A stretch of DNA of 64,000 bases. Origin: Stagnihabitans tardus. Its GTDB lineage: Bacteria; Pseudomonadota; Alphaproteobacteria; Rhodobacterales; Rhodobacteraceae. Below, one piece after another: positions 1-64,000 of the stretch. Numbering within the stretch: position 1 is the stretch's first letter; each line of letters begins with the position of its first letter. The notes beneath the pieces were generated by a model. The model saw nothing but the letters and a program-made list of their open reading frames with translations, was not told where the DNA came from and ran no database searches. Position numbers and translations under genes: made by a program. The stretch spans positions 1 to 64,000 of the forward strand of contig NZ_JAABNR010000011.1 in NCBI RefSeq assembly GCF_009925085.1, written 5' to 3'.

Positions 1-159
1 GACGGAAGGGGCATCGCACCAGCGCAACCCGTTGCGATTGATGAAGATAATCCCGCTCAGAACGCGACGGTCATCCACCCTCGGGCGGCCATGACTCTTG
101 GGAAAGAAGGGCCGAAGCCGGTCCATCGGGGCTTCGGTCAGCCAGAACAAGTTGCTCAT
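1..159 (-). CDS. IS5-family transposase, N-terminal part (cut by window edge)
   Basis: Reading leftwards from an ATG at 159, the 53 visible codons begin MSNLFWLTEAPMDRLRPFFP and continue with GRPRVDDRRVLSGIIFINRN and GLRWCDAP. This is the hallmark N-terminal DUF4096-like part of IS5/IS427-group transposases. The catalytic DDE part lies outside the window, so it cannot be judged whether the element is intact. A purine-rich stretch (revcomp of aatcaggtctcctgg) just upstream of the ATG contains GGAGACC, a plausible ribosome site. The assignment to IS5/IS427 is from memory of the family; the exact IS name is unknown. Confidence 0.88.
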   Translation of the reverse strand, partial: MSNLFWLTEAPMDRLRPFFPKSHGRPRVDDRRVLSGIIFINRNGLRWCDAPSV

Positions 160-226
160 AAATCAGGTCTCCTGGCCGACCGTGAATCACGGTCTTAGAG
201 CGTGATCAATGGGTCCTGACCCTAAG
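1..226 (-). mobile_element. End of an IS5-family insertion sequence
   Basis: The partial transposase is followed outward by about 60 bases of non-coding sequence ending in a short palindrome GGGTCCTGACCC at 211-222. IS427-group elements usually carry such a GGGTC-type terminus, so the outer border is placed near 222-226. The other end is off-window, so the terminal inverted repeat cannot be matched and the border is an estimate. Confidence 0.5.
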
Positions 227-432
227 CAGGCGCTCCGAGCCTATGGGGTTGAATGTCGCGTCACCAAGAGCAGCGCCAGCTATCGCAATTCCTGATGGCT
301 GGTCGGATCGGGGCCGTCAGATTATTGGCTCTTCGGTTGATCAAGGAATTGATGCCTGTGTCGTTTCCCCGCTGCCTCCGCTCAAACCCCTAGGCCCATA
401 TGCCGAACGGTTCGCTTCCAGAGCTCTCTCGG
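227..432. other. Intergenic stretch without recognisable gene
   Basis: This stretch lies between the IS end and the terminator of the GFA-family gene. It has open frames but none with a ribosome site, a recognisable motif or codon use like the neighbours. It is visibly less GC-rich than the flanking genes (for example gtcagattattggctcttc), as expected of DNA carried in with mobile elements. No function is proposed. Confidence 0.5.
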
Positions 433-460
433 CTAAAACACCTGCGGCTCGGAGCCGCAG
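433..460 (-). terminator. Rho-independent terminator of the GFA-family gene
   Basis: A perfect 9-bp stem CTGCGGCTC/GAGCCGCAG with a 1-nt centre lies at 442-460. On the minus strand it is followed by GTGTTTTAG, giving a short U-run. It lies 22 bp beyond the stop of the minus-strand gene at 483. Confidence 0.65.
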
Positions 461-482
461 CATGACGACCAGCGACCCGCCC

Positions 483-863
483 TTACCCCTCCACCTCCGG
501 ATGCCACCACCTCGGCCTCCCGCCCTTGTAGGAGTGGCTCTGCGGTTTCAGCGCCACCAGGTGGGGCTTGTCGAAGGCCCCGGTCAAAAGCGCCACCACG
601 GGGGCGTCGTCCAGGGCTCCGAGGGAACTGCCGCATTGGGGGCAGAAGGCGCGGGAGGAGCGGTCGGAGGAGCGCCAGGCCGAGGGGCGGCCTCCGGGGC
701 CGGTCCAGGTCACGGAATCGGAGGGGAATTCGACCCAAGAGGCGGTCAAGGACCCGGTGTGGCGCTGGCACATGCGGCAGGAACAGGTGTGGGGGAAGCC
801 GGGCTCTCCCTTGGTCTCGAAGCGGATATGGCCGCAGAGGCAGCCGCCAGTCAGATTGGGCAT
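483..863 (-). CDS. GFA-family (CENP-V/GFA) zinc protein
   Basis: A 126-residue protein of the glutathione-dependent formaldehyde-activating enzyme (GFA/CENP-V) fold. The zinc-ligand pattern is complete: C8-x-C10 (GGCLCG), C27-x-C29-x2-C32 (HTCSCRMCQ) and C74-x2-C77 (FCPQCGSSL). The family contains few proven enzymes, and many members are annotated only as GFA family, so a role in formaldehyde or thiol-adduct handling is inference. The start at 863 is chosen because GGGAGG lies 5-10 bases upstream and the sequence begins at the conserved LTGGCLCG; a longer frame back to 968 lacks this. It is divergent from a demethylase-type flavoenzyme, a reaction type that releases formaldehyde, which makes a functional link plausible. 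Confidence 0.85.
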   Translation of the reverse strand: MPNLTGGCLCGHIRFETKGEPGFPHTCSCRMCQRHTGSLTASWVEFPSDSVTWTGPGGRPSAWRSSDRSSRAFCPQCGSSLGALDDAPVVALLTGAFDKPHLVALKPQSHSYKGGRPRWWHPEVEG

Positions 864-942
864 CGGTATCCTCCCTTTTCTTGCTGAAAAGATCGGGGGC
901 GGGGGCGAGGAATTCAAGCCGGGGCCTGGGTCGACAGAAAAC

Positions 943-958
943 TTGACACATGTGTCAA
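943..958. promoter_or_regulatory. Perfect 16-bp palindrome in divergent promoter region
   Basis: TTGACACATGTGTCAA is exactly self-complementary and lies between the divergent GFA-family gene (start 863) and the flavoenzyme gene (start 992). TTGACA at each end also resembles a -35 element on both strands, so a dimeric repressor bound here could control both promoters. No regulator gene is adjacent, so the cognate protein is unknown. Confidence 0.6.
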
Positions 959-991
959 TTCCTCGCATCCTCCCCGCAAACGGAGGCTCTC

Positions 992-3013
992 ATGTCGAAC
1001 GATCCCCTTCTGCAGCCCTATCAGCTGAAGCACCTGACCCTGCGCAACCGCATCATGACGACCAGCCATGAGCCGGCCTATCCCGATGACGGGATGCCCA
1101 AGGACCGGTATCGGCTCTACCACCTCGAGCGCGCCAAGGCGGGGGTGGCCATGGTCATGACGGCGGGGTCGGCGGCGGTGTCGAAGGACTCGCCCCCGGT
1201 GTTCAACAACGTGCTGGCCTATAAGGACGAGGTTGTCCCGTGGATGCGCCGCATCGCCGATGACTGCCACGAGGCGGGGGCGGCGGTGATGATCCAGCTC
1301 ACCCACCTGGGGCGGCGGACGCGCTGGGACAAGGGGGATTGGCTGCCGGTTCTGGGCGCCTCGCATAGCCGCGAGCCCTCGCACCGGGCCTTTCCGAAGC
1401 GGATCGAGGATTGGGATATCACCCGCGTCATCAAGGACTTCGCCGATGCCTGCGAGCGGATGAAGGAAGCCGGGCTCGATGGGGTCGAGTTCGAATGCTA
1501 TGGGCATTTGCTCGATCAGTTCATGTCGCCCTTCACCAATGACCTGGAGGCGCCCTGGGGCGGCTCCTTGGAGAACCGGGCGCGGTTTGCGCTGGAGGTG
1601 TTGCAGGCCTGCCGCGACAGGGTGGGGCCGAACTTCCTCTTGGGCATGCGCTATACGGCCGATGAGGTCGAGGGCGGCATCACGGCGGAGGAGGGGATCG
1701 CGATTGGCAAGCTCTTCCGCGACTCTGGCAATGTCGATTTCCTGAACATCATCCGGGGGCGCATCCACACCGATCCGGCGATGACCGATGTCATTCCGAT
1801 CCATGGCATGCGCTCGGCGCCGCATCTGGATTTCGCGGGGCGGATGAAGGCCGAGGTGGGGATGCCGACCTTCCATGCCTCGCGCATCCCGGATGTGGCC
1901 ACGGCGCGGCATGCGGTGGCCTCCGGTCAGCTCGACATGGTCGGGATGACGCGCGCCCATATGGCCGATCCCCATATCGTGCAGAAGATCGTCGAGGGGC
2001 GCGAACACGACATCCGTCCTTGCGTCGGCGCGACCTATTGCCTGGACCGCATCTACCAGGGCGGCATGGCGCTTTGCATCCACAACCCCGCCACGGGCCG
2101 CGAGGCGGTGGAGCATCATGTCGTCCCGAAAGCCTCCACGATCAAACATGTCGTGGTGGTGGGCGCCGGGCCCGGGGGCCTCGAGGCCGCGCGGGTGGCG
2201 GCGGAGCGCGGGCATAAGGTCACCGTGCTGGAGGCCGCGGACCAGCCCGGCGGCCAGGTGCGGCTGATCGCCCAGACCAAGCGCCGGGCGGAGTTCATGG
2301 GGATCATCGACTGGCGCATGGCGCAATGCGCCTCCATGGGGGTCGAGTTCCGCTTCAACACCTGGGCCGAGGTCTCGGACGTGACGGCGCTGGCGCCGGA
2401 CGTGGTGATCGTGGCGACGGGGGGCATGGCGCAGAAGGATATCCTGAGCTTTGGCAATGACTTGACGGTCAGCGCCTGGGATATCCTCTCGGGCGATGTG
2501 AAACCGGGGCAAAACGTGCTGCTTTACGACGATGCGGGGGACCATACCGCGTTGCAGACCGCGCAGAAGCTGGCCGAGGCGGGCGCCAAGGTCGAGATCA
2601 TGACCCCGGACCGGACCTTTGCCCCCGATGTGATGGCGATGAACCTCGTGCCCTATATGCGGGCGATCCAGGGCCTGGACGTGACCTTTACCGTGACTTA
2701 CCGCCTGACCGGGGTCGCGCGCGAGGGCAACCTGATCACCGCGACCGTGGACAGCGACTATGCCAAGCTGGGCATCACGCGGCAGTTCGATCAAGTGGTT
2801 GTCAACCACGGCACCCTTCCCCTGGACGATCTGTATTTCGCGCTGAAGCCGCTTTCGACCAACAAGGGCGCGGTGGATTACGAGGCCCTGATCGCCCATC
2901 GCCCGCAGCCCGAGGCCCCGGGCTTCCAGCTTTTCCGCATCGGCGATTCGGTCGAGGCCCGCAACATCCATGCCGCGATCTATGACGCGCTGCGCCTGGT
3001 TTCGGCGGTTTGA
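992..3013 (+). CDS. NADH:flavin oxidoreductase, DgcA/TMADH-like N-demethylase type
   Basis: A 673-residue three-part flavoenzyme: an Old-Yellow-Enzyme TIM barrel (about 1-340, FMN), an Fe-S loop, then a dinucleotide-binding domain with VVVGAGPGGLEAARVAAERG near residue 390. This layout and length fit trimethylamine dehydrogenase, 2,4-dienoyl-CoA reductase and the dimethylglycine/N-methylproline demethylases (DgcA, HpbA, Stc2 types). The loop CVGATYC followed by GGMALC keeps three of the four usual cluster cysteines (344, 350, 362); residue 347 is Ala where TMADH has Cys. The start at 992 follows CGGAGG with good spacing. The substrate cannot be read from sequence; a methylated amine or betaine is the best guess, supported by the divergent GFA-family gene. 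A fatty-acid dienoyl-CoA reductase is the main alternative. Confidence 0.85.
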   Translation: MSNDPLLQPYQLKHLTLRNRIMTTSHEPAYPDDGMPKDRYRLYHLERAKAGVAMVMTAGSAAVSKDSPPVFNNVLAYKDEVVPWMRRIADDCHEAGAAVMIQLTHLGRRTRWDKGDWLPVLGASHSREPSHRAFPKRIEDWDITRVIKDFADACERMKEAGLDGVEFECYGHLLDQFMSPFTNDLEAPWGGSLENRARFALEVLQACRDRVGPNFLLGMRYTADEVEGGITAEEGIAIGKLFRDSGNVDFLNIIRGRIHTDPAMTDVIPIHGMRSAPHLDFAGRMKAEVGMPTFHASRIPDVATARHAVASGQLDMVGMTRAHMADPHIVQKIVEGREHDIRPCVGATYCLDRIYQGGMALCIHNPATGREAVEHHVVPKASTIKHVVVVGAGPGGLEAARVAAERGHKVTVLEAADQPGGQVRLIAQTKRRAEFMGIIDWRMAQCASMGVEFRFNTWAEVSDVTALAPDVVIVATGGMAQKDILSFGNDLTVSAWDILSGDVKPGQNVLLYDDAGDHTALQTAQKLAEAGAKVEIMTPDRTFAPDVMAMNLVPYMRAIQGLDVTFTVTYRLTGVAREGNLITATVDSDYAKLGITRQFDQVVVNHGTLPLDDLYFALKPLSTNKGAVDYEALIAHRPQPEAPGFQLFRIGDSVEARNIHAAIYDALRLVSAV

Positions 3014-3035
3014 CCCCCCGCTTTGCCCCGACGTC

Positions 3036-3066
3036 CGGCGCCTTCCGCAAGGAGGGCGCCGTTTTC
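3036..3066 (+). terminator. Rho-independent terminator after the flavoenzyme gene
   Basis: Inverted arms CGGCGCC (3036-3042) and GGCGCCG (3055-3061), extended by CTTCC/GGAGG, enclose a GCAA loop and are followed by TTTTCC. It lies 22 bp after the stop codon. Confidence 0.75.
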
Positions 3067-3178
3067 CATCGTTTCTTCGGTAACTCCCCCCAGTTTTGAC
3101 GCTGCATTAACGCCCTGATCACGCAATGGAGACATGGGATCTGGACGATGGCTGAAAACAGTTCAGCCGGGGGAAGTG

Positions 3179-4060
3179 ATGGAAGACGAAGAATGCACCG
3201 CCGAGAGGATCGTCGTGACGATCGCACCGGGTCAGGGCTATGCGATGCTGGCGCGTGACACGCTGGCGCAGGGGTTTGGCATCGCGGGCGATGCGGCCGA
3301 GCGGTTGCTTTCCGGCGGGGGCGTCCTGCGCTCGGATCGCCGTGCGGGTGGGCCTTGCCTGGCGCTGTTGCGGCTTCTGGGGGTCCAGGCTGACCTGATG
3401 CAGGACCAGGGCGCACCGCGTCATGACCTCTCCCTGCGGCTCTCCGATCCGCGCGACCCGACCTTGCGGCTTTGGCTGGCCGAGTGCTGCCCGGATGTTG
3501 CCCTGTCCGCCCTTGACGGCGTCTCTGGCCTGGTCATCGCCGACCTGACGCTGGAGGCCGCAAGGGCCCTGACCACGGCCCTGCGGCGCAAGCCGGGGGT
3601 GCTGGTGACGAGTTCGGCGCAGAACGGCGCGCTTTACGATGTGTTCGGGCCCGAGGGGTTCGAGGTTCCCGCTGCCCTGGCACGCTATCTCTCGATCCTC
3701 GGCCATGGCGAGAGCGCCACTTCCGCCCCGCTGGGCCGGGCGCTGGCCAGCGGGATCGAGGCGCGGATTGCCGCCCTGATCACGGCCCGTTTTGCCGATC
3801 TGGGGCTGATTGCGGTCAACCAGGCCTTCCAGCGCTTCGACCTTTGCGTCACGGGGCCGGGGGGGCTCGCGCTGCGCGAGATCGCCGATTTTCTGGGGGT
3901 GCGGGGCCTGCGCGACGCCATGGCCGCGCTGGAGCGGCGGGAGCCGCTGGTGGTCGAGCAGGGTCTGACCCGGGCGGCCGCGCGGCAGTTCCTGAACGAT
4001 TACCGCCACATCGGCCTTTGCGCCGAGGCCCGCCTCTGCCGAGGGGCTGAAAACCGGTAA
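3179..4060 (+). CDS. Uncharacterised protein preceding the motB-flgE operon
   Basis: A 293-residue protein with no motif I recognise. It begins MEDEECTAERIVVTIAPGQG and shows no signal peptide or membrane segment. The C-terminal third (QAFQRFDLCVTGPGGLALRE, then LREIADFLGVRGLRDAMAAL) looks like a compact helical domain; three Cys are scattered late in the protein. The start at 3179 is preferred because GGGGGA precedes it by 4 bases; an in-frame ATG at 3134 has no proper ribosome site. It lies 76 bp ahead of motB, separated by a CtrA-like box, so it may be expressed separately. Its position suggests a flagellar or cell-cycle link, but the product could equally be an unrelated cytoplasmic protein. 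Confidence 0.7.
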   Translation: MEDEECTAERIVVTIAPGQGYAMLARDTLAQGFGIAGDAAERLLSGGGVLRSDRRAGGPCLALLRLLGVQADLMQDQGAPRHDLSLRLSDPRDPTLRLWLAECCPDVALSALDGVSGLVIADLTLEAARALTTALRRKPGVLVTSSAQNGALYDVFGPEGFEVPAALARYLSILGHGESATSAPLGRALASGIEARIAALITARFADLGLIAVNQAFQRFDLCVTGPGGLALREIADFLGVRGLRDAMAALERREPLVVEQGLTRAAARQFLNDYRHIGLCAEARLCRGAENR

Positions 4061-4071
4061 AATGCCGGGAG

Positions 4072-4086
4072 TTAAAGGAATATTGA
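4072..4086 (+). promoter_or_regulatory. CtrA-like box upstream of motB
   Basis: TTAA-N7-TTGA (TTAAAGGAATATTGA) ends 50 bp before the motB start. It matches the alphaproteobacterial CtrA consensus TTAA-N7-TTAA with one mismatch in the second half-site. Confidence 0.5.
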
Positions 4087-4136
4087 CGGCTGAGGCGCAG
4101 GATCGGACCCGGGTGTGAAATAACGGGTGTGTGGTT

Positions 4137-4964
4137 ATGGCCGGCAATGGGAATGCCGCGCCCATCATCATCAAACGAAAGAAAGTTGTCGGCGGCGGCG
4201 GACACCACGGGGGTGCGTGGAAAGTCGCTTATGCGGACTTCGTGACGGCCATGATGGCCTTCTTTCTGTTGATGTGGTTGTTGGGCGCTACGACGGAAAA
4301 GCAACGCAAGGGCATCGCGGATTACTTCAATCCGACGATTCCGATCAACCGCGTCTCGGGCGGCGGAGATGGCGCCTTTGGCGGCGATTCCATCTTTTCC
4401 GATGAGAGTTTCGCCTTCAACGGTTCGGGGCAGGCCGCCTCGACCCAGGGTCCCGACACCAAGGTCGGCGGCGACGATGGCGGGTCGAACCAGGACAAGG
4501 AGGAAATCTCCAAGCTGCAAAGCGCGCTTTCCGGCCATGGCGGCGAAAGCGCCCAGATGAAGAGCATGCTGTCCCATGTCGTGACCCGGGTCACGGACGA
4601 GGGGCTGGTGGTCGAGCTCTTCGACACCGAGGAAGCGCCCCTCTTCGACGCCGACAGCGCGGCACCGACGCCCCTGGCGATGGACCTGGCCAAGATGATC
4701 GCCGAGGTCTTCCAGGCCTCGAAGAACCGCATCGCGATCGAGGCCCATGTGAAGGCCTATCCGGTGATGATGGTCAAGAACCCGTCCTGGAGCCTGTCGA
4801 CCGACCGCGCCCAGGTGATGCGCCAGCTGATGGAGGTGGCGGGCACCGACAAGGAAAGGATTGCCCGGGTCGTGGGCCATTCCGACCGCAAGCCCGCGAC
4901 CTCGGATCCCACGGCGCTGCGCAACAATCGGGTCGAGATCATCCTCTTGCGGAAGAACAGGTAA
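4137..4964 (+). CDS. motB: Flagellar motor stator protein MotB
   Basis: A 275-residue inner-membrane stator component that anchors the proton-driven MotAB complex to peptidoglycan. A short basic N-terminus (IIIKRKK, 10-16) precedes one membrane helix at about 31-50. D34 in AYADF is the proton-binding aspartate of the family. The C-terminal half (about 150-270) is the OmpA-like peptidoglycan-binding domain, ending VGHSDRKPATSDPTALRNNR. A GTG six bases earlier (4131) is an alternative start; the ribosome site is weak for both. motA is not beside it. It leads the flgE-flgK-flgL-flgI run with an 87-bp gap to flgE. Confidence 0.93.
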   Translation: MAGNGNAAPIIIKRKKVVGGGGHHGGAWKVAYADFVTAMMAFFLLMWLLGATTEKQRKGIADYFNPTIPINRVSGGGDGAFGGDSIFSDESFAFNGSGQAASTQGPDTKVGGDDGGSNQDKEEISKLQSALSGHGGESAQMKSMLSHVVTRVTDEGLVVELFDTEEAPLFDADSAAPTPLAMDLAKMIAEVFQASKNRIAIEAHVKAYPVMMVKNPSWSLSTDRAQVMRQLMEVAGTDKERIARVVGHSDRKPATSDPTALRNNRVEIILLRKNR

Positions 4965-4983
4965 AAACAAGGCCTTTTATCTG

Positions 4984-4998
4984 TTAGGTGGATGTTAA
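4984..4998 (+). promoter_or_regulatory. CtrA-like box upstream of flgE
   Basis: TTAG-GTGGATG-TTAA matches TTAA-N7-TTAA at 7 of 8 half-site bases and lies 53 bp before the flgE start. The distance is close to that of the boxes before motB and the PAS/MCP gene. Confidence 0.6.
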
Positions 4999-5051
4999 GG
5001 CGGCTTTGGCAGCGTGATCGGGCAAGATCGAGCTGCAGAAAGGCGCTGTCG

Positions 5052-6353
5052 ATGACGATTACCTCTTCGCTCAATGCGGGGGTCGCTGGGCTCAATGCCA
5101 ATGCGAACCGTCTGTCCACGATTTCGGACAATATCGCGAACTCCTCCACCTATGGGTATAAAAAGGCCACGGCCGATTTCTACTCCATCGTGGTCCAGGG
5201 TGACCTCTCCACCGCCTATTCGGCCGGGGGGGTCCGGTCGACCTCCTATCGCCTGATCGACGAACATGGGCCTCTGATCGGCACGACCAACTCTACCGAC
5301 TTCGCCATCGACGGGCGCGGCTTCATGGCCGTGACCACGATCGACGCGGTGAACAGGGGAGAGGACCTGCCGATCTCGCTGACCACGACCGGGTCGTTCA
5401 AACCCGATGCCGAGGGGGTCTTGCGCACCTCGACCGGCAAGGTGCTGATGGGTTGGGTCGCCAATCCCGACGGGTCCCTGGGCAACTATCCGCGCGACAC
5501 GATGTCGGCGCTGCAACCCGTGCGGCTGGACACCAACCAGTATATCTCGAACCCGACGACCGAGCTTTCGCTGTCGGCCAACCTGCCCGCAACCTCGACC
5601 GCCTATGATTCCGATGGCCTGGCCAAGGTCATGACGGTGCAATATGCAGGCAACCTCGGCACGTCCGAGACGTTGCAATACACCTTTACCCCCACGGTGC
5701 CCGCCACGGGGCGATCCAACGAATGGACCATGACGATCCGCGACAGCGCGTCGGATGACAACGTGATCGCCGAATACACCGTGGTTTTCGACGACAGCCA
5801 GTCGTCGGGCGGCACCCTGGCCTCGGTCACCACCATCACCGGCGATGACTATGACCCTGCCACCGGGATCATCCCGCTGACCGTCGGGGGCGGCGCCTTG
5901 AACATGAACGTCGGCGCGGTGGGGGTAACGGGCGGCATGACCCAGCTCTCCCAGGACTTCGCGCCCATCGGCAAGGCCACCAACGGCACGCCCGTCGCGC
6001 GCCTCGTCAGCGTGAACATCGACGACAACGGCTATCTGACCGCCAACTACGACCAGGGCTTCTCGAAGGTCATCTACCAGATCCCCGTGGTCGATGTGCC
6101 CAATCCCAATGGCCTGATCTCGCATTCCGACCAGAGCTACGAGATTTCGGCGGAATCCGGGGCGTTTTACCTCTGGGACTCGGGCGATGGGCCGACCGGC
6201 AAGATGGTCGGCTACAGCCAGGAGCAATCCACCACCGACGTGACGCAGGAGCTGACGAACCTGATCACCACGCAGCGCGCCTATTCCTCGAACGTCAAGG
6301 TCATCCAGACGGTCGATGAAATGCTGCAGGAAACCGCGAACCTGAAGCGCTGA
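5052..6353 (+). CDS. flgE: Flagellar hook protein FlgE
   Basis: A 433-residue structural protein that polymerises into the extracellular hook. The N-terminal rod/hook signature ISDNIANSSTYGYKK follows SLNAGVAGLNANANRLST, and the C-terminal coiled-coil signature LTNLITTQRAYSSNVKVIQ is present. The central part (about 90-370) is the variable Thr/Ser-rich hook domain. The start at 5052 gives the family's usual MTITSSLNAG opening and follows AGAAAGG; the upstream in-frame extension has no family match. flgK starts 9 bp after its stop, so the two are co-transcribed. Secretion is by the flagellar type III exporter, hence no signal peptide. Confidence 0.95.
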   Translation: MTITSSLNAGVAGLNANANRLSTISDNIANSSTYGYKKATADFYSIVVQGDLSTAYSAGGVRSTSYRLIDEHGPLIGTTNSTDFAIDGRGFMAVTTIDAVNRGEDLPISLTTTGSFKPDAEGVLRTSTGKVLMGWVANPDGSLGNYPRDTMSALQPVRLDTNQYISNPTTELSLSANLPATSTAYDSDGLAKVMTVQYAGNLGTSETLQYTFTPTVPATGRSNEWTMTIRDSASDDNVIAEYTVVFDDSQSSGGTLASVTTITGDDYDPATGIIPLTVGGGALNMNVGAVGVTGGMTQLSQDFAPIGKATNGTPVARLVSVNIDDNGYLTANYDQGFSKVIYQIPVVDVPNPNGLISHSDQSYEISAESGAFYLWDSGDGPTGKMVGYSQEQSTTDVTQELTNLITTQRAYSSNVKVIQTVDEMLQETANLKR

Positions 6354-6362
6354 GGATAGAAC

Positions 6363-7829
6363 ATGACGATCTCCAACACTCTGGCCACTGCGCTTTCCGG
6401 TCTGACGGCAGCCTCTCGGGCGGCGGAGTTGGTGTCGTCGAACATCGCCAATGCCTCGACCCCCGGCTATGCGCGCCGCGAGCTTCAGCTCGCGTCGCGT
6501 GTCGTCGGCTCCTCGGGGCAGGGCGTTCAGGTCGTGGGCGTGCGGCGGGCCGAGAACGCCGTCGTCATCGCCGACCGCAGGCTGGCCCAGGCGGCGCAGG
6601 GCGACAGCGATGCCCGAACCGCCTTTTATCAAAAGCTGGAGAAGGCCGTCGGCACCCCCGACCTGGCCTATTCCCTGAACGGCAGGATCTCCGCCTTCGA
6701 CACCGCCCTGACAGAGGCCATCTCGCATCCCGAATCCGAGGCGCGGCTGACCTCGGTCCTGACGGCGGCGCGGGGCCTGGCCTCGACCCTGGTGACCACC
6801 GGGAAAGAGATCCAGGCAGCGCGCCTTGCCGCCGATGCCGAGATCGACACCCAGGTGAACCTGCTGAATGACAACCTCTTGAAGGTCAGCGATCTGAACG
6901 TGCAAATCCGGCGCGGTCATGGGCTGGGGCAGGATGTCTCGTCGCTGATCGACCTGCGGCAACAGACGGTGGATGCGATTTCCTCCATCGTGCCGCTGCG
7001 CCAGGTTGATCAGGCCGACGGCTCGATCAAGCTCTATACCTCCGCCGGGGCGACCCTGCTCGATGGGGCGCCGGGCCTGCCGGTGCATTTCGGCTTCACC
7101 CGCACCCAGGTCATCGTGCCCGAAATGACCCAAGCCTCGGGCGGACTTTCCGGCCTGACGCTGAACGGAGCGCCGATTCCGACCTCGGGCAGCGGCGCGA
7201 TCATCCTGGGCGGCTCGCTGGCGGCAGAGTTCGCCGTGCGCGACGAATTGGGGACCGAGGCCCAGGCCCAGCTTGATGCCGTGACACGCGACCTGATCGA
7301 AAGGTTCCAGGACAGCGGGTTGGATGCCACCCGCCTTCCTGGCGATGCGGGGCTCTTCACCGATGCGGGGGCGGCCTTTGACCCGGTGAATGAAATCGGC
7401 CTGGCCCAGCGGATCAAGGTCAATGCCCAGGCCGATCCGGCCCAGGGCGGCGGGGTTTGGCGCCTGCGCGACGGGCTTGGCGCCACGACCCAGGCCCTGA
7501 CCGGCAACAACTCCCTTCTGCGCGACATGCGCGCCGCGCTGATCGCCGACCGCGCGCCTGCCTCGGGCGATTTCATCGGCGGCGCCCGCAGCGCCTCGGT
7601 CCTGGCCAGCGATTTCCTGTCGCAAATCGCGGGCAACCGCCTTTCGGCAGAGGGTGACAGCGCCTTCACCGCCGCCAAGCTGGACACCTATCAGCAGATG
7701 GAGGCGCAGGACGGCGTCGACACCGACCAGGAAATGCAATCGCTTCTTCAGATCGAACAGGCCTATGCCGCCAATGCAAAGGTCATCAAGACGGTCGAAG
7801 AGATGCTCAACAGGTTGATGGAGATTTGA
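6363..7829 (+). CDS. flgK: Flagellar hook-associated protein 1, FlgK
   Basis: A 488-residue hook-filament junction protein. The N-terminus carries VSSNIANASTPGYARRELQ, the rod/hook motif in its FlgK form. The C-terminus ends in IEQAYAANAKVIKTVEEML, which forms the coiled coil with the N-terminal helix. The length is typical of short alphaproteobacterial FlgK. It sits between flgE and flgL, with one base separating its stop from the flgL start, which indicates translational coupling. Confidence 0.94.
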   Translation: MTISNTLATALSGLTAASRAAELVSSNIANASTPGYARRELQLASRVVGSSGQGVQVVGVRRAENAVVIADRRLAQAAQGDSDARTAFYQKLEKAVGTPDLAYSLNGRISAFDTALTEAISHPESEARLTSVLTAARGLASTLVTTGKEIQAARLAADAEIDTQVNLLNDNLLKVSDLNVQIRRGHGLGQDVSSLIDLRQQTVDAISSIVPLRQVDQADGSIKLYTSAGATLLDGAPGLPVHFGFTRTQVIVPEMTQASGGLSGLTLNGAPIPTSGSGAIILGGSLAAEFAVRDELGTEAQAQLDAVTRDLIERFQDSGLDATRLPGDAGLFTDAGAAFDPVNEIGLAQRIKVNAQADPAQGGGVWRLRDGLGATTQALTGNNSLLRDMRAALIADRAPASGDFIGGARSASVLASDFLSQIAGNRLSAEGDSAFTAAKLDTYQQMEAQDGVDTDQEMQSLLQIEQAYAANAKVIKTVEEMLNRLMEI

Positions 7830-7830
7830 G

Positions 7831-8838
7831 ATGACCTACTACACCATGGGTGATCTTGCCCAATACCGCATGCTGAGCGGCCAGGGCGCGCGGCTGCGCG
7901 CCCAGATGAACGAGCTTTCGGTCGAGGCGACGACGGGCCTGGTCGCGGACCGGACCGAAAGGCTGCGCGGCAATTACGTCCAGGTCGCGGGGATCGAATC
8001 GCGGCTGAACCAGATCGCGGCCTATCGCACCGTCACCTCCGAACAGCTGATCCTGACTGCGGGCATGCAGACTGCGCTGTCGACCGTGGGGGATCAGACC
8101 AAGGGGCTCAGCGCGGCGCTTTTGGCCGGGGTTTCGTCACAGTCCGAACTGCGGATCGAGGCGCTATCGAACCAGGCCAATGCGACCTTGTCCTCGACCC
8201 TCTCGGCGCTGAACGCCCGCATCGGTGAGCGGGCGCTTTTCGCCGGCACCACGACCAACTCCGCCACGTTCGGCAGTGCCGAGGACCTGATGTCGGCGCT
8301 GGAAACCGCCGTCACCGCCTCGGGCGCGGTCTCGGCCGTCGATGTCCAGGCGGCGGTGGATGATTTCTTCGACGACCCGGCCGGGTTCGAGGCGGTGATG
8401 TACAAGGGCAGCGAGGCCACGGGCCCCCTGCCCATCGGCCCGGAAGAGACCGCGCAGATCGACGTGACCGGCATGGACCCGGCCATCGTCGGCATGCTCA
8501 AGGGCATCGCCATGGCGGGGCTTTTGTCGCGTGGTGTGCTGGCGGGCTCGACGCTCGCGCGGTCCGACCTGATGAAGAAGGCGGGCGAAAGCCTGGCGGG
8601 CACGCAAGAGCTTTTGGCCGGGCTTTCCGCGCATCTGGGCACGACCGAGGCCGCGATGCAGAACGCCGCCACCCGCAACGACGCCGAAAAGAACGCGCTG
8701 GAGACGGCGCGGCTGAACCTTCTGTCGGTCGATCAATACGAGGTCGCCTCGAAATACCAGGAAACCCAAGGCCAATTGCAAGAGCTTTACACCCTGACCT
8801 CCCGCGCCTCGCGGCTGAGCCTCGTGGACTTCCTCTGA
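7831..8838 (+). CDS. flgL: Flagellar hook-associated protein 3, FlgL
   Basis: A 335-residue flagellin-like junction protein. It opens MTYYTMGDLAQYRMLSGQGA and has the flagellin-type N-terminal helix pair (about 10-140, including QMNELSVEATTG) and C-terminal helices (about 270-330, NLLSVDQYEVASKYQETQ). The middle is short, as in other alphaproteobacterial FlgL. Its stop TGA overlaps the flgI ATG (TGATG), so the two are translationally coupled. Confidence 0.92.
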   Translation: MTYYTMGDLAQYRMLSGQGARLRAQMNELSVEATTGLVADRTERLRGNYVQVAGIESRLNQIAAYRTVTSEQLILTAGMQTALSTVGDQTKGLSAALLAGVSSQSELRIEALSNQANATLSSTLSALNARIGERALFAGTTTNSATFGSAEDLMSALETAVTASGAVSAVDVQAAVDDFFDDPAGFEAVMYKGSEATGPLPIGPEETAQIDVTGMDPAIVGMLKGIAMAGLLSRGVLAGSTLARSDLMKKAGESLAGTQELLAGLSAHLGTTEAAMQNAATRNDAEKNALETARLNLLSVDQYEVASKYQETQGQLQELYTLTSRASRLSLVDFL

Positions 8839-9935
8839 TGGGGCGTTTCCTGGCCATGCTGCTGATCTTCCTGACCTTTCCTGCCATGGCGGGAGAGATA
8901 AGGATCAAGGACCTCGTCGAATTCGACGGGGTCAGGGGCAACGACCTGGTGGGCTATGGCCTGGTCGTCGGTCTGAACGGCACGGGGGATGGGCTCCGCA
9001 ACTCGCCCTTCACCGAAGAGATCATGTCCAATCTCCTGGAACGCCTGGGCGTGAATGTCACGGGCGAGCAGTTCCAGCCCAAGAACGTCGCCGCCGTCTT
9101 CGTGACCGCCAGCCTGCCGCCCTTTGCCCGGGCGGGGGGGAAGATCGACGTGACGGTCTCGGCCATTGGCGATGCCAAGAGCCTCTTGGGCGGCACGCTG
9201 GTCATGACGCCCTTGAACGGGGCCGATGGGCAGATCTATGCCGTGGCCCAGGGCGCGATCATCGCGGGCGGAATCTCGGCCGAGGGGCAGGGCGCCAAGG
9301 TGACTGAGGGCGTGCCGACCTCGGGCTCGATCCCGGCAGGCGCGCGGGTCGAACGCGAGGTGCAGTTCGATTTCAACCAGATGGGCACGGTCCGGCTGGC
9401 GCTCCGCCAGCCCGATTTCACCACGGCCGCCCGGATCGAGGCAACGATCAACCGTGCCTTCGGCGGCAAGCCCGCGCAGATGCTGGATTCCGGCACCGTG
9501 TCGCTGGACATCGCGGCCACCGGGGCTGGTTCGACCGCGCATGTGATGGCCAAGCTGGAAAACCTGATGGTCGAGCCCGAGGCGCGGGCGCGGGTCGTGG
9601 TCGATCAGCGATCGGGGACCATCGTGATGGATGACGATGTCCGCATCAGTCATGTGGCCATCGCCCAGGGCAACCTGACGCTGAAGGTCGAAGAGGCTCC
9701 CGTCGTCGTGCAGCCCAACCCCTTCTCGGAGGGTGAGACCATCGTCGTGCCGCGGACCAATGCCGAAATCCAGCAGGAACAGGGCAAGGGCCTGGCCGAG
9801 GTGCAGGGCGGGGCCAGCCTGTCCGAGGTCGTGGCCGGGTTGAACGCGCTGGGCGTGGCGCCGGGCGACATGATCAACATCCTGAAAAGCATCAATGCCG
9901 CAGGCGCGCTTCATGCCGAGTTCGTGGTGAACTGA
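8838..9935 (+). CDS. flgI: Flagellar basal body P-ring protein FlgI
   Basis: A 365-residue periplasmic protein that forms the P ring around the rod. An N-terminal Sec signal peptide (MGRFLAMLLIFLTFPAMAGE) is followed by the conserved IRIKDLVEFDGVRGNDLVGY and GLNGTGDG. Length and the C-terminal INILKSINAAGALHAEFVVN match the family closely. It is the last intact gene of the operon; related bacteria often continue with fliP or other export genes, but here a degraded IS256-type sequence follows. Confidence 0.95.
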   Translation: MGRFLAMLLIFLTFPAMAGEIRIKDLVEFDGVRGNDLVGYGLVVGLNGTGDGLRNSPFTEEIMSNLLERLGVNVTGEQFQPKNVAAVFVTASLPPFARAGGKIDVTVSAIGDAKSLLGGTLVMTPLNGADGQIYAVAQGAIIAGGISAEGQGAKVTEGVPTSGSIPAGARVEREVQFDFNQMGTVRLALRQPDFTTAARIEATINRAFGGKPAQMLDSGTVSLDIAATGAGSTAHVMAKLENLMVEPEARARVVVDQRSGTIVMDDDVRISHVAIAQGNLTLKVEEAPVVVQPNPFSEGETIVVPRTNAEIQQEQGKGLAEVQGGASLSEVVAGLNALGVAPGDMINILKSINAAGALHAEFVVN

Positions 9936-9967
9936 TCGGCAAGGCGCTGGACCTGAGCGGAAAATCT

Positions 9968-10002
9968 GGGCCTGTCTGGCTTTCAGGGGGGCGGACAGGC
10001 CC
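9968..10002. other. Inverted repeat after flgI
   Basis: Arms GGGCCTGTC (9968-9976) and GACAGGCCC (9994-10002) form a 9-bp stem with a 17-nt loop. No T-run follows, so it is a weak terminator candidate; it could equally be a terminal repeat left from the neighbouring IS relic. Confidence 0.45.
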
Positions 10003-10029
10003 GGTGCTGACTCTCGTTGCGCAGGGGTC

Positions 10030-10784
10030 ATGCCACACCTTCCTGAAAGGGCCCAACTCTTGGCAGTGGTGTGCAGGCGAGGGGCCCCACACGGAAAACG
10101 CCTTGCCACCCGCGTTCCACCATGGAAGGCAAATTGCCCCGAAGAGTGGTGCAGCCCCTGTCGGGTCAGATTGCGCAATGACGCGCTCGAGATCGGCTCA
10201 GCCTCGGGCGTGCCGATGTCCAAACCCGGAATCTGCGGCGGCCCTTGGTTGACACAACGATGGCGAGGATGCGGGCGACCGAGAGCAAGCCATGGTTGCG
10301 CCCTGGTCCGTGCGACAAGGGCGGGTCTGCCGCGCCGGACCTTGGCAAAGGTGGTGCCGATCAACGAGTGGGGCCAGTTTCCTTCGGGCGACCGGTTGAG
10401 GAGGGACCTCCCCTTGCCGTCGATGTCTTCGCCAGGTCGGCTCACCTGACCCCCGAGATGCCCATGACCAGATCGTCGATTGGGCGCGTCGAGATGCCGG
10501 GAACACAGGCCTTCTGGCTGGATGCAGTCCGCGCCTTCCCAGCCCTGCGTCGTGGTTCCGGGATGCCCGGAAAGCAGCTGCCTTTCCTGAGTTTGGGGAT
10601 GCGCATTGCGATCATCCCCGCCCGCAAGGGCCATTGCGTCGAGCCGGCCGTTCAAAGTCCTTTTCGCCACGAGCGGCGCCCTTTGTCGCGCGACCTTCCT
10701 GCCCCATCGGACGTTCGGCGGCTCAGCCAATCATCTGGCAAAGAAGATCCGCTTCCTGGGGCTTTTCGACGAGGTCGCGCATTA
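10030..10784 (-). pseudogene. IS256-family transposase relic, frameshifted and truncated
   Basis: Pieces of an IS256-type (mutator) transposase occur in order along the minus strand but in different frames. MRDLVEKPQEADLLCQMIG starts at 10784, then ARRNG, then IPKLRKGSCFPGIPEPRR, then ISTRPIDDLVMGISG, LLNRSPEGNWPHSLIGTTFA and LDIGTPEAE. Intact members read roughly ...IPKLRKGSYFPGFLEPRR...STRSVDDLV...FLDRPIEGDWPYLWIDATY...DIGPSEAETFW. At least three frame changes and the loss of the C-terminal part rule out function. The left border at about 10030 is uncertain because similarity fades. It lies directly behind flgI. Confidence 0.75.
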
Positions 10785-11138
10785 GGGGGATCGGCGCAAT
10801 CTCCGGTCGAGGTCGGTGCCAGCAACCAGACCCTGCCGGAACATCGCAGGTGACCACCTCTGCCAGAACCCGCACCACGATCCGGGACAGGCTGTGCCAA
10901 GGCCGCCCAGCCGTCGGATCGAGACAAAAGACAGGGCGCAGGCTTGCCTGGTGCCGGCGCCCAGCCGTCAGGCTGGGGGGCATGGGGCCGGGCCAGGCTT
11001 GCGATGGTCGAGGCGGGGCGCGATGCCGTCGGCCAGGCCTGCGGAGACCGGGCCGGGGTTCATGGCTGGCACGGGTCACCAGGAACGGGACCACGATGCG
11101 CAATTTTCCGGGCTTGCCGTCCCGGGGCAGCAGATCGG
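10785..11138. other. Non-coding stretch between IS256 relic and PAS/MCP gene
   Basis: Open frames exist on both strands but carry no ribosome site or recognisable family, and their composition is Pro/Arg-rich as in antisense reading of GC-rich DNA. The stretch may be further decayed DNA brought in with, or broken by, the IS256 element. Confidence 0.5.
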
Positions 11139-11798
11139 TCAGCCCGCTTTCAAGAGGTCCTGCAACTGGCCCGTCACCGTGGCAATCCGTTCGGCCAGGA
11201 CGGAGGTCTCTTCGGCCAGGCGCGAGACCTCATGGGCGACGAACCCGAAGCTGGCGCCAAAGGGACCGGCGCGACCCGCCTCGAGCCGGGCGTTGATGGC
11301 CAGGATGCGCAGCGTGCGCAACACCTCGACAATGGGGACCGTATTGCCCAAGAGCGCCCTTGCCTTTTCGGAGATCGCCTCGAGCATCTGGACATTGTGC
11401 AGCTCTGCCAGGCGGGCGCGGTCGGCATCGATCACCGCCCCTTCAAGATACAGAAGCTCGTCGCCGTCGAAGACGCCACCGCCGATTTCCTGCACCCAGA
11501 TCGCCGTCCCATCGGGCCGCACGATCCGGTAATCGACATTCCAGTTGTCTTTCGCTGCCAGGGCCGCATCGACGGCGTCATAGACCGCCTGCAGATCGTC
11601 CGGATGGGTCTGGGCCGCGTAGGACCGCCCGGCCGGACCGATGAAGGCCTGCGGCTCATGCCCCGTCAGGCGGCGCACCTCTCCGGCCATGAACATCATG
11701 GAATAGGCCTTGTCGTTGCGGCAACGGTAAAGGAAGCCGTTCATCCGGTTCACGATGGAGTGGATGATCTCCAGCTCCGGTATCGATTCGTCCAACAT
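11139..11798 (-). CDS. Soluble PAS sensor fused to a short chemoreceptor signalling tip
   Basis: A 219-residue protein. Residues about 12-125 form a PAS domain (PAS_3-like: YRIVRPDGTAIWVQEIGGGV, and HPDDLQAVYDAVDAAL). Residues about 135-215 match the hairpin tip of methyl-accepting chemotaxis proteins (LAINARLEAGRAGPFGASFG, then FVAHEVSRLAEETSVLAERI). There is no membrane segment and only a short half of the usual signalling coiled coil. It is preceded by a CtrA-like box, as are the flagellar genes, and lies 1.2 kb from flgI. A cytoplasmic input module for CheA or another partner is the likely role; the PAS ligand is unknown. The stop is clean, so truncation by the nearby IS relic is possible but not shown. 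Confidence 0.8.
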   Translation of the reverse strand: MLDESIPELEIIHSIVNRMNGFLYRCRNDKAYSMMFMAGEVRRLTGHEPQAFIGPAGRSYAAQTHPDDLQAVYDAVDAALAAKDNWNVDYRIVRPDGTAIWVQEIGGGVFDGDELLYLEGAVIDADRARLAELHNVQMLEAISEKARALLGNTVPIVEVLRTLRILAINARLEAGRAGPFGASFGFVAHEVSRLAEETSVLAERIATVTGQLQDLLKAG

Positions 11799-11841
11799 GG
11801 GCCACCTTCTGGTTCACCTCGACAGGGTTACCCAGAGGGGA

Positions 11842-11856
11842 TTAACCAAGACCTAA
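11842..11856 (-). promoter_or_regulatory. CtrA-like box upstream of the PAS/MCP gene
   Basis: On the minus strand this reads TTAG-GTCTTGG-TTAA, a 7-of-8 match to TTAA-N7-TTAA, ending 43 bp before the start at 11798. It overlaps the last codon of the upstream gene. The form TTAG-N7-TTAA is the same as before flgE. Confidence 0.6.
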
Positions 11857-12464
11857 CGCGCAAGGGAAACGCGTGCGCCCAGGCGATGGGCCTGCACAGG
11901 ATCGCGCGTTGCGACCGGAAGGACCGGATCATAGGCCGCCCGGATCAGCGCGGAAATCTCGGGCGAAAGCAGGGTCTTGCCGCCGCCCTGCGCCAGGAAG
12001 GCGGGCGCGCCCTCGCCCCAGAGCAGGATCATCCGCGCTGCTTCGGACAGGGCCAGGTCCTCGGCCGGAAGCTCGGCCAGCGCGGAGTTCATCCGCAGGA
12101 AGGTAAAGCAGGCGCGGATCGCGCCCTGGTCGTCAAAGCGGAAGAGCCGGTAGTGATGCGCGTCCTGTGCGGCCAGCCGGGTGCAAAGCGGGCCGAGATC
12201 GGGGATCAGCCGGTCCAGGTTGGGGACGGCCGGCAGCTCCTCCCAGTCGCGGAAGAAGAAGACCATCAGGTTGGCGCCAAGCTCGGGATCGGTCTCGGCC
12301 ATCTTGTGGCGCGCAAGCGTCACGACGGCCTCGATGGCGCCCTTGACGGTGGACAGCGTGGCATCGTCGACGCCGAAGACCACGGGGACGATGGGGCGGC
12401 CCCAGCGCGCAAAGTGGAATGCGGCGCCCTGGGAGAAGGCGGCGGTGATCGCTTCGGGGGTCAT
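11853..12464 (-). CDS. Uncharacterised cytoplasmic protein in the isochorismatase cluster
   Basis: A 203-residue protein of no recognised family. It opens MTPEAITAAFSQGAAFHFAR and has an alternating hydrophobic pattern (IVPVVFGVDDATLSTVKGAI, then LMVFFFRDWEELPAVPNLDR) suggesting a mixed alpha/beta fold. It has no signal peptide or membrane helix. Its ATG overlaps the stop of the isochorismatase gene (ATGA), so it is translated from the same mRNA. Function unknown; the operon partners suggest small-molecule metabolism or an accessory role. Confidence 0.75.
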   Translation of the reverse strand: MTPEAITAAFSQGAAFHFARWGRPIVPVVFGVDDATLSTVKGAIEAVVTLARHKMAETDPELGANLMVFFFRDWEELPAVPNLDRLIPDLGPLCTRLAAQDAHHYRLFRFDDQGAIRACFTFLRMNSALAELPAEDLALSEAARMILLWGEGAPAFLAQGGGKTLLSPEISALIRAAYDPVLPVATRDPVQAHRLGARVSLAR

Positions 12465-13000
12465 GGCTGGGACAGGATGTCTTCGGAGCTGGCGATGCGG
12501 GCAAAGCCGCGCAGGTTGGCAAGGCTCATGTCCAGCACCGTCTGCGGCGGAAAGATCCGCCCGTCCTGCGCGCGCCTGGGGAAGCAGACCAGGGCATCCT
12601 GAACCAGGGTCACGGCGAAACCGAGGTTGCCCGCCATGCGCGTCGTGCTTTCCACGCACATATTGGCCTCGCCGCCGCAGATCACCAGGTCGGCCTCGCC
12701 CTCCAGCCGCTGGGCCAGGTCGGTGCCGATGAAGGCCGAGGAGCCATGTTTCACCACGATCTCTTCGCCGGGCAGGGGGGCGACCTCTGCCATGGCGGCG
12801 CAGAGCGGGTTCGACGGGTGGAACCCGTCCGCAGGGTCATCCACATTGTGGTGGACATGGATCACGCGCCAGCCCCGGGCCCGCGCATGATCCAGAAGCC
12901 GCCCCGCGACGGCGGGCGCCGCGTCATTGGCCCAGGGCCAATCGGCCGAGCGCTCGGCGCGCATGGCCTCTTGCAGGTCGATGACGATCAGCGTCGGCAT
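12461..13000 (-). CDS. Isochorismatase-family cysteine hydrolase
   Basis: A 179-residue protein of the isochorismatase/nicotinamidase fold. The catalytic triad is visible: Asp in LIVIDLQEAM near residue 7, Lys in EIVVKHGSSAF, and the nucleophilic Cys in GGEANMCVESTTRMAGNLG with the family's preceding loop. The start at 13000 gives the typical MPTLIVIDLQ opening; the upstream in-frame extension is not family-like. It is the middle gene of a tight minus-strand cluster (1 bp after DUF1993, 4-nt overlap with the next). The substrate is not predictable; hydrolysis of an amide such as nicotinamide, a ureide or a carbamate is possible. Confidence 0.88.
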   Translation of the reverse strand: MPTLIVIDLQEAMRAERSADWPWANDAAPAVAGRLLDHARARGWRVIHVHHNVDDPADGFHPSNPLCAAMAEVAPLPGEEIVVKHGSSAFIGTDLAQRLEGEADLVICGGEANMCVESTTRMAGNLGFAVTLVQDALVCFPRRAQDGRIFPPQTVLDMSLANLRGFARIASSEDILSQP

Positions 13001-13001
13001 C

Positions 13002-13490
13002 TCAGCCCCCCAGGAAATCGACCTTGCCGATCTCGACCCCATTGCTACGCAGGATGTTGTAGGCGGTGGTCAGGTGGAAATAGAAGTTCGGAATGGCGTA
13101 GGAGTTCAGGTAGAAGGGCGCCGGGAAAGTCAGCTCGCGCGGGCCGGCCTTGACGGTGATCGTCTTGGCCTCGGCGCCCTCGAAGGCGGCTTCGGGGATC
13201 GACTGGATGAAGGCCACGGTCTTGGCGATGCGGGCCTGAAGCTCTTCCAGCGTGCGCTCGGTATCGGCAAAGGGCGGGACCTCGACCCCGGCCAGGCGGG
13301 CAGAGGCGCCCTTGGCATGGTCGGTCGCGATGCAGATCTGGCGCCACAGCGGGAACATGTCGGCGATCAGGCGCAATTCACCCATGACCTCGGGCTTGAT
13401 CTTCTTGGCCTCTTCATGGGCGCGGGCCTTGCCCAGGATGGCCGAAACGGCGTTCAGCGAATGGACGAAGGCGGGGACGGGCGACTGCAT
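13002..13490 (-). CDS. DUF1993-family protein
   Basis: A 162-residue protein matching DUF1993: helical, with conserved LIADMFPLWRQICIATDHAK and the C-terminal FYLNSYAIPNFYFHLTTAYN, reminiscent of the four-helix DinB-like fold. No enzymatic function is established for the family. The start at 13490 follows GGAGGAACCCC. It heads the cluster with the isochorismatase-like and unknown genes. Confidence 0.85.
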   Translation of the reverse strand: MQSPVPAFVHSLNAVSAILGKARAHEEAKKIKPEVMGELRLIADMFPLWRQICIATDHAKGASARLAGVEVPPFADTERTLEELQARIAKTVAFIQSIPEAAFEGAEAKTITVKAGPRELTFPAPFYLNSYAIPNFYFHLTTAYNILRSNGVEIGKVDFLGG

Positions 13491-13559
13491 GGGGTTCCTC
13501 CTTGAGTGAGGCCAAGATGGCGCTTTTCTGCCGGGACGCAAGGGGGAAGGCGCGCCGCT

Positions 13560-13587
13560 GTCCCGGGCTTGACCCGGGACCTCGACC
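13560..13587 (+). repeat. Intergenic palindrome, family C, copy 1
   Basis: GTCCCGGG-CTTGA-CCCGGGAC followed by CTCGACC. It forms a 7-8 bp stem and lies between the argF stop and the DUF1993 start. Similar units occur at 25435, 57060 and (inverted) 57149. Confidence 0.65.
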
Positions 13588-13599
13588 TGTTGCGCGCGG

Positions 13600-14526
13600 T
13601 CAGAGCCCAAGGCTCCAGCGCATGATGGCCTTCTGCGCGTGGAGGCGGTTTTCGGCCTCGTCGAAGATGACCGAATGCGGGCCGTCCATAACCGCCGAGG
13701 TCGCCTCGTCGTTGCGATGGGCGGGCAGGCAATGCATGAAGAGCGCATCGGGCTTGGCCTTGGCCATCAGCTCTTCGTTGACCTGGTAGGGGCGGAGCTG
13801 GTTGTGGCGGCGCTCTTTCGCGGACTCGGGGTCATGCATCGAGACCCAGGTGTCGGTGACGACGAGATCGGCGCCGATCACCGCCCGGTGCGGGTCGCGG
13901 TCGATGGTGATATTGGCGCCCTTGGCGCGGGCCTGCGCGACGAAGGCGGCTTCAGGGTCCAGCGTCTCGGGCCCCGTAAAGGTGACGTCGAAGCCGAATT
14001 GCCCTGCGGCATGCAGGAAGGAGGCGCAGACATTGTTGCCATCGCCGCACCAGACCACCTTCTTGCCCGCGATGGGGCCGCGGTGTTCCTCATAGGTCAT
14101 GATATCGGCCATGATCTGGCAAGGATGGGTGCGGTTGGTCAGCCCGTTGATCACCGGCACCGTCGCATGTTCGGCCATCTCGAGCAGGGTTTGCTCTTCG
14201 AAGGTGCGGATCATGATGAGGTCGACATAGCGGGACAGGACCCGGGCGGTGTCGGCGATGGTCTCGCCATGGCCAAGCTGCATTTCCTTGCCCGAGAGGA
14301 CCATGGTCTGGCCGCCCATCTGGCGCACACCCACGTCAAAGGAGACGCGGGTCCGGGTCGAGGGCTTTTCGAAGATCAGCGCGACCATGCGGCCCGCGAG
14401 CGGCTGGTCGTCATCGGGGGCGCCCTTGGGGCGGTTGTTGCGCGCCTGTTTCATCGCATGGGCCTTGTCGATCATGGCCCGGAGTTCGGTGGCGTCGGTC
14501 TTGTGGATATCGAGGAAGTGTTTCAT
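13600..14526 (-). CDS. argF: Ornithine carbamoyltransferase
   Basis: A 308-residue cytoplasmic enzyme making citrulline from ornithine and carbamoyl phosphate in arginine synthesis. It carries the carbamoyl-phosphate motif [23 protein letters not shown], the ornithine-side FMHCLPAHR and the central [10 protein letters not shown]. Length is normal. It lies 130 bp downstream of argD on the same strand; the gap contains a family D repeat unit. The argD-argF order is common in alphaproteobacteria and supports a joint arginine operon. Confidence 0.96.
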
Positions 14527-14553
14527 GTCACACGTGATTTTTGGCGGAAGTCC

Positions 14554-14602
14554 CGGGGGCTGTCTGCCCCCGGACCCCCGAGGATATTTATGAAAAGATG
14601 AA
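14554..14602 (+). repeat. Family D unit: GC hairpin plus GATATTT tail
   Basis: A hairpin GGGGG-CTGTCTG-CCCCC followed by GGACCCCCGAGGATATTTAT and a TGAAAAG stretch. The same arrangement recurs at 49061, 50671 and 60500-60605. Here it reads opposite to the flanking argD and argF genes. Confidence 0.65.
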
Positions 14603-14656
14603 TGTGGGGCGGGCTCGCAGCCCCGACCGATGCGCGCGTTCTTGTGCCTCGTGCAT

Positions 14657-15826
14657 TCAGGCCTCCAGGCTCTGGGCGGCGGCGTCGAGGCGGGTCAGCG
14701 CCTCGGCGATATCGGCGTCCGGGATGTTCAGGGGCGGCAGGAGGCGGATTACGTTGTCGGCCGCCGGAACCGTCAGGATGTGTTGGGCGTAGCCCGCCTT
14801 GACGATGTCGGTGTTCGTGGCCACGCATTTCAGGCCGAGGATCAGGCCCTCGCCGCGCACGGCTTCGAAGAGCTTGGGGTGGGAGGCGACCAGCGCCTCC
14901 AGCCCCTGCCGGAAGAGGGCGGATTTGCGGTTCACTTCGCCGAGGAAGGCGTCGTCCGCAATGATCTCCATGACCTTGGCGCCCACCGCGCAGGCGAGCG
15001 GGTTGCCGCCATAGGTCGAGCCATGGGTGCCTGCGACCATGCCAAGGGCCGCCTCTTCGGTGGCGAGCACGGCGCCGAGCGGGAAGCCGCCGCCGATGCC
15101 CTTGGCCACCATCATGATATCGGGCGTGATCCCCGCCCATTCATGGGCGAAGAGCTTGCCGGTGCGGCCCATGCCGCATTGGACCTCGTCGAAAATGAGC
15201 AGTGCGCCGTGCTGGTCGCAGAGGTCGCGCAGGCCCTTCAGGCATTGGTCGGGGACCTTGCGGATGCCGCCCTCGCCCTGGACGGGCTCGATGATCACGG
15301 CGCAGGTCTTGTCGGTGATGGCCGCGCGGATCGCGTCATGATCGGCCCAGGGAAGCTGGCGGAAGCCGGGCATCAGGGGGCCGAAGCCCTTGGTCATCTT
15401 CTCCGACCCCGCCGCCGCGATGGCACCGGTGGAGCGACCATGGAAGGCGCCCTCGAAGGCGATGATCTCGTCCCGCGGCGCGCCCTTTTCGTAATGGTAT
15501 TTCCGGGCCATCTTGATGGCGAGCTCCGCCGCCTCGGTGCCGGAATTGGTGAAGAAGACCGTATCGGCAAAGGTCTTGTCGACCAGCATCTCGGCCAGCT
15601 TTTCCTGTTCCGGGATCGTGTAGAGGTTGGACACATGCCAGATCTTCCCCGCCTGTTCGGTCAGGGCGGCGATCAAGGCCGGGTTCGCATGCCCCAGCGC
15701 GTTCACCGCAATCCCGGCCCCAAGGTCCAGGTATCGCGTCCCGTCCGCGGTGATGGCCCAGGCGCCCTCGCCCTTCACGAAGGCCATGGGAGCGCGGTTA
15801 TAGGTCGGCAGAACGGGAGTGATCAT
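14657..15826 (-). CDS. argD: Acetylornithine/succinyldiaminopimelate aminotransferase
   Basis: A 389-residue class III PLP aminotransferase acting in arginine synthesis, often also in lysine synthesis. It shows [20 protein letters not shown], the PLP-lysine region [16 protein letters not shown], and [16 protein letters not shown]. The start at 15826 follows GAGGAC and gives the usual [10 protein letters not shown] opening. It is the first gene of the argD-argF pair. A role in the dapA-linked lysine pathway elsewhere in the window is possible but not shown here. Confidence 0.95.
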
Positions 15827-16051
15827 GGGACAAGTCCTCGCAAGAAGCCCAAGGGGTGCCAAGGAATGGCGGGAAGGTCAACGATGTATCAGGGAGATAT
15901 GACGGGGCGGTCACGCGAAAGGCGTGTCAGCGTCGCAGGGAGAGGGTGCGGGTCCGGGTCATGGGCGACTGCATAGGGGGCGGGGGGGCTTCTGTAAAGC
16001 GAAATCGGGGCGTCTTGATCTTGCCGAAGATTGGCCTTTTCCTGAGCCCGA
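15827..16051. other. Intergenic region between argD and the sulfotransferase gene
   Basis: This is a divergent promoter region of about 275 bp in total. Apart from the CtrA-like box near its right end, no gene, RNA hairpin or repeat is recognised. Confidence 0.5.
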
Positions 16052-16066
16052 TTAACCTTCATTCAA
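16052..16066 (+). promoter_or_regulatory. CtrA-like box upstream of the sulfotransferase gene
   Basis: TTAA-CCTTCAT-TCAA matches TTAA-N7-TTAA at 7 of 8 half-site positions and ends 37 bp before the start at 16104. A further GTTAAACG lies at 16077-16084. Confidence 0.45.
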
Positions 16067-16103
16067 GAGGCGCAGCGTTAAACGGGTGCAAACGGAGGCG
16101 CAG

Positions 16104-16886
16104 ATGGCGGTGGAAGTGAAGAAGAAGGCCGATCCCGACAGGCTCTTGTCCTGCCGGAAGCTGCCGATCCGCTATCTCTTCATCCCGAAATGCGGCTGCA
16201 CCTTCGTCAAGAACCTGATCTGGCGGCTGGATCACGGCCAGACCTTCCACAATCCCAAGCGCATCCATGACGTGATGGACGATTTCGTCCGCGCCTCGGC
16301 CTTTGGGCTTACCCAAGACGCGATCAGGGCGGAGGAACATGCCTTCACCATCCTGCGCAACCCGGTCGACCGGTTCCTGAGCCTCTATTTCGACAAGGTC
16401 GTGGGCTCGGGCTGGACGAAATATGTGCCCCTGCGGGCGACCTTGCAGAAATACGGGCTGAACGTCGATGCGACCACGGCGGAGGAGCACCGCCGCAACT
16501 GCATGATCATGATCGACTGGCTGGAGGTGAACCTGACCGGGGAAAACGACCTCCCCCGCGAGGCACATTGGACGCCGCAATGGTATCGGTCGGACATCAT
16601 GAAGGGCTTCGACCTGAAGCTTCTGACCCTGACCAATCTTGATCAGCGGATGGAGATGCTTTTGTCCGACCTCGTGCCCGATATCGGCGCGGTCATGGCC
16701 GAGATGGAGCGCTATGCCACCAATTCCAAGGACAAGAAGGAAGCGGTGCTGGACCAGAAGGTCAAGGCGCGCATCAACCAGGTCTATCGCCGTGACCGGG
16801 AGATCTTTGAAAAGCTTAAGGATACCTGGCGCGACACCAAGCCTGCAAGGATGCAGGACATTCCCCGCGCTTCTCTCGTTCTTTAA
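16104..16886 (+). CDS. Sulfotransferase family 2 protein
   Basis: A 260-residue cytoplasmic enzyme expected to transfer sulfate from PAPS to a carbohydrate-type acceptor. Both PAPS sites are visible: the 5'-phosphosulfate loop IPKCGCTFVKNLIW near residue 30 and the 3'-phosphate motif FTILRNPVDRFLSLYF near 81-96. The start at 16104 follows ACGGAGG. It is transcribed towards the RTX-type gene 66 bp downstream. Related single sulfotransferases in Rhodobacteraceae modify surface or exported glycans; the acceptor here is unknown. Confidence 0.85.
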   Translation: MAVEVKKKADPDRLLSCRKLPIRYLFIPKCGCTFVKNLIWRLDHGQTFHNPKRIHDVMDDFVRASAFGLTQDAIRAEEHAFTILRNPVDRFLSLYFDKVVGSGWTKYVPLRATLQKYGLNVDATTAEEHRRNCMIMIDWLEVNLTGENDLPREAHWTPQWYRSDIMKGFDLKLLTLTNLDQRMEMLLSDLVPDIGAVMAEMERYATNSKDKKEAVLDQKVKARINQVYRRDREIFEKLKDTWRDTKPARMQDIPRASLVL

Positions 16887-16889
16887 CGA

Positions 16890-16904
16890 TTAGGTCCCTG
16901 TTAG
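16890..16904 (+). promoter_or_regulatory. CtrA-like box upstream of the RTX-type gene
   Basis: TTAG-GTCCCTG-TTAG (6 of 8 half-site bases) ends 48 bp before the start at 16953, with an additional TTTAACG just upstream. Spacing matches that before flgE. Confidence 0.5.
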
Positions 16905-16952
16905 GCTTGGTGGGCTATTCTTCGCCTTGGGTAGTCAGGTGAGGGTTAGGCC

Positions 16953-17870
16953 ATGCTGGGTCTGTTGCTTTTGGCAGGTCTGGGTGTCGCTGCTGCGGCA
17001 TTCGTCGATCATGTGGATTCCTCGGCAGAGGATGAGGATACGCCGCCGGAGGAAAATCCCGAGGCGCAGGGCGAGGGGGATCTCCTGGACGATCCCGCCG
17101 CGCCCGAAGAGGACACGCCGCCCGAAGAGCAGGCGGCCGATGGCGCCACCGAGGAGGATGCCGGATCCGACGATGGCTCTTCCGCGCCCGACGACCAGGA
17201 GGCCGCCGCGCCCGAAGCCTTCCCCGAGGGGCAGTCCGACGAGGCCCCGGAGGCCCAGGCCAGCGCCGCTCCGCCAGCGGTCAACAAGGTCTTTGGCGGG
17301 GCGGGCTCTGATTCGCTTGAGGGCACGACCGGCCGCGACCTGCTGGAGGGTCGGGGCGGCAATGACACTTTGCAGGGCAGGGGCGGGGCGGATCACCTCG
17401 TCACCTTCGACGAGGGCTCGGACCGCGCCTTTGGCGGCATGGGGGCGGACAGCCTGCATGGCTATACGGTCAATGCCATGCCGGATGGCGACACCTCTTT
17501 CGTGATCGAGGATCACACGACCGACCGGCTTTTCGGCGGCATGGGGGCCGACAAGCTCTGGCTGGGCAGCGATGATATCGGCGCGGGCGGGGCCGGGGCG
17601 GATGAGTTCCACGTCTCCTGGGACGTCGACCACGCAAATCCCGCCACGATCACCGATTACCAGCCCAATACCGACCGGATCGTGGTGGAATTCACCACCA
17701 ACCGCGCGGATGACGCGATGACGGGGATCACCCAGGCCGATCAGAACCTGACGACCGAGCCGCTGGAAGACGGCTCGGGCACGGCGATCTGCCTGAACGG
17801 AGAGCCCATCGCCCATGTCATGGGAACGACCGCGCTGCGGGCCAGCGATATCTCGGTCGTCCACCTTTAA
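16953..17870 (+). CDS. RTX-type calcium-binding repeat protein
   Basis: A 305-residue acidic protein. A hydrophobic N-terminus (MLGLLLLAGLGVAAAAFVDH) is followed by a Glu/Pro/Asp-rich linker (about 25-110) and then degenerate RTX nonapeptides from about 113 to 222 (GGAGSDSLE, GRGGNDTLQ, GRGGADHLV, GGMGADSLH, GGMGADKLW). The last part (ITDYQPNTDRIVVEF) resembles the beta-rich C-terminal region of type I secretion substrates. Calcium binding and surface exposure are likely. Whether it leaves by the N-terminal anchor or by the type I exporter at 33-36 kb is open. A promoter-proximal CtrA-like box suggests cell-cycle control. Confidence 0.8.
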   Translation: MLGLLLLAGLGVAAAAFVDHVDSSAEDEDTPPEENPEAQGEGDLLDDPAAPEEDTPPEEQAADGATEEDAGSDDGSSAPDDQEAAAPEAFPEGQSDEAPEAQASAAPPAVNKVFGGAGSDSLEGTTGRDLLEGRGGNDTLQGRGGADHLVTFDEGSDRAFGGMGADSLHGYTVNAMPDGDTSFVIEDHTTDRLFGGMGADKLWLGSDDIGAGGAGADEFHVSWDVDHANPATITDYQPNTDRIVVEFTTNRADDAMTGITQADQNLTTEPLEDGSGTAICLNGEPIAHVMGTTALRASDISVVHL

Positions 17871-17882
17871 GTCTTGCGAAGG

Positions 17883-17916
17883 GGCGCCGGTCCGCTTGGG
17901 CCCGGCGCCTGTTCTG
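17883..17916 (+). terminator. Terminator between the RTX-type gene and the 5'-nucleotidase-like gene
   Basis: Arms GGCGCCGG (17883-17890) and CCGGCGCC (17902-17909) with a short loop are followed by TGTTCTGT. It lies between two convergent genes and may serve the RTX-type gene. Confidence 0.55.
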
Positions 17917-19398
17917 TCACTGCCCCAGGGCCTTGATCCGGCCCTCGACCGCAGGGGCCACGGTTCCGGCCTTTTCGACATAGGCCATCACCGCATTGGC
18001 CACTAGGACCCCCGCACCGGTGTCGTTGATCAGCCGACCCCCGCCCAGGGCGTCATAGCCATCGCCGCCGTCGAGGATGAAGTTGTTGACCGCGACCTTG
18101 TAGAGCTTGTCGGCCTCCAGGGCCGCGCCGCCCACCATGACCTCTGACACGCGCTTGCCGGGCTCGGCCGAGGCGTCATAGACGAAGCTCACCCCCGAGA
18201 CCTGGGCGAAGCGGCCCGAGCCCTTCTCCACCTGGGAGACCGCGTTTTCCAGCGCGGCCAGAAGCTGGCTGCCGGGGATCTCGGTCAGCGCGACCGTATT
18301 GCCGAAGGGCAGCTCGGTCAGGATGTCGCGGCGGGTGAGCTCGACCCCCGCGTCATAGGTCCGGTCGGCCCGGATGCCGCCACCGTTCATTAGCGCGACA
18401 TCGGCGCCCACGGCGGCCCGCATCGCATCGGCGATCAGGTTGCCCATGGCGCTTTCCTCGCCGCGCACCACGTTGCGGCGGCTGTCCAGCGCGGTCTCGG
18501 TCTTGCCGATCACCACATTCAGCTTGGCGTCCAGGTCCGCCTTGTAGCCATCGACCAGAGCTTGCGTTTCGGGGTCGGGCGTCACCAGGGCCGTGTCGAT
18601 GAAGCGGAAAGAGGGCGTCCATTTCACCACGCGCTTGCCGTCTTTTTCCGTCACATCCACCATCAGGTCCACGGGCGAGAGGTGCCGCGCATCGACCGAG
18701 GTTTCGACATAGGCCGTCACCCCGTCATAGGACGTGCCATATTGGTGGTCATCGCCCGAAAGGACCACGTCGAAGGCCCGGGAATGCACCAGCTTCAGGT
18801 CGTTATAGACATCGGTCTGCACGACGCCCACGACCAGGTCGGCGCCCTCCTTGCGGGCGGCTTTCGCGGCCTCGATCGCCGTATCCACCGTGGGGGAGAA
18901 GACCAGGGCGCCGGTGTTGGCGACCTGGGGCGAAGTGTCCTGCGCCACCGGGATCAGCGCGATCTTGACCCCCGCAACCTCCTTGACCATGACGCCGCCC
19001 AGGCCCTCGATCCCCTCGATGTTGATCGCGGCCCAGGGGTATTTCGAGGCCTTCATCTTTTCGGCGAAATTCTCCGGCCCGAAGTCGAAATCGTGGTTGC
19101 CCGGCACGGCCAGGTCAAAGGGCACGAGGTTGGTCAGCTCGACCGTGTTCTGCCCCTTGTCGAAGCCCGAGATCAGCGAGGGCGAGAGCATGTCGCCGTC
19201 GAAGAGATACAGGAAATTCGGATTGGCGGCGCGCTCGGCCCGGGCCACGGCGTTCAGCCGGGCAAAGCCGCCCTGCTTGCCATCGCCGTCAAAGGCATAG
19301 ACATCGCCCACGCCCAGAAGCGTGATCTTGACCGGTTCCGCCGCCAGGGGCGTTGCGCAGAGGCTGGCCAGCGCAAGGGCCTTCAGTCGATTCGTCAT
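17917..19398 (-). CDS. Periplasmic 5'-nucleotidase/metallophosphoesterase (UshA-like)
   Basis: A 493-residue protein with a Sec signal peptide (MTNRLKALALASLCATPLAA), a calcineurin-like metallophosphoesterase domain (about 22-270) and a 5'-nucleotidase C-terminal domain (about 290-480: ESAMGNLIADAMR, MNGGGIRAD, NFILDGGDGYDALGGG). Core metal-site motifs are present in variant form: GDVY where UshA has NDHHG, LFDGDMLSPS, GNHDFDFG, and SGDDHQYG where GHDH is common. It should release phosphate from nucleotides in the periplasm. The start at 19398 follows GGGAGG; a longer upstream frame lacks a signal peptide. A UDP-sugar hydrolase or thiosulfate-type (SoxB-like) role is less likely. Confidence 0.85.
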   Translation of the reverse strand: MTNRLKALALASLCATPLAAEPVKITLLGVGDVYAFDGDGKQGGFARLNAVARAERAANPNFLYLFDGDMLSPSLISGFDKGQNTVELTNLVPFDLAVPGNHDFDFGPENFAEKMKASKYPWAAINIEGIEGLGGVMVKEVAGVKIALIPVAQDTSPQVANTGALVFSPTVDTAIEAAKAARKEGADLVVGVVQTDVYNDLKLVHSRAFDVVLSGDDHQYGTSYDGVTAYVETSVDARHLSPVDLMVDVTEKDGKRVVKWTPSFRFIDTALVTPDPETQALVDGYKADLDAKLNVVIGKTETALDSRRNVVRGEESAMGNLIADAMRAAVGADVALMNGGGIRADRTYDAGVELTRRDILTELPFGNTVALTEIPGSQLLAALENAVSQVEKGSGRFAQVSGVSFVYDASAEPGKRVSEVMVGGAALEADKLYKVAVNNFILDGGDGYDALGGGRLINDTGAGVLVANAVMAYVEKAGTVAPAVEGRIKALGQ

Positions 19399-19545
19399 GG
19401 AAACCTCCCGTGTTGGGTCTGCAAAGGCTGCGCCCGGGGGGGCGGCCCTGTCAAAAGGAATGACAGCGCCGCGTGACGGCTTTGCAAAGGTTGACCGGGG
19501 CGCGGCTTTCAGGCATGACCCGACGCGATCCCGCCAGAGGTTTTC

Positions 19546-19881
19546 ATGCTGATCTACAAGATCTTCCGCCGCTCCGAATGGGTGGCCTTCCGCGACGCCG
19601 GAGAGACTTTGGGCGCCCCCATCGATCTGACCGATGGCTATATCCATTTCTCGACCGCGGCCCAGGTGGCCGAGACGGCGGCAAAGCACTTTGCCACCGA
19701 AAGCGACCTGGTGCTTCTGGCGGTCGATGCCGACAAGCTTGACGCCCTGAAATGGGAGCCCTCGCGCGGGGGGGCACTGTTTCCCCATCTGTACCGCCCG
19801 CTGCGCGCCGCCGATGTGGTCTGGGACAAGTCCCTGCCGCTGGGCGCCACGGGCCATATTTTCCCCGAAGGTGTTTTTTGA
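19546..19881 (+). CDS. DUF952-family protein
   Basis: A 111-residue protein matching DUF952: it opens [15 protein letters not shown] and has [20 protein letters not shown] and the C-terminal [15 protein letters not shown]. The family resembles a small glutathione S-transferase-like or ADP-ribosyl-type fold and has no established function. Its stop overlaps the TTG start of pyrD (TTGA), so pyrD translation is probably coupled to it. It is conserved beside pyrD in many Rhodobacteraceae as far as I recall. Confidence 0.85.
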
Positions 19882-20939
19882 CCCCTGTCGAACGTTTCGG
19901 CCTTGCGCTTCTGCACCGTCTTGACCCCGAGACGGCGCATTCGGTTTCGCTTTCTGCCCTGAAATCGGGGCTGGCGCCCCTGGCGGGGCTTGTGACCTCG
20001 GCCCGGCTGGCCACGACGGTGGCGGGGCTCGCCCTGCCCAACCCGGTGGGTCTGGCGGCGGGCTATGACAAGAATGCGATTGCGGTTTCGGCCCTGACGC
20101 GCTCGGGTTTCGGCTTCATCGAGGTGGGCGCCGCGACGCCCTTGCCTCAGCCGGGCAATTCCAAGCCCAGGCTCTTCCGCCTGACCGAGGATCGCGCCGC
20201 GATCAACCGTTTCGGCTTCAACAACGAGGGGGCCGAGGTCATTGCCGGGCGCCTGGCCGCGCGGGCTCCGGGCCCGGTGCCGGTGGGGCTGAACCTGGGG
20301 GCCAACAAGACCTCTGCCGACCGGGCCGCCGATTTCGCCCGGGTCCTGGCACTTTGCGGGCCGCATGTGGATTTCGCGACGGTGAATGTCTCCTCGCCCA
20401 ACACCGAGAAGCTGCGCGATCTCCAGGGGCCCGCCGCCCTGGCCGCCCTGCTGGCGGGCGTGATGGAGGTCCGCGCCGGTCTGCCGCGCCCGATCCCGGT
20501 CTTCCTGAAGATCGCCCCCGATCTGACGCTCGAAGACCTCGCCGCCATTGCCGAGGTCGCGCTTGCCTCGGGGCTGTCAGGCATCATCGCGACGAATACG
20601 ACCCTGTCTCGTGAGGGTCTGCGGTCGGCCCACAAGGCCGAGGCGGGGGGGCTTTCCGGCGCCCCGGTCTTCGAGAAATCCACCCGGGTCCTGGCGCAGC
20701 TTTCCGCCCTGACCGAGGGGCGGATTCCGCTGATCGGCGTGGGCGGGATTTCCTCGGCCGAGGAGGCCATGGCCAAGATCGAGGCCGGTGCCTCGGCGGT
20801 GCAGCTTTACACCGCCATGGTCTACAAGGGAATTTCGCTCGCCGCCGAGGTGGCGCGGGGGCTGGACGGGCTCTTGGCGGCCAAGGGCTTTGATACGGTG
20901 GCGGCGGCAGTGGGGTCCGGTCGCGGGCGGTGGCTGTAA
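19878..20939 (+). CDS. pyrD: Dihydroorotate dehydrogenase (quinone)
   Basis: A 353-residue class 2 enzyme of pyrimidine synthesis, membrane-associated and quinone-dependent. It shows [16 protein letters not shown], the orotate-binding [34 protein letters not shown] and the FMN-phosphate loop [20 protein letters not shown]. The start is a TTG at 19878 with GAAGG upstream and a 4-nt overlap with the DUF952 gene; earlier in-frame ATGs lie inside that gene and would add an unrelated tail. The N-terminal helix [17 protein letters not shown] is the class 2 membrane-contact helix. Confidence 0.95.
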
Positions 20940-20940
20940 A

Positions 20941-20963
20941 CCCGGGGTATACCCCGGGCTACG
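20941..20963 (-). repeat. Intergenic palindrome, family B, copy 1
   Basis: CCCGGGGTATACCCCGGG (20941-20958) plus flanking CTACG. It is the inverted partner of the copy at 21012-21034 and begins one base after the pyrD stop codon. Confidence 0.8.
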
Positions 20964-21011
20964 CAGCGTCATCAGAGTGTCCGAGCCGGATATGGAGCTC
21001 TCTTTCAACCG

Positions 21012-21034
21012 CGTAGCCCGGGGTATACCCCGGG
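21012..21034 (+). repeat. Intergenic palindrome, family B, copy 2
   Basis: CGTAG plus the same 18-bp core (21017-21034). With copy 1 it forms an inverted pair separated by about 48 bp, placed between the convergent pyrD and epmA genes. It ends two bases before the epmA stop codon. Confidence 0.8.
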
Positions 21035-21036
21035 CC

Positions 21037-22074
21037 TCAGGCCATAGGCGTCCAGATCACGTCGTCGATGCGCGGCGCATGGGTGGCCAGCATCACCAGC
21101 CGGTCAAAGCCCAAGGCCACGCCCGAGGTCGGCGGCATCAGGGGCAGGGCCTCCAGCAGGTCCTCGTCCAGGGGATAGCGCTCGCCATAGACGCGTTCTT
21201 TTTCGTCCATCTCGGCCAGGAAGCGTTTGCGCTGTTCGACCGGGTCGGTCAGCTCGCCGAAGCCATTGGCGAGTTCGACCCCGCAGGCGTAAAGCTCGAA
21301 ACGTTCGGCCAGGCGCGCATCGCCCGGCAGGCGGCGGGCCAGCGCGGCCTCGGAGGCCGGATAGCGGTCAAGGATCGTGGGGCGGCCCATGCCGAGATGC
21401 GGCTCCACATGGGTGACCAAGAGGGCGGACAAAAGGTCGGACCAGGTGTCATCCGGCGCCACGCGCAGGCCCTTGGCCCGGGCCCGGGCCGCGAGGGGGG
21501 CAACCTCGGTCGTGCCATCAGCGTTGATCGATGTCATCAGGTCGATATCGGCATAGCGTTTCAGCGCTTCCACCACGCCAAGGCGCTCGGGCGGCTCGAA
21601 AGGGTTGCAAAGCGCCTCTCCCCAGCGGAATTCGCGGCTGCCCGCAATGGTGGCGGCCATCTGCATCAGGTGCAGGCAGTCCGCCATCAGCTGGGTATAG
21701 GGCTCGCCCACGCGGTACCATTCCAGCATGGTGAATTCCGGGTGGTGGCGGGGCCCGCGCTCGCGGTTGCGCCAGACATGGGTCAGGGCGAAGATCCTTT
21801 GCTCGCCTGCGGCGAGCAGTTTCTTCATCGCGAATTCGGGGGAGGTGTGGAGGTAAAGCGTCTGCGCCTCGCCATCATTGCCGATGGCCTCGGTGGCAAA
21901 GCCATGCAGATGCGCCTCGTTGCCCGGGGAGGCGGCCAGTGCCGTCGGGTCGATCTCCAGGAAGTCCTGTTCCCCGAACCAGAGCCGCAATTGCGTGGCC
22001 ATCCGCGCCCGGGCAAGGAGCAGGGGGCGGCGGTCGGCGTGACGGGAGGGATGCCACCAGCTTTTGTTGGACAT
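21037..22074 (-). CDS. epmA: Elongation factor P--(R)-beta-lysine ligase
   Basis: A 345-residue paralogue of the lysyl-tRNA synthetase catalytic domain that attaches (R)-beta-lysine to EF-P. Class II synthetase motifs are visible: TSPEFAMKKLLAAG, FALTHVWRNRERGPRHHPEF with FTMLEWYR (motif 2), and SGVALGFDRLVML (motif 3). It has no anticodon-binding domain, which separates it from LysS. It is divergent from efp across 96 bp, a strong contextual support. The start at 22074 gives MSNKSWWHPSRHADRRP, the usual opening; the upstream extension is not family-like. Confidence 0.93.
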   Translation of the reverse strand: MSNKSWWHPSRHADRRPLLLARARMATQLRLWFGEQDFLEIDPTALAASPGNEAHLHGFATEAIGNDGEAQTLYLHTSPEFAMKKLLAAGEQRIFALTHVWRNRERGPRHHPEFTMLEWYRVGEPYTQLMADCLHLMQMAATIAGSREFRWGEALCNPFEPPERLGVVEALKRYADIDLMTSINADGTTEVAPLAARARAKGLRVAPDDTWSDLLSALLVTHVEPHLGMGRPTILDRYPASEAALARRLPGDARLAERFELYACGVELANGFGELTDPVEQRKRFLAEMDEKERVYGERYPLDEDLLEALPLMPPTSGVALGFDRLVMLATHAPRIDDVIWTPMA

Positions 22075-22170
22075 ATTCTTTCTCTGGCGATTTCTTGCAA
22101 AGCAGGCTAAAGGGCGCTGCATATGCCTCCGCTTAGCCTTGGGGGCCCGTGGACACAAGGAATCCCCGAC

Positions 22171-22734
22171 GTGAAAGTCATCGCTTCTTCGCTGCGCAAG
22201 GGCAATATCGTGGAACTGGAGGGCAAGCTTTATGTCGTCCTCAAGTCCGAGAACTTCCACCCCGGCAAGGGCACGCCGACCACCTCGGTCGACATGCGCC
22301 GCATTTCGGATGGCGTGAAGGTGGCCGAACGCTGGCGGACCACGGAAATGGTCGAGAAGGCCACGGTGGATGAGCGTCAGTACGACTACCTCTATTCCGA
22401 CGGCGAGGGCTATCACTTCATGGAGCCCGAGAGCTATGACCAGGTCACGGTGTCGGAAGAGATCGTGGGCGAGGGCAAGGTTTTCCTCGTCGAGGGCGTG
22501 AAGGTCTATATCCAGACCTTCGAGGACAAGCCGATCTCGATCGAATTCCCGCAGAAGGCCACGGTGGAAATCGCCGAGACCGAGCCGGTGACCAAGGGCC
22601 AGACGGCGTCCTCGTCCTACAAGCCCGCGATCTGCACCAATGGCCTGCGCGTCATGGTGCCGCCGCATATCGACGTGGGCACGAAGATCATCATCAACAC
22701 CGAAGACCTGACCTACCAGGAACGCGTGAAGTAA
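22171..22734 (+). CDS. efp: Elongation factor P
   Basis: A 187-residue three-domain translation factor that relieves ribosome stalling at polyproline. The GTG start at 22171 gives (M)KVIASSLRKGN and follows AAGGA. The tip loop ENFHPGKGTP places K33 where EpmA would add beta-lysine. The C-terminal signature (SSYKPAICTNGLRVMVPPHI) is standard. It is divergent from epmA and followed by a strong terminator. Confidence 0.97.
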   Translation: MKVIASSLRKGNIVELEGKLYVVLKSENFHPGKGTPTTSVDMRRISDGVKVAERWRTTEMVEKATVDERQYDYLYSDGEGYHFMEPESYDQVTVSEEIVGEGKVFLVEGVKVYIQTFEDKPISIEFPQKATVEIAETEPVTKGQTASSSYKPAICTNGLRVMVPPHIDVGTKIIINTEDLTYQERVK

Positions 22735-22760
22735 ACTTGTCCCATCAAGGGATGGCAGGA

Positions 22761-22790
22761 GCCGCGGGTCGCAGGGCCCGCGGTTTTTCT
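22761..22790 (+). terminator. Rho-independent terminator of efp
   Basis: A 7-bp stem CCGCGGG (22762-22768) / CCCGCGG (22777-22783) with a short loop is followed directly by TTTTTCTTT. It lies about 28 bp after the efp stop. Confidence 0.9.
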
Positions 22791-22854
22791 TTGTGTTCTG
22801 CGTCAAGAGGGCGCTCGGGGCAAAGCCCCTCGCGCCGCGCGGCGGCGGTGGGGG

Positions 22855-22897
22855 GCTTTCGCCAGGGGCATCGAGCCCCCGCCGAAAGCGCTGCCGC
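22855..22897 (+). repeat. Intergenic palindrome, family A, copy 1
   Basis: GCTTTCG...GGGG-CATCGAG-CCCC...CGAAAGC, followed by GCTGCCGC. The heptamer loop CATCGAG is shared by all family A copies. Confidence 0.7.
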
Positions 22898-22935
22898 GAC
22901 GGGGTCAACCCGCGCCGCCCCATGTGATCGGTCAA

Positions 22936-22972
22936 GCGGCAGCAACGGGCGGCGCGGGCTCGATGCCCGCGC
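22936..22972 (-). repeat. Intergenic palindrome, family A, copy 2 (inverted)
   Basis: GCGGCAGCAAC, then stem GCGCGGG-CTCGATG-CCCGCGC. This is the reverse complement orientation of the unit and forms an inverted pair with copy 3. Confidence 0.7.
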
Positions 22973-22995
22973 TGGCCGTTCTTCTGGCGGGTGGA

Positions 22996-23038
22996 GGTTT
23001 CCCCCGGGCATCGAGCCCGGGCGAAACCTTGCTGCCGC
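22996..23038 (+). repeat. Intergenic palindrome, family A, copy 3
   Basis: GGTTTC...CCCGGG-CATCGAG-CCCGGG...GAAACC, followed by TTGCTGCCGC. It fills the end of the 318-bp gap between efp and rsmD, which holds no gene. Confidence 0.7.
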
Positions 23039-23052
23039 GGGTGTTGGCGACC

Positions 23053-23622
23053 TCAGTCCACGCCTTGTGACAAGAGCGTCACCCAGGTCTCGCCGTAGCG
23101 TCTTTGGTCCAAGAGCGTGAAACCCTCGGGCGGCGGCAGTTGCGCGCCCTCTTCCCACATCACCCTGGCCCCCGGAGCCAGCCAGCCCTGAGCCTGGGCC
23201 GAGGCCAGGGCGCGCTCTCCCAGACCCTTGCCATAGGGCGGGTCGAGGAAGACCAGGTCGAAGGTCTCCGAAGCCCGGGGCAGGGCGGTGGCATCGGCCC
23301 TCAGGTGCCGCGCCACCAAGGCCCCCCCGGAGGCCATCTTCGCCATATTGGCCGCGATCAGCCGGGCGGAGACCTTGCCGTCATCCACCAGCACCGCCTG
23401 CAAGGCCCCGCGCGACAGGGCCTCGAGCCCCAGCGCCCCGGTCCCGGAGAACAGGTCCAGCACCCGCGCCCCGCGCACCAGGTCGCCCTGGCGCCCGTTC
23501 ACCAGGAGGTTGAAGACCGCTTCCCGCACCCGGTCGGAGGTCGGGCGCAGATGGGCCTTGGGGTCGCCCTCACCGACCTCGGCGAGCTTCAAGCCGCGCC
23601 AGTTGCCCCCGATTATGCGCAA
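23053..23622 (-). CDS. rsmD: 16S rRNA (guanine(966)-N(2))-methyltransferase
   Basis: A 189-residue SAM-dependent methyltransferase acting on the assembled small ribosomal subunit. It opens MRIIGGNWRGLKL (family: RIIGG..RGR.L) and shows LRPTSDRVREAVFNLL, the SAM loop VLDLFSGTGALGLEALSRGA and the catalytic LVFLDPPYGKG. The start is TTG at 23622; no ATG/GTG alternative preserves the RIIGG opening. It lies 10 bp downstream of the reductase gene on the same strand, so the two are probably co-transcribed. Confidence 0.94.
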   Translation of the reverse strand: MRIIGGNWRGLKLAEVGEGDPKAHLRPTSDRVREAVFNLLVNGRQGDLVRGARVLDLFSGTGALGLEALSRGALQAVLVDDGKVSARLIAANMAKMASGGALVARHLRADATALPRASETFDLVFLDPPYGKGLGERALASAQAQGWLAPGARVMWEEGAQLPPPEGFTLLDQRRYGETWVTLLSQGVD

Positions 23623-23632
23623 GGGGGGAACC

Positions 23633-24850
23633 TCACTTCAACAGGGTCTTCATCTCGACGGCAGGATCGACCAGCTTGGCCTCATCCGGCGTCCGTCCCG
23701 CCTCGATGAGGCGCTTGCCCACCATATAGGCCCGGCTGTCGTTCATCGCATCGACGGCGATCAGACGCTCGCCCTTGAAGTACCAGAAGCTGACGGCCTC
23801 GCCCACCGGGCCGCGCGTCAGGATGCGGTCATAGCCGATGTTCAGGCCGGCGATCTGCAGCTTGCAGTCATATTGATCCGACCAGAACCAGGGGGCGGGC
23901 ACGTAATCCTTGCCCGCGCCCATGATGTTTTCCGCCACCAATTCCGCCTGGTCAATGGCATTGCCGACCGATTCGATCCGCATCTGCGCGCCCAAGAGCG
24001 GAAAGCTCGCACAGTCGCCCGCCGCCCAGACATGCGGCGCCGAGGTCGCACCGCGCAGGTCGGTCTTGATGCCGTTCTCGATCACGATGCCCGCCGCCTC
24101 GGCTTCGGCCGTGTTCGGCATGATCCCCACGCCGACGATGACGAAATCGGCGGGCAGGTCGCTGCCATCCTTCAGCCGCACGCCGGTGACACGATCAGAG
24201 CCCAAGAGCCGGTCGAGCCCCGTCTCCTCCCGGATCACCGCGCCATGTGACTGGTGCAGAGCGCGGAAATACGCGCTGGTCTCGGGCGCGGCCACGCGTT
24301 GCAGGATGCGCGGCGCCATCTCCAGCACGGTGACCTCGAGGCCAAGCTTGCGGCCCACCGCCGCGGCCTCGAGCCCGATATAGCCGCCGCCCACGATGAC
24401 CAGACGCCGACCCGCCACGAATTCCGCCTTCATCGCATCGACATCGGCGAGGGTGCGGACCGTGTAGACGCCCGCAAGCTCACCGCCAATCGCCGCAGGC
24501 AGACGGCGGGGCGTCGAGCCCGTGGTCAGGATCAGCTCGTCATAGGCCAGCACCTCGGTGCCGCCATCATCCTGCACCGTCACGCTTTGCGCCCCGGTGT
24601 CGATCGCCGTCACCACCGCGCCCAGCTTCAGCGTCACGCGGCTTTCCGCCCAGAACTCCGGCGCGCGCAGCCAGAGGCGCTCTTCCTCCATCTCGCCCAT
24701 CAAATAGGCCTTGGACAAGGGCGGGCGCTGATAGGGCGGCGCGGGTTCGGCGCCCAGCATCGTGATCTCTCCATCAAAGCCCAGGGCCCGCAGCTTTGCG
24801 GCGGCCGCAGCCCCGGCCTGGCCCGCACCCACGATCACGACATGTGCCAT
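23633..24850 (-). CDS. FAD-dependent ferredoxin reductase (rhodocoxin/putidaredoxin reductase type)
   Basis: A 405-residue pyridine-nucleotide-disulfide-like oxidoreductase that passes electrons from NAD(P)H to a ferredoxin. FAD site VVIVGAGQAGAAAAAKLRAL at the N-terminus, NAD site LVIVGGGYIGLEAAAVGRKL near 150, WAAGDCASFP near 280 and a C-terminal reductase domain (about 320-405). PPYQRPPLSKAYL is typical of the dioxygenase/P450 reductase class. No ferredoxin, P450 or oxygenase gene is adjacent, so the partner is elsewhere. The start at 24850 is chosen for GGGGGA spacing; ATG at 24853 is equally possible. Confidence 0.88.
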   Translation of the reverse strand: MAHVVIVGAGQAGAAAAAKLRALGFDGEITMLGAEPAPPYQRPPLSKAYLMGEMEEERLWLRAPEFWAESRVTLKLGAVVTAIDTGAQSVTVQDDGGTEVLAYDELILTTGSTPRRLPAAIGGELAGVYTVRTLADVDAMKAEFVAGRRLVIVGGGYIGLEAAAVGRKLGLEVTVLEMAPRILQRVAAPETSAYFRALHQSHGAVIREETGLDRLLGSDRVTGVRLKDGSDLPADFVIVGVGIMPNTAEAEAAGIVIENGIKTDLRGATSAPHVWAAGDCASFPLLGAQMRIESVGNAIDQAELVAENIMGAGKDYVPAPWFWSDQYDCKLQIAGLNIGYDRILTRGPVGEAVSFWYFKGERLIAVDAMNDSRAYMVGKRLIEAGRTPDEAKLVDPAVEMKTLLK

Positions 24851-24929
24851 CATTTCCCCCACTGGTCGAATATGCGTTCAGACCCTATATCTTGGCACGA
24901 CTGAAACGCCAACGCGCGAGGAACGACAG

Positions 24930-25418
24930 ATGACGATTTCTGAGGGCCAGAGCCTGCCTGAAGCCAAGCTGATGCTGAAGACCGAGGACGGGATCGCCGA
25001 CCGCCCGCTTTCCGAGATCACCAAGGGCCGCTCCGTCGTGATCTTCGGCCTGCCGGGGGCCTTTACCGGCACCTGCTCGAATGCCCATGTGCCGTCTTTC
25101 ATGCGCACCCTGCCGAAGTTCAAGGAAAAGGGCGTGGACGAGGTGATCTGCGTCTCGGTCAATGATGTCTTCGTCATGGAGGCCTGGGGCAAGCAGACCG
25201 GCGCCACGGCGGCGGGGATCACCTTTGCCTCGGACCCGGATGCCTCCTTCACGCAGGCGCTGGGCTTGAGCTTCGATGCCGGTTTCGTGCGGGGCCTGCC
25301 GCGCTCGCATCGCTATGCGCTGCATGCGGTGGACGGCGTGGTCAAGGTCCTGAACCTGGAGACCAACCCGGGCGCCTGCGACATCTCGGCTGGCGAGGGC
25401 CTGTTGCAGCAACTCTGA
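24930..25418 (+). CDS. Peroxiredoxin, Prx5 type
   Basis: A 162-residue thiol peroxidase reducing H2O2 and organic peroxides. Peroxidatic Cys49 sits in PGAFTGTCSNAHVPSF (family PGAFTPTCS..H.P), with a later Cys150 in NPGACDISAG that could act in resolution. Partner reductant, glutaredoxin or glutathione, is inferred from the family. The start at 24930 follows GAGGAA. It is divergent from the ferredoxin reductase gene and has its own terminator. Confidence 0.92.
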   Translation: MTISEGQSLPEAKLMLKTEDGIADRPLSEITKGRSVVIFGLPGAFTGTCSNAHVPSFMRTLPKFKEKGVDEVICVSVNDVFVMEAWGKQTGATAAGITFASDPDASFTQALGLSFDAGFVRGLPRSHRYALHAVDGVVKVLNLETNPGACDISAGEGLLQQL

Positions 25419-25434
25419 GCCGCTGCGGAGCGCC

Positions 25435-25464
25435 GCCCCGGGCCTGACCCGGGGCCTCGACCCC
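25435..25464 (+). repeat. Intergenic palindrome, family C, copy 2
   Basis: GCCCCGGG-CCTGA-CCCGGGGC followed by CTCGACCCC; 17 bp after the peroxiredoxin stop and ahead of its terminator. Confidence 0.65.
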
Positions 25465-25477
25465 CGGATCCATGGAA

Positions 25478-25513
25478 CCCCGCGACCAAAAGGCGCGGGG
25501 TTTCGTCGTTTTT
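25478..25513 (+). terminator. Rho-independent terminator of the peroxiredoxin gene
   Basis: Arms CCCCGCG (25478-25484) and CGCGGGG (25494-25500) are followed by TTTCGTCGTTTTT. Confidence 0.85.
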
Positions 25514-25581
25514 GCAACTTCCCCAAGCGGGCCATTCCGGGACATATTCTTGCTTCACCGGTCGGGAGAACCGGGAGGGAG

Positions 25582-26901
25582 ATGGACATGGTCAAGCGGA
25601 TCACGGCGGCCGAGGCTGCGGATTTGGTGCAGCCGGGGATGTGGCTGGATTACGGGACGATCCTTGGGCAGCCGGATGCCTTCGACACGGCTCTTGCGGC
25701 GCGGGTGGCTTCGGGCCTGGGCGGGATCAAGTTCCGCTCCTGCATCTCGGCGCGTGCGCGGGCGGTGCTGGAGGCCGATCCGACGGGCGAGAGGGTCATG
25801 TGGCACTCCACCCATTTCGGCGGCTATGACCGCAGGAAGCATGACGCGGGGATCGCGCATTACCTGCCGGTGAACCTGGGCGAGGTGCCCGACTATTACC
25901 GCCGCTTCATCGAGCCGGTGGATATCGCGGTGCTGAAGGTCGCGCCGATGGACCAGGACGGCTGGTTCAACTGGGGGCCCTCGACGCTGTGGCTGAAGGC
26001 GCTGACCGAGCGGGCGCGCGTGGTGATCGTCGAGGAATGCCCGGCCATGCCAAGGGTCTGCGGGCCCGAGGTGGGGATCCATGTCTCCGAGGTGGATTAC
26101 GTGATCGCGGGCGATGGCCAGGCCCTGCCGGAGCTGCCGAAGTCGGGGGTCACGGATGTGGACCGGGCGGTGGCGCGGCTGATCGCGGAAGAGATCGAGG
26201 ATGGGGCTTGCCTGCAAATCGGCATCGGGGGGATGCCGAACGCGGTTTGCTCGCTGCTGGCGGAAAGCGGGATCCACGACCTTGGCATCCACACCGAGAT
26301 GCTGACGGATGGGATCGTGGACCTCTATCGCGCGGGCAAGATCACCGGGGCGCGGAAGCAGATGGACAAGGGCAAGATGGTGGCGACCTTTGCCCTTGGC
26401 AGCCAGTATCTGTATGACTTCATTGATCAAAACCCGGAGGTGGAGTTCCACCCGGTCGATCACACCAACCTGCCGCACAACATCATGAAGAACGACAACC
26501 TGATGTCGATCAACAATACGACCCAGATCGATTTGCAGGGCCAGGCGGCCTCGGAATCGGATGGCTATCGGCATATCTCGGGCACGGGCGGGCAGTTGCA
26601 ATTCGTGCGCGGGGCCTATGCGTCGAAGGGGGGGAAGAGCTTCATCTGCCTCGCCTCGACCTATGAGAAGAAGGGCGAGCGGAAGAGCCGGATCGTGCCG
26701 GCGCTGACGCGGGCCAATGTGGTGACGACGCCCCGGACGGATGCGATGTATGTGGTGACGGAATATGGCATGGTCTGCCTGAAGGGGCGGACGGTGCCGG
26801 AGCGGGCGAAGCTCTTGATTTCGATCGCCCATCCGGATTTCCGCGAAGAGCTGGAGCGGGAGGCCCATGCGACGGGGGTGATCCCGCGGTTCTACTGGTA
26901 G
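25582..26901 (+). CDS. Acetyl-CoA hydrolase/transferase family CoA-transferase (AbfT/Cat2 type)
   Basis: A 439-residue class I CoA-transferase resembling 4-hydroxybutyrate or butyryl-CoA:acetate CoA-transferases. The likely catalytic Glu239 is in GIHTEMLTDG, and the CoA-site glycine motif appears as HISGTGGQLQFVRGA. The C-terminal region VVTEYGMVCLKGRTVPERAK is family-typical. The start at 25582 follows GGGAGGGAG. It is monocistronic, flanked by the peroxiredoxin terminator and a family A palindrome. Substrate pair unknown: acetate/butyrate, 4-hydroxybutyrate or propionate are all possible. Confidence 0.88.
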   Translation: MDMVKRITAAEAADLVQPGMWLDYGTILGQPDAFDTALAARVASGLGGIKFRSCISARARAVLEADPTGERVMWHSTHFGGYDRRKHDAGIAHYLPVNLGEVPDYYRRFIEPVDIAVLKVAPMDQDGWFNWGPSTLWLKALTERARVVIVEECPAMPRVCGPEVGIHVSEVDYVIAGDGQALPELPKSGVTDVDRAVARLIAEEIEDGACLQIGIGGMPNAVCSLLAESGIHDLGIHTEMLTDGIVDLYRAGKITGARKQMDKGKMVATFALGSQYLYDFIDQNPEVEFHPVDHTNLPHNIMKNDNLMSINNTTQIDLQGQAASESDGYRHISGTGGQLQFVRGAYASKGGKSFICLASTYEKKGERKSRIVPALTRANVVTTPRTDAMYVVTEYGMVCLKGRTVPERAKLLISIAHPDFREELEREAHATGVIPRFYW

Positions 26902-26946
26902 GCCCCTTGGGAGGGCTGGCGCCCTCCCCGCGCAGCGGCGGAGCGA

Positions 26947-26979
26947 CGAAAGCGGCGGGCATCGAGCCCGCCGCTTTCG
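26947..26979 (+). repeat. Intergenic palindrome, family A, copy 4
   Basis: Perfect 13-bp stem CGAAAGCGGCGGG / CCCGCCGCTTTCG around loop CATCGAG, followed by TGTTGCC. Same geometry as the copy at 31397. Confidence 0.8.
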
Positions 26980-27065
26980 TGTTGCCAGCGCCCCTTGTCG
27001 CGGTCTTTGCCCATGACATCGGCGGCTTGGGGGGGGGCGGCCTTGGCCGGGTCTCTTTCGGCCAA

Positions 27066-27104
27066 TAAAAAACGGCCTGCGCGGGAGGAGGTGCGCAGGC
27101 CGTT
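27066..27104 (-). terminator. Rho-independent terminator of glnK-amtB
   Basis: On the minus strand AACGGCCTGCGC and GCGCAGGCCGTT form an 11-12 bp stem with an 11-nt loop, followed by TTTTTT. It lies 46 bp after the amtB stop. Confidence 0.9.
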
Positions 27105-27149
27105 CGAGGTTGCCGGGGCGTGCGGGAGGATGCCCGCCCCGGGTCGCAA

Positions 27150-28553
27150 TCACATGTTGTAGGCGCTTTCGCCATGCGAGGTCTGGTCCAGGCCCTGACG
27201 CTCTTCTTCCGCTGCCGGACGCAGGCCGAAGGTCTTGTCCAGGATGAAGAACAGCACCAGCGACACACCACCCGACCAGACCAGGGTCAAGGCGACAGCC
27301 TTGATCTGGGTCATGACCTGGGCGCCCATGTCATAGGCCCCTGCCACCGCCGGGAAGACCGTGTAGTCGACCCAGCCCTGGCCGCCCAAAGCGGGGTCGG
27401 CCACGATCCCGGTGGCGATGGCGCCGACGATCCCGCCGATGCAATGCACGCCGAAGACGTCGAGGCTGTCGTCATAGGCCAGCTTCTTCTTCACGACCGA
27501 GACAAACAGGTAGCAGACCGGCGAGACGACGAGGCCCAGCAGGATCGAGGTCATCGGCGAGGCGAAGCCGGCCGCCGGGGTGATGGCGACCATGCCGGCC
27601 ACGGCACCCGTCACCGCACCCAGAAGCGAGGGGCGGCCGTGGTGGACCTGCTCGACCAGGCTCCAGGCCAGGGCGGCAGCGGCGGTGGCGACGAAGGTGT
27701 TGATGAAGGCCAGGGCGGCGAGGCCATTGGCTTCCAGGTTGGACCCGGCGTTGAAGCCGAACCAGCCAACCCACAGCAGCGAGGCGCCGATCATCGTCAT
27801 GGTCAGCGAATGCGGGGCCATGTTCTCCTTGCCATAGCCCAGGCGCTTGCCGATCACGAGGCAGCCCGCGAGACCCGCGATACCGGCGTTGATGTGAACC
27901 ACCGTGCCGCCCGCGAAGTCCAGGGCGCCCATGCCCCACAGAAGACCCGCGTCAGCCGTGTTGTCGGACAGGAAGTCCGGGCCGGCCCAGTACCAGACCA
28001 TATGCGCGATGGGCAGGTAGACGATCGTCATCCAGACCACGCAGAAGATCATCAGCGGCCAGAACTTCACGCGCTCGGCAAAGGCGCCGACGATGAGACC
28101 GGGGGTGATGCAGGCAAAGGTCATCTGGAAGACGACGAAGGCATATTCCGGGATATAGACGTTGTTCGAGAAGGTCGCGGCATAGCTGCCGGTGCCCACG
28201 CCCGAAAGGAAAGCCTTCGAAAGGCCGCCGATATAGGCGCCACCGCCGGTGAAGGCCAGCGAATAGCCATAGGTCACCCAGATGATCGCCATGATCGAGA
28301 CGATCATGAAGACCTGCATCAGCACCGAAAGCATGTTCTTGCTGCGCACCAGGCCGCCGTAGAACAGACCCAGCGCCGGGATGGCCATCAACAGCACCAG
28401 GGCCGAGGAGACCAGCATCCAGGTCGTGTCGCCCTTGTTGACCATGCCGGCCATGGCGGCGGCATCCGGCGCCTTGATCAGATCCTGCGCCTGGGCAGGG
28501 AGGGCCAGGAGGGCAGATGCCCCGAGGCCCGCGAGTTTCGTCATCGTCTTCAT
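27150..28553 (-). CDS. amtB: Ammonium transporter AmtB
   Basis: A 467-residue inner-membrane ammonium channel. A cleavable signal-like segment (MKTMTKLAGLGASALLALPA) is followed by about eleven membrane helices. The twin-histidine pair is visible in GGTVVHINAGIAGL and DVFGVHCIGGIVGA, together with WFGFNAGSN and FAERVKFWPLMIF. It lies 16 bp after glnK on the same strand; the pair is the classic nitrogen-scarcity operon in which GlnK blocks AmtB when ammonium returns. Start at 28553 follows GGGAAG. Confidence 0.96.
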   Translation of the reverse strand: MKTMTKLAGLGASALLALPAQAQDLIKAPDAAAMAGMVNKGDTTWMLVSSALVLLMAIPALGLFYGGLVRSKNMLSVLMQVFMIVSIMAIIWVTYGYSLAFTGGGAYIGGLSKAFLSGVGTGSYAATFSNNVYIPEYAFVVFQMTFACITPGLIVGAFAERVKFWPLMIFCVVWMTIVYLPIAHMVWYWAGPDFLSDNTADAGLLWGMGALDFAGGTVVHINAGIAGLAGCLVIGKRLGYGKENMAPHSLTMTMIGASLLWVGWFGFNAGSNLEANGLAALAFINTFVATAAAALAWSLVEQVHHGRPSLLGAVTGAVAGMVAITPAAGFASPMTSILLGLVVSPVCYLFVSVVKKKLAYDDSLDVFGVHCIGGIVGAIATGIVADPALGGQGWVDYTVFPAVAGAYDMGAQVMTQIKAVALTLVWSGGVSLVLFFILDKTFGLRPAAEEERQGLDQTSHGESAYNM

Positions 28554-28569
28554 TCTTCCCTCACCCCAC

Positions 28570-28908
28570 TCAGAGAGCATCATCGTCGATTTCGCCGGTG
28601 CGCACGCGCACGGCACTGGCCACGTCGATCACGAAGATCTTGCCGTCGCCTATCTTGCCGGTCCGCGCCGTCTTGGTGATCGTGTCCACGACCTGATCGG
28701 CCAGGCCATCGGCCACCACGATCTCGAGCCGCATCTTCGGCACGAAATTCACGGCATATTCGGCGCCGCGGTAGATCTCGGTATGGCCGGACTGCAGGCC
28801 GAACCCCTTGATCTCGGTCACCATCATCCCGCGCACCCCGATACCGGTCAGCGCCTCGCGCACTTCCTCAAGCTTGAACGGCTTGATGGCCGCAATGATC
28901 AGCTTCAC
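28570..28908 (-). CDS. glnK: Nitrogen regulatory protein P-II
   Basis: A 112-residue trimeric signalling protein that senses 2-oxoglutarate and ATP/ADP. It opens (M)KLIIAAIKPFKLEEVREAL from a GTG at 28908 and carries the T-loop GHTEIYRGAEYAVNF with Tyr51, the uridylylation site. C-terminal GKIGDGKIFV is the nucleotide-binding B/C-loop. Its linkage to amtB favours the GlnK name over GlnB. The promoter lies in the 268-bp gap shared with the divergent PBP gene. Confidence 0.95.
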   Translation of the reverse strand: MKLIIAAIKPFKLEEVREALTGIGVRGMMVTEIKGFGLQSGHTEIYRGAEYAVNFVPKMRLEIVVADGLADQVVDTITKTARTGKIGDGKIFVIDVASAVRVRTGEIDDDAL

Positions 28909-29176
28909 GTTGCACCCCTTTCCTAGGTCTGGCCCCTTGGCTGGGCCTTGACCTGCATGACGGGCTTTTCCGCGCTGCAGCACAAGTTTTCGGGCCTTGG
29001 GCCCGGCGCACTTTCGGGCACTTGCGCCCAATTTATGTGCATATGCCATGGTTTGCCCAAATATTGTGCGTTAGGTGAGCCCGAATCGGGGTCAGCCTCC
29101 TCTCCCCTTTTCCGGAAAACCCGGTTATTGTGGCCGCCAACACGCCCGACAGCGGCGGCAGAGGCATGAGGACAGG

Positions 29177-31318
29177 ATGGCACCGACAGGCAAAGGCCGC
29201 GGCCTTGTGGCGGACAAGCGCTATGACAGCCGGGCCAGGGCGGCGGCCAAGGCGCCTGTGCCGCGCAAGCCCGCCCCGCGCAAGGCGCCGGTGCGCAAGC
29301 GCGGGCTTTTCTCGCGGCTGGTCCTTTGGGTCTGGGGGGTGATCTGGACGATCCTCTGGCGGCTCGGGCTATTGTTCGGCCTCGTCCTGGGCTGCGCGGT
29401 CCTGTATTTCTACGTCCAGCTTCCCAATGTCGACAAGCTGATCGACGGCCGGGCGCGGGGCTCGGTCACGCTCCTGGATGAAAACGAGAAGGTCTTCGCC
29501 TGGCGCGGAGAGACCTTTGGCGGCCAGGTCACGCCCGACACGGTCAGCCCGCATCTTCTGCATGCGGTCATCGCGACCGAGGACAAGCGCTTCTACTACC
29601 ACCTCGGCGTCTCGCCCCGGGGGATCCTGTCGGCCATCGTGATCAACCTCGAGGCCGGGCGCGGCGCGTTTGAGGGCAATGGCGGCTCGACCATCACCCA
29701 GCAGACCGCCAAGCTTCTGTGCCTGGGCGTGGACTACGACCCGCGCCAGTGGAAGAGCGAGGCGGATTACGAGGATGACTGCCGCTCGGGCGGCCTGATG
29801 CGCAAGATCAAGGAAGTGCCCTATGCCATCGCGATGGAGCTGAAATACTCCAAGGATCAGGTCCTGACGATCTATTTCAACCGCGCCTATCTGGGCGCCG
29901 GAAGCCGGGGCTTCGAGGCGGCGGCGCAGCGCTATTTCGGCAAGTCGGCGCAGGATGTCAGCGCGGCCGAGGCCGCGATGCTGGCGGGGCTCTTGAAGGC
30001 GCCCTCGCGCTATGCCCCGACCGCGAACCTGAAGCGGGCGCAGGACCGGGCGGCGGTGATCATCGGGCTGATGAAGGACCAGGGCTATCTGACCGAGGCC
30101 GAGGCCAAGGAGGCCTTGGACAATCCGGCGCAGCTCTCCGAGGCGGCGGCGCGCAATGCGGGCGGGGCCTTTGCCGATTGGGTGATGGAATCGACGCCGG
30201 ATTACCTGGGGTCTGATACGACCGAGGATGTGGTGATCCGCACGACGCTGGATCAGCGCATCCAGCGCGCCGCCGAAGAGGCGCTGAAGTCGGTCTTCGA
30301 CACCAAGCTGCGCGCGGGCTCGAAGACCCAGGCCGCCATCGTGGTGATGAGCGCCGATGGCGCGGTTCGCGCCATGGTGGGCGGGCGCGACCTGCCGCAA
30401 GCGGGCAGCTTCAATCGTGCGACCCAGGCGCTGCGGCAGACCGGGTCGAGCTTCAAGCCCTTTGTCTATGCCTCGGCGCTGGACCTGGGCTGGTCGCCCT
30501 ATGACTATGTCGATGACAGCCCGCTGACCATCAACATCAAGGGCTCGGGCCCCTGGAGCCCGTCGAATTACGACGAGGAATACAAAGGCGTCATTCCGAT
30601 CGTCCAGGCGATGATGGAAAGCCGCAACATCCCGGCGGTCAAGATCGCCATGGCCGTGGGGCTGGACAAGGTGCGTGCGGTCGCCGCGGGGTTCGGGGTG
30701 CGGCAAGAGCTGGCCAGGGGGCCTGCCCTGGCGCTGGGGGCCTCGGAGGCGACGCTGCTGGAGATGACCGGGGCCTATGCGGGCATCCTGAACGGCGGGG
30801 TGGGGGTCACGCCTTACGGCATGCGCGACCTGCGGCTGAAGGGCGATGACGAGCCCCTGATGGGGGCCTCGGGCGGCATGGGGGAGCGGGTGATCTCGCC
30901 CGAGGCTGCGGGTCAGTTGATCTGGATGATGACCCAGGTCGTGCAGGGCGGCACGGGGGGGCGGGCGGCCCTGGGGGATCGTCCGGTGGCCGGCAAGACC
31001 GGCACGACGTCGGAGGCGCGGGACGCCTGGTTCATCGGCTTCACCGGGGATTACGTGACCGGGGTCTGGATGGGTTACGACGACAACACGCCCTTGAAGG
31101 GCGTGACGGGCGGCGGGCTTCCGGCCGAGATCTGGCACGAGGTCATGGTGCGGGTCGAAGAGGGCATGCCGATGACGCCCCTGCCGATGATCGTGCCCGA
31201 GCCCAAGCTGCCGCCCTTGCCCGACGCGACCGAAACGCCCCTGCCGCCCCCGGCTCAGCCCGTGCAGCAGGACCCGATCACCGCGATCATCCAGGACCTT
31301 CTGGGCAGCGGAAACTGA
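29177..31318 (+). CDS. Class A penicillin-binding protein (PBP1A family)
   Basis: A 713-residue bifunctional peptidoglycan synthase. A basic cytoplasmic tail (about 1-45) and one membrane helix (about 46-75) anchor it. The glycosyltransferase domain shows HAVIATEDKRFYYHLGV (Glu near 133) and GGSTITQQTAK. The transpeptidase domain shows SxxK in TGSSFKPFVY (near 421), SRN in MMESRNIPAV, and KTGTT in VAGKTGTTSEARDAWF (near 604). The C-terminus is Pro-rich. The start at 29177 follows GAGGAC. It is divergent from glnK. Confidence 0.93.
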   Translation: MAPTGKGRGLVADKRYDSRARAAAKAPVPRKPAPRKAPVRKRGLFSRLVLWVWGVIWTILWRLGLLFGLVLGCAVLYFYVQLPNVDKLIDGRARGSVTLLDENEKVFAWRGETFGGQVTPDTVSPHLLHAVIATEDKRFYYHLGVSPRGILSAIVINLEAGRGAFEGNGGSTITQQTAKLLCLGVDYDPRQWKSEADYEDDCRSGGLMRKIKEVPYAIAMELKYSKDQVLTIYFNRAYLGAGSRGFEAAAQRYFGKSAQDVSAAEAAMLAGLLKAPSRYAPTANLKRAQDRAAVIIGLMKDQGYLTEAEAKEALDNPAQLSEAAARNAGGAFADWVMESTPDYLGSDTTEDVVIRTTLDQRIQRAAEEALKSVFDTKLRAGSKTQAAIVVMSADGAVRAMVGGRDLPQAGSFNRATQALRQTGSSFKPFVYASALDLGWSPYDYVDDSPLTINIKGSGPWSPSNYDEEYKGVIPIVQAMMESRNIPAVKIAMAVGLDKVRAVAAGFGVRQELARGPALALGASEATLLEMTGAYAGILNGGVGVTPYGMRDLRLKGDDEPLMGASGGMGERVISPEAAGQLIWMMTQVVQGGTGGRAALGDRPVAGKTGTTSEARDAWFIGFTGDYVTGVWMGYDDNTPLKGVTGGGLPAEIWHEVMVRVEEGMPMTPLPMIVPEPKLPPLPDATETPLPPPAQPVQQDPITAIIQDLLGSGN

Positions 31319-31332
31319 TCAAGCCTGGCCCA

Positions 31333-31374
31333 GCGGCAGCAACGCGCGGCGGGGGCTCGATGCCCCCGCCGCGC
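31333..31374 (-). repeat. Intergenic palindrome, family A, copy 5 (inverted)
   Basis: GCGGCAGCAAC, then a 12-bp stem GCGCGGCGGGGG / CCCCCGCCGCGC around CTCGATG. It forms an inverted pair with copy 6, 23 bp further on. Confidence 0.8.
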
Positions 31375-31396
31375 GTCCCTCGGGGGACCCGAATGA

Positions 31397-31429
31397 CGAA
31401 AGCCGCAGGCATCGAGCCTGCGGCTTTCG
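31397..31429 (+). repeat. Intergenic palindrome, family A, copy 6
   Basis: Perfect 13-bp stem CGAAAGCCGCAGG / CCTGCGGCTTTCG around loop CATCGAG, followed by TTGTTGCC. Stem positions differ from copy 4 but with compensating changes on both arms. Confidence 0.85.
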
Positions 31430-31464
31430 TTGTTGCCACGGGACCGCGAGGGGCGGTCGCCAGG

Positions 31465-32088
31465 TCAGGCCGCGTTCAGCGCCGCGATCAGCTTGTCGAT
31501 GTCGCCGCCGTTCTTGTCCAGGATCGACCCGATCTCGGTCCGCTCGGAGGCCAGCATGTTGACCCCCTCGATGATGATGTTGAAGAAGAGGTTCTTGCCC
31601 GACTTGTCGCCCACCCACCAGCGCAGCTCGAAGGGCGCCTCGCCCTGAAGCGTCGCCGTCGAGATCACCTCGAAATAGCTCTTGTAGGGCTTGGCATCGG
31701 TCACTTCGATCTTGCCGCCGATGAACTCGCGGAAGCGGCGCCCATACTTGCGGCTGATATAGGCCTGGTAGGCCTTGGTGAAAGCCGACATCTGCCCCGC
31801 ACTCGCCGTCTTCGCCGCCGGCCCCAGGGCCGAGCGCGCAATCGTCGGCACATCGGCATAGGTCGCGAAGATATGTTCGAACTGCTTGAACATCGCCGCC
31901 TCGGACTTGCCCGAGTTGATGACCTGGTTCACCTCGCCGATGGCCTGGTCGATCAGCCCCCGCGCCTGGTCCACGGTCAGGGCCCGCACCGGCAGGGCCA
32001 GCGCCAGGAAGCCGGTGCCCGCCGCCAGCCCCGCACCAAAGGCGCGGCGGGTCAGGTGGATCGACGGAGATTTGCGTTCATTCAGCAT
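31465..32088 (-). CDS. mlaC: MlaC-family phospholipid-binding periplasmic protein
   Basis: A 207-residue periplasmic lipid shuttle of the Mla (maintenance of lipid asymmetry) pathway. The export signal HLTRRAFGAGLAAGTGFLAL contains a twin-arginine pair, so Tat export is possible. The body (about 40-200) shows AFTKAYQAYISRKYGRRFRE and NIIIEGVNMLASERTEIGSI, matching the MlaC/Ttg2D fold. It overlaps the 3' end of mlaA by 11 bp, giving an mlaA-mlaC operon; the ABC transporter genes mlaFEDB are not in the window. Confidence 0.9.
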   Translation of the reverse strand: MLNERKSPSIHLTRRAFGAGLAAGTGFLALALPVRALTVDQARGLIDQAIGEVNQVINSGKSEAAMFKQFEHIFATYADVPTIARSALGPAAKTASAGQMSAFTKAYQAYISRKYGRRFREFIGGKIEVTDAKPYKSYFEVISTATLQGEAPFELRWWVGDKSGKNLFFNIIIEGVNMLASERTEIGSILDKNGGDIDKLIAALNAA

Positions 32089-32800
32089 AGGGGTCCTCGA
32101 AATCGCTCTCGGCGGCGGCCTGTCCCAATTCATAGCGGCGGTTCTGCAGGTAAAGCAACCGCGCCTGGGCATAGCCGTCCGCACTGTCATATAGGATCGA
32201 ATCCACGGTTTCGGAATAGCGCCCGCGCTTGTCCAGCTTGGAATAGGCCTTGGTCGCGGTCGCAATCCAGCTCTTGTCCGAGGGCACGATCAGCTGCAAC
32301 GGGTCCAAGGCATAGTCGACGACCTGGCCCAGGGCGTCCCGCGCGGTCGAGGGGCCCAGAAGCGGCAGCTCGGTATAGGGACCCTCGGCCATGCCCCAGA
32401 CATGCAGCGTCTCGCCGAAATCGGTGGACCGCTCCGGCGCGCCCGCCTTGGTGGCCACGTCGAAGATCCCGCCGATGCCCACCGTCGTGTTCACCAGGAA
32501 GCGCATCGTGTTATGCGCCGCATCGCCGATGTTCAGTTGCAGCACATCGTTCAGCACCATCCCCGGCAACGAGATATTGTCGGCGAAATGGGTGATCCCG
32601 CGCGACACGGGCTCGGGGATGACCTTCGAAGTCCCGGTGGCCAGGGGGCGGATCACATTCTTGTCAACGGCGGTGTTGAAGCCATGGACCTTGCGGTTGA
32701 AGCCCTCGTAGGGGTCATCGATGCCCGAAGGCGCGGGGGCCGAGCAGGCCGAAAGGGCCATCAAAACCAGCCCGCCGAACAGTTTCGCAACCTGCTTCAC
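32078..32800 (-). CDS. mlaA: MlaA/VacJ-family outer-membrane lipoprotein
   Basis: A 240-residue lipoprotein that removes phospholipid from the outer leaflet and passes it to MlaC. The GTG start at 32800 gives a short lipoprotein signal with lipobox LSAC, Cys19. Family motifs: DPYEGFNRKVHGFNTAVDK, NLNIGD-type repeats and FDVATKAGAPERSTDFGETL. A longer frame from 32863 would add a non-signal tail and is less likely. It overlaps mlaC downstream. Confidence 0.92.
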   Translation of the reverse strand: MKQVAKLFGGLVLMALSACSAPAPSGIDDPYEGFNRKVHGFNTAVDKNVIRPLATGTSKVIPEPVSRGITHFADNISLPGMVLNDVLQLNIGDAAHNTMRFLVNTTVGIGGIFDVATKAGAPERSTDFGETLHVWGMAEGPYTELPLLGPSTARDALGQVVDYALDPLQLIVPSDKSWIATATKAYSKLDKRGRYSETVDSILYDSADGYAQARLLYLQNRRYELGQAAAESDFEDPYAE

Positions 32801-32962
32801 GCAAAAGCCCCCGAAAACGCCGAGAATTGCCGGAATCGTCCGGCTTTCCCTTTTCTGCGCCAAGCCATATGCTGGCGCAGCTTACAAGACAACGGGCAAG
32901 CGGAGGGCCGTCAAGGCCAGCGGGCATTTTCCGCCGAACCCGGAACACCAAGGAGAGCCTGA

Positions 32963-34699
32963 ATGGCGCCACTGGAATTCAAGCGCGGGCGCGAGGAACT
33001 TGACGCCGCCCGCCGCGACCTGCGCGGACTGCTGGTCGCCGCATTCGTCTTTTCGATTTTCGTCAACCTCTTGATGCTGACTGGCCCGCTTTACATGCTG
33101 CAGGTCTATGACCGTGTGCTGGGGGCCCGGTCAGAGCCCACGCTTTGGGCGCTCTCTGCCCTGATGGCGGTGCTTTATGCGGCAATGGGGGTGCTGGACT
33201 ATGCCCGGGGCCGCGTCATGAGCCGGATCGGTGCCCGCATCCAGGAGAAACTCGACCGCCGCGTCTTTTCCGCCGCGATGCGCCGCATGTCGCTGGTGCC
33301 CAACGACCCGCTGGCCATGGCGGCACAACGCGACCTGGAAGCGATCCGCCAGCTCTGGGGCTCGCCCGTGCTGATCGCGATTTTCGACATTCCCTGGACA
33401 CCGATGTTCCTCTTCGCGATCTTCGCCTTCCACCCGCTTCTGGGCTGGATGTCGGTCGCAGGCGGGCTGATCCTGATCGCGGTGACCTGGTTGAACCAGT
33501 GGCTGACGAAAAAGCCGCTTCTGAAGGCCAACTCGGCCACGATGCGGTCGGAAATGCTCTCGGACGGCATCAAGCAAGAGGGCGAGGTCGTCCAGGCGCT
33601 TGGCATGACGGGCGCGGCCTTCGACCGCTGGCAGGTCGCGCGGCGCCATGCGCTGGAACAGGGGATCGAGGCGGCGGATTACGGCGGCGTCTTCGGCACC
33701 GTGTCGAAAATCTTCCGCCAGTTCCTGCAATCGGCCATGCTGGGCCTGGGCGCCTACCTGGTCATCCGGGGCGAGATGGGCTCGGGCGCCATGATCACCG
33801 GCTCGATCCTCCTGGGCCGCGCGCTTCAACCCATCGAGGTTGCTGTCAGCCAATGGGCGCTGGTGACCCGGGCACAGGAAGCCCGTCTGCGGCTCTCCGA
33901 GCTTCTGACCCGCATGCAGCCCGAACCCGCCCGCACCGACCTGCCGCGCCCCAAGGCGCTCCTCGAGGCGCAGAACCTGACCGTGGTCCCGCCGGGCGAA
34001 ACGCAAGCCGTGCTGCGCATGGTCTCATTCCGGCTGGAGCCCGGCCAGGCCATGGGCATCATCGGGCCCTCGGGGGCGGGGAAATCCACCCTGGCCCGCG
34101 CGCTGATCGGCGCCTGGAAGCCTGCGGGCGGCAAGGTTCGGCTGGATGGCGCGGCCCTGGACCAGTATGATCCCGACAAGCTCGGCAGCTATATCGGCTA
34201 CTTGCCGCAGCGCATCACGCTCTTCGAAGGCACGATTGCCGAGAATATCGCCCGCCTGCAAAGCAACCCGAACGGCGAGGCCGTCGTGGCCGCCGCCCGC
34301 AAGGCTGCCGCCCATGACATGATCACCAAGCTGCCCGATGGCTATGACACCCGTGTCGCGGCCTTGGGGGGGCGCCTCTCCGGCGGGCAGATCCAGCGCA
34401 TCGGCCTGGCGCGGGCGCTCTATGGCGATCCGCTGCTCCTGGTGCTGGACGAGCCCAACTCGAACCTGGACAACGAGGGCTCGATGGCCTTGAACCAGGC
34501 GATCAAGGTGATGAAGGAACAGGGCAGCGCCGTGCTGATCATGGCCCACCGCCCCGCCGCCATCCAGGAATGCGACCTGCTTCTGGTGCTGGAGGACGGG
34601 ATGCGCCGCGCCTTCGGCCCGCGCGACCAGGTCTTGAAGGAAATGGTCAAGAACCACAATGAAATCACCAAATCGACCGGGCAGGGAGGCGTGACATGA
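32963..34699 (+). CDS. Type I secretion system ABC transporter (PrtD family)
   Basis: A 578-residue inner-membrane exporter half-molecule. The N-terminal half has about six membrane helices (from residue 22 onward, LLVAAFVFSIFVNLLMLTGP). The ATPase domain has Walker A GPSGAGKSTLARAL, signature LSGGQIQRIGLARAL and Walker B LLLVLDEPNSNLD. No C39 peptidase-like N-terminal domain is present, as in PrtD/LipB exporters of RTX proteases. Its stop overlaps the adaptor gene (ATGA). A TolC-type outer-membrane partner is not in the window. Confidence 0.93.
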   Translation: MAPLEFKRGREELDAARRDLRGLLVAAFVFSIFVNLLMLTGPLYMLQVYDRVLGARSEPTLWALSALMAVLYAAMGVLDYARGRVMSRIGARIQEKLDRRVFSAAMRRMSLVPNDPLAMAAQRDLEAIRQLWGSPVLIAIFDIPWTPMFLFAIFAFHPLLGWMSVAGGLILIAVTWLNQWLTKKPLLKANSATMRSEMLSDGIKQEGEVVQALGMTGAAFDRWQVARRHALEQGIEAADYGGVFGTVSKIFRQFLQSAMLGLGAYLVIRGEMGSGAMITGSILLGRALQPIEVAVSQWALVTRAQEARLRLSELLTRMQPEPARTDLPRPKALLEAQNLTVVPPGETQAVLRMVSFRLEPGQAMGIIGPSGAGKSTLARALIGAWKPAGGKVRLDGAALDQYDPDKLGSYIGYLPQRITLFEGTIAENIARLQSNPNGEAVVAAARKAAAHDMITKLPDGYDTRVAALGGRLSGGQIQRIGLARALYGDPLLLVLDEPNSNLDNEGSMALNQAIKVMKEQGSAVLIMAHRPAAIQECDLLLVLEDGMRRAFGPRDQVLKEMVKNHNEITKSTGQGGVT

Positions 34700-36207
34700 G
34701 CGACGAACCCAAGCCCCTGACCTCTGCCCTTCCCGCCGAACCCCACAAGGTCGAGCCGCCCAAGCCGGAGGCACCCAAGCCCGAGCCCGAGGTCGAAACG
34801 CCCGAGCCGGGCAAGGCGCTGACCAACCCTTCGCCGGTCGAGCTGACCAAGGCTGCGAAGAAAGGCGGCGCCCTGGCGCTGGCCCCTGCGGCCTCGGACG
34901 TCCCGCCGCCCAAGCTGCAGACCTGGTCTGCCCGCCGCCCGATCTGGATCGGCGGCGTGACCACGGTCTTCCTCTTGGCCTTCTTCATCGGCTGGGGCCT
35001 GATGACCACGATTTCCGGCGCCGTGGTGACGCAAGGCATCATCCAGGTCGAACAGAACCGCCAGGTCGTCCAGCATCTTGACGGCGGCATGGTGGCGGCA
35101 ATCGAAGTGACCGAAGGCAGCGTCGTCAAGGCGGGTGACCTCTTGATGCGGCTCGATGGCACCCAGGTGAAGGCCGAGCTTGCCATCGTCGAGGGCCAGC
35201 TTTTCGACGCCATGGCCCGCAAGGCCCGGCTCGAGGCCGAACGCGACGACCTGCCCGAGCCGATCTTTCCGGCCGACCTTCTCGACCTCGCCAAGGCCCG
35301 CCTCGACGTGGCCGAGCAGATCGAGGGCCAGCGGCGGCTGTTTACGGCCAGGCTCGACACGTTCAACGCCCAGATCAGCCAGTTGAACAAGCGGATGGAC
35401 CAGATCTCCTCGCAAGGCGAAGGCGTCCATGCGCAGATGGATGCGATCGACGATCAAGAGGCGCTTCTGCTCCCCGAGATCGAAGCCAAGCGCAAGCTTT
35501 TGGCACAGGGCCTGGCGCAGTCGGCGCAGCTTGCCGACCTTCAGCGCGAGGCCGCAAGGCTTCTGGGCAACAAGGGCGAGCTGGAGGCCAGCCTCGCCCA
35601 GGCCCAGGGCCGCGCCACCGAGATCGAGCTGCAAATCCTGCAAATCCGCTCGGCCCGGCGCGAGGATGCCAATACCCAGCTGCGCGACATGGGCGACAAG
35701 ATGCTGGAACTGGCCGAGCGCCGCCGCGCGCTGGTCGAAAAGGTCGACCGGCTGGACATCCGCGCGCCCGTGTCGGGCGTCGTCCTGGGCCTGGCGGTGA
35801 CCACGCCGCAAGCCGTGATCCGCCCCGCCGATCCGCTGATGTATATCATCCCGCAGGATCGCCCGCTGATCATCGTCATCCAGATCCCGCCGATCCATGT
35901 CGACGAGGTCCATATCGGCGAGGATGTCGAGGTCTCCTTCGCGGCCTTCTCGGCCCGGACCACGCCGCAGCTGAAAGGGACGCTCTCGGCCATCTCGCCG
36001 GATGCGATCACCGACCAGGCGACGCATCAAAGCTATTACCGTGGCGAGGTCGAATTGCAGCCCGGCGAGATGGCCAAGCTGAAAGACGAACGCCTGGTGC
36101 CGGGGATGCCGGTGCAGGCCTATGTCTCGACCGGAGACCGCTCGCCCATGGCTTACCTGTTGAAGCCCTTCTGGGACTATGTCCACATGGCGTTTCGCGA
36201 GAACTGA
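34696..36207 (+). CDS. HlyD-family periplasmic adaptor of type I secretion
   Basis: A 503-residue membrane-fusion protein that bridges the ABC exporter and an outer-membrane channel. An unusually long cytoplasmic Pro/Glu/Lys-rich tail (about 1-75) precedes one membrane helix (about 82-104). Then come the lipoyl half-motif QHLDGGMVAAIEVTEGSVVK, a long coiled coil (about 200-345) and the second half DIRAPVSGVVLGLAV. The C-terminus ends YLLKPFWDYVHMAFREN, typical of PrtE. Typical PrtE proteins are about 440 residues; the extra length is the N-terminal tail. Confidence 0.92.
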   Translation: MSDEPKPLTSALPAEPHKVEPPKPEAPKPEPEVETPEPGKALTNPSPVELTKAAKKGGALALAPAASDVPPPKLQTWSARRPIWIGGVTTVFLLAFFIGWGLMTTISGAVVTQGIIQVEQNRQVVQHLDGGMVAAIEVTEGSVVKAGDLLMRLDGTQVKAELAIVEGQLFDAMARKARLEAERDDLPEPIFPADLLDLAKARLDVAEQIEGQRRLFTARLDTFNAQISQLNKRMDQISSQGEGVHAQMDAIDDQEALLLPEIEAKRKLLAQGLAQSAQLADLQREAARLLGNKGELEASLAQAQGRATEIELQILQIRSARREDANTQLRDMGDKMLELAERRRALVEKVDRLDIRAPVSGVVLGLAVTTPQAVIRPADPLMYIIPQDRPLIIVIQIPPIHVDEVHIGEDVEVSFAAFSARTTPQLKGTLSAISPDAITDQATHQSYYRGEVELQPGEMAKLKDERLVPGMPVQAYVSTGDRSPMAYLLKPFWDYVHMAFREN

Positions 36208-36243
36208 GCGCCCTGGAAGACTGAGGGCGTCTTGTGAGCGTTA

Positions 36244-36275
36244 CGGGCCGGGGATAACCTCCGGCCCGAAGCTTT
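36244..36275 (+). terminator. Probable terminator after the type I secretion pair
   Basis: CGGGCCGG (36244-36251) and CCGGCCCG (36261-36268) form an 8-bp stem with a 9-nt loop, followed by AAGCTTTTCC. Confidence 0.55.
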
Positions 36276-36290
36276 TCCGAGGGGGGAATC

Positions 36291-36749
36291 ATGTCCATCG
36301 AACAACGTCTTGCCGATTTGGGGGTGACCCTTCCCGAAGCGCCCGCGCCTGCGGCCAACTATGTGCCCTTCGTGCAGGTGGGCGAGCTGGTCCATGTCTC
36401 GGGCCAGATTTCGCGCAACGAGGCCGGGCTGATCACCGGGAAACTCGGGGCAGATGTCGATGTGGCGACGGGGGCGGATGCCGCCCGGGCCTGTGCCATC
36501 GCTTTGCTGGCCCAGGCCAAGGCGGCTTGCGATGGCGACCTGTCGCGGCTGGTTCGCCTGGTGAAGCTGGTGGGCTTCGTGAACTCCACCCCCGAATTTA
36601 CCGACCAGCCCAAGGTGATCAACGGCGCCTCCGACTTCATGGTCGCGGTCCTCGGCGATGCGGGCCGCCATGCGCGCTCTGCCGTCTCGGCGGCCTCGCT
36701 GCCCTTCGGCGTCGCGGTCGAGATCGAAGCGATCTTCCAGGTCCGCTGA
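36291..36749 (+). CDS. RidA-family protein
   Basis: A 152-residue protein of the RidA/YjgF family, which in its best-known members hydrolyses reactive enamines or imines formed by PLP enzymes. It shows FVQVGELVHVSGQI and, late, ARSAVSAASLPFGVAVEIEA, matching the longer alphaproteobacterial YjgF-like subgroup. In that subgroup the key arginine of true RidA is often not conserved, so deaminase activity is uncertain. Its TGA overlaps the ATG of the GDPD gene, starting a five-gene run to phhB. Confidence 0.88.
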   Translation: MSIEQRLADLGVTLPEAPAPAANYVPFVQVGELVHVSGQISRNEAGLITGKLGADVDVATGADAARACAIALLAQAKAACDGDLSRLVRLVKLVGFVNSTPEFTDQPKVINGASDFMVAVLGDAGRHARSAVSAASLPFGVAVEIEAIFQVR

Positions 36750-37513
36750 TGAAAACCCCGCTGCCCGCCGCTTTCCTGCGCGCGCCCATCGCCCATCGCG
36801 CCCTGCATGACCGGGCGCGGGGCCGGATCGAGAACTCCGCCTCTGCCGTCCGGGCGGCGCGGGCGGCGGGCTATGCCATCGAGATCGACCTGCAGCTGTC
36901 CAAGGACGGCGTGCCCATGGTCTTTCACGACGAGGATATGGCGCGCCTGACGGGTCAGCCGGGCTGGATCTGGGACCGAACGGCGGAGGAGCTTCAGGCG
37001 ACCCGGCTCACGGGCTCGGACGATACGATCCCGACGCTCACCCAAGTCCTGCAACTGGTGGGCGGCGCCGTGCCCCTGCTGATCGAGCTGAAGGACCAGA
37101 CGCTCACCATGTCGGACACCGATGGCAGGCTGGAGGCCGCGACCGTCGCCGTCCTCGCGGGCTATTCCGGCCCGGTGGCGCTGATGAGCTTCAACCCGCA
37201 TTGCATCGCCCACCTCGCCCGCCTGGCGCCCCATCTGGCGCGGGGCATCACGACCAGCGCTTACGGCGCGGATTGGGCACCCCTGGACGCCGCCACCTGC
37301 GACCACCTGCGCGAGATCCCGGATTACGACCGCGTCCAGGCCTCCTTCATCAGCCACGAGGCCAGCGACCTTTCCCGCCCCCGCGTGGCCGAGCTCAAGG
37401 CGCAAGGTGCGGCGGTGCTCTGCTGGACCATCCGCTCGGCAGAGGCCGAGGCCCTGGCGCGCAAGGTGGCACAGAACATCACCTTCGAAGGTTACGCGGC
37501 GGCTTTCCCTTGA
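36749..37513 (+). CDS. Glycerophosphodiester phosphodiesterase
   Basis: A 254-residue cytoplasmic GDPD-family hydrolase (UgpQ-like) releasing glycerol-3-phosphate from phosphodiesters. It has the N-terminal PIAHRALHDRARGRIENS (catalytic His pair with Glu), then AIEIDLQLSKDGVPMVFHDE (EID and HD metal ligands), LLIELKDQ, and a C-terminal VLCWTIRSAEAEALARK. No signal peptide. It is translationally coupled to the RidA-like gene and lies 30 bp before the GNAT gene. Confidence 0.93.
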   Translation: MKTPLPAAFLRAPIAHRALHDRARGRIENSASAVRAARAAGYAIEIDLQLSKDGVPMVFHDEDMARLTGQPGWIWDRTAEELQATRLTGSDDTIPTLTQVLQLVGGAVPLLIELKDQTLTMSDTDGRLEAATVAVLAGYSGPVALMSFNPHCIAHLARLAPHLARGITTSAYGADWAPLDAATCDHLREIPDYDRVQASFISHEASDLSRPRVAELKAQGAAVLCWTIRSAEAEALARKVAQNITFEGYAAAFP

Positions 37514-37543
37514 CCTTGGCCGCAGGGGGGCCATCCTTTCCCC

Positions 37544-38701
37544 ATGGCTTATGAGATCGCACTTCTGGAAGGCATGGCCGAGATCGCGGCCAAGGATTGG
37601 GACGCGCTGGCGAACCCCGAGGGCCTCCGCCCGCTGGACCCTTTCACCACCCACCGTTTCCTGTCTGCGCTGGACCGCAGCCGCTCGACCGGCAAGGGCT
37701 CGGGCTGGACGACGCGGCCCCTGGTGATCCGCGAAGACGACAAGCCCGTCGCCGCCATGCCGCTTTACGTCAAGTCGCACAGCCAGGGCGAATACATCTT
37801 CGACTTCGGCTGGGCCGAGGCCTATGAGCGCGCGGGCGGCCAGTATTACCCCAAGCTGCAAAGCGCCGTCCCCTTCACCCCCGCCACCGGCAAGCGCTTC
37901 CTGGGCGACCCCGCGCTGCGGCCACTCTTGATGCAGGCCGCCATCGGCATCACCCGCGACAATGGCCTGTCCTCCTGCCATGTCACCTTCTGCACCGGCG
38001 AAGAGGCCGAGGCGCTGGAGGGCCCCGAGATCCTCCACCGCGTCACCCAGCAATTCCATTGGGAGAACCGGGGTTACAAGGACTTCGACGCCTTCCTTGC
38101 CGACCTCTCCAGCCGCAAGCGCAAGATGATTCGCAAGGAGCGGGAAGCCGCCCAAGGCCATGGCCTGACGATCCGGGCGCTGACGGGCGCGGACCTGAGG
38201 CCCGAACATTGGGACGCGATGTGGGCCTTCTACCAGGACACCGGCAGCCGGAAATGGGGAACTCCTTACCTGAAACGCGGCTTCTTCGACGAAGTGCATG
38301 AGACCATGGCCGATGACGTGCTTCTCGTCCTGGCCTTCCAGGGCGACCGCGCCGTCGCCGGGGCCCTGAACTTCATCGGCCGCGAAACGCTTTACGGCCG
38401 CTATTGGGGCTGCACGGAAAACCTGCCCTGCCTGCATTTCGAACTCTGCTACTATCAGGCGATCGACTGGGCCATCACCCATGGCCTGGCCCGGGTCGAG
38501 GCCGGGGCGCAGGGTGAACACAAGCTGGCGCGCGGTTATCTGCCGACGCCAGTGCATAGCTTGCACTGGATTGCCGACCCCGGCCTGCGCGGCGCGGTCG
38601 CGCGCTATCTGCGGCAGGAACGCGCGGCGGTGGACGAGGAAATCGAGGTGCTGACGGACTACGGCCCGTTCCGCAAGGACCAGAGGGAGGAAACCGAGTG
38701 A
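37544..38701 (+). CDS. GNAT/FemAB-like N-acyltransferase (COG3146 type)
   Basis: A 385-residue protein of the FemAB-like GNAT group known as peptidogalycan biosynthesis or DUF482 proteins. Signatures include YFSYWNPC-type context replaced here by QFHWENRGYKDFDAFLADLS, SRKRKMIRKEREAA, FYQDTGSRKWGTPYL and GALNFIGRETLYGRYWGC. Exact substrate is unknown; aminoacyl or acyl transfer to an envelope precursor is only inferred. It overlaps the GST gene (GTGA), so it is part of the tight run from the RidA-like gene to phhB. Confidence 0.85.
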   Translation: MAYEIALLEGMAEIAAKDWDALANPEGLRPLDPFTTHRFLSALDRSRSTGKGSGWTTRPLVIREDDKPVAAMPLYVKSHSQGEYIFDFGWAEAYERAGGQYYPKLQSAVPFTPATGKRFLGDPALRPLLMQAAIGITRDNGLSSCHVTFCTGEEAEALEGPEILHRVTQQFHWENRGYKDFDAFLADLSSRKRKMIRKEREAAQGHGLTIRALTGADLRPEHWDAMWAFYQDTGSRKWGTPYLKRGFFDEVHETMADDVLLVLAFQGDRAVAGALNFIGRETLYGRYWGCTENLPCLHFELCYYQAIDWAITHGLARVEAGAQGEHKLARGYLPTPVHSLHWIADPGLRGAVARYLRQERAAVDEEIEVLTDYGPFRKDQREETE

Positions 38702-39297
38702 AGTTCTATACCCATCCGATGAGCCGGGGGCGCATCGTCCGCTGGATGCTGGAGGAGGTCGGTCAGCCCTATGAGACCGTGGTGCTGGACTATGCCACGA
38801 CGATGAAGGCGCCCGACTACCTGGCGCTGAATCCGATGGGCAAGGTGCCGACCCTGGTTCATGACGGCGGCGTGGTCACCGAATGCGCCGCCATCTGCCT
38901 CTGGCTGGCCGAGACTTTCCCCGAGGCCGGGCTGATGCCCGAGGACCACGGCGCCGCCTATCGCTGGATGTTCTTCGGGGCCGGGCCGCTCGAGCAGGCG
39001 GTGGTCAACACCTCCTTCGGCTGGACGGCCCAGGACCCTCGGTCAGAGGGGCGGACGGGCTATGGCAGCCTCGACCGCGTGGTCCGCACCCTGGCGGGTC
39101 ACCTCGAAACCCGCAGCTTCTTCTGTGGCGAGGGCTTCAGCGTCGCCGATGTCTATGTCGGCTCGCAGATCGGCTGGGGCCTGCGCTTTGGGACCTTGCC
39201 CGACAATGCCACGCTGAAAGCCTATTGGGAGCGGATCGCCGGCCGCCCCGCCCTGGCCCGCGCCAATGCGCTGGATGACGCCCTGGTGACGAAATGA
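38698..39297 (+). CDS. Glutathione S-transferase family protein
   Basis: A 199-residue protein with the N-terminal thioredoxin-like GST domain ([40 protein letters not shown]) and helical C-terminal domain with [20 protein letters not shown]. Ser9 in [10 protein letters not shown] takes the place of the catalytic Ser/Cys of beta/theta-like GSTs. The GTG start overlaps the GNAT stop, and its own stop overlaps phhB (ATGA). Detoxification substrate unknown. Confidence 0.9.
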
Positions 39298-39662
39298 AGC
39301 CCCTGACCCAAGAGGACCGCGCCGCCGCCCTTCCCGCCCTGGGCGAGACCGGCTGGGCCGCCGTGCCGGACCGCGACGCGATCCGGAAAGTGTGGAAGTT
39401 CAAGAGCTTCGTCGAGGCCTGGGGCTTCATGTCCCGCGTGGCCCTGCTGGCCGAGAAGCTGAACCACCACCCGGAATGGCGCAATGTCTATAACGTCGTG
39501 GATGTGACGCTGACGACGCATGATTGCGACGGGCTCTCGGACCTGGACCTCGACCTGGCCCGGCGGATGGACAAGCTGGCGGGCGAGGCCATGGTGCAGC
39601 GCGACCACGGCCAACCCATCACCTGCCTCTGCCAGGAGCGGAAGGGGAAGGCGGGGGCTTAA
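39294..39662 (+). CDS. phhB: 4a-hydroxytetrahydrobiopterin dehydratase
   Basis: A 122-residue pterin-4a-carbinolamine dehydratase. The active-site region is intact: [20 protein letters not shown] and [20 protein letters not shown]. It regenerates the pterin cofactor of phenylalanine hydroxylase, but no phhA is adjacent. In bacteria without phhA the enzyme may serve other pterin or molybdopterin steps. The C-terminal tail is about 15-20 residues longer than usual. Its stop overlaps the tyrB stop tail-to-tail at TTAA (39659-39662). Confidence 0.93.
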
Positions 39663-40831
39663 CCCCCGACGGCCACGATGGCTTGCGCCAGGATCGGCAC
39701 GGTCTGGGCGTTCAGCCCCGCAATGTTGATCCGGCTGTCGCCCACCATATAGATCGCATGCTCTTCGCGCAGCCGAAGGACCTGCGCCTCGGTCAGGCCA
39801 AGCCGCGAGAACATGCCGCGATGGGTCGCCACGAAGTCATAGCGGTCGGAGTTCGTCAGCTTGCGCAACGCGTCGGCCAGGCTCTGGCGCAGGGTCAGCA
39901 TGTTCAGCCGGACCTCTTCGAGCTCGGCCTTCCAGTCGGCGGTCAGGGCCTCGTCCTCCAGGATCATCGTCACCAGCCGCGCGCCGTGATCGGGCGGGAA
40001 GGAGAAGTTCTGGCGGTTCAGGAAGTTCAGGTTGCCCTGCACGACGGCCTTGCGATCCGGAGAGGTCAGGGCGATCAGGATGCCCGTCCGCTCGCGATAG
40101 ATGCCGAAGTTCTTCGAGCAGGAGGCGGCGATCAGGACCTCGGGGAAGGACGCGGCGATCAGGCGGGTGGCGGCGGCGTCTTCCTCCAGCCCGTCGCCGA
40201 AGCCCTGGTAGGCGAGGTCGACGAAGGGGACGGCGCCCTGCTTTTGCAGGATCGCCACGGTCTCGGCCCACTGGGCCTGCGTCAGGTTCGCGCCGGTCGG
40301 GTTGTGGCAGCAGCCATGCAGCAGGACCACGTCACCGGGGGCGACCTTGGCCAGATCGGCCTTCATGCCCTCGAAATCGACACCACAGGTGGCGGCGTCG
40401 AAATAGCGGTACTCGGCCATCTTCATCCCAAGGAACTTGATGATCGAGGGATGGTTCGGCCAGGTCGGGGCCGAAAGCCAGACCGTGGCGCCCGGCGTCG
40501 CCAGTTTCACCAGCTCCAGCGCCTGACGGATGGCGCCCGTGCCGCCGGGGGTGGCGACCGAGGCCGCGCGATCCGTCTCGCCCAGGATCATCTTGACCAG
40601 GGCCGAATTATAGGCGGGCTCACCGGCGAGGCCGGTATAGGTCTTGGTCGTCTCGACCTCCCACAGCTTCTTCTCGGCCGCCTTGACGGCGCGCATCACC
40701 GGGGTCAGGCCGGTCGGGTCCTTGTAGACGCCGACGCCGAGGTCGATCTTGGTGGTCCGCTTGTCCTCGCGGTAAAGCGCGATGAGTTGCAGGATCTTGT
40801 CCTGCGGCTGGGGGTTCAGGGCTTCAAGCAT
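39659..40831 (-). CDS. tyrB: Aromatic amino acid/aspartate aminotransferase
   Basis: A 390-residue class I PLP aminotransferase of the AspC/TyrB subgroup. It shows [32 protein letters not shown], the WPNHPSI substrate loop, [12 protein letters not shown] and the PLP-lysine motif [15 protein letters not shown]. It interconverts aromatic amino acids (or aspartate) and their oxo acids. Tail-to-tail with phhB suggests shared aromatic amino acid metabolism, though they are on opposite strands. sseA lies just upstream (8 bp), so the two are co-transcribed. Confidence 0.92.
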
Positions 40832-40839
40832 GGGGGCTC

Positions 40840-41697
40840 CTATCGTGCCGGGCCTTTTTCGACGGCCAGGTCGTCATACATGCCCCATTCGGCCCAGGAG
40901 CCGTCATAGAGCGAGTGATTGCGGTGGCCGAGGCGTTCGAGGGCCAGCGACAGAACCGCCGCCGTGACGCCGGACCCGCAAGAGGTGATCACCGGTTTCT
41001 TCAGATCGACGCCTGCGGCCTCGAAGACCGAACGCAGCTCGGGCAGGGGTTTCATCGTGCCGTCGCCGTTCAGGACCGAGGTATAGGGCACATTGCGCGC
41101 GCCGGGGATATGACCGGAGCGCAGGCCCGCCCGGGGCTCGGGCGCCGTGCCCTCGAAGCGCCCAGGCGAGCGGGCGTCGACGATCACGGCCTCGCCCAGC
41201 TTGGCCGAATGCGCCACCTGCGTCACGTCCTTCACCAGGTGGCTCTGCCGACTGATGGTCATGTGACGGTCCTTGACGACCGGGGCCATGTCCTCGGTCT
41301 CGCGCCCCTCGGCCTGCCACTTGGGCAAGCCGCCGTCCAGCACGGCGATGTCGGTCTTGCCCATCAGGCGGAAGGTCCACCAGACCCGGGCGGCCGAGAA
41401 GATCCCCGCGCCGTCATAGACCACGACCTGGTGGCCATCGCCCACGCCCATGGCCCGCATCCGCGAGATGAACTTTTCGGGCGGAGGCGCCATATGGGGC
41501 AGGTTGGACCGGCTGTCGGTGATCTCGTCGATGTCGAAGAAGCGCGCGCCGGGGATATGGGCGGCGGCATATTCAGCCTTGGCATCGCGGCCCGCATTGG
41601 GGAGATACCAGGAAGCGTCAAGGACCCGCAGATCGGGGTCCTTCAGATGGGCGGCCAGCCAGTCGGTCGAGACCAGCGTCTTGGGGTCGTCGGTCAT
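40840..41697 (-). CDS. sseA: 3-mercaptopyruvate sulfurtransferase
   Basis: A 285-residue two-domain rhodanese. The N-terminal domain is inactive-type; the C-terminal domain carries the active loop TSCGSGVTA with the catalytic Cys and the family signature for mercaptopyruvate (CGSGVTA rather than CRKGVTA). Conserved ASWYLPNAGRDAKAEYAAAH and EYAAAHIPGARFFDIDEI confirm the family. It may feed sulfur from mercaptopyruvate, a transamination product of cysteine, which fits the adjacent aminotransferase gene. Confidence 0.93.
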   Translation of the reverse strand: MTDDPKTLVSTDWLAAHLKDPDLRVLDASWYLPNAGRDAKAEYAAAHIPGARFFDIDEITDSRSNLPHMAPPPEKFISRMRAMGVGDGHQVVVYDGAGIFSAARVWWTFRLMGKTDIAVLDGGLPKWQAEGRETEDMAPVVKDRHMTISRQSHLVKDVTQVAHSAKLGEAVIVDARSPGRFEGTAPEPRAGLRSGHIPGARNVPYTSVLNGDGTMKPLPELRSVFEAAGVDLKKPVITSCGSGVTAAVLSLALERLGHRNHSLYDGSWAEWGMYDDLAVEKGPAR

Positions 41698-41955
41698 TGG
41701 GGTCAGGCTCCAGCAAGGAACGCCTTGGACCTAACGAAGACAGGCCGGAAGGGCAAGCACGGCTTGGCGCCGCGCTGTCGAATTGCGCTGCCGAAAGGCG
41801 CCGTGGACGTGCCCAGCCGGAGTGCCCTGCGGACGTGCGCCGTGGAAGTTGCCCCCAGAGCTGCGCCCTAGACGTGTCCCGCCGAACTGCCCCGCATGCA
41901 GCCCGGGTTGCGCCGCCGAACCACCGCCCTCACCGCGCTGCCGAACTGCGCCGCG
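41698..41955. other. GC-rich intergenic stretch with imperfect short repeats
   Basis: About 258 bp between the chemoreceptor stop and the sseA start. The part 41790-41950 repeats short motifs such as GACGTG, GCCGAACTGC and CGCCGTGG at irregular spacing. No open frame with a ribosome site or known family was found. It contains the sseA promoter. Confidence 0.45.
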
Positions 41956-43383
41956 CTAGGCCGCCTGCCAGACCTGCCGCTTCTCGCGCACCTTGAAGTG
42001 GTTGACCGCCGCCGAGACCCGCGCCGCCTCTTCGGCCATGTGATGGGCGGCGGCATTGGCCTCTTCGACCATGGCGGCGTTGCGCTGGGTCGTCTCGCTC
42101 ATCTCGTTGATGGCCAGGTTGATCTGGCGCAGGTTGGCATCCTGCGCGGCCGAGGTTTCGGTGATCTCGACCGTGACGCTGCTGGTTGCGGTGACCTGGC
42201 TGACGATGTCCTGCAAGGCCGAGCCGACGTTGTTCACCAGCTGCACACCCGACGAGACCTGGCCCACGCTTTTCTTGATCAGCGCCTTGATCTGTTCGGC
42301 CGCCTGGGCCGAGCTTTGCGCCAAGGACCGCACCTCGTTGGCCACGACGGCGAAGCCCCGGCCATGTTCGCCCACGCGCGCCGCCTCCACCCCGGCGTTC
42401 AGCGCCAGGAGGTTGGTCTGGAAGGCGATGTCGTCGATGATCGTGATGATCTTGGAAATCTCGCCCGAGCTGCGTTCGATCTGGGCCATGGCCTCGATCG
42501 CCTGGGCCACGACCTGGCCACCGCCCTCGGCCGCCTCGCGCGTGCGGCGGACGCTTTCGTTCAACGACTTCATCGCCACGGTGTTCGACGAAATCGCCTG
42601 GCTCAGCTCGTCCATCGAGGCGGCGCTTTCCTCGAGATTGGCGGCCTGCTGTTCAGAGCGCCGCGCCAGGTCATCCGACGCGGCCCGGATCTCGGCCGCG
42701 GTCGAGCTGATCTGGCCCGACCCCTCGAGGATCGCGCCCATGGCTTCGGACAGGGTCGAGAGGGTCCGCCGGAAGTCGGCCTCGATCTGGCCGAAGCTGA
42801 CGGGCAGGGTGGGCAGGGCCACGGTCAGATCCCCAGCCGAAAGCCCCGCCAGCGAGCGGCCGATGCTGGAGATGACTTCGTTCCTGGTCTCTTCCTCGAC
42901 CTCGAAATAGCGGGTGATGGCCAGGTCCATGTCCAGGAGCGCGACCTTGACGAAGGTCGTCAGCATTCGCGCCTCGGCCCGGCGACGGGGCGAGTATTTG
43001 CCCATGCCCGACAGGAGGACGTTTTCGATCACATGGGCGAGGATGTTGGCATAGCCGCCGACATACCACTTCGGCTCCAGCCCGATGCGGGCGTGAACAT
43101 CCCCGATCCGCTTGGAGGCATCGTAATACTCCGGCCCGAGACCGCCGCCGAACATTCGCTGCCAATGCTGGATCTGGGCCTTTTGCGCCCGGTCCATTGC
43201 GGCCTTGCCCGAAAAATGGCGCGCAGTCTCTGGCGTCGACCCAACCCGGGCATAGAAATCATCCATGGCCTGATCGCCAAACTTCGCCACGGCGGCGGCG
43301 ATGGCGGGAAACTCTGGGGACTTTGCGTCGATGCCGTAGAATCTGAGCCGATTGGCAAGCGGTGATGAATCTTGTTCGGTCAC
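41956..43383 (-). CDS. Globin-coupled chemoreceptor (soluble MCP with protoglobin sensor)
   Basis: A 475-residue cytoplasmic chemoreceptor. The N-terminal 155 residues are a protoglobin-type sensor with [19 protein letters not shown] and the proximal His97 in [20 protein letters not shown], so haem-based oxygen sensing is expected. After a linker, the MCP signalling domain (about 210-470) contains [20 protein letters not shown] and [15 protein letters not shown]. No membrane segment. The GTG start at 43383 has AAGGGG upstream; a TTG at 43440 would add 19 residues without a good ribosome site. It suggests aerotaxis linked to the flagellum encoded at the left of the window. Confidence 0.93.
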
Positions 43384-43454
43384 TGGCAGGGCCCCTTGAT
43401 GGCTGTGGATTCGCGGTCCTTCCAGCAACTTAGGCGGCAAGCCTTAACAAACCG

Positions 43455-43934
43455 TCAGTCGCGGCTATTTTGCTTCAAAAGCCTTGCCTTCTGCCGATCC
43501 CAGTCCCGCTTGGCGCTGGTCTCGCGCTTGTCGGCCAGCTTCTTGCCCTTGGCGATGCCGAGCTTCAGCTTCACCATGCCGCGTTCGTTGAAGTAAAGCC
43601 GCAGCGGGACGATGGTCATCCCCTCGCGCCCCACCGCCGCATGAAGCCGCGCCAATTGCTTTCGCGACACCAAGAGCTTGCGGTGACGGCGTTCCTCATG
43701 CCCCCAGGTCTTGGCCTGCAGATAGGGCGCCACATAAGAGTTGATCAGCCAAAGCTCGCCCTTCTCGACCGAGGCATAGCTTTCGGCGATGTTCGACCCG
43801 CCCTGGCGCAGGCTTTTCACTTCTGATCCCAGAAGCATGATCCCTGCTTCCAGATCCTCCTCGATGTGGTAATCGAATCGGGCGCGGCGGTTCTCCGCGA
43901 TCAGTTTGGAATTGGGATCGGACTTCTCTGCCAT
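43455..43934 (-). CDS. smpB: SsrA-binding protein SmpB
   Basis: A 159-residue tmRNA partner in rescue of stalled ribosomes. It shows [55 protein letters not shown] and the basic C-terminal tail [20 protein letters not shown]. Start at 43934 follows GAGGGGC; the longer frame upstream is not conserved. Often linked to dapA in alphaproteobacteria, and dapA lies 2 kb away. Confidence 0.97.
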
Positions 43935-43983
43935 GATGCCCCTCAGATAGGGGAGCCGGGCGCACAAGTCCAGAAGGGGCGGC

Positions 43984-44427
43984 ATGATCGTTCAGATTGC
44001 GGTCGGCACGGGGCTATTGCTGATCAACATCCTGATGGCTGCCGTGGCCGCCATGGCGCTGGAGGTCCTTTTCGTCCGCCTGCATCCCTGGCTGATGCGC
44101 GAGCCGCATCGGCCCAAGCTCGTGGCCCTTCTGGCCGGGGTCTCGCTTTGGGTCCTGGGGGTGATCACCTGCGGGACCTGGATCTGGGCCATGGCCTATG
44201 ACTGGCTGGGCGCCTTCGACAACATCGAGGACGCTTTGTATTTCTCGCTGGTGGCCTATACGACGCTGGGCCTGGGCGACATTGTCCCCGCGCCGGAATG
44301 GCGGATCCTCGCGGGGATGGAGGCGGCGAACGGCTTTCTGAACTTCGGCCTGCTCACTGCGCTCCTCATCGAGGCCTTTCGGCAAATCCGCCTGGGCCAG
44401 GTCGAACAAAGCCGCCGCATCCGTTAG
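43984..44427 (+). CDS. Two-TM potassium-channel-like ion channel protein
   Basis: A 147-residue membrane protein with hydrophobic segments at about 4-30, 50-72 and 108-130 and a pore loop [24 protein letters not shown] is in the place of the K+ filter TVGYGD, so the Ion_trans_2 fold is likely but selectivity is uncertain. The start at 43984 follows GGGGCGGC; TM1 begins at once. Its stop overlaps the Hint gene stop tail-to-tail at TTAG (44424-44427). Confidence 0.75.
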
Positions 44428-45011
44428 GCCCAAAGCCGCGCCTCGCGCCGGGAGAGGAAGGCGCGGGCCTCTTCCAGGTCCAGCGTCGGGAAGAAGCTGT
44501 CCATCGACATGGGCCCCGCACCCTCGATCACCCCGGGGCAGCGCAGAAGCACGCCCGAATTGGCGAAGACCACCTCTTCATCGGCGAAAAGCGGGGTGAT
44601 GACCTCGGCCTTCTGTTTCACGCGCGACAGGAAGGGCAGGGAGCCGAGCGCTTCGGCGGGGATCAGCACGAAGGGCGCCGCGCCGATTTCGGGGTCGTCC
44701 AGGGTCGAGACCAGGATCGGCTGGCGCGGCAGAAGGCAGAGGTCGGAACAGGCGTCCATATAGCCGCCGGGCAGAAGCAGGGTCTCGATCTCGGCCTCGC
44801 GGCGGTCGAGGCCGAGGATGCGGGCCAACCCGCCGTCCAGCGTCTGGACCCGGTCACCGCGTGACAAGGCGGTCACATCGCGCCAGCCGCAGTCGGTTTC
44901 CACCCGGGTTCCGGCGACAAGGCCGGTCAGGACGGCTGCGCTGGTCAGGCTCTCCAGCGGCGGAACGGCGGCGATGTCTTCGGCAAAGCGGGTGAAGTCT
45001 TTCATGAACAT
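44424..45011 (-). CDS. Hint-domain (hedgehog/intein) protein without splicing Cys
   Basis: A 195-residue protein matching the Hint-domain proteins of Rhodobacteraceae: GLVAGTRVETDCGWRDVTAL and SRGDRVQTLDGG are the opening block, followed by LLLPGGYMDACSDLCLLPRQ and VLIPAEALG. The Cys/Ser that starts a working Hint domain before the GT.V block is absent (TGLVAGT), so autoproteolysis is unlikely. The start at 45011 follows GGAGGAAAA; an upstream ATG at 45125 lacks a ribosome site. These proteins often sit near type I exporters; export is possible but there is no signal peptide. Confidence 0.8.
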   Translation of the reverse strand: MFMKDFTRFAEDIAAVPPLESLTSAAVLTGLVAGTRVETDCGWRDVTALSRGDRVQTLDGGLARILGLDRREAEIETLLLPGGYMDACSDLCLLPRQPILVSTLDDPEIGAAPFVLIPAEALGSLPFLSRVKQKAEVITPLFADEEVVFANSGVLLRCPGVIEGAGPMSMDSFFPTLDLEEARAFLSRREARLWA

Positions 45012-45180
45012 GGGCTTTTCCTCCGGTTTTAATCTCTGTGGCGCCCCCGTTTCCCTGTGCCCAATCGGCTCCTGAATCTTGCCTTTATTTCGACGCGGCA
45101 GCGACATCATCGCGGCTTTGTCCATATGGGCGACACAATCCCGCCCGAAGCCTTGACGGCTTCGCGGAAGGTTCCACGGA

Positions 45181-45195
45181 TTAGCATGTCGTTAA
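45181..45195. promoter_or_regulatory. CtrA-like box upstream of the Hint-domain gene
   Basis: TTAG-CATGTCG-TTAA (7 of 8) lies 170 bp before the Hint start and 44 bp after the EamA stop. If used, the Hint transcript would have a leader of roughly 130 nt. Confidence 0.45.
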
Positions 45196-45238
45196 GCAAC
45201 AATCGGCGCGCTGCGCGGGGCCCGAATCGCGGGACGAC

Positions 45239-46081
45239 TCAGGTCTTGCGGGTCAACAGCGCGACACCGCAGGCGACGATGATGGCCGATCCGGCCAAAG
45301 TCATGGCATCGGGGTGTTCGCCAAAGACCGCGACCGACAGGATCAGGGCAAAGACAAGGCGGGAATAGCGGAAGGGGGTGACGGCCGAGACCTCTCCGCT
45401 GCGCATCGCTATGGTCAGGGCGGCGTAACCAGAGACCCCGAAGACTATGGCACCGGCCAATAGGCCGGGGGTCTCGATGGCTTTGATCCCGGTCCAGAAG
45501 GACAGGACCACCCCGGCCAAGGCCAGAACCCCAAACCCCGCCGTCCCCAGCTGCACATTCGACAGAGCGAGGGGCGCCGCCCTCGTGGCCAGGTCCCGCC
45601 CGGCAAAGCCCAGCATCCCCGCCACGGCCAAAAGCGACAGCGGCGTAAAGGTCTCTCCCCCGGGCCGGATGATGAGCAAGACTGCGAGGAACCCCACCCC
45701 GATCAGGGTCCAGCGAAAGACCCCGACCCTCTCGCCAAACAGCACCGCCGCCGCTGGCACCACGATCAGGGGCGTCGCCTGCAGAATGGCCGAGGTCGAG
45801 GACAAGGGCGTCAGCGCAATCGCCAGGGCATAAAACAGCCGCCCCACGATCTCGAAGCCCGACCGCACCGCCATGGTCCGCGTCAGCACCCCGCGCGGCA
45901 GGGGGGCCTCGCCGCGCCTCAGCGCCAGAAGGGCGAAGAAGGCCATCCCGCACAGGCCCTCGATCAGGAGGATTTCCCCCAGCGGCACTGCTCCGGCGGC
46001 TTTCTTCAGGAAAGCGTCCTCGATGGCGAAACCCGCCATCGAGGCCATCATCCACAAGGCACCCCGCAGATTGGGGGTCAC
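45239..46081 (-). CDS. EamA-family (DMT superfamily) transporter
   Basis: A 280-residue inner-membrane protein with about ten membrane helices in two EamA repeats (about 5-135 and 145-278). Signatures: [10 protein letters not shown] between helices, [20 protein letters not shown] and [19 protein letters not shown]. Substrate unknown; amino-acid or metabolite export is typical. The GTG start overlaps the dapA stop (GTGA), so it is translated after dapA. Confidence 0.9.
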
Positions 46082-46950
46082 AGGATGCCTGCGAACTCCA
46101 TCGCCGCCTTGATTTTCGCCTTGGTCCCGTCAGTGAGGCCGACCAGCGGCAGCCGCACCTCCTCCGAGCACTTGCCCAAGAGCGACAGGCCATATTTCGC
46201 CCCGGCCAGACCCGGCTCGATGAAGATCGCCTCATGCAGCGGCATCAGGCGGTCTTGATACTCCAGCGCCTTGGCGTAATCGCCCTTCAGCGTCGCCTCC
46301 TGGAACTCGGCGCAGAGGCGCGGAGCCACATTGGCGGTCACCGAGATGCAGCCCACGCCACCATGGGCGTTGAAGCCCAGGGCCGTGGCATCCTCGCCCG
46401 AAAGCTGGATGAAGTTCTTGCCGCAGGACGCGCGTTGCTGCGAGACCCGCTCGATCTTGCCGGTGGCATCCTTGACGCCCACGATGCGCGGCAGTTTCGC
46501 CAGCACGCCCATGGTCTCGGGCGACATGTCGACGACCGACCGGCCGGGGATGTTGTAGATGATGATCGGCAGATTGCAGCAATCATGCAGCGCGGTGAAA
46601 TGCGCGATCAGACCGGCTTGCGTCGGCTTGTTGTAATAGGGCGTCACGACCAGGGCCGCATCAGCGCCCACCTTTTCGGCGAACTGGATCAGGCCGATCC
46701 CCTCGGCCGTGTTGTTCGACCCCGCCCCGGCGATGACCTGGATGCGGCCACGGACGGCCTTGATGACCTCTTCGATCACCAGGCGGTGCTCTTCATGGGA
46801 CAGCGTCGGGCTCTCACCGGTCGTCCCCACAGGAACGAGCCCATGCGTGCCCTGTTCGATGTGCCACTCCACCAGGTGTTTCAGCGCGTCCAGATCCACG
46901 GCGCCGTTCTTGAACGGCGTGACCAAGGCAGGGAAGGACCCTTTGAACAT
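46078..46950 (-). CDS. dapA: 4-hydroxy-tetrahydrodipicolinate synthase
   Basis: A 290-residue tetrameric enzyme that condenses pyruvate with aspartate semialdehyde, the first committed step of lysine and meso-DAP synthesis. It shows [28 protein letters not shown] (Tyr), [12 protein letters not shown] and the Schiff-base lysine in [11 protein letters not shown] strong match over full length. Coupled to an EamA exporter gene, which may export an overflow amino acid (inference). Confidence 0.97.
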
Positions 46951-47095
46951 GGTAACGTCTCCTCATGGATTGGAGGGCCGGATTCGGCCCATTTCGCGTG
47001 CGCCTTCCTTAACGGCATGGCGGGCTCTTGCCAAGAAGGCGCGATCACGGGAAATCGAGTTGTGGGGGCGCGGGGCTTGGGGCAGATTCGGGGGC

Positions 47096-49045
47096 ATGAC
47101 CCGTATCTTCTCCCGTCTTGCCGCCGTGGCGCTCGCCACGCTCCTTGCCCTGCCTGCCCAGGCCGACCGCGCGACCGAGGTCAAAGCCTTTGCCGCCGCA
47201 CAGCGCCTCGTCGAGGCCAAGGACTGGGAGGCGGCCCGCGCCACGGCCCAGGGCGCCGGTGCCATCGGCGCCGACCTGGTGGAATGGCAGCGCCTGCGGG
47301 CGGGTGAGGGGCTTCTTGGCGATTACGAGGCATTCCTCTCCCGCCGCCCCGATTGGCCCGGCCTGCCCTTCCTGAAGGGGGCGGGGGAAAAGGCCGTGGC
47401 GCGGTCCTCGACGCCCGACCGGATCATCGCCTATTTCGGCCCCGACGCGCCCAAATCCGCCGCGGGCGCCCTGGCCCTCGCCGGGGCGCTCCAGGCCAAG
47501 GGCCGCGCCGCCGATGCCGAGGCCGTCATGGCCAAGGCCTGGGTGGAGCTGGAATTCTCGGCCGAGGAGCAGGACCAAGCCCTGCAATCCTATGGCGCCT
47601 CGCTGAAAGTGGCCCATGAACTGCGGCTCGACCGGCTCCTCTGGGCAGGCGACCGCGCAGGTGAGGCCACGCGGATGCTGCCCCTGGTCGATGCCGGCTG
47701 GCAGGCGCTCGCCCGCGCCCGCATGGCGATCCGCGCCGACAAGGAGGGCCTGACCGCGTTGATCAAAGCCGTGCCCCCGGGCCTTTCTGGCGATCCGGGC
47801 CTCGCCTATGACCGCTTCCTCTACCGGATGCGCCACGACAGCTACAAAGAGGCCGCGACGCTGATCCTGGAACGCTCGGGCTCGGCGCGGGAGCTTGGCG
47901 ACCCCCAGGCCTGGGCCGAGCGCCGCGCCAGCCTCACCCGCTGGCTGATGCGCAATGGCGAGGCCAAGACCGCCTACCGCGTCGCCTCCAGCCACAAGCT
48001 GACCGATCTCGGCGACCGGGCCGACCTGGAATTTCTCGCGGGCTTCATCGCCCTGCGGAAACTGGGCGACCCTTCCCTGGCGCTGACGCATTTCCGCCAC
48101 CTGACCGAGGCCGGGACCGCGATCACCAAGGCGCGCGGCCATTACTGGATGGGCCGGGCCGAAGAGGCCATGGGCGATCCCGCCGCCAAGGCGAGCTACC
48201 AGGCGGCGGCCAAGCATCAGACCAGCTATTACGGGCTTCTGGCGGCCGAGAAGCTGGGGCTGAGCCTCGACAAATCGCTTCTCTCCAAGGCGCCGCCGCC
48301 CGGCGACTGGAAGACCTCGCGGATGGCGGGGTCTTCGGTGCTGGCTGCGGCGCGGCTTCTGGCCGATGCCGGGCAGGAGCAGATGTCGGCGCGGTTCCTT
48401 CTGCACCTGGGCGAAAGCCTGTCGGATGACGAGCTTGGCACGCTGGCCGCCATGTCGCTGGGCGATGGCGAATACCGCAGCGCCCTGGTCCTGGCCAAGG
48501 CGGCGGCGGAACGCGGGGTGATCTTCCCCGGCGCCTATTTCCCCGTGCCCGACATGGTGCCCGACAAGCTGATGGTCTCGCGCGCCCTGGCCCTGGCCAT
48601 CGCCCGGCGCGAAAGCGAGTTCGACCCCGAGGCGCGGTCCTCCGCGGGCGCCCTGGGCCTGATGCAGGTCCTGGCCACGACCGGGGAGAAGGTCGCCCGC
48701 GACATGGGAATGGAGTTCTCGGCGGCGAAACTGGGCTCGGATCCGGCCTATAACGTCCAGATCGGCGCGGCTTACCTGCGCGAGATGGCCGACCAGTTCG
48801 GCGCCTCGGTCGCGCTGATCGCCAGCGGCTATAACGCGGGGCCAAGGCGCCCGGTGGGCTGGATCGAGGCCTTCGGCGACCCGCGCAGTCCCGAGGTCGA
48901 CGTGGTGGATTGGGTCGAGACCATCCCCTTCACCGAGACCCGGACCTATGTGATGCGGGTGGTCGAAGGCGTGGTGATCTACCGCGCCAAGCTGAAGGGC
49001 GTGGCGGGACCGGTCCGGGTGACCGCCGAGCTGACGGGACGCTAG
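47096..49045 (+). CDS. slt: Soluble lytic murein transglycosylase (Slt70 type)
   Basis: A 649-residue periplasmic enzyme that cleaves peptidoglycan to 1,6-anhydromuropeptides. Sec signal peptide SRLAAVALATLLALPAQA, then a superhelical region of short helices (about 25-480), then the catalytic domain (about 490-645) with ALAIARRESEFDPEARSSAG (catalytic Glu) and LGLMQVLATTG, NAGPRRP and TRTYVMRVVEG. Full length for Slt70. The start at 47096 is the first ATG before the signal peptide. Confidence 0.93.
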   Translation: MTRIFSRLAAVALATLLALPAQADRATEVKAFAAAQRLVEAKDWEAARATAQGAGAIGADLVEWQRLRAGEGLLGDYEAFLSRRPDWPGLPFLKGAGEKAVARSSTPDRIIAYFGPDAPKSAAGALALAGALQAKGRAADAEAVMAKAWVELEFSAEEQDQALQSYGASLKVAHELRLDRLLWAGDRAGEATRMLPLVDAGWQALARARMAIRADKEGLTALIKAVPPGLSGDPGLAYDRFLYRMRHDSYKEAATLILERSGSARELGDPQAWAERRASLTRWLMRNGEAKTAYRVASSHKLTDLGDRADLEFLAGFIALRKLGDPSLALTHFRHLTEAGTAITKARGHYWMGRAEEAMGDPAAKASYQAAAKHQTSYYGLLAAEKLGLSLDKSLLSKAPPPGDWKTSRMAGSSVLAAARLLADAGQEQMSARFLLHLGESLSDDELGTLAAMSLGDGEYRSALVLAKAAAERGVIFPGAYFPVPDMVPDKLMVSRALALAIARRESEFDPEARSSAGALGLMQVLATTGEKVARDMGMEFSAAKLGSDPAYNVQIGAAYLREMADQFGASVALIASGYNAGPRRPVGWIEAFGDPRSPEVDVVDWVETIPFTETRTYVMRVVEGVVIYRAKLKGVAGPVRVTAELTGR

Positions 49046-49060
49046 GCGGCTGAGGTCGCA

Positions 49061-49110
49061 GGGGGGCGCTGCCCCCCTCACCCCCCGGAGATATTTGAGC
49101 CAAATTGAAA
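49061..49110 (+). repeat. Family D unit after slt
   Basis: GGGGGGCGCTGCCCCCC hairpin followed by TCACCCCCCGGAGATATTTG and AGCCAAATTGAAAG. It occupies the gap between the convergent slt and glycosyltransferase genes and reads in the slt direction. Confidence 0.7.
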
Positions 49111-49114
49111 GCGA

Positions 49115-50662
49115 TCAGGGTTTCAGCCAGAGGCCGAGGTCGATGGGCTTGCCCGAGCCGAGGTCCAGGCCCTGGATGCGGGTCAGTTCCGGCAGGGTCG
49201 TGTCCAGGCTCGGGGCGGCGATGAGCTGGCAGCCGGGGGCTTGCAGGATCGCGGGCAGGTCCTCGGGCGCGGCCAGGCGGACCTTGGCATCGGTGGTGAA
49301 GACGATCGAGGGTTCGTTGAAGCCCGTGACGCTGAAGGCGCAATCCGGGTGCTGGGCGGAGATCGCGGCCAGTTGCGGGGCGGGCCAAAGGTATGTGGTG
49401 CGCGCAAGCGTCGGGAAGAGCGTGGCGTTGAAGGCAAAGCCCGCCAGCGCCAGGGCTGCCGTGGTGGCCAGGGTCCCATGGCGCAGCGCCGCCACGGTCA
49501 GAAGTGCTGCCAGGGCGATGAAGAGGGCTCCGGGCAGGGCGAGGGGCGAGAGGCCCTGGCCAAAGCCGCGCAGGGTGACCTCCAGGGCGGCCAGCAGGAT
49601 CAGGGGCAGGAAGGCGGGCAGAAGCGCGGGCCAGCGCGGTTTGGCGGCGCTGGCCACGGCGCCAAGGAGCAGCGCCAGGGCGGGCCAGGTCGGCAGGGTA
49701 TAGTGGATGAGCTTGGTGGGGGTCAGTTCAAAGACCAGGAAGGTCGGCAGGGCCCAGGCCAGGGCAAAGATCACCACGGGCGAGCGCCGCGCCCGCCAGA
49801 GCGCCGGCAGGCTCGCCGCCAGGACCATCGACCCCGGCCAGAAGGTCAGCCACAGCGCGGCCAGGTAAGACCCGGGCGGCGCGCCGTGGTTCTCTTGCGC
49901 CGTGGCGACCTTGCCCAGCATATCGCGGCCCAAGGAGGCGCTCCAGAATTCCCCGCCCGAGACATAGGAAATCGCGACATACCAGGGCACCGCGATCACC
50001 AGCATCAGGGCCAGGCCCCAGGGGCTCCAGAGCCGGCGCAGGGTCCGCGTCTCGCGGCCATAAAGCGACAGGGCCCCCAGCGCCAGAAGCACGACCATGG
50101 GCCCCAGCGGTCCCTTGACCAAGAGCGAGACGCCAAGCGCCGCCCAGAAGCCCAGCCGCCAGCGGCCCGGGTCGCCCGTCCAGGCCCGGGCCACCACGGC
50201 CATGGACACCGCCACCGTGGCCAGCAAAGTCGCATCGGTCTTGGCCAGATGCGCCTCGATCCCCAGCATCACCGAGGCCGCCAGCGCCACCGAGGCCAAA
50301 AGCGCCCCCTCCGCCGTCAGAAGCCTGCGCCCGATGGCATGGGTCGCCGCCACCGCGACCATGGCGGCCAGAAGGCTCACCAGCCGGTAAGACCAGATCG
50401 CATCCGGCTGCCCCGTCACCTTGGCCGCCGCCACCTGCAGCCAATAGATCCCCACGGGTTTCTTGTACCGCGGCATCTCGGCAAAGCGGATGTCGATCAT
50501 GTCCCCGCTCGCCGCCATCTGCCGCGAGGCTTGGGAGAACAGGACCTCGTCCCGGTCCAGCGGCGGCAGGGAGAACAGCCCCGGCAGCCCGCAGGCCAGC
50601 ATCACCGCCAGGGCCAGAAAGACCCCGCGCCCCGCCTGAACCTGCCGTGTCAGCCAGCCCAT
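49115..50662 (-). CDS. ArnT-like (PMT/GT39-type) membrane glycosyltransferase
   Basis: A 515-residue protein with about a dozen membrane helices. It carries SLPPLDRDEVLFSQASRQMA (the acidic DE loop after TM1), MPRYKKPVGIYWLQVAAAK and ELTPTKLIHYTLPTWPALAL, which are typical of ArnT-like 4-aminoarabinose/dolichol-type transferases using polyprenyl-phosphate sugars. The acceptor could be lipid A or another envelope glycan. Start at 50662 follows AAAGAGG. A family D unit lies between this gene and folC. Confidence 0.87.
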   Translation of the reverse strand: MGWLTRQVQAGRGVFLALAVMLACGLPGLFSLPPLDRDEVLFSQASRQMAASGDMIDIRFAEMPRYKKPVGIYWLQVAAAKVTGQPDAIWSYRLVSLLAAMVAVAATHAIGRRLLTAEGALLASVALAASVMLGIEAHLAKTDATLLATVAVSMAVVARAWTGDPGRWRLGFWAALGVSLLVKGPLGPMVVLLALGALSLYGRETRTLRRLWSPWGLALMLVIAVPWYVAISYVSGGEFWSASLGRDMLGKVATAQENHGAPPGSYLAALWLTFWPGSMVLAASLPALWRARRSPVVIFALAWALPTFLVFELTPTKLIHYTLPTWPALALLLGAVASAAKPRWPALLPAFLPLILLAALEVTLRGFGQGLSPLALPGALFIALAALLTVAALRHGTLATTAALALAGFAFNATLFPTLARTTYLWPAPQLAAISAQHPDCAFSVTGFNEPSIVFTTDAKVRLAAPEDLPAILQAPGCQLIAAPSLDTTLPELTRIQGLDLGSGKPIDLGLWLKP

Positions 50663-50670
50663 CCTGCCTC

Positions 50671-50719
50671 TTTCATACTTGCACAAATATCCCGGGGGTC
50701 CGGGGGCAGAGCCCCCGGC
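50671..50719 (-). repeat. Family D unit after folC
   Basis: On the minus strand: GGGGGCTCTGCCCCC, then GGACCCCCGGGATATTTGTG and CAAGTATGAAAG. It reads in the folC direction and ends just before the ribosome site of the next gene. Confidence 0.7.
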
Positions 50720-50732
50720 GCGTGCCGCCAGA

Positions 50733-51998
50733 TCAGCCGTTTTCCCGCAGGACCGTGCCCGCCAGGTAGAGGGACCCGCAGATCAGCACCCGCGCCGAGG
50801 GCTCCACCGCCGCGATCTCGCTCAAAGCCTCGGCGACCGAGCCCGAGACCGTGGCCCTGATCCCCGCCGCCCGCGCCGCATCGCAGGTCACTTCGGCGGG
50901 CAGGGTGTTCTTCTCGCCGGGGATCGAGACCGCCCGCAGCGTCTCGGCCACCGGGGCCAGGGGCTCCATATAGCCGCGCACATCCTTGGTGTTGATCATG
51001 CCGCAGATCAGATGGGTGGGCCGTCGTGCCATCCGCGCCAGCGTCGAGGCCACCGCCTGACCGCCGGCCGGGTTGTGGCCGCCGTCGAGCCAAAGCTCCA
51101 CCCCCGGCGCCAGATCGACCAGCGGGCCGGTCTTCAGCCGCTGCATCCGGGCGGGCCAGAAAGCCTTGGTCACCGCCGCCTCGCAGGCGGCAGGACTGGC
51201 GCCCAGGTGCCGCAAGGCCATCAGCGCCGCCCCGGCGTTCTGGATCTGATGCGGACCGGGCAGGTTGGGCAGGGGCAGGTCGAGAAGCCCGTTCTCGTCC
51301 TGGAAGACCAGCCGCCCATGTTCCTCATGCACATGCCAGTGCTGCCCAAAGGCCAGGACCGGGGCGCCGACCTTCATGGCCCGCGCCTCGATCACCGCAA
51401 GGCCCGCATCGTCCTGCGGCCCGATGATCACCGGAACCCCGCGCTTGATGATCCCGGCCTTCTCGAAGGCGATCTCGGGCAGGGTCTCGCCCAGGTATTG
51501 CTGGTGGTCGATCGAGACCGGGGTGATGATGGTCAATGCGGGGTGATCGACGACATTGGTCGCATCCAGCCGCCCGCCAAGACCGACCTCCAGCAGCGTG
51601 TAATCCGCCTTGACCCGCGAGAAGGCCAGGAAGGCCGCGCAGGTGGTGATCTCGAAGAAGGTGATCTCTTCGCCGCCGTTCTGCGCCACGCATTCGTCCA
51701 GCAAAGCGGTCAGCGCGGGCTCGGAGATCAGCTCTCCGGCCAGGCGGATGCGCTCATGGAACCAGGCCAGGTGCGGGGAGGTATAGGCATGGGTCACCTT
51801 GCCATCGGCCTCGAGGCCTGCGCGGATCATGGCCTGGGTCGAGCCCTTGCCATTGGTCCCCGCGATATGGATCACCGGGGGCAGATGCCGCTCCGGATTG
51901 CCCATCGCGGCCAGCAGCCGATGCACGCGGTCCATCGTCAGGTCGATGATCTTCGGATGAAAGCTCATCATCCGTTCGAGGATCGCATCCGAGCTCAT
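50733..51998 (-). CDS. folC: Bifunctional folylpolyglutamate/dihydrofolate synthase
   Basis: A 421-residue Mur-ligase-fold enzyme that adds glutamate to folates. P-loop [61 protein letters not shown] and [12 protein letters not shown] are all conserved. Its ATG overlaps the accD stop (ATGA), so accD-folC form one transcriptional unit, a common alphaproteobacterial arrangement. Confidence 0.96.
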
Positions 51999-52885
51999 TT
52001 CGTCGCCGGAGCCGTCAGCTCGCCCTTGATCGCCGGCGGCTGGCCCGTCAGCATGCGCAGGATGGTGACGAGCTCGTCCTTCAATTCCTTGCGGTGGGTC
52101 ACCCGGTCAAGCATCCCGTGGTCCAGAAGGTATTCGGCGCGCTGGAAGCCCTCGGGCAGCTTCTCGCGGATGGTTTGCTCGATGACGCGCGGGCCCGCGA
52201 AGCAGATCAGCGCATTGGGCTCGGCCATCTGGATATCGCCCAGCATGGCGTAAGAGGCCGTCACGCCGCCCGTCGTCGGATGGGTCAGGACGGTGACATA
52301 GGGCAGGCCCGCCTCGCGGACCATCTGCACGGCGACGGTCGTGCGGGGCATCTGCATCAGGGACAGGATCCCCTCTTGCATCCGCGCGCCACCGGCTGCG
52401 GTAAAGACCACCAGTGGCCGCTTGTGCTTGACCGCCGCCTGGGCCGCCGCGACCATGGCATTGCCCACGAACATGCCCATCGAGCCCGCCATGAAGCTGA
52501 AATCCTGCGCCACGGCCACGATGGGGGTGCGGGCGATCTCGCCCTCGGCCACCAGCATGGCCTCGCGCTCACCGCTGGCCTTTTGCGCGGCCTTCAACCG
52601 GTCGGGGTATTTCTTCTGGTCGCGGAAATGCAGCGGGTCCACGATGGGCTCGGGGACCTTCACCTCGGTGAAGATGCCGCCATCGAAAAGCGCGGTGAAG
52701 CGTTCGCGCGGGCTGATCGCCATGTGGTGATCGCAAGAGGTGCAGACATTCTGGTTGTCGGCCAGTTCACGATGGAACAGCATCGTCCCGCATTCCGGGC
52801 ACTTGGTCCACAGATTGTCGGGCGTTTCGCGCCGCGAGAAGAGCGAGTTGATCTTCGGGCGGACGTAATTCGTGATCCAGTTCAT
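51995..52885 (-). CDS. accD: Acetyl-CoA carboxylase carboxyltransferase subunit beta
   Basis: A 296-residue subunit that with AccA transfers the carboxyl group from biotin to acetyl-CoA, committing carbon to fatty acids. The N-terminal zinc ribbon is intact ([20 protein letters not shown], then CTSC). The crotonase-like core shows [31 protein letters not shown] and [17 protein letters not shown]. Overlaps folC. Confidence 0.97.
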
Positions 52886-52949
52886 GGGCGGCTGGCCTTT
52901 TCGGTCATTCTGCTGGGCTCGAAATAAGCCCTGGACGCGGGAAAAGCAA

Positions 52950-53861
52950 TCAGACCCGCAACAAGAGCCGCGCGGAAAGCCAGCCCACCAGCAAAGTCAG
53001 GAAATCGCTGGCCATCCAGGGCAGAAGCGCCATGCCCCTTGCGTCCAGCGTGTAAAGCGCCAGACCGTTCATCGGCCCCTTGAGCCCGATGAGCAAAAGG
53101 CTCTGCGCCAGGAGCGCCGATTGCAAGCCGATGGCGGCGCCAAGGCTGCCCGTTCGCGCCGTCAGGTCGGCCGCCGCCATGCCATAGGCCAGGGCCCAGA
53201 CCAGCGACAGGGGGGCGAGCTCTCCGGTCGCACTGGGCGCGCCCTGCGACAGGGCAAAGAGCGCGGCGGGCAGGCCCATCCAGACCCAGCTCGGCTGCCA
53301 GCGCGCCGCAAGCTGCTGTTGCAGGAAGCCGCGATAGATCACCTCGTTGGCCAGGGCCATGACCACCAGCGCCGGAAGCGCCAGGGGCAGCCAGGCCAGC
53401 ACCTGCCCCAAGTCCCTCCCGGTGGCCACGGCAGGGCCCTGGGCCAAAAGCGGCAAGAGCCCCAGCCCCAGGGCGCAAAGCGGCAGGAAGCCCGCCAGGA
53501 AATCGCCCTTCAGCCGTGCGGTCGCGCCCAAGAGGCTCACGGGCCCCCGCCCCGTCACCAGGGCGACCGCCAGCACGAAGACCCCCATGACCGGCAGCGT
53601 CATCAAGAGATTGCCCACCACGCCGAAGGGCGTCAGTCCGAGCGACAGATTCAACAGCGCCACAGGCCCGAAGAGCGGCCCCATGAGCCCCCGCACAACC
53701 TGGGACATCAGCGCCTGCGCCACGTCTCCAAGCAGGACAAGCAGGGCAAAGACCGCAAGGATGCGCCAAAGCTCGGCCCGCCCGCGCGCAGGCGCCGCAA
53801 AGCCGGTCAAGGGCGCATAGGCCGCGCCATGGTGGGGCATTGGATCGGGCGTGTCGGACAT
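52950..53861 (-). CDS. CPBP-family intramembrane protein with altered protease motif
   Basis: A 303-residue protein with about eight membrane helices and the CPBP/Abi fold. Motif 1, normally EExxxRG, reads [11 protein letters not shown], so the first catalytic Glu is replaced by Asn; the later His motif is also not clear. This may be an inactive or chaperone-like member. The start at 53861 follows GGAGGCAGA. A 90-nt non-coding region then separates it from accD. Confidence 0.78.
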
Positions 53862-54038
53862 TCTGCCTCCTGGTGGGCGTTCCGGTTCTGGCATTCCGGC
53901 GGGCAATCCGGGGGCATTTCGCGCGTCCGAGCCTAACCCTGTGGCGCCCGGGGCGCAATGCCAAGGCGCTTCTTGGCGCGGGCCTTGCGGCAAGGGGGGC
54001 GGGTCGCTATCGCTGGAGCGAACAATCCTGGACACGCC

Positions 54039-54644
54039 ATGCGCCTTCTCCCGGCCCTTGCCCTTCTGCCGCTGCTTGCCGCCTGCGAGTTGTCCCTGCC
54101 CGCCCTGCCGGGCCAGGGCCTGCGCGAGGTGCAGATCCTCGACAAGACCCTGACCGTCGCCGCCCCCCGGGGCTATTGCATCGACCCCGCCACCTCGGTC
54201 GACACCGGCGAAGCCGTGGTCGTGCTGATCGGGCGCTGCACCAGCGGAGGGCAGGTCGCGGCGGCGCTTCTCTCGATGACCATCGGCACGCCGGGCTCGG
54301 CCGGGGTGCTGGCCGCCGGTCCCGACGCGCTCTCCAGCTTCTTCACCTCGGTCCCCGGGCGCAAGCTCCTGGCCCGCGACGGCGTGGCCGCCCATGTCAT
54401 CGTCACCGAGGTCAAATTCGGCGAGGGCTCGCTGTTCCTTCACCTGCAAGACCAGGAGGCCGGCGAATACTGGCGCGCGATTGCCGGGATCCAGGGGCGG
54501 CTCGTCACGATCTCGGCCTCGGGGGCCACCGGGGCGCCCCTGACGCCCGAGCAGGGCTTCAAGCTGGTCCTGGAAACGGTCGAGCTTCTGGACAAGCGCA
54601 ATCCCGACAGCGCTCCGCCCGCAAAACCGGCATCTGCGGGCTAG
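54039..54644 (+). CDS. Uncharacterised lipoprotein
   Basis: A 201-residue predicted lipoprotein: signal MRLLPALALLPLLAAC with lipobox LAAC, Cys16. The body is beta-rich (LTVAAPRGYCIDPATSVDTG, EAVVVLIGRCTSGG, RLVTISASGATGAPL) with two further Cys that could pair. It has no known family that I recognise. No strong ribosome site is visible before 54039. Followed by two further unknown genes on the same strand with an 86-bp gap, so co-regulation is possible. Confidence 0.75.
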   Translation: MRLLPALALLPLLAACELSLPALPGQGLREVQILDKTLTVAAPRGYCIDPATSVDTGEAVVVLIGRCTSGGQVAAALLSMTIGTPGSAGVLAAGPDALSSFFTSVPGRKLLARDGVAAHVIVTEVKFGEGSLFLHLQDQEAGEYWRAIAGIQGRLVTISASGATGAPLTPEQGFKLVLETVELLDKRNPDSAPPAKPASAG

Positions 54645-54730
54645 GTGCAAGAGGGGTGGAACCTTAACGGTTTTCCGGCAATAAGAGAATCGTTTCCCCA
54701 TTGTAAACAATCGGGGTGGGGCAGGGGCAG

Positions 54731-55504
54731 ATGGCAAAGCGCCGGGTGAGTGTGATCGAGGGCCTTCTCTTCAGACGCGGTCTGAGGCGCTGGATCGCCT
54801 ATGGCGACAAGGCCGGGCAGGCCGATGTCGAGACCCTGTCGCGCCTGAACCAATGGGCCCGCGCGTTGCGGCGCAACCTCGACCGCGTCATCCATGAGGC
54901 CGAGTTCCGCCTGGCCCTGCCGCTGATCGGCTCGAACGCCATGAAGAAGCCCCTGGGCACCGACTGGTCCTGGCGGCCCGAGCTCTGGAAGGGCCCGCTT
55001 TCGGTGCCCGGCATGGCCTCGGTCCCCGGTCGCGCGCCGATCGGCGAGGGGACCACGATCTTCCACGACTGCCGCAAATCCGAGCTGACCGTCCGCCAGA
55101 TCCGCAACACCCGCGAAAGCGACATTGCGCCCTTTGGCTTCCGGATGGACATGTTCCGCTTCGACGGCTCCTTCCTGTCGCTGGTGCTCGACCTGCCGGA
55201 AGAGGCCGCGCGGGGGCTGAAGCTCCGCCACCTGATCCGGCTGGATGTCATCGTCGAGATGGAAAAGCCCCTGGAGATCTTCGCCCGGCTGAACATCAAG
55301 CATGGGCCGAACGTCGAACAGATCGTGCGCGAGCTGCCCCTGGCGGAAGAAGAGGTCATGGTCGAATTCGACCTCGCCTATTCCAAGATCAACGAAAAGC
55401 GGGTGGAGAAGCTCTGGGTCGACCTGATCTTCGAAGGCCCCGAGATGAACCAGGTGATCCTGCGCGACGTGACCCTGTCGCGCAGACCGAGAGCGGAGTT
55501 GTAA
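54731..55504 (+). CDS. DUF6478-like protein of unknown function
   Basis: A 257-residue cytoplasmic protein, basic N-terminus (KRRVSVIEGLLFRRGLRRWI) and a beta-rich second half (APFGFRMDMFRFDGSFLSLV, then NIKHGPNVEQIV, VEKLWVDLIFEGPEMNQVIL). It resembles proteins annotated DUF6478 in Rhodobacteraceae as far as I recall. The pattern suggests a beta-sandwich binding module. The start at 54731 follows AGGGGC; a GTG at 54716 is an alternative. It is one base upstream of the next gene, so both are co-translated. Confidence 0.68.
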   Translation: MAKRRVSVIEGLLFRRGLRRWIAYGDKAGQADVETLSRLNQWARALRRNLDRVIHEAEFRLALPLIGSNAMKKPLGTDWSWRPELWKGPLSVPGMASVPGRAPIGEGTTIFHDCRKSELTVRQIRNTRESDIAPFGFRMDMFRFDGSFLSLVLDLPEEAARGLKLRHLIRLDVIVEMEKPLEIFARLNIKHGPNVEQIVRELPLAEEEVMVEFDLAYSKINEKRVEKLWVDLIFEGPEMNQVILRDVTLSRRPRAEL

Positions 55505-55505
55505 G

Positions 55506-55853
55506 ATGGAAGCCACGCTGACCAAGACCCGCATCCGCGAGGGCGTCTGGCAGGGCCTCTTGACCGGCGCCTCCGAGGGGATCGAGGTGACCTTGCTGGG
55601 CGAGAAGATCGCCGGAGTGACCGTGACGCCTTGCCCCGGCGGGCATGAGGTGCGGGTGCCGATCCCCGCCGCCGTGCTGAACGACGGGGTCCAGACCTTC
55701 CTGATCCGTCAAGGCGCCGAGACCCTGGCGCATTTCACCATCATCACCGGCGTCGCCATGGAAGACGACCTGCGCGCCGAGATCGACCTCTTGCGCGCCG
55801 AGCTCGACATGCTCAAGCGCGCCTTCCGCAGGCATTGCGTCGAGACGGCCTGA
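55506..55853 (+). CDS. Small protein with beta domain and C-terminal coiled coil
   Basis: A 115-residue protein that starts directly after the previous stop. The N-terminal 80 residues look beta-rich (GIEVTLLGEKIAGVTVTP, VRVPIPAAVLNDGVQTFLIR), the end is a probable coiled coil (LRAEIDLLRAELDMLKRAFR). No family recognised; probable partner of the upstream DUF6478-like protein. Confidence 0.7.
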   Translation: MEATLTKTRIREGVWQGLLTGASEGIEVTLLGEKIAGVTVTPCPGGHEVRVPIPAAVLNDGVQTFLIRQGAETLAHFTIITGVAMEDDLRAEIDLLRAELDMLKRAFRRHCVETA

Positions 55854-55870
55854 GGGCTCCGGTTCCGCCG

Positions 55871-55893
55871 CGTAGCCCGGGGTATACCCCGGG
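55871..55893 (+). repeat. Intergenic palindrome, family B, copy 3
   Basis: CGTAG plus CCCGGGGTATACCCCGGG (55876-55893), identical to copy 2 at 21012-21034. Confidence 0.8.
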
Positions 55894-55906
55894 TTGCCCG
55901 CCCGAA

Positions 55907-55930
55907 CCCCGGGGTATACCCCGGGCTAAG
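55907..55930 (-). repeat. Intergenic palindrome, family B, copy 4
   Basis: The core CCCGGGGTATACCCCGGG (55908-55925) followed by CTAAG, the inverted partner of copy 3 separated by 14 bp. Confidence 0.8.
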
Positions 55931-55977
55931 CAAGCGCGACCCGAGCGCTTTTGCCTGGCCCCTCAATCCCTTGCGCG

Positions 55978-55992
55978 TTAACCACCCCTTAA
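55978..55992. promoter_or_regulatory. Perfect CtrA-type box upstream of the LysR gene
   Basis: TTAA-CCACCCC-TTAA, an exact TTAA-N7-TTAA, 138 bp before the LysR start and 125 bp after the upstream gene. Confidence 0.6.
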
Positions 55993-55999
55993 CCACCAA

Positions 56000-56021
56000 G
56001 GCGGGGAAATGTTTCCCCGCC
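56000..56021. promoter_or_regulatory. Perfect 22-bp palindrome in the LysR upstream region
   Basis: GGCGGGGAAATGTTTCCCCGCC: arms of 10 bp around TG. It could be an operator or an mRNA hairpin; no T-run follows. Confidence 0.5.
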
Positions 56022-56130
56022 CCAACCAATCCCCCAGAATACCCCGGAAGTGTCTCTGACCTGCCGTGATCCTGCCCCAATCCGGGATCAATCCTGCAGC
56101 ATCACTCCGACTGAATGCCTGGGGGTAACA

Positions 56131-57036
56131 ATGGATCGACTGACGGAAATGGAAGCTTTTGCCACGGTCGTGGACCAGGGCGGCTTCACCGATGCGGCCA
56201 AGAAGATGGGAATTTCCAAATCGGCCGTGTCCAAGCATGTGTCGGCCCTGGAAGCCCGGCTTGGTGCGCGGCTCTTGAATCGGACGACGCGGCGGGTCTC
56301 GCCGACCGAGATCGGGCTGGCCTATTACGACAGGGCGCGACGCGTCCTGAACGACGCCGGAGAGGCGGATGCCCTGGTGACCTCGATGCAATCGGCGCCC
56401 TCGGGGCTCTTGCGGATCTCGGTCGCCACCGATTTCGGCGTCAACCTGCTCTCGCCCATCCTGGGGGATTTCCTGCTGGAATACCCGGATATCACCGTCA
56501 ACATGGTGCTGAACAACCGCTATGTCGAGCTGATCTCCGAAGGGTTCGACATGGCGATCCGGGTGGGAGAGCTGGAGGACTCGAGCCTGCGCGCCCGGAA
56601 ACTGGCCGAGACGACCAAGAAGATGATCGGCGCGCCGTCTTACTTCCAGAAGTTCGGCCGGCCTCTGAAGATCGACGACCTGAACGAACACAAGCTCTTG
56701 CACTATTCCAACCAGGCCAATGGCAATGTGTGGAAAGTCATCGCGCCCTCGGGGGAAAAGCGGCAAATTCGAACGGCGGGCTGGCTGACGGTGAATGACG
56801 GGCAATCGCTCTTGAACGCCGCCGTCTCGGGGCTTGGCATCGCCTATCTGCCCTCGTTCCTCTATTCCGAGGCCATGCGCCTGGGCCAGGTCGAAGAGGC
56901 CATCCCGGGCCTGCCGACCGAGGTCCAGGGCATCTATGCCGTCTATCCGCCGGGCCGCTTCACCCAGCCCAAGGTTCGCGCCTTCATCGACTTCCTGGCG
57001 CGGCGCTTCCTGGAAAAGGGCCCCGACAACTGGTGA
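56131..57036 (+). CDS. LysR-family transcriptional regulator
   Basis: A 301-residue regulator of the CrgA/AaeR-like clade. The HTH region is at 1-60 (MDRLTEMEAFATVVDQGGFT, SKSAVSKHVSALEARLGARL, then NRTTRRVSPTEIG) followed by an effector-binding domain (about 90-295, LRISVATDFGVNLLSPILGD). The start at 56131 follows GGGGG and gives the usual MDRL opening. The genes it controls are not obvious: neighbours are a small unknown protein and, convergently, an OmpA-like gene. It has a strong terminator. Confidence 0.93.
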   Translation: MDRLTEMEAFATVVDQGGFTDAAKKMGISKSAVSKHVSALEARLGARLLNRTTRRVSPTEIGLAYYDRARRVLNDAGEADALVTSMQSAPSGLLRISVATDFGVNLLSPILGDFLLEYPDITVNMVLNNRYVELISEGFDMAIRVGELEDSSLRARKLAETTKKMIGAPSYFQKFGRPLKIDDLNEHKLLHYSNQANGNVWKVIAPSGEKRQIRTAGWLTVNDGQSLLNAAVSGLGIAYLPSFLYSEAMRLGQVEEAIPGLPTEVQGIYAVYPPGRFTQPKVRAFIDFLARRFLEKGPDNW

Positions 57037-57059
57037 GGCCTCACCCCAAGACCAAAGGC

Positions 57060-57088
57060 GCCCCGGGCTCGACCCGGGGCCTCGACCA
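57060..57088 (+). repeat. Intergenic palindrome, family C, copy 3
   Basis: GCCCCGGG-CTCGA-CCCGGGGC followed by CTCGACC. It is the partner of the inverted copy at 57149-57178, with the LysR terminator between them. Confidence 0.65.
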
Positions 57089-57094
57089 GATAGG

Positions 57095-57133
57095 ACAAAG
57101 GCCCGGGCATAAACCCCGGGCCTTTGTCTTTCG
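57095..57133 (+). terminator. Rho-independent terminator of the LysR gene
   Basis: AAAGGCCCGGG / CCCGGGCCTTT, an 11-bp stem with a 7-nt loop, followed by GTCTTTC. Symmetric A-run upstream makes it usable from both directions. Confidence 0.8.
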
Positions 57134-57148
57134 GTTGCTCTCTTATCG

Positions 57149-57178
57149 TCGAGGCCCAGGGGCTCAAGCCCGGGGCGG
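57149..57178 (-). repeat. Intergenic palindrome, family C, copy 4 (inverted)
   Basis: GTCGAGGCCCAGGGGCTCAA then GCCCGGGGC, the reverse complement of the family C unit with one stem change. Confidence 0.6.
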
Positions 57179-57201
57179 CTGGGAGAGAGGGGATACGGCG
57201 C

Positions 57202-58158
57202 TTACAACGCCGGGGTCAGCATGACCTCGACCCTGCGGTTCTTCGCCCGACCCTCGGGCGTGTCATTGTCCGCGCGCGGCGCCAGGTAGCCCGCCCCCTG
57301 CGCGTCGATCTGCGGCCCCGAGGCGCCAAGCGCCACCAGCGCCGCCCGCACCGACTGCGCCCGCTTCTTCGACAGGGCCACATTGGCGGCCAGGGCGCCG
57401 GAGGCATCGGTATGGCCCACAAGCGTGACCTTGCGATCCGGATGGGCGATCAGCCAATCGGCCAGGGCTTTCAGCGAGGGATAATCCCCCGGCTCCAGCC
57501 CGCCCGAGCCCGAGGCGAAGACCAGGTCCTCCAGCACCGCCGCGCCCCGTGTTGCAAAGGCCGCGCCGAAATCGCCTGCGGGCGCGGCTTGGGTCGCCTC
57601 TTCGGCAGAGGGGGCCCCGGAGCCAGCCGCAGGAGCCCGCACCGCCCCGGTCCGGATCGCCTCCCGCGCCTTGGCGTCCAGCGGCGTCACGCTCGAGACC
57701 TGGACAAAGCCCTGATCCGCCGTCCGGCTGACCAAAAGCGCGATGACCTCTTTCCCCCCGGGCTTCTCGGCCAAGAGATAGCGGTAATCCCCCAGATCGA
57801 CATGCATCTGCGGCTCGGGCAGAACGGCCATGCCATAGCGGAAGTCGAAGCCGCCGCAGGCATCGGCCTCGCAGGAAAACACCGTCGCATAGCCCTGGGC
57901 CGCGATCTGCGCGGCCAGCGGCTCATACAGTTGCAAGGTCGTCAGCCGCCCCTGAAGCCGGTAAGCGCGCTGCTCCACCGTGCCCTCGACCTCGCGCAAG
58001 GGGATCATGCCCTCGTCGAAGGGCCCCTCGGGCAGGCGGAGCGAGGAAGGGCTTTCGCCGCGCCCGCCGATTTCCGAGGCAAGGGCCGGCATGTCCAGCA
58101 GGGGCGCGGCATGAAGCGGGCTGGCCAGCGCCAGGCACAGGATCAGGGGAAGTCTCAA
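57202..58158 (-). CDS. OmpA-family envelope protein
   Basis: A 318-residue protein. A TTG start at 58158 gives a signal peptide (LRLPLILCLALASPLHA). Residues about 20-190 are an unrecognised domain with FSCEADACGGFDFRYGMAVL, and the last 110 residues are an OmpA-like peptidoglycan-binding domain: TLVGHTDASGALAANVALSK, KKRAQSVRAALVALG and PEGRAKNRRVEVML. No ATG/GTG places the signal peptide correctly. It follows the GNAT gene by 10 bp, so it is co-transcribed with it. Confidence 0.82.
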   Translation of the reverse strand: MRLPLILCLALASPLHAAPLLDMPALASEIGGRGESPSSLRLPEGPFDEGMIPLREVEGTVEQRAYRLQGRLTTLQLYEPLAAQIAAQGYATVFSCEADACGGFDFRYGMAVLPEPQMHVDLGDYRYLLAEKPGGKEVIALLVSRTADQGFVQVSSVTPLDAKAREAIRTGAVRAPAAGSGAPSAEEATQAAPAGDFGAAFATRGAAVLEDLVFASGSGGLEPGDYPSLKALADWLIAHPDRKVTLVGHTDASGALAANVALSKKRAQSVRAALVALGASGPQIDAQGAGYLAPRADNDTPEGRAKNRRVEVMLTPAL

Positions 58159-58168
58159 CTGCTCGGCC

Positions 58169-58867
58169 TTATGGCTCTTGGATGCGATAGTGATACTGTC
58201 CCACAACCTGCATCCCAAGGGAAGAATACAGAGCACGGGCGGCGGAATTCCCCTCGGTGACGGCCAGGGCCAGGGTCCGCGCGCCATGTTCCGCCGCAAA
58301 GGCCGCCGCCGCCAGGAGGATATGCCGTCCCGCGCCGCGCCGCCGCATCGCGGGGCGCACCTCGACGGCATGGATCATCGCGGTCGCCCCATGCACCGCC
58401 ACAAAGCCCGCGCCCGAGGGCTTGTCGTCGCTCCGCGCCAGGATCACTGCCTTGGGGCCCTTCACGCGCTCCATAACGGCAAGGCGGCCCGGGCCGATAT
58501 GCGCCTCGGCCCAAAGGTCGCAGGCGATCTGCATGGGGGGCCAATGCGGGAAGGTCGCCATATGGGGCGGAGGGGAGAGGGGCAGGGTGCCCTCATAGGC
58601 CAGGACCGGGTCGATCACCCTGTAGCCCCGCGCGTCCAGCGCCTGGTCCAGGGCCTCATCCCCCGGCCAGATGACGAAGAGCTTCTCCTGCCCCCAGTCC
58701 TGCATCGCCGCCTCGGCCCGGGCGATATCCTCGGCCGTGAAAGCCCCCGTCCGGTTGGCCGCCGAGACCCTTTTGCCGCCCCCCGCGCCCCGGCGGAGCA
58801 CGAAGGGCCCAAAGGCTAGCGTCTCGGCCGGGGGCCAGGTGGCCTCGAGCGCCTCCGCGAAGCTCAC
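58169..58867 (-). CDS. GNAT-family N-acetyltransferase
   Basis: A 232-residue acetyl-CoA-dependent acyltransferase. The C-terminal GNAT core shows AMIHAVEVRPAMRRRGAGRH (acetyl-CoA loop RRRGAG) and ALAVTEGNSAARALYSSLGM. The N-terminal half is a divergent GNAT repeat. The GTG start overlaps the CinA-like gene stop (GTGA). Substrate unknown. Confidence 0.9.
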   Translation of the reverse strand: MSFAEALEATWPPAETLAFGPFVLRRGAGGGKRVSAANRTGAFTAEDIARAEAAMQDWGQEKLFVIWPGDEALDQALDARGYRVIDPVLAYEGTLPLSPPPHMATFPHWPPMQIACDLWAEAHIGPGRLAVMERVKGPKAVILARSDDKPSGAGFVAVHGATAMIHAVEVRPAMRRRGAGRHILLAAAAFAAEHGARTLALAVTEGNSAARALYSSLGMQVVGQYHYRIQEP

Positions 58868-59580
58868 GCCATGACCTGCGCCAGGGCCTCCAGCGCCGCA
58901 TCGAGCCGCGCCGCGTCATGGCCCCTTATCACCAGGTTGGTGCCGTATTTGCCATCTTGGGTGAAGGGATAGGAGCCCATTTGCAGATCCGACCACTCCG
59001 CATTGAACGCGGCGAAAGCCGTGGCAATCTCGCCCTCGCCCCGTTCGACCCGCAGCGAGCGCGACAGCAAAGGCACGCCCCTCGAAATGGTGGACAGAAC
59101 GCCTTCGACCATGGCCTCGAAGATCTTCGGGACCCCGGCCATGACATGGACATTGCCCAGCGTGAAGCCCGGGGCAATCGAGATCGGGTTGTCGATCAGC
59201 GTCGCCGTGTCAGGGATGCGGGCCATGCGCTGGCGGGCCTCGTTGAACTCCAGCCCCCGGGCGGCATAATGCGCGCCCAAGAGAGCCATGGCATCGGCGC
59301 GATGGGTGATGGCGACGCCAAAGGCATCGGCCACGGCCTCGGCGGTGATGTCGTCATGGGTCGGTCCGATGCCCCCTGAGGTAAAGACCTGGTCATAGCC
59401 TCGCAAAGCCCGCACGCCCGCCACGATGGCCGCATGGTCATCGGCCACGACGCGCACTTCCCGCAGCGAAAGCCCGTGCTCGGTCAGGCGGTTCGCCAGG
59501 TAATGCATGTTGCTGTCGCGGGTGCGGCCCGACAGGATTTCATCCCCGATCACCAGCATGGCGGCGGTTTGGTTGGTCAT
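58864..59580 (-). CDS. CinA-like MoCF-domain (molybdopterin-binding-like) protein
   Basis: A 238-residue protein with the MoaB/MogA-like domain of CinA: AAMLVIGDEILSGRTRDSNM and TSGGIGPTHDDITAEAVAD. CinA proper is about 400 residues with a C-terminal amidohydrolase; only the N-terminal domain is present here, a common standalone form in alphaproteobacteria. A pyridine-nucleotide recycling role is inferred from the family. The start at 59580 follows GGGGGAG. It leads the GNAT-OmpA run and is divergent from map. Confidence 0.9.
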   Translation of the reverse strand: MTNQTAAMLVIGDEILSGRTRDSNMHYLANRLTEHGLSLREVRVVADDHAAIVAGVRALRGYDQVFTSGGIGPTHDDITAEAVADAFGVAITHRADAMALLGAHYAARGLEFNEARQRMARIPDTATLIDNPISIAPGFTLGNVHVMAGVPKIFEAMVEGVLSTISRGVPLLSRSLRVERGEGEIATAFAAFNAEWSDLQMGSYPFTQDGKYGTNLVIRGHDAARLDAALEALAQVMA

Positions 59581-59649
59581 GGGCGCTCCCCCCTCTGGCA
59601 ATATCCGGGCCGATCCCTTATCTAGGGCGCGAGCAAAAAGGGCAACCCG

Positions 59650-60474
59650 ATGGACGACACACGCGGCCGCATCACCAAGGACGGCATCCGCATCTATGAA
59701 GACGCGGATTTCGCCGGCATGCGCGAGGCGGGACGCATCGCGGCCCAGATCCTGGACGACGTCGGGGCCATGGTGAAACCGGGCGCCACGACGGGTCAGA
59801 TCGAGGACTTCATCCTGGCGGAGATCGAGCGTCATGGCGTCGTCTCCGCCACGGTCGGCTATCGCGGCTATCAGCATGCCTCCTGCATCAGCGTCAACCA
59901 TGTGGTCTGCCACGGTATTCCCGGGGCCAAGATCCCGGGTCGGTCCAGCGATGTGCTGCAAGAGCAGGATATCCTGAACATCGATGTCACGGTGATCGTG
60001 GACGGCTGGTTCGGCGACAACTCCCGCATGTATGTGGCGGGAACCCCCAAGCCCTTCGCCGAGCGCCTGATCAAGGTCACGCATGAGGCCCTGATGCGCG
60101 GCATCGCCGCCGTCAAACCCGGCAACACCTTCGGCGACATCGGCCACGCGATCCAGTCTTTCGTTGAGGCCAACCGCATGTCCGTCGTCCGCGACTTCTG
60201 CGGCCATGGCCTCGGCCGCGTCTTCCACGCGCCGCCCAATGTGCTCCACTACGGCCGCCCCGGCACGGGCGCCGTGCTCGAGGAAGGCATGATCTTCACC
60301 ATCGAGCCCATGGTGAACCTCGGCCGCCCCGAGACCAAGGTCCTCTCCGATGACTGGACGGCGATCACCCGCGACAAGAGCCTTTCGGCGCAATACGAAC
60401 ACTCGGTCGGCGTGACGGCCACGGGCTGCGAGATTTTCACGCTGTCCCCGGGCGGGAAATACTTCCAGTTCTGA
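59650..60474 (+). CDS. map: Methionine aminopeptidase, type I
   Basis: A 274-residue metalloprotease that removes the initiator methionine. Metal ligands are in the expected order: NIDVTVIVDGWFGDNSRMY (two Asp), FCGHGLGRVFHAPPNVLHYG (His), MIFTIEPMVN (Glu) and SAQYEHSVGVT (Glu). Substrate His is in SINVNHVVCHG-like SVNHVVCHG. Full length; start at 59650 follows a short A-rich stretch (AAAAAGGG). Confidence 0.97.
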   Translation: MDDTRGRITKDGIRIYEDADFAGMREAGRIAAQILDDVGAMVKPGATTGQIEDFILAEIERHGVVSATVGYRGYQHASCISVNHVVCHGIPGAKIPGRSSDVLQEQDILNIDVTVIVDGWFGDNSRMYVAGTPKPFAERLIKVTHEALMRGIAAVKPGNTFGDIGHAIQSFVEANRMSVVRDFCGHGLGRVFHAPPNVLHYGRPGTGAVLEEGMIFTIEPMVNLGRPETKVLSDDWTAITRDKSLSAQYEHSVGVTATGCEIFTLSPGGKYFQF

Positions 60475-60499
60475 AGGGTTCCCCCGTCGGACCTGTCGA

Positions 60500-60605
60500 G
60501 GGGGGGCTGTCTGCCCCCCGCCTTCGGCCCCCCCGAGGATATTTGAGCCAATGTGAAAGGGAAAGAGGCGCTCTCCTTTCACACTGGCCCAAATATCCCC
60601 GCCGG
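60500..60605. repeat. Inverted pair of family D units between map and the MFS gene
   Basis: The forward unit (GGGGGGGCTGTCTGCCCCCC, then a 7-bp GC arm, then GGATATTTGAGCC at 60537) and an inverted unit ending 60598 share a 24-nt inverted arm (60537-60560 and 60575-60598) with two mismatches. It reads in both gene directions, serving map on one side and the convergent MFS gene on the other. Confidence 0.75.
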
Positions 60606-60671
60606 AGGCATATCCCGAGCCGGTTGGCCGCAGGCCAGAGGCGAGATGAATATCTTGCGGCGCCAGCCGCG

Positions 60672-61865
60672 CTATTGGGTCAACTCTCCGCCGCGCGACG
60701 GGCGGGGCGTGCCGAGCCTCGGGTGCAGGCGGCCTGCGACCAGGAAGGCGCCGCCCATCAAGGCTGCCGTCGCGGCAAAGATGCCTGCGGTGGGCGCCAC
60801 CAGCAGCACGGCCCAGGCCATGCCGGGTGTCACCACCGAAGAGACATCCCGGAAGCTGGAATAGATCGCCGACATCTCGGTGCGCTGCGAGGGTTTGACC
60901 GACATGAGGAAGGGCAGCCCGCCCACCACATCCAGCGCCACCAGAAGCACCGAGGCCGCCATCAGTGCCGCCACCGTGCCCCAGGGCCAGGGCGAGATCA
61001 GCGCGGCTGCGAGGAAGAGCGCCCCACAGAGCGCAAAGGCCCGGCGCACCGAGATCCGCACCGAGGCCTTGCGGGCAAATCTCAGGATCACGGGCGAGAA
61101 GATCAGCATCGCATTCGAAATCGACAAGGCCGTGCCGCCGACATTCGGTCCCAGCCCCTGTTCGATGCAGAAATAGGGCAAGTAGACGACATAGACCCAC
61201 CAGCCGGTGGAGCGGATCACGGCAAAGCTCCAGCCCGCGATCAGGCGGGGCTGGGCCGCGAACCGGGCGAGGTAGGCCAGCGGGTTCAGCCCCTGTGCCT
61301 CGGCCTTGGCGATCTGGCGGCCATGCCCAAGGCGCAAGAGTTGAAAGGTCACCAATTGCGCCAAGGCAAAGGCGCCGGCCAGAAGGAAAGGCGCCGGCGC
61401 CCAAAGGTCGTGCAGCCAGACCCCGCCCACCGGTCCCAGCGTCCAGGGCGCGGCGGCCACCACCATCTGCAGGCTCTGCACCTTCCCCAGGTTCTCGCGC
61501 TCGACATTGTCCAGCACATAGGCGTTGAAGCAGACGAAGGTCGTCGCCGTGGCCATCGAGTTGCAGGCCAGCGCCAGGGTCACCAGGAGGGGCGCCCCGC
61601 TATAGGCCAGCGCGGTGGCCAGAAGATACAGGCAGCAGCCGGCCGAATAGGTGTGACCCCTTGGGATCAGCCGCGTCACGGCAGGCACCATCAGGCCCCA
61701 GCTCAGCGAGACCAGCCCCACCAGGAAATAGGCCTCCGAGGCGCCGACGGTCGATCCCATCGCCTCGCGCACCACCAAGGGCATGACCGAGATCAGCGAG
61801 CCCCGGACCGAGGCTTCAAGACCGGCGAGGGCAGCGAAATGCCAAAGGGGGCGCGCGGAGGACAT
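60672..61865 (-). CDS. Major facilitator superfamily transporter
   Basis: A 397-residue inner-membrane protein with about twelve membrane helices. It opens MSSARPLWHFAALAGLEASV and has loops RLIPRGHTYSAGCCLYLL and SVKPSQRTEMSAIYSSFRDV. The substrate is unknown; a drug or metabolite exporter is most usual for this type. The start at 61865 is the first ATG before the first helix. It lies 55 bp downstream of recO. Confidence 0.85.
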   Translation of the reverse strand: MSSARPLWHFAALAGLEASVRGSLISVMPLVVREAMGSTVGASEAYFLVGLVSLSWGLMVPAVTRLIPRGHTYSAGCCLYLLATALAYSGAPLLVTLALACNSMATATTFVCFNAYVLDNVERENLGKVQSLQMVVAAAPWTLGPVGGVWLHDLWAPAPFLLAGAFALAQLVTFQLLRLGHGRQIAKAEAQGLNPLAYLARFAAQPRLIAGWSFAVIRSTGWWVYVVYLPYFCIEQGLGPNVGGTALSISNAMLIFSPVILRFARKASVRISVRRAFALCGALFLAAALISPWPWGTVAALMAASVLLVALDVVGGLPFLMSVKPSQRTEMSAIYSSFRDVSSVVTPGMAWAVLLVAPTAGIFAATAALMGGAFLVAGRLHPRLGTPRPSRGGELTQ

Positions 61866-61920
61866 GAGGTCTTGTGCCTGCTTGCTCCCCGCCGCTCTGG
61901 CTTGGGCGCGACGAAGCCGT

Positions 61921-62640
61921 TCAATCCGCGACAGAAATGTGACGCGTGACCCAGGCTTGCAGCCTGGCGCGGGCGTCGGGCAGGGGGGCATCGGGCAGGG
62001 CGCGGGCCAGGAAATGCCCGGTCAGGTCCAGGGCGGCATCGGGATCGGAGGCTCCGTTGGCGCCGGGCCGCAGCATGCGAGGCAGGGGCAGAAGGCGGGG
62101 TGCCCAGTCGCCAGCGGCCTCCCGGCTCACCGCGCGCCCGGTCTTGGGCGAGACATAGGCCAGGTCTTGGTTGCTACCCGTCACCGCGCAGCTGCCCAGG
62201 TCCAGCGCGTAGCCGATCTGGTCCAAGAGCGCGAGCTCCCAGTGGATGTAATGGGTCAGCCACTCCTCCCCCTCGGCCAATTGATCGAAAAGGCCAAGGG
62301 AGAGGGCGTAAAGCGCCGGGTGCGGATCGCGCTCGGGTAGAGAAATGTGAAGCAAGGACACGGCGGAGTTGAGCGCGGCCAGCCGCCCCCGGTCCTCCAG
62401 GATCACCGCACGGGAGCGTTTCGGCTCGACGGTAAAGCTGCCCATATGGTCCTCGAGCCGCGCCCGCCAGCGCAGCGCCAGCTGCGTCCCGGGGATCAGC
62501 ACCCCCGCCATCCGACGCGAGGCCCCGCCACGCACGACGCCCATGTGGCGGCCATGCGAGGCCGTCAGGACCTCGACGATGGCCGAGCTTTCGCCATGGG
62601 GGCGGGTCGTCAGAAGGATGCCGTCGTCTTGCCAGTCCAT
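61921..62640 (-). CDS. recO: DNA repair protein RecO
   Basis: A 239-residue recombination mediator that works with RecF and RecR. N-terminal OB fold [20 protein letters not shown], then [13 protein letters not shown], and the C-terminal helical domain with [20 protein letters not shown] and the conserved [15 protein letters not shown]. Zinc-type cysteines are not prominent, as usual for alphaproteobacteria. Confidence 0.94.
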
Positions 62641-62679
62641 GGGCCCAGCATGCCCTGTCAGGGGCTGGGGGGGAAGGGC

Positions 62680-63078
62680 TCAGGCGGCGGCGGGGTCCAT
62701 CCACATCGGGCCAAAACCGTTCCCATCGGGGTCCTCGAAGGCGCGGGAATACATGAAGCCCAGGTCCTCGGGGTCATGCAAGCTGCGCCCCCCGGCGGCG
62801 ATGGCGGCCTCGGTCATTGCATCGACTTCGGCGCGGCTCTCGCAAGTGAGCGCAAAGAGGCAGGTCGCGCCCTCGGAGGGAAGGATCAGGGGCTTGGGGG
62901 AATGTTCGCGGAACTGCTCATGCGTCGAGAGCATGAAATAGATCGCCTCAGAGAAGACGACGCAGGTCCAGGTCTCGCCCGAGAATTTCGGGTCGATGGC
63001 AAATCCCAAAGCCTGGTAGAAGGCCCGTGCCCGGGCCATGTCGGTCACGGGCAGGGTGATGAAGATCATCCGGGTCAT
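62680..63078 (-). CDS. VOC-family (glyoxalase/bleomycin-resistance-like) protein
   Basis: A 132-residue vicinal-oxygen-chelate protein. It shows MIFITLPVTDMARARAFYQA, LGFAIDPKFSGETWTCVVFS and the C-terminal FEDPDGNGFGPMWMD. Fold family is clear, but the reaction is not. The start at 63078 follows GAGAGGCC. Neighbours recO and the RDD gene are unrelated. Confidence 0.88.
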   Translation of the reverse strand: MTRMIFITLPVTDMARARAFYQALGFAIDPKFSGETWTCVVFSEAIYFMLSTHEQFREHSPKPLILPSEGATCLFALTCESRAEVDAMTEAAIAAGGRSLHDPEDLGFMYSRAFEDPDGNGFGPMWMDPAAA

Positions 63079-63141
63079 GGGTGGGGCCTCTCGCGGTTTA
63101 TTTGATGTCAAAGTAAGGCGCGAATGGGGGCGGGGTCAAGC

Positions 63142-63948
63142 TCAGAACGGGTGTTCCAGCACCGGCTCTTGGTCCGCCTCGGTCAGACGGCAGCCGGTCC
63201 AGCGGTCCCAGGGGACATAGGGCTCGTCGCGCAGGATCGGCATCAGCCAAAGCCAGATCGCAAGCCCGGCCGGAATGCCAAGGGCGACACCGTAAATCAA
63301 CAGGGAGGGCAGCCCGCCTCCGAAGGGCAAGATCGACAAAAGGAGCAGGCCCAGGACCGGGCTCATCCGGATCATCTCGCGCGCCACGAGGGCGAGGGGA
63401 CGGCCCGTCACCTTGAGACCGGTCAGCCACTTGCCCGGCGTTCGGCGCTTGGCGACGAGGCCGATCCAGCTGGCAGCCAGCATCACCACCAGGGCAAGGT
63501 GGTCGGCATAGACCAAAGGCCCTTCGACGGTGCCGAGCGACACCGTTCCGGATTCGCTGCTGCCATCCGCCTTGGTGAGGGAAAGGTCGGCAAACCCGCC
63601 GATCGGAACGCCGAAAATCCTGCTGATACAGATGTTTGCCTTCGTGACCGTGCCGTCCAGGGCCTGGCCGAGAAGAGCGCGTGTCTCTGGCACCGGGGCG
63701 CCGCAGGTCTTGGTCCCAAGGGACAGCATCGGGCGAAACTGCGACGTCTGAATGCTGAAGGAGAAGTTGATCTCGAACTCTTTGTGCGGAGAGGCCATAA
63801 GCTCGTCCTGCGTGTCCAGACCCGTCACGGCGACGATCAGGCCCAGAAGCAGCCAGGCGAAAACCTTGTCGATCATGTAGGCCAAGAGGCGCCGCAGGGG
63901 ATGGGGAAGGGCCGGGGTCTTGGGGCCCTCTGCCGCCGCCTCCGCCAT
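63142..63948 (-). CDS. RDD-family membrane protein
   Basis: A 268-residue inner-membrane protein: first helix (about 22-45, with LRRLLAYMIDKVFAWLLLGL; RDD signature R.LAYxID), a periplasmic loop of about 100 residues with Cys in KTCGAP and NICIS, then helices at about 150-170 (with KRRTPGKWLTGLKV between) and 195-245. RDD proteins may act in transport or stress; function unproven. The start codon lies one base after the fabI stop at 63950, indicating coupling. Confidence 0.85.
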   Translation of the reverse strand: MAEAAAEGPKTPALPHPLRRLLAYMIDKVFAWLLLGLIVAVTGLDTQDELMASPHKEFEINFSFSIQTSQFRPMLSLGTKTCGAPVPETRALLGQALDGTVTKANICISRIFGVPIGGFADLSLTKADGSSESGTVSLGTVEGPLVYADHLALVVMLAASWIGLVAKRRTPGKWLTGLKVTGRPLALVAREMIRMSPVLGLLLLSILPFGGGLPSLLIYGVALGIPAGLAIWLWLMPILRDEPYVPWDRWTGCRLTEADQEPVLEHPF

Positions 63949-63949
63949 G

Positions 63950-64000
63950 TCAGATGTTCTCCGCCTGCGGCATGCCCAGGACGTGATAGCCGCAGTCGAC
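63950..64000 (-). CDS. fabI: Enoyl-ACP reductase FabI, C-terminal tip (cut by window edge)
   Basis: The last 16 codons read VDCGYHVLGMPQAENI and stop. The ending VDCGYHVxGM is that of enoyl-ACP reductases. Only this fragment is visible, so the call rests on the C-terminal motif and could be another SDR-family enzyme. Confidence 0.65.
   Translation of the reverse strand, partial: VDCGYHVLGMPQAENI

Follow-up and report, generated by a model that had tools for sequence, protein, structure and literature searches.

A palindromic site shared by the promoters of two flavoenzyme genes of Stagnihabitans tardus is a predicted TetR-family operator

The locus described here lies near the beginning of the window, the 64,000-nucleotide stretch of Stagnihabitans tardus DNA that was analysed, which belongs to contig C11 of a 4.59-Mb genome assembled in 114 contigs. 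Positions 943-958 of the plus strand read TTGACACATGTGTCAA, a sequence that is exactly self-complementary and carries TTGACA at each end, just as the initial annotation had described it. On the basis of genome comparison we annotate this stretch (943-958, without strand) as the predicted palindromic operator of a TetR-family regulator. It is flanked by a gene of the GFA family (483-863, minus strand; PF04828, E = 6e-20) and by the gene of a 673-residue flavoenzyme, here called A (992-3013, plus strand; PF00724, Oxidored_FMN, E = 1e-50), an OYE/TMADH-type NADH:flavin oxidoreductase that by similarity would be an HpbA/StcD-like N-demethylase. The ATG of A follows 33 bp past the end of the palindrome. 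The left TTGACA (943-948, plus strand) is followed after 17 bp by a -10-like hexamer, CATCCT (966-971, plus strand; three of six positions match TATAAT), and then by GGAGG (982-986, plus strand), the probable ribosome-binding site of A. The N-terminal (5') end of an IS4/5 transposase gene, cut by the contig start (1-159, minus strand; PF13340, E = 1.7e-9), is given as context only.

When the 64-kb window was scanned with up to three mismatches, the 16-mer was the single match, where 0.07 would be expected. Palindromy alone is nevertheless weak evidence, because the window contains seven perfect palindromes of at least 16 bp compared with a mean of 2.5 in 60 first-order Markov simulations, and it is conservation that decides whether 943-958 is an operator. 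Four of the other six palindromes are copies of one G+C-rich repeat. This REP-like palindrome, CCCGGGGTATACCCCGGG, is found at 20941-20958, 21016-21035, 55876-55893 and 55908-55925, occurs there in inverted pairs with flanks resembling GCGTAGC and GCTACGC, and has 95 exact copies in the genome. Further perfect palindromes of 14-16 bp are located at 4580, 8915, 12945, 13866, 20751, 21475, 29193, 55360 and 57032.

A search for further genomic copies, which had been proposed together with the initial annotation, yielded one perfect copy: besides its site in the window, the exact 16-mer is found once more, on contig C10; one or two mismatches gave no copy and three gave six. On contig C10, 30 bp separate the palindrome from the ATG of a second flavoenzyme gene, B, and the palindrome overlaps the stop codon of an APH-family gene upstream. 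A and B are paralogues of one family with proteins that are 34% identical, and sequence comparison revealed 21 bases common to both promoters (AAAACTTGACACATGTGTCAA; 938-958, plus strand, in the window). A mobile repeat was considered and rejected, as there are only two copies in the genome, and a recent gene duplication that took the promoter with it is unlikely given that the two proteins share only 34% of their residues. The exact 16-mer is absent from the other 294 genomes of the family sample (295 searched including our own), and TCGACACATGTGTCGA is absent from the 198 family genomes searched for it, our own included. Taken together with the orthologue data, this indicates that the motif is degenerate between genomes.

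Within the genus, an orthologue of A is present in all 16 genomes (82-93% in the 15 others), and the motif precedes it in four, namely our own, G299, G304 and G296. The same four genomes also carry the motif before B (TTGACACCTATGTCAA in G304, TTGACACGTGTGTCGA in G296 and TTGACACAGGTGTCTA in G299), where the B proteins of the three relatives are 76-88% identical to ours. A close orthologue of the TetR-family regulator (54-56% to the query) was detected in exactly these four genomes, a coincidence of 1 in 1820 by simple counting that ignores relatedness. Next in the genus comes a 37-40% relative in G298, whose alignment falls into two stretches; the few fainter hits (E from 1e-5 to 4e-4) represent other TetR genes. 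The remaining 12 genomes keep A and have neither the motif nor a close TetR (in G295, 37 bp of upstream sequence were available); the sequence upstream of their A genes is different, mostly with a GTCGCA-type block. Likewise, five B orthologues from TetR-less genomes have no motif upstream (best scores at most 1.0; one with 75 bp of upstream sequence). A stringent search with TNGACACNTGTGTCNA returned seven sites in three of the 16 genomes, all of them before A, B or mttB, including one before the MttB methyltransferase gene of G296; two more, weaker sites were found in G304 at A and B. In G296, TetR and A are transcribed divergently and flank the motif. With the loose pattern TTGACAN4TGTCAA and one mismatch, at least 6-20 matches per genome were obtained in the genus versus at least 0-6 for a reversed control; a recurring class among them, TTGACATACATGTCGA, was dropped since it lay inside coding sequence in both loci looked at. 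As a separate observation, TetR-less orthologues of A (L112-L145) often have a recurring block, GTCGC followed by A or T, some 61 to 76 bp before the ATG, which is possibly the site of another regulator.

The pairing of motif and regulator extends to the family, where the motif takes the general form AACTCGACACATGTGTCGAGTT and a TetR match at E of 1e-35 or lower was present in 75 of 159 sampled genomes, our own included. We examined the best 80 of 382 sequence stretches encoding A, as well as loci centred on TetR (the best-scoring 30 matches, of which one was our own genome, leaving 29); these two samples and the genus set may have genomes in common. In the 80 loci, motif and TetR occurred together in 36, the motif alone in one, TetR alone in four and neither in 39 (p = 9e-17). 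Because the position weight matrix was hand-made from 14 sites that mostly belong to the loci counted afterwards, we also counted the core GACAN4TGTC as an unfitted test: the exact core gave 29, 0, 11 and 40 loci in the same order (p = 9e-13), and one mismatch gave 34, 5, 6 and 35 (p = 5e-11). The single locus with the motif only is L186, with 291 bp upstream of A. Of the 40 loci with TetR, four have no motif upstream of A; one of these, L176, has it between TetR and mttB, which A follows. Across 864,794 positions of the A loci, all 30 matches scoring at least 20 lay before A or in the gap between TetR and mttB. On a quick tree of 81 proteins, motif and TetR each change 18 times; after correction for the tree, 9-11 of 11 independent contrasts on supported branches pointed in the same direction and none in the opposite one (p about 0.002). 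The pair test comprised 77 rows and left out the window row as well as L113, L123 and L186, which have little upstream sequence. From the side of the regulator, the motif (score of at least 14) was found just upstream of TetR in 22 of the 29 loci and not in the other seven, and 21 of these 22 have mttB (11) or A (10) across the operator or close by. The counts do not as such show the lack of conservation in relatives that had been named as refuting the initial annotation: the motif is present in 4 of 16 genus members and in 36 or 37 of 80 loci, largely together with TetR, and is missing in the rest. The co-occurrence with TetR supports the repressor or regulator site that had been suggested, and genome comparison argues for a regulon in which this operator is paired with the regulator.

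In S. tardus itself the TetR-family gene, recognized by similarity to the TetR of relatives, is located on contig C2 (C2:403961-404572, minus strand) and ends 0.4 kb from the end of this contig, so that it does not adjoin the palindrome in the assembly, and its place beside A rests on synteny and on insertion sequence ends. As to synteny, Flavimaricola marinus (L162), Alexandriicola marinus (L159) and a Rhodospirillales genome (L176) carry the motif in the gap that separates mttB from a divergent TetR-family gene, and the gene order in F. marinus is A, TetR, mttB, B. The start positions of divergent genes were judged by eye. As to the ends, contig C2 closes, beyond the TetR gene (L192:2456-2557), with the 3' part of a transposase gene, a weak DDE-type match (PF13586, E = 0.0007, below the curated cut-off) on the same strand as the transposase end with which contig C11 begins. 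Most simply, TetR and A would be neighbours, between which an insertion sequence and the GFA gene have been inserted; this link is tentative, because the same end of the insertion sequence is also found on contig C27. The protein aligns over its full length with the TetR of F. marinus (55% identical), and the TetR_N helix-turn-helix domain is recognized in three relatives (PF00440, E = 1e-11 to 7e-11). A predicted model of the TetR of Rhodobacter sp. KR11, which is 91% identical to ours, is an all-helical two-domain structure of ten helices (pLDDT 94.7), and the named matches listed in a Foldseek search with this model are TetR-type regulators, with a modest best E of 8e-5.

Regarding the promoter, the palindrome is probably operator and -35 element at once on the side of the flavoenzyme. 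In 11 overlap-type sites (six at A, four at B and one at mttB), TTGACA on the gene side is invariant (11/11), and the mirror TTGACA is present in 3/11 (p = 0.001). All ten flavoenzyme promoters of this type continue with a -10-like hexamer, after 17 bp in nine and 16 bp in one; these hexamers are weak (two to four of six matches to TATAAT), and no -10 stands out at the mttB site of G296. The invariant gene-side TTGACA and the -10-like hexamer 16-17 bp further on indicate, as far as a comparison of genomes can, that the operator overlaps the -35. When 28 promoters of A (27 loci scoring at least 20 and the window) were ordered by the distance between operator and ATG, irrespective of their letters, the split was the same: the nearest six, with the centre within 58 bp, all had TTGACA, and the 22 farther operators had TCGACA on the gene side in 20 cases and TTGACA in none. 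Inspected by eye, many of these 22 promoters have a TTGA-type -35 of their own a little past the operator, and in other genera the operator is placed upstream of the -35, a position also used by activators. Both this arrangement in sister genera and the 22 of 28 promoters without gene-side TTGACA would suit a TetR protein that binds the same palindrome as an activator or dual regulator. We consider this unlikely, since the operator overlaps TTGACA, which is the position of a repressor, in the lineage of the window and in a second operator class (e.g., L140, L177 and Paracoccus), and since most TetR proteins characterized so far are repressors. The same 22 sites, which keep the palindrome without the gene-side TTGACA, also speak against a strong constitutive promoter whose -35 would be palindromic by chance, the association with the regulator being a by-product of gene neighbourhood. 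The expectation of about 2.5 palindromes of at least 16 bp per 64 kb is in favour of such a coincidence, which nonetheless appears most improbable in view of the paired copy at the unlinked gene B and of conserved sites at B and mttB genes distant from A.

The initial annotation had further proposed a second -35 facing the GFA gene and a tight co-repression of the GFA and flavoenzyme genes by one operator. The divergent GFA gene and the presence of TTGACA on both strands in our genome are what this bidirectional arrangement has on its side. On the GFA-facing strand, however, the place of a -10 17 bp away (935-930) reads GTCGAC, which is nothing like a -10 hexamer. Neither the other 15 genus genomes (20 loci, flanks of 0.04 to about 10 kb) nor the 80 orthologous loci (flanks of up to 5 kb, some shorter) showed a GFA gene next to A, and the transposase end lies on the far side of the GFA gene. 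With the mirror TTGACA missing from most sites and no GFA gene detected in these flanks of the orthologues, co-repression is not supported; we regard the bidirectional element as very unlikely and the GFA gene as a local neighbour that is probably not part of the regulon. Of the initial proposal, the operator, the -35 on the flavoenzyme side, the demethylase-type enzyme (by similarity) and the further copy are supported, and the GFA-facing -35 and the co-repression of GFA are not.

The assignment of A as a demethylase-type flavoenzyme is a prediction by similarity. Among solved structures its sequence is nearest to 6qkg (NCR), 2,4-dienoyl-CoA reductase, trimethylamine dehydrogenase (TMADH) and histamine dehydrogenase. 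It differs from TMADH (1djn) in the four-cysteine Fe-S motif, where CIGCNVC...C corresponds to CVGATYC...C in A, so that the second cysteine is replaced by alanine and A lacks the full set of four. The flavinylated Cys30 of TMADH aligns with a glutamate in A. The protein is about 70% identical over 99-100% of its length to plasmid-borne Paracoccus proteins annotated, not from experiment, as N-methyl-L-proline N-demethylase HpbA, and we predict an HpbA/StcD-like N-demethylase. StcD of Sinorhizobium meliloti is called an N-methylproline demethylase of stachydrine catabolism (PMC12239276). In P. marcusii the hpbA locus has a divergent TetR/AcrR gene and is followed by a betaine/proline/choline-type ABC transporter, and the Pseudosulfitobacter locus has a divergent TetR gene and is followed by a gene of the proline racemase family; in contrast to these loci, the downstream neighbours of A in the window look flagellar, as judged by eye from the open reading frames. 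The neighbours in P. marcusii and Pseudosulfitobacter point to proline betaine or N-methylproline as the likely ligand, by analogy, with glycine betaine as the rival. The TetR proteins of the two loci are 52% and 47% identical to ours, and their operators, TTGACACAGGTGAACATTT and TTGACATATCTGAACATTT, form the second class containing TTGACA. TetR proteins of this class differ in the helix-turn-helix, e.g., by LKIARTSFYWHF or LKLSRTSFYWFF for LGLSRTSFYWHF. Upstream of A, the second class (L140, L141, L152, L177, L178, L181, L187, L232 and L233) has TTGAC adjoining GAACATTT or GTACATTT, and a 43-bp inverted repeat is present in L140, L141, L152, L177, L178 and L181.

Taken together, the palindrome is most likely the operator of a TetR-family repressor that controls A and B and shares letters with the promoter. 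A TetR dimer bound to the palindrome would cover its left half-site, which doubles as the -35 hexamer TTGACA, and so deny RNA polymerase access to the flavoenzyme promoter. Release may come with a methylated amine, the likeliest candidates being proline betaine, N-methylproline or another betaine-derived amine. In relatives the same regulator and operator are also found at the gene of an MttB-type methyltransferase; in S. tardus no stringent operator was found at any mttB gene, three of the five mttB-like loci having also been scanned closely. That a TetR regulon has here a conserved operator which overlaps a -35 is well supported by these comparisons; it would be an ordinary kind of bacterial gene switch, in which two features deserve further attention, the displacement of the operator from one genus to another and the association of mttB with hpbA. 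It connects a TetR group for which the literature consulted describes no role with the catabolism of methylated amines, provides a predicted operator, and offers natural promoters in which one operator is found upstream of the -35 in some and within it in others. As methylated osmolytes are plentiful carbon and nitrogen sources in water, marine and soil microbiology has an interest in how their use is switched on. More speculatively, and with clearly less confidence, one TetR protein and one operator might run a betaine N-demethylation regulon of the Rhodobacteraceae that unites MttB-type corrinoid methyltransferases and HpbA-type flavoenzymes, the operator having moved relative to the promoter from upstream of the -35 in most genera to inside the -35 in the Pseudorhodobacter lineage by a change from TCGACA to TTGACA. 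If true, this would represent a natural series on how the position of an operator sets regulatory logic, and it would point to a cobalamin-dependent proline betaine route in aerobic bacteria that replaces the Rieske enzyme.

Several parts of this predicted regulon resemble known systems. The mttB found at the TetR operator in relatives belongs to PF06253 (E = 4e-208 and 3e-212), as do the MttB/MtgB betaine methyltransferases of marine Rhodobacterales, and in Ruegeria pomeroyi two PF06253 proteins increase when the cells grow on N-osmolytes (PMC12478193). The main text of that paper contains neither TetR nor "repress", its five matches to "tetr" being tetrahydrofolate, and no regulator of this regulon is described among the matches listed in a literature search that lay mostly outside subscription journals. 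Among TetR-family regulators, RutR recognizes the box TTGACCAnnTGGTCAA and NemR the box TAGACCnnnnGGTCTA, from both of which the operator core found here, GACACATGTGTC, differs. With solved TetR proteins, our regulator shares sequence similarity mainly in its N-terminal part. The TetR_N helix-turn-helix and the all-helical fold are nevertheless the same as in the divergent repressor-operator modules of TetR and QacR, and the palindromic operator between a divergent regulator gene and a catabolic gene in relatives, as well as its overlap with the promoter, is likewise in keeping with modules of the TetR family.
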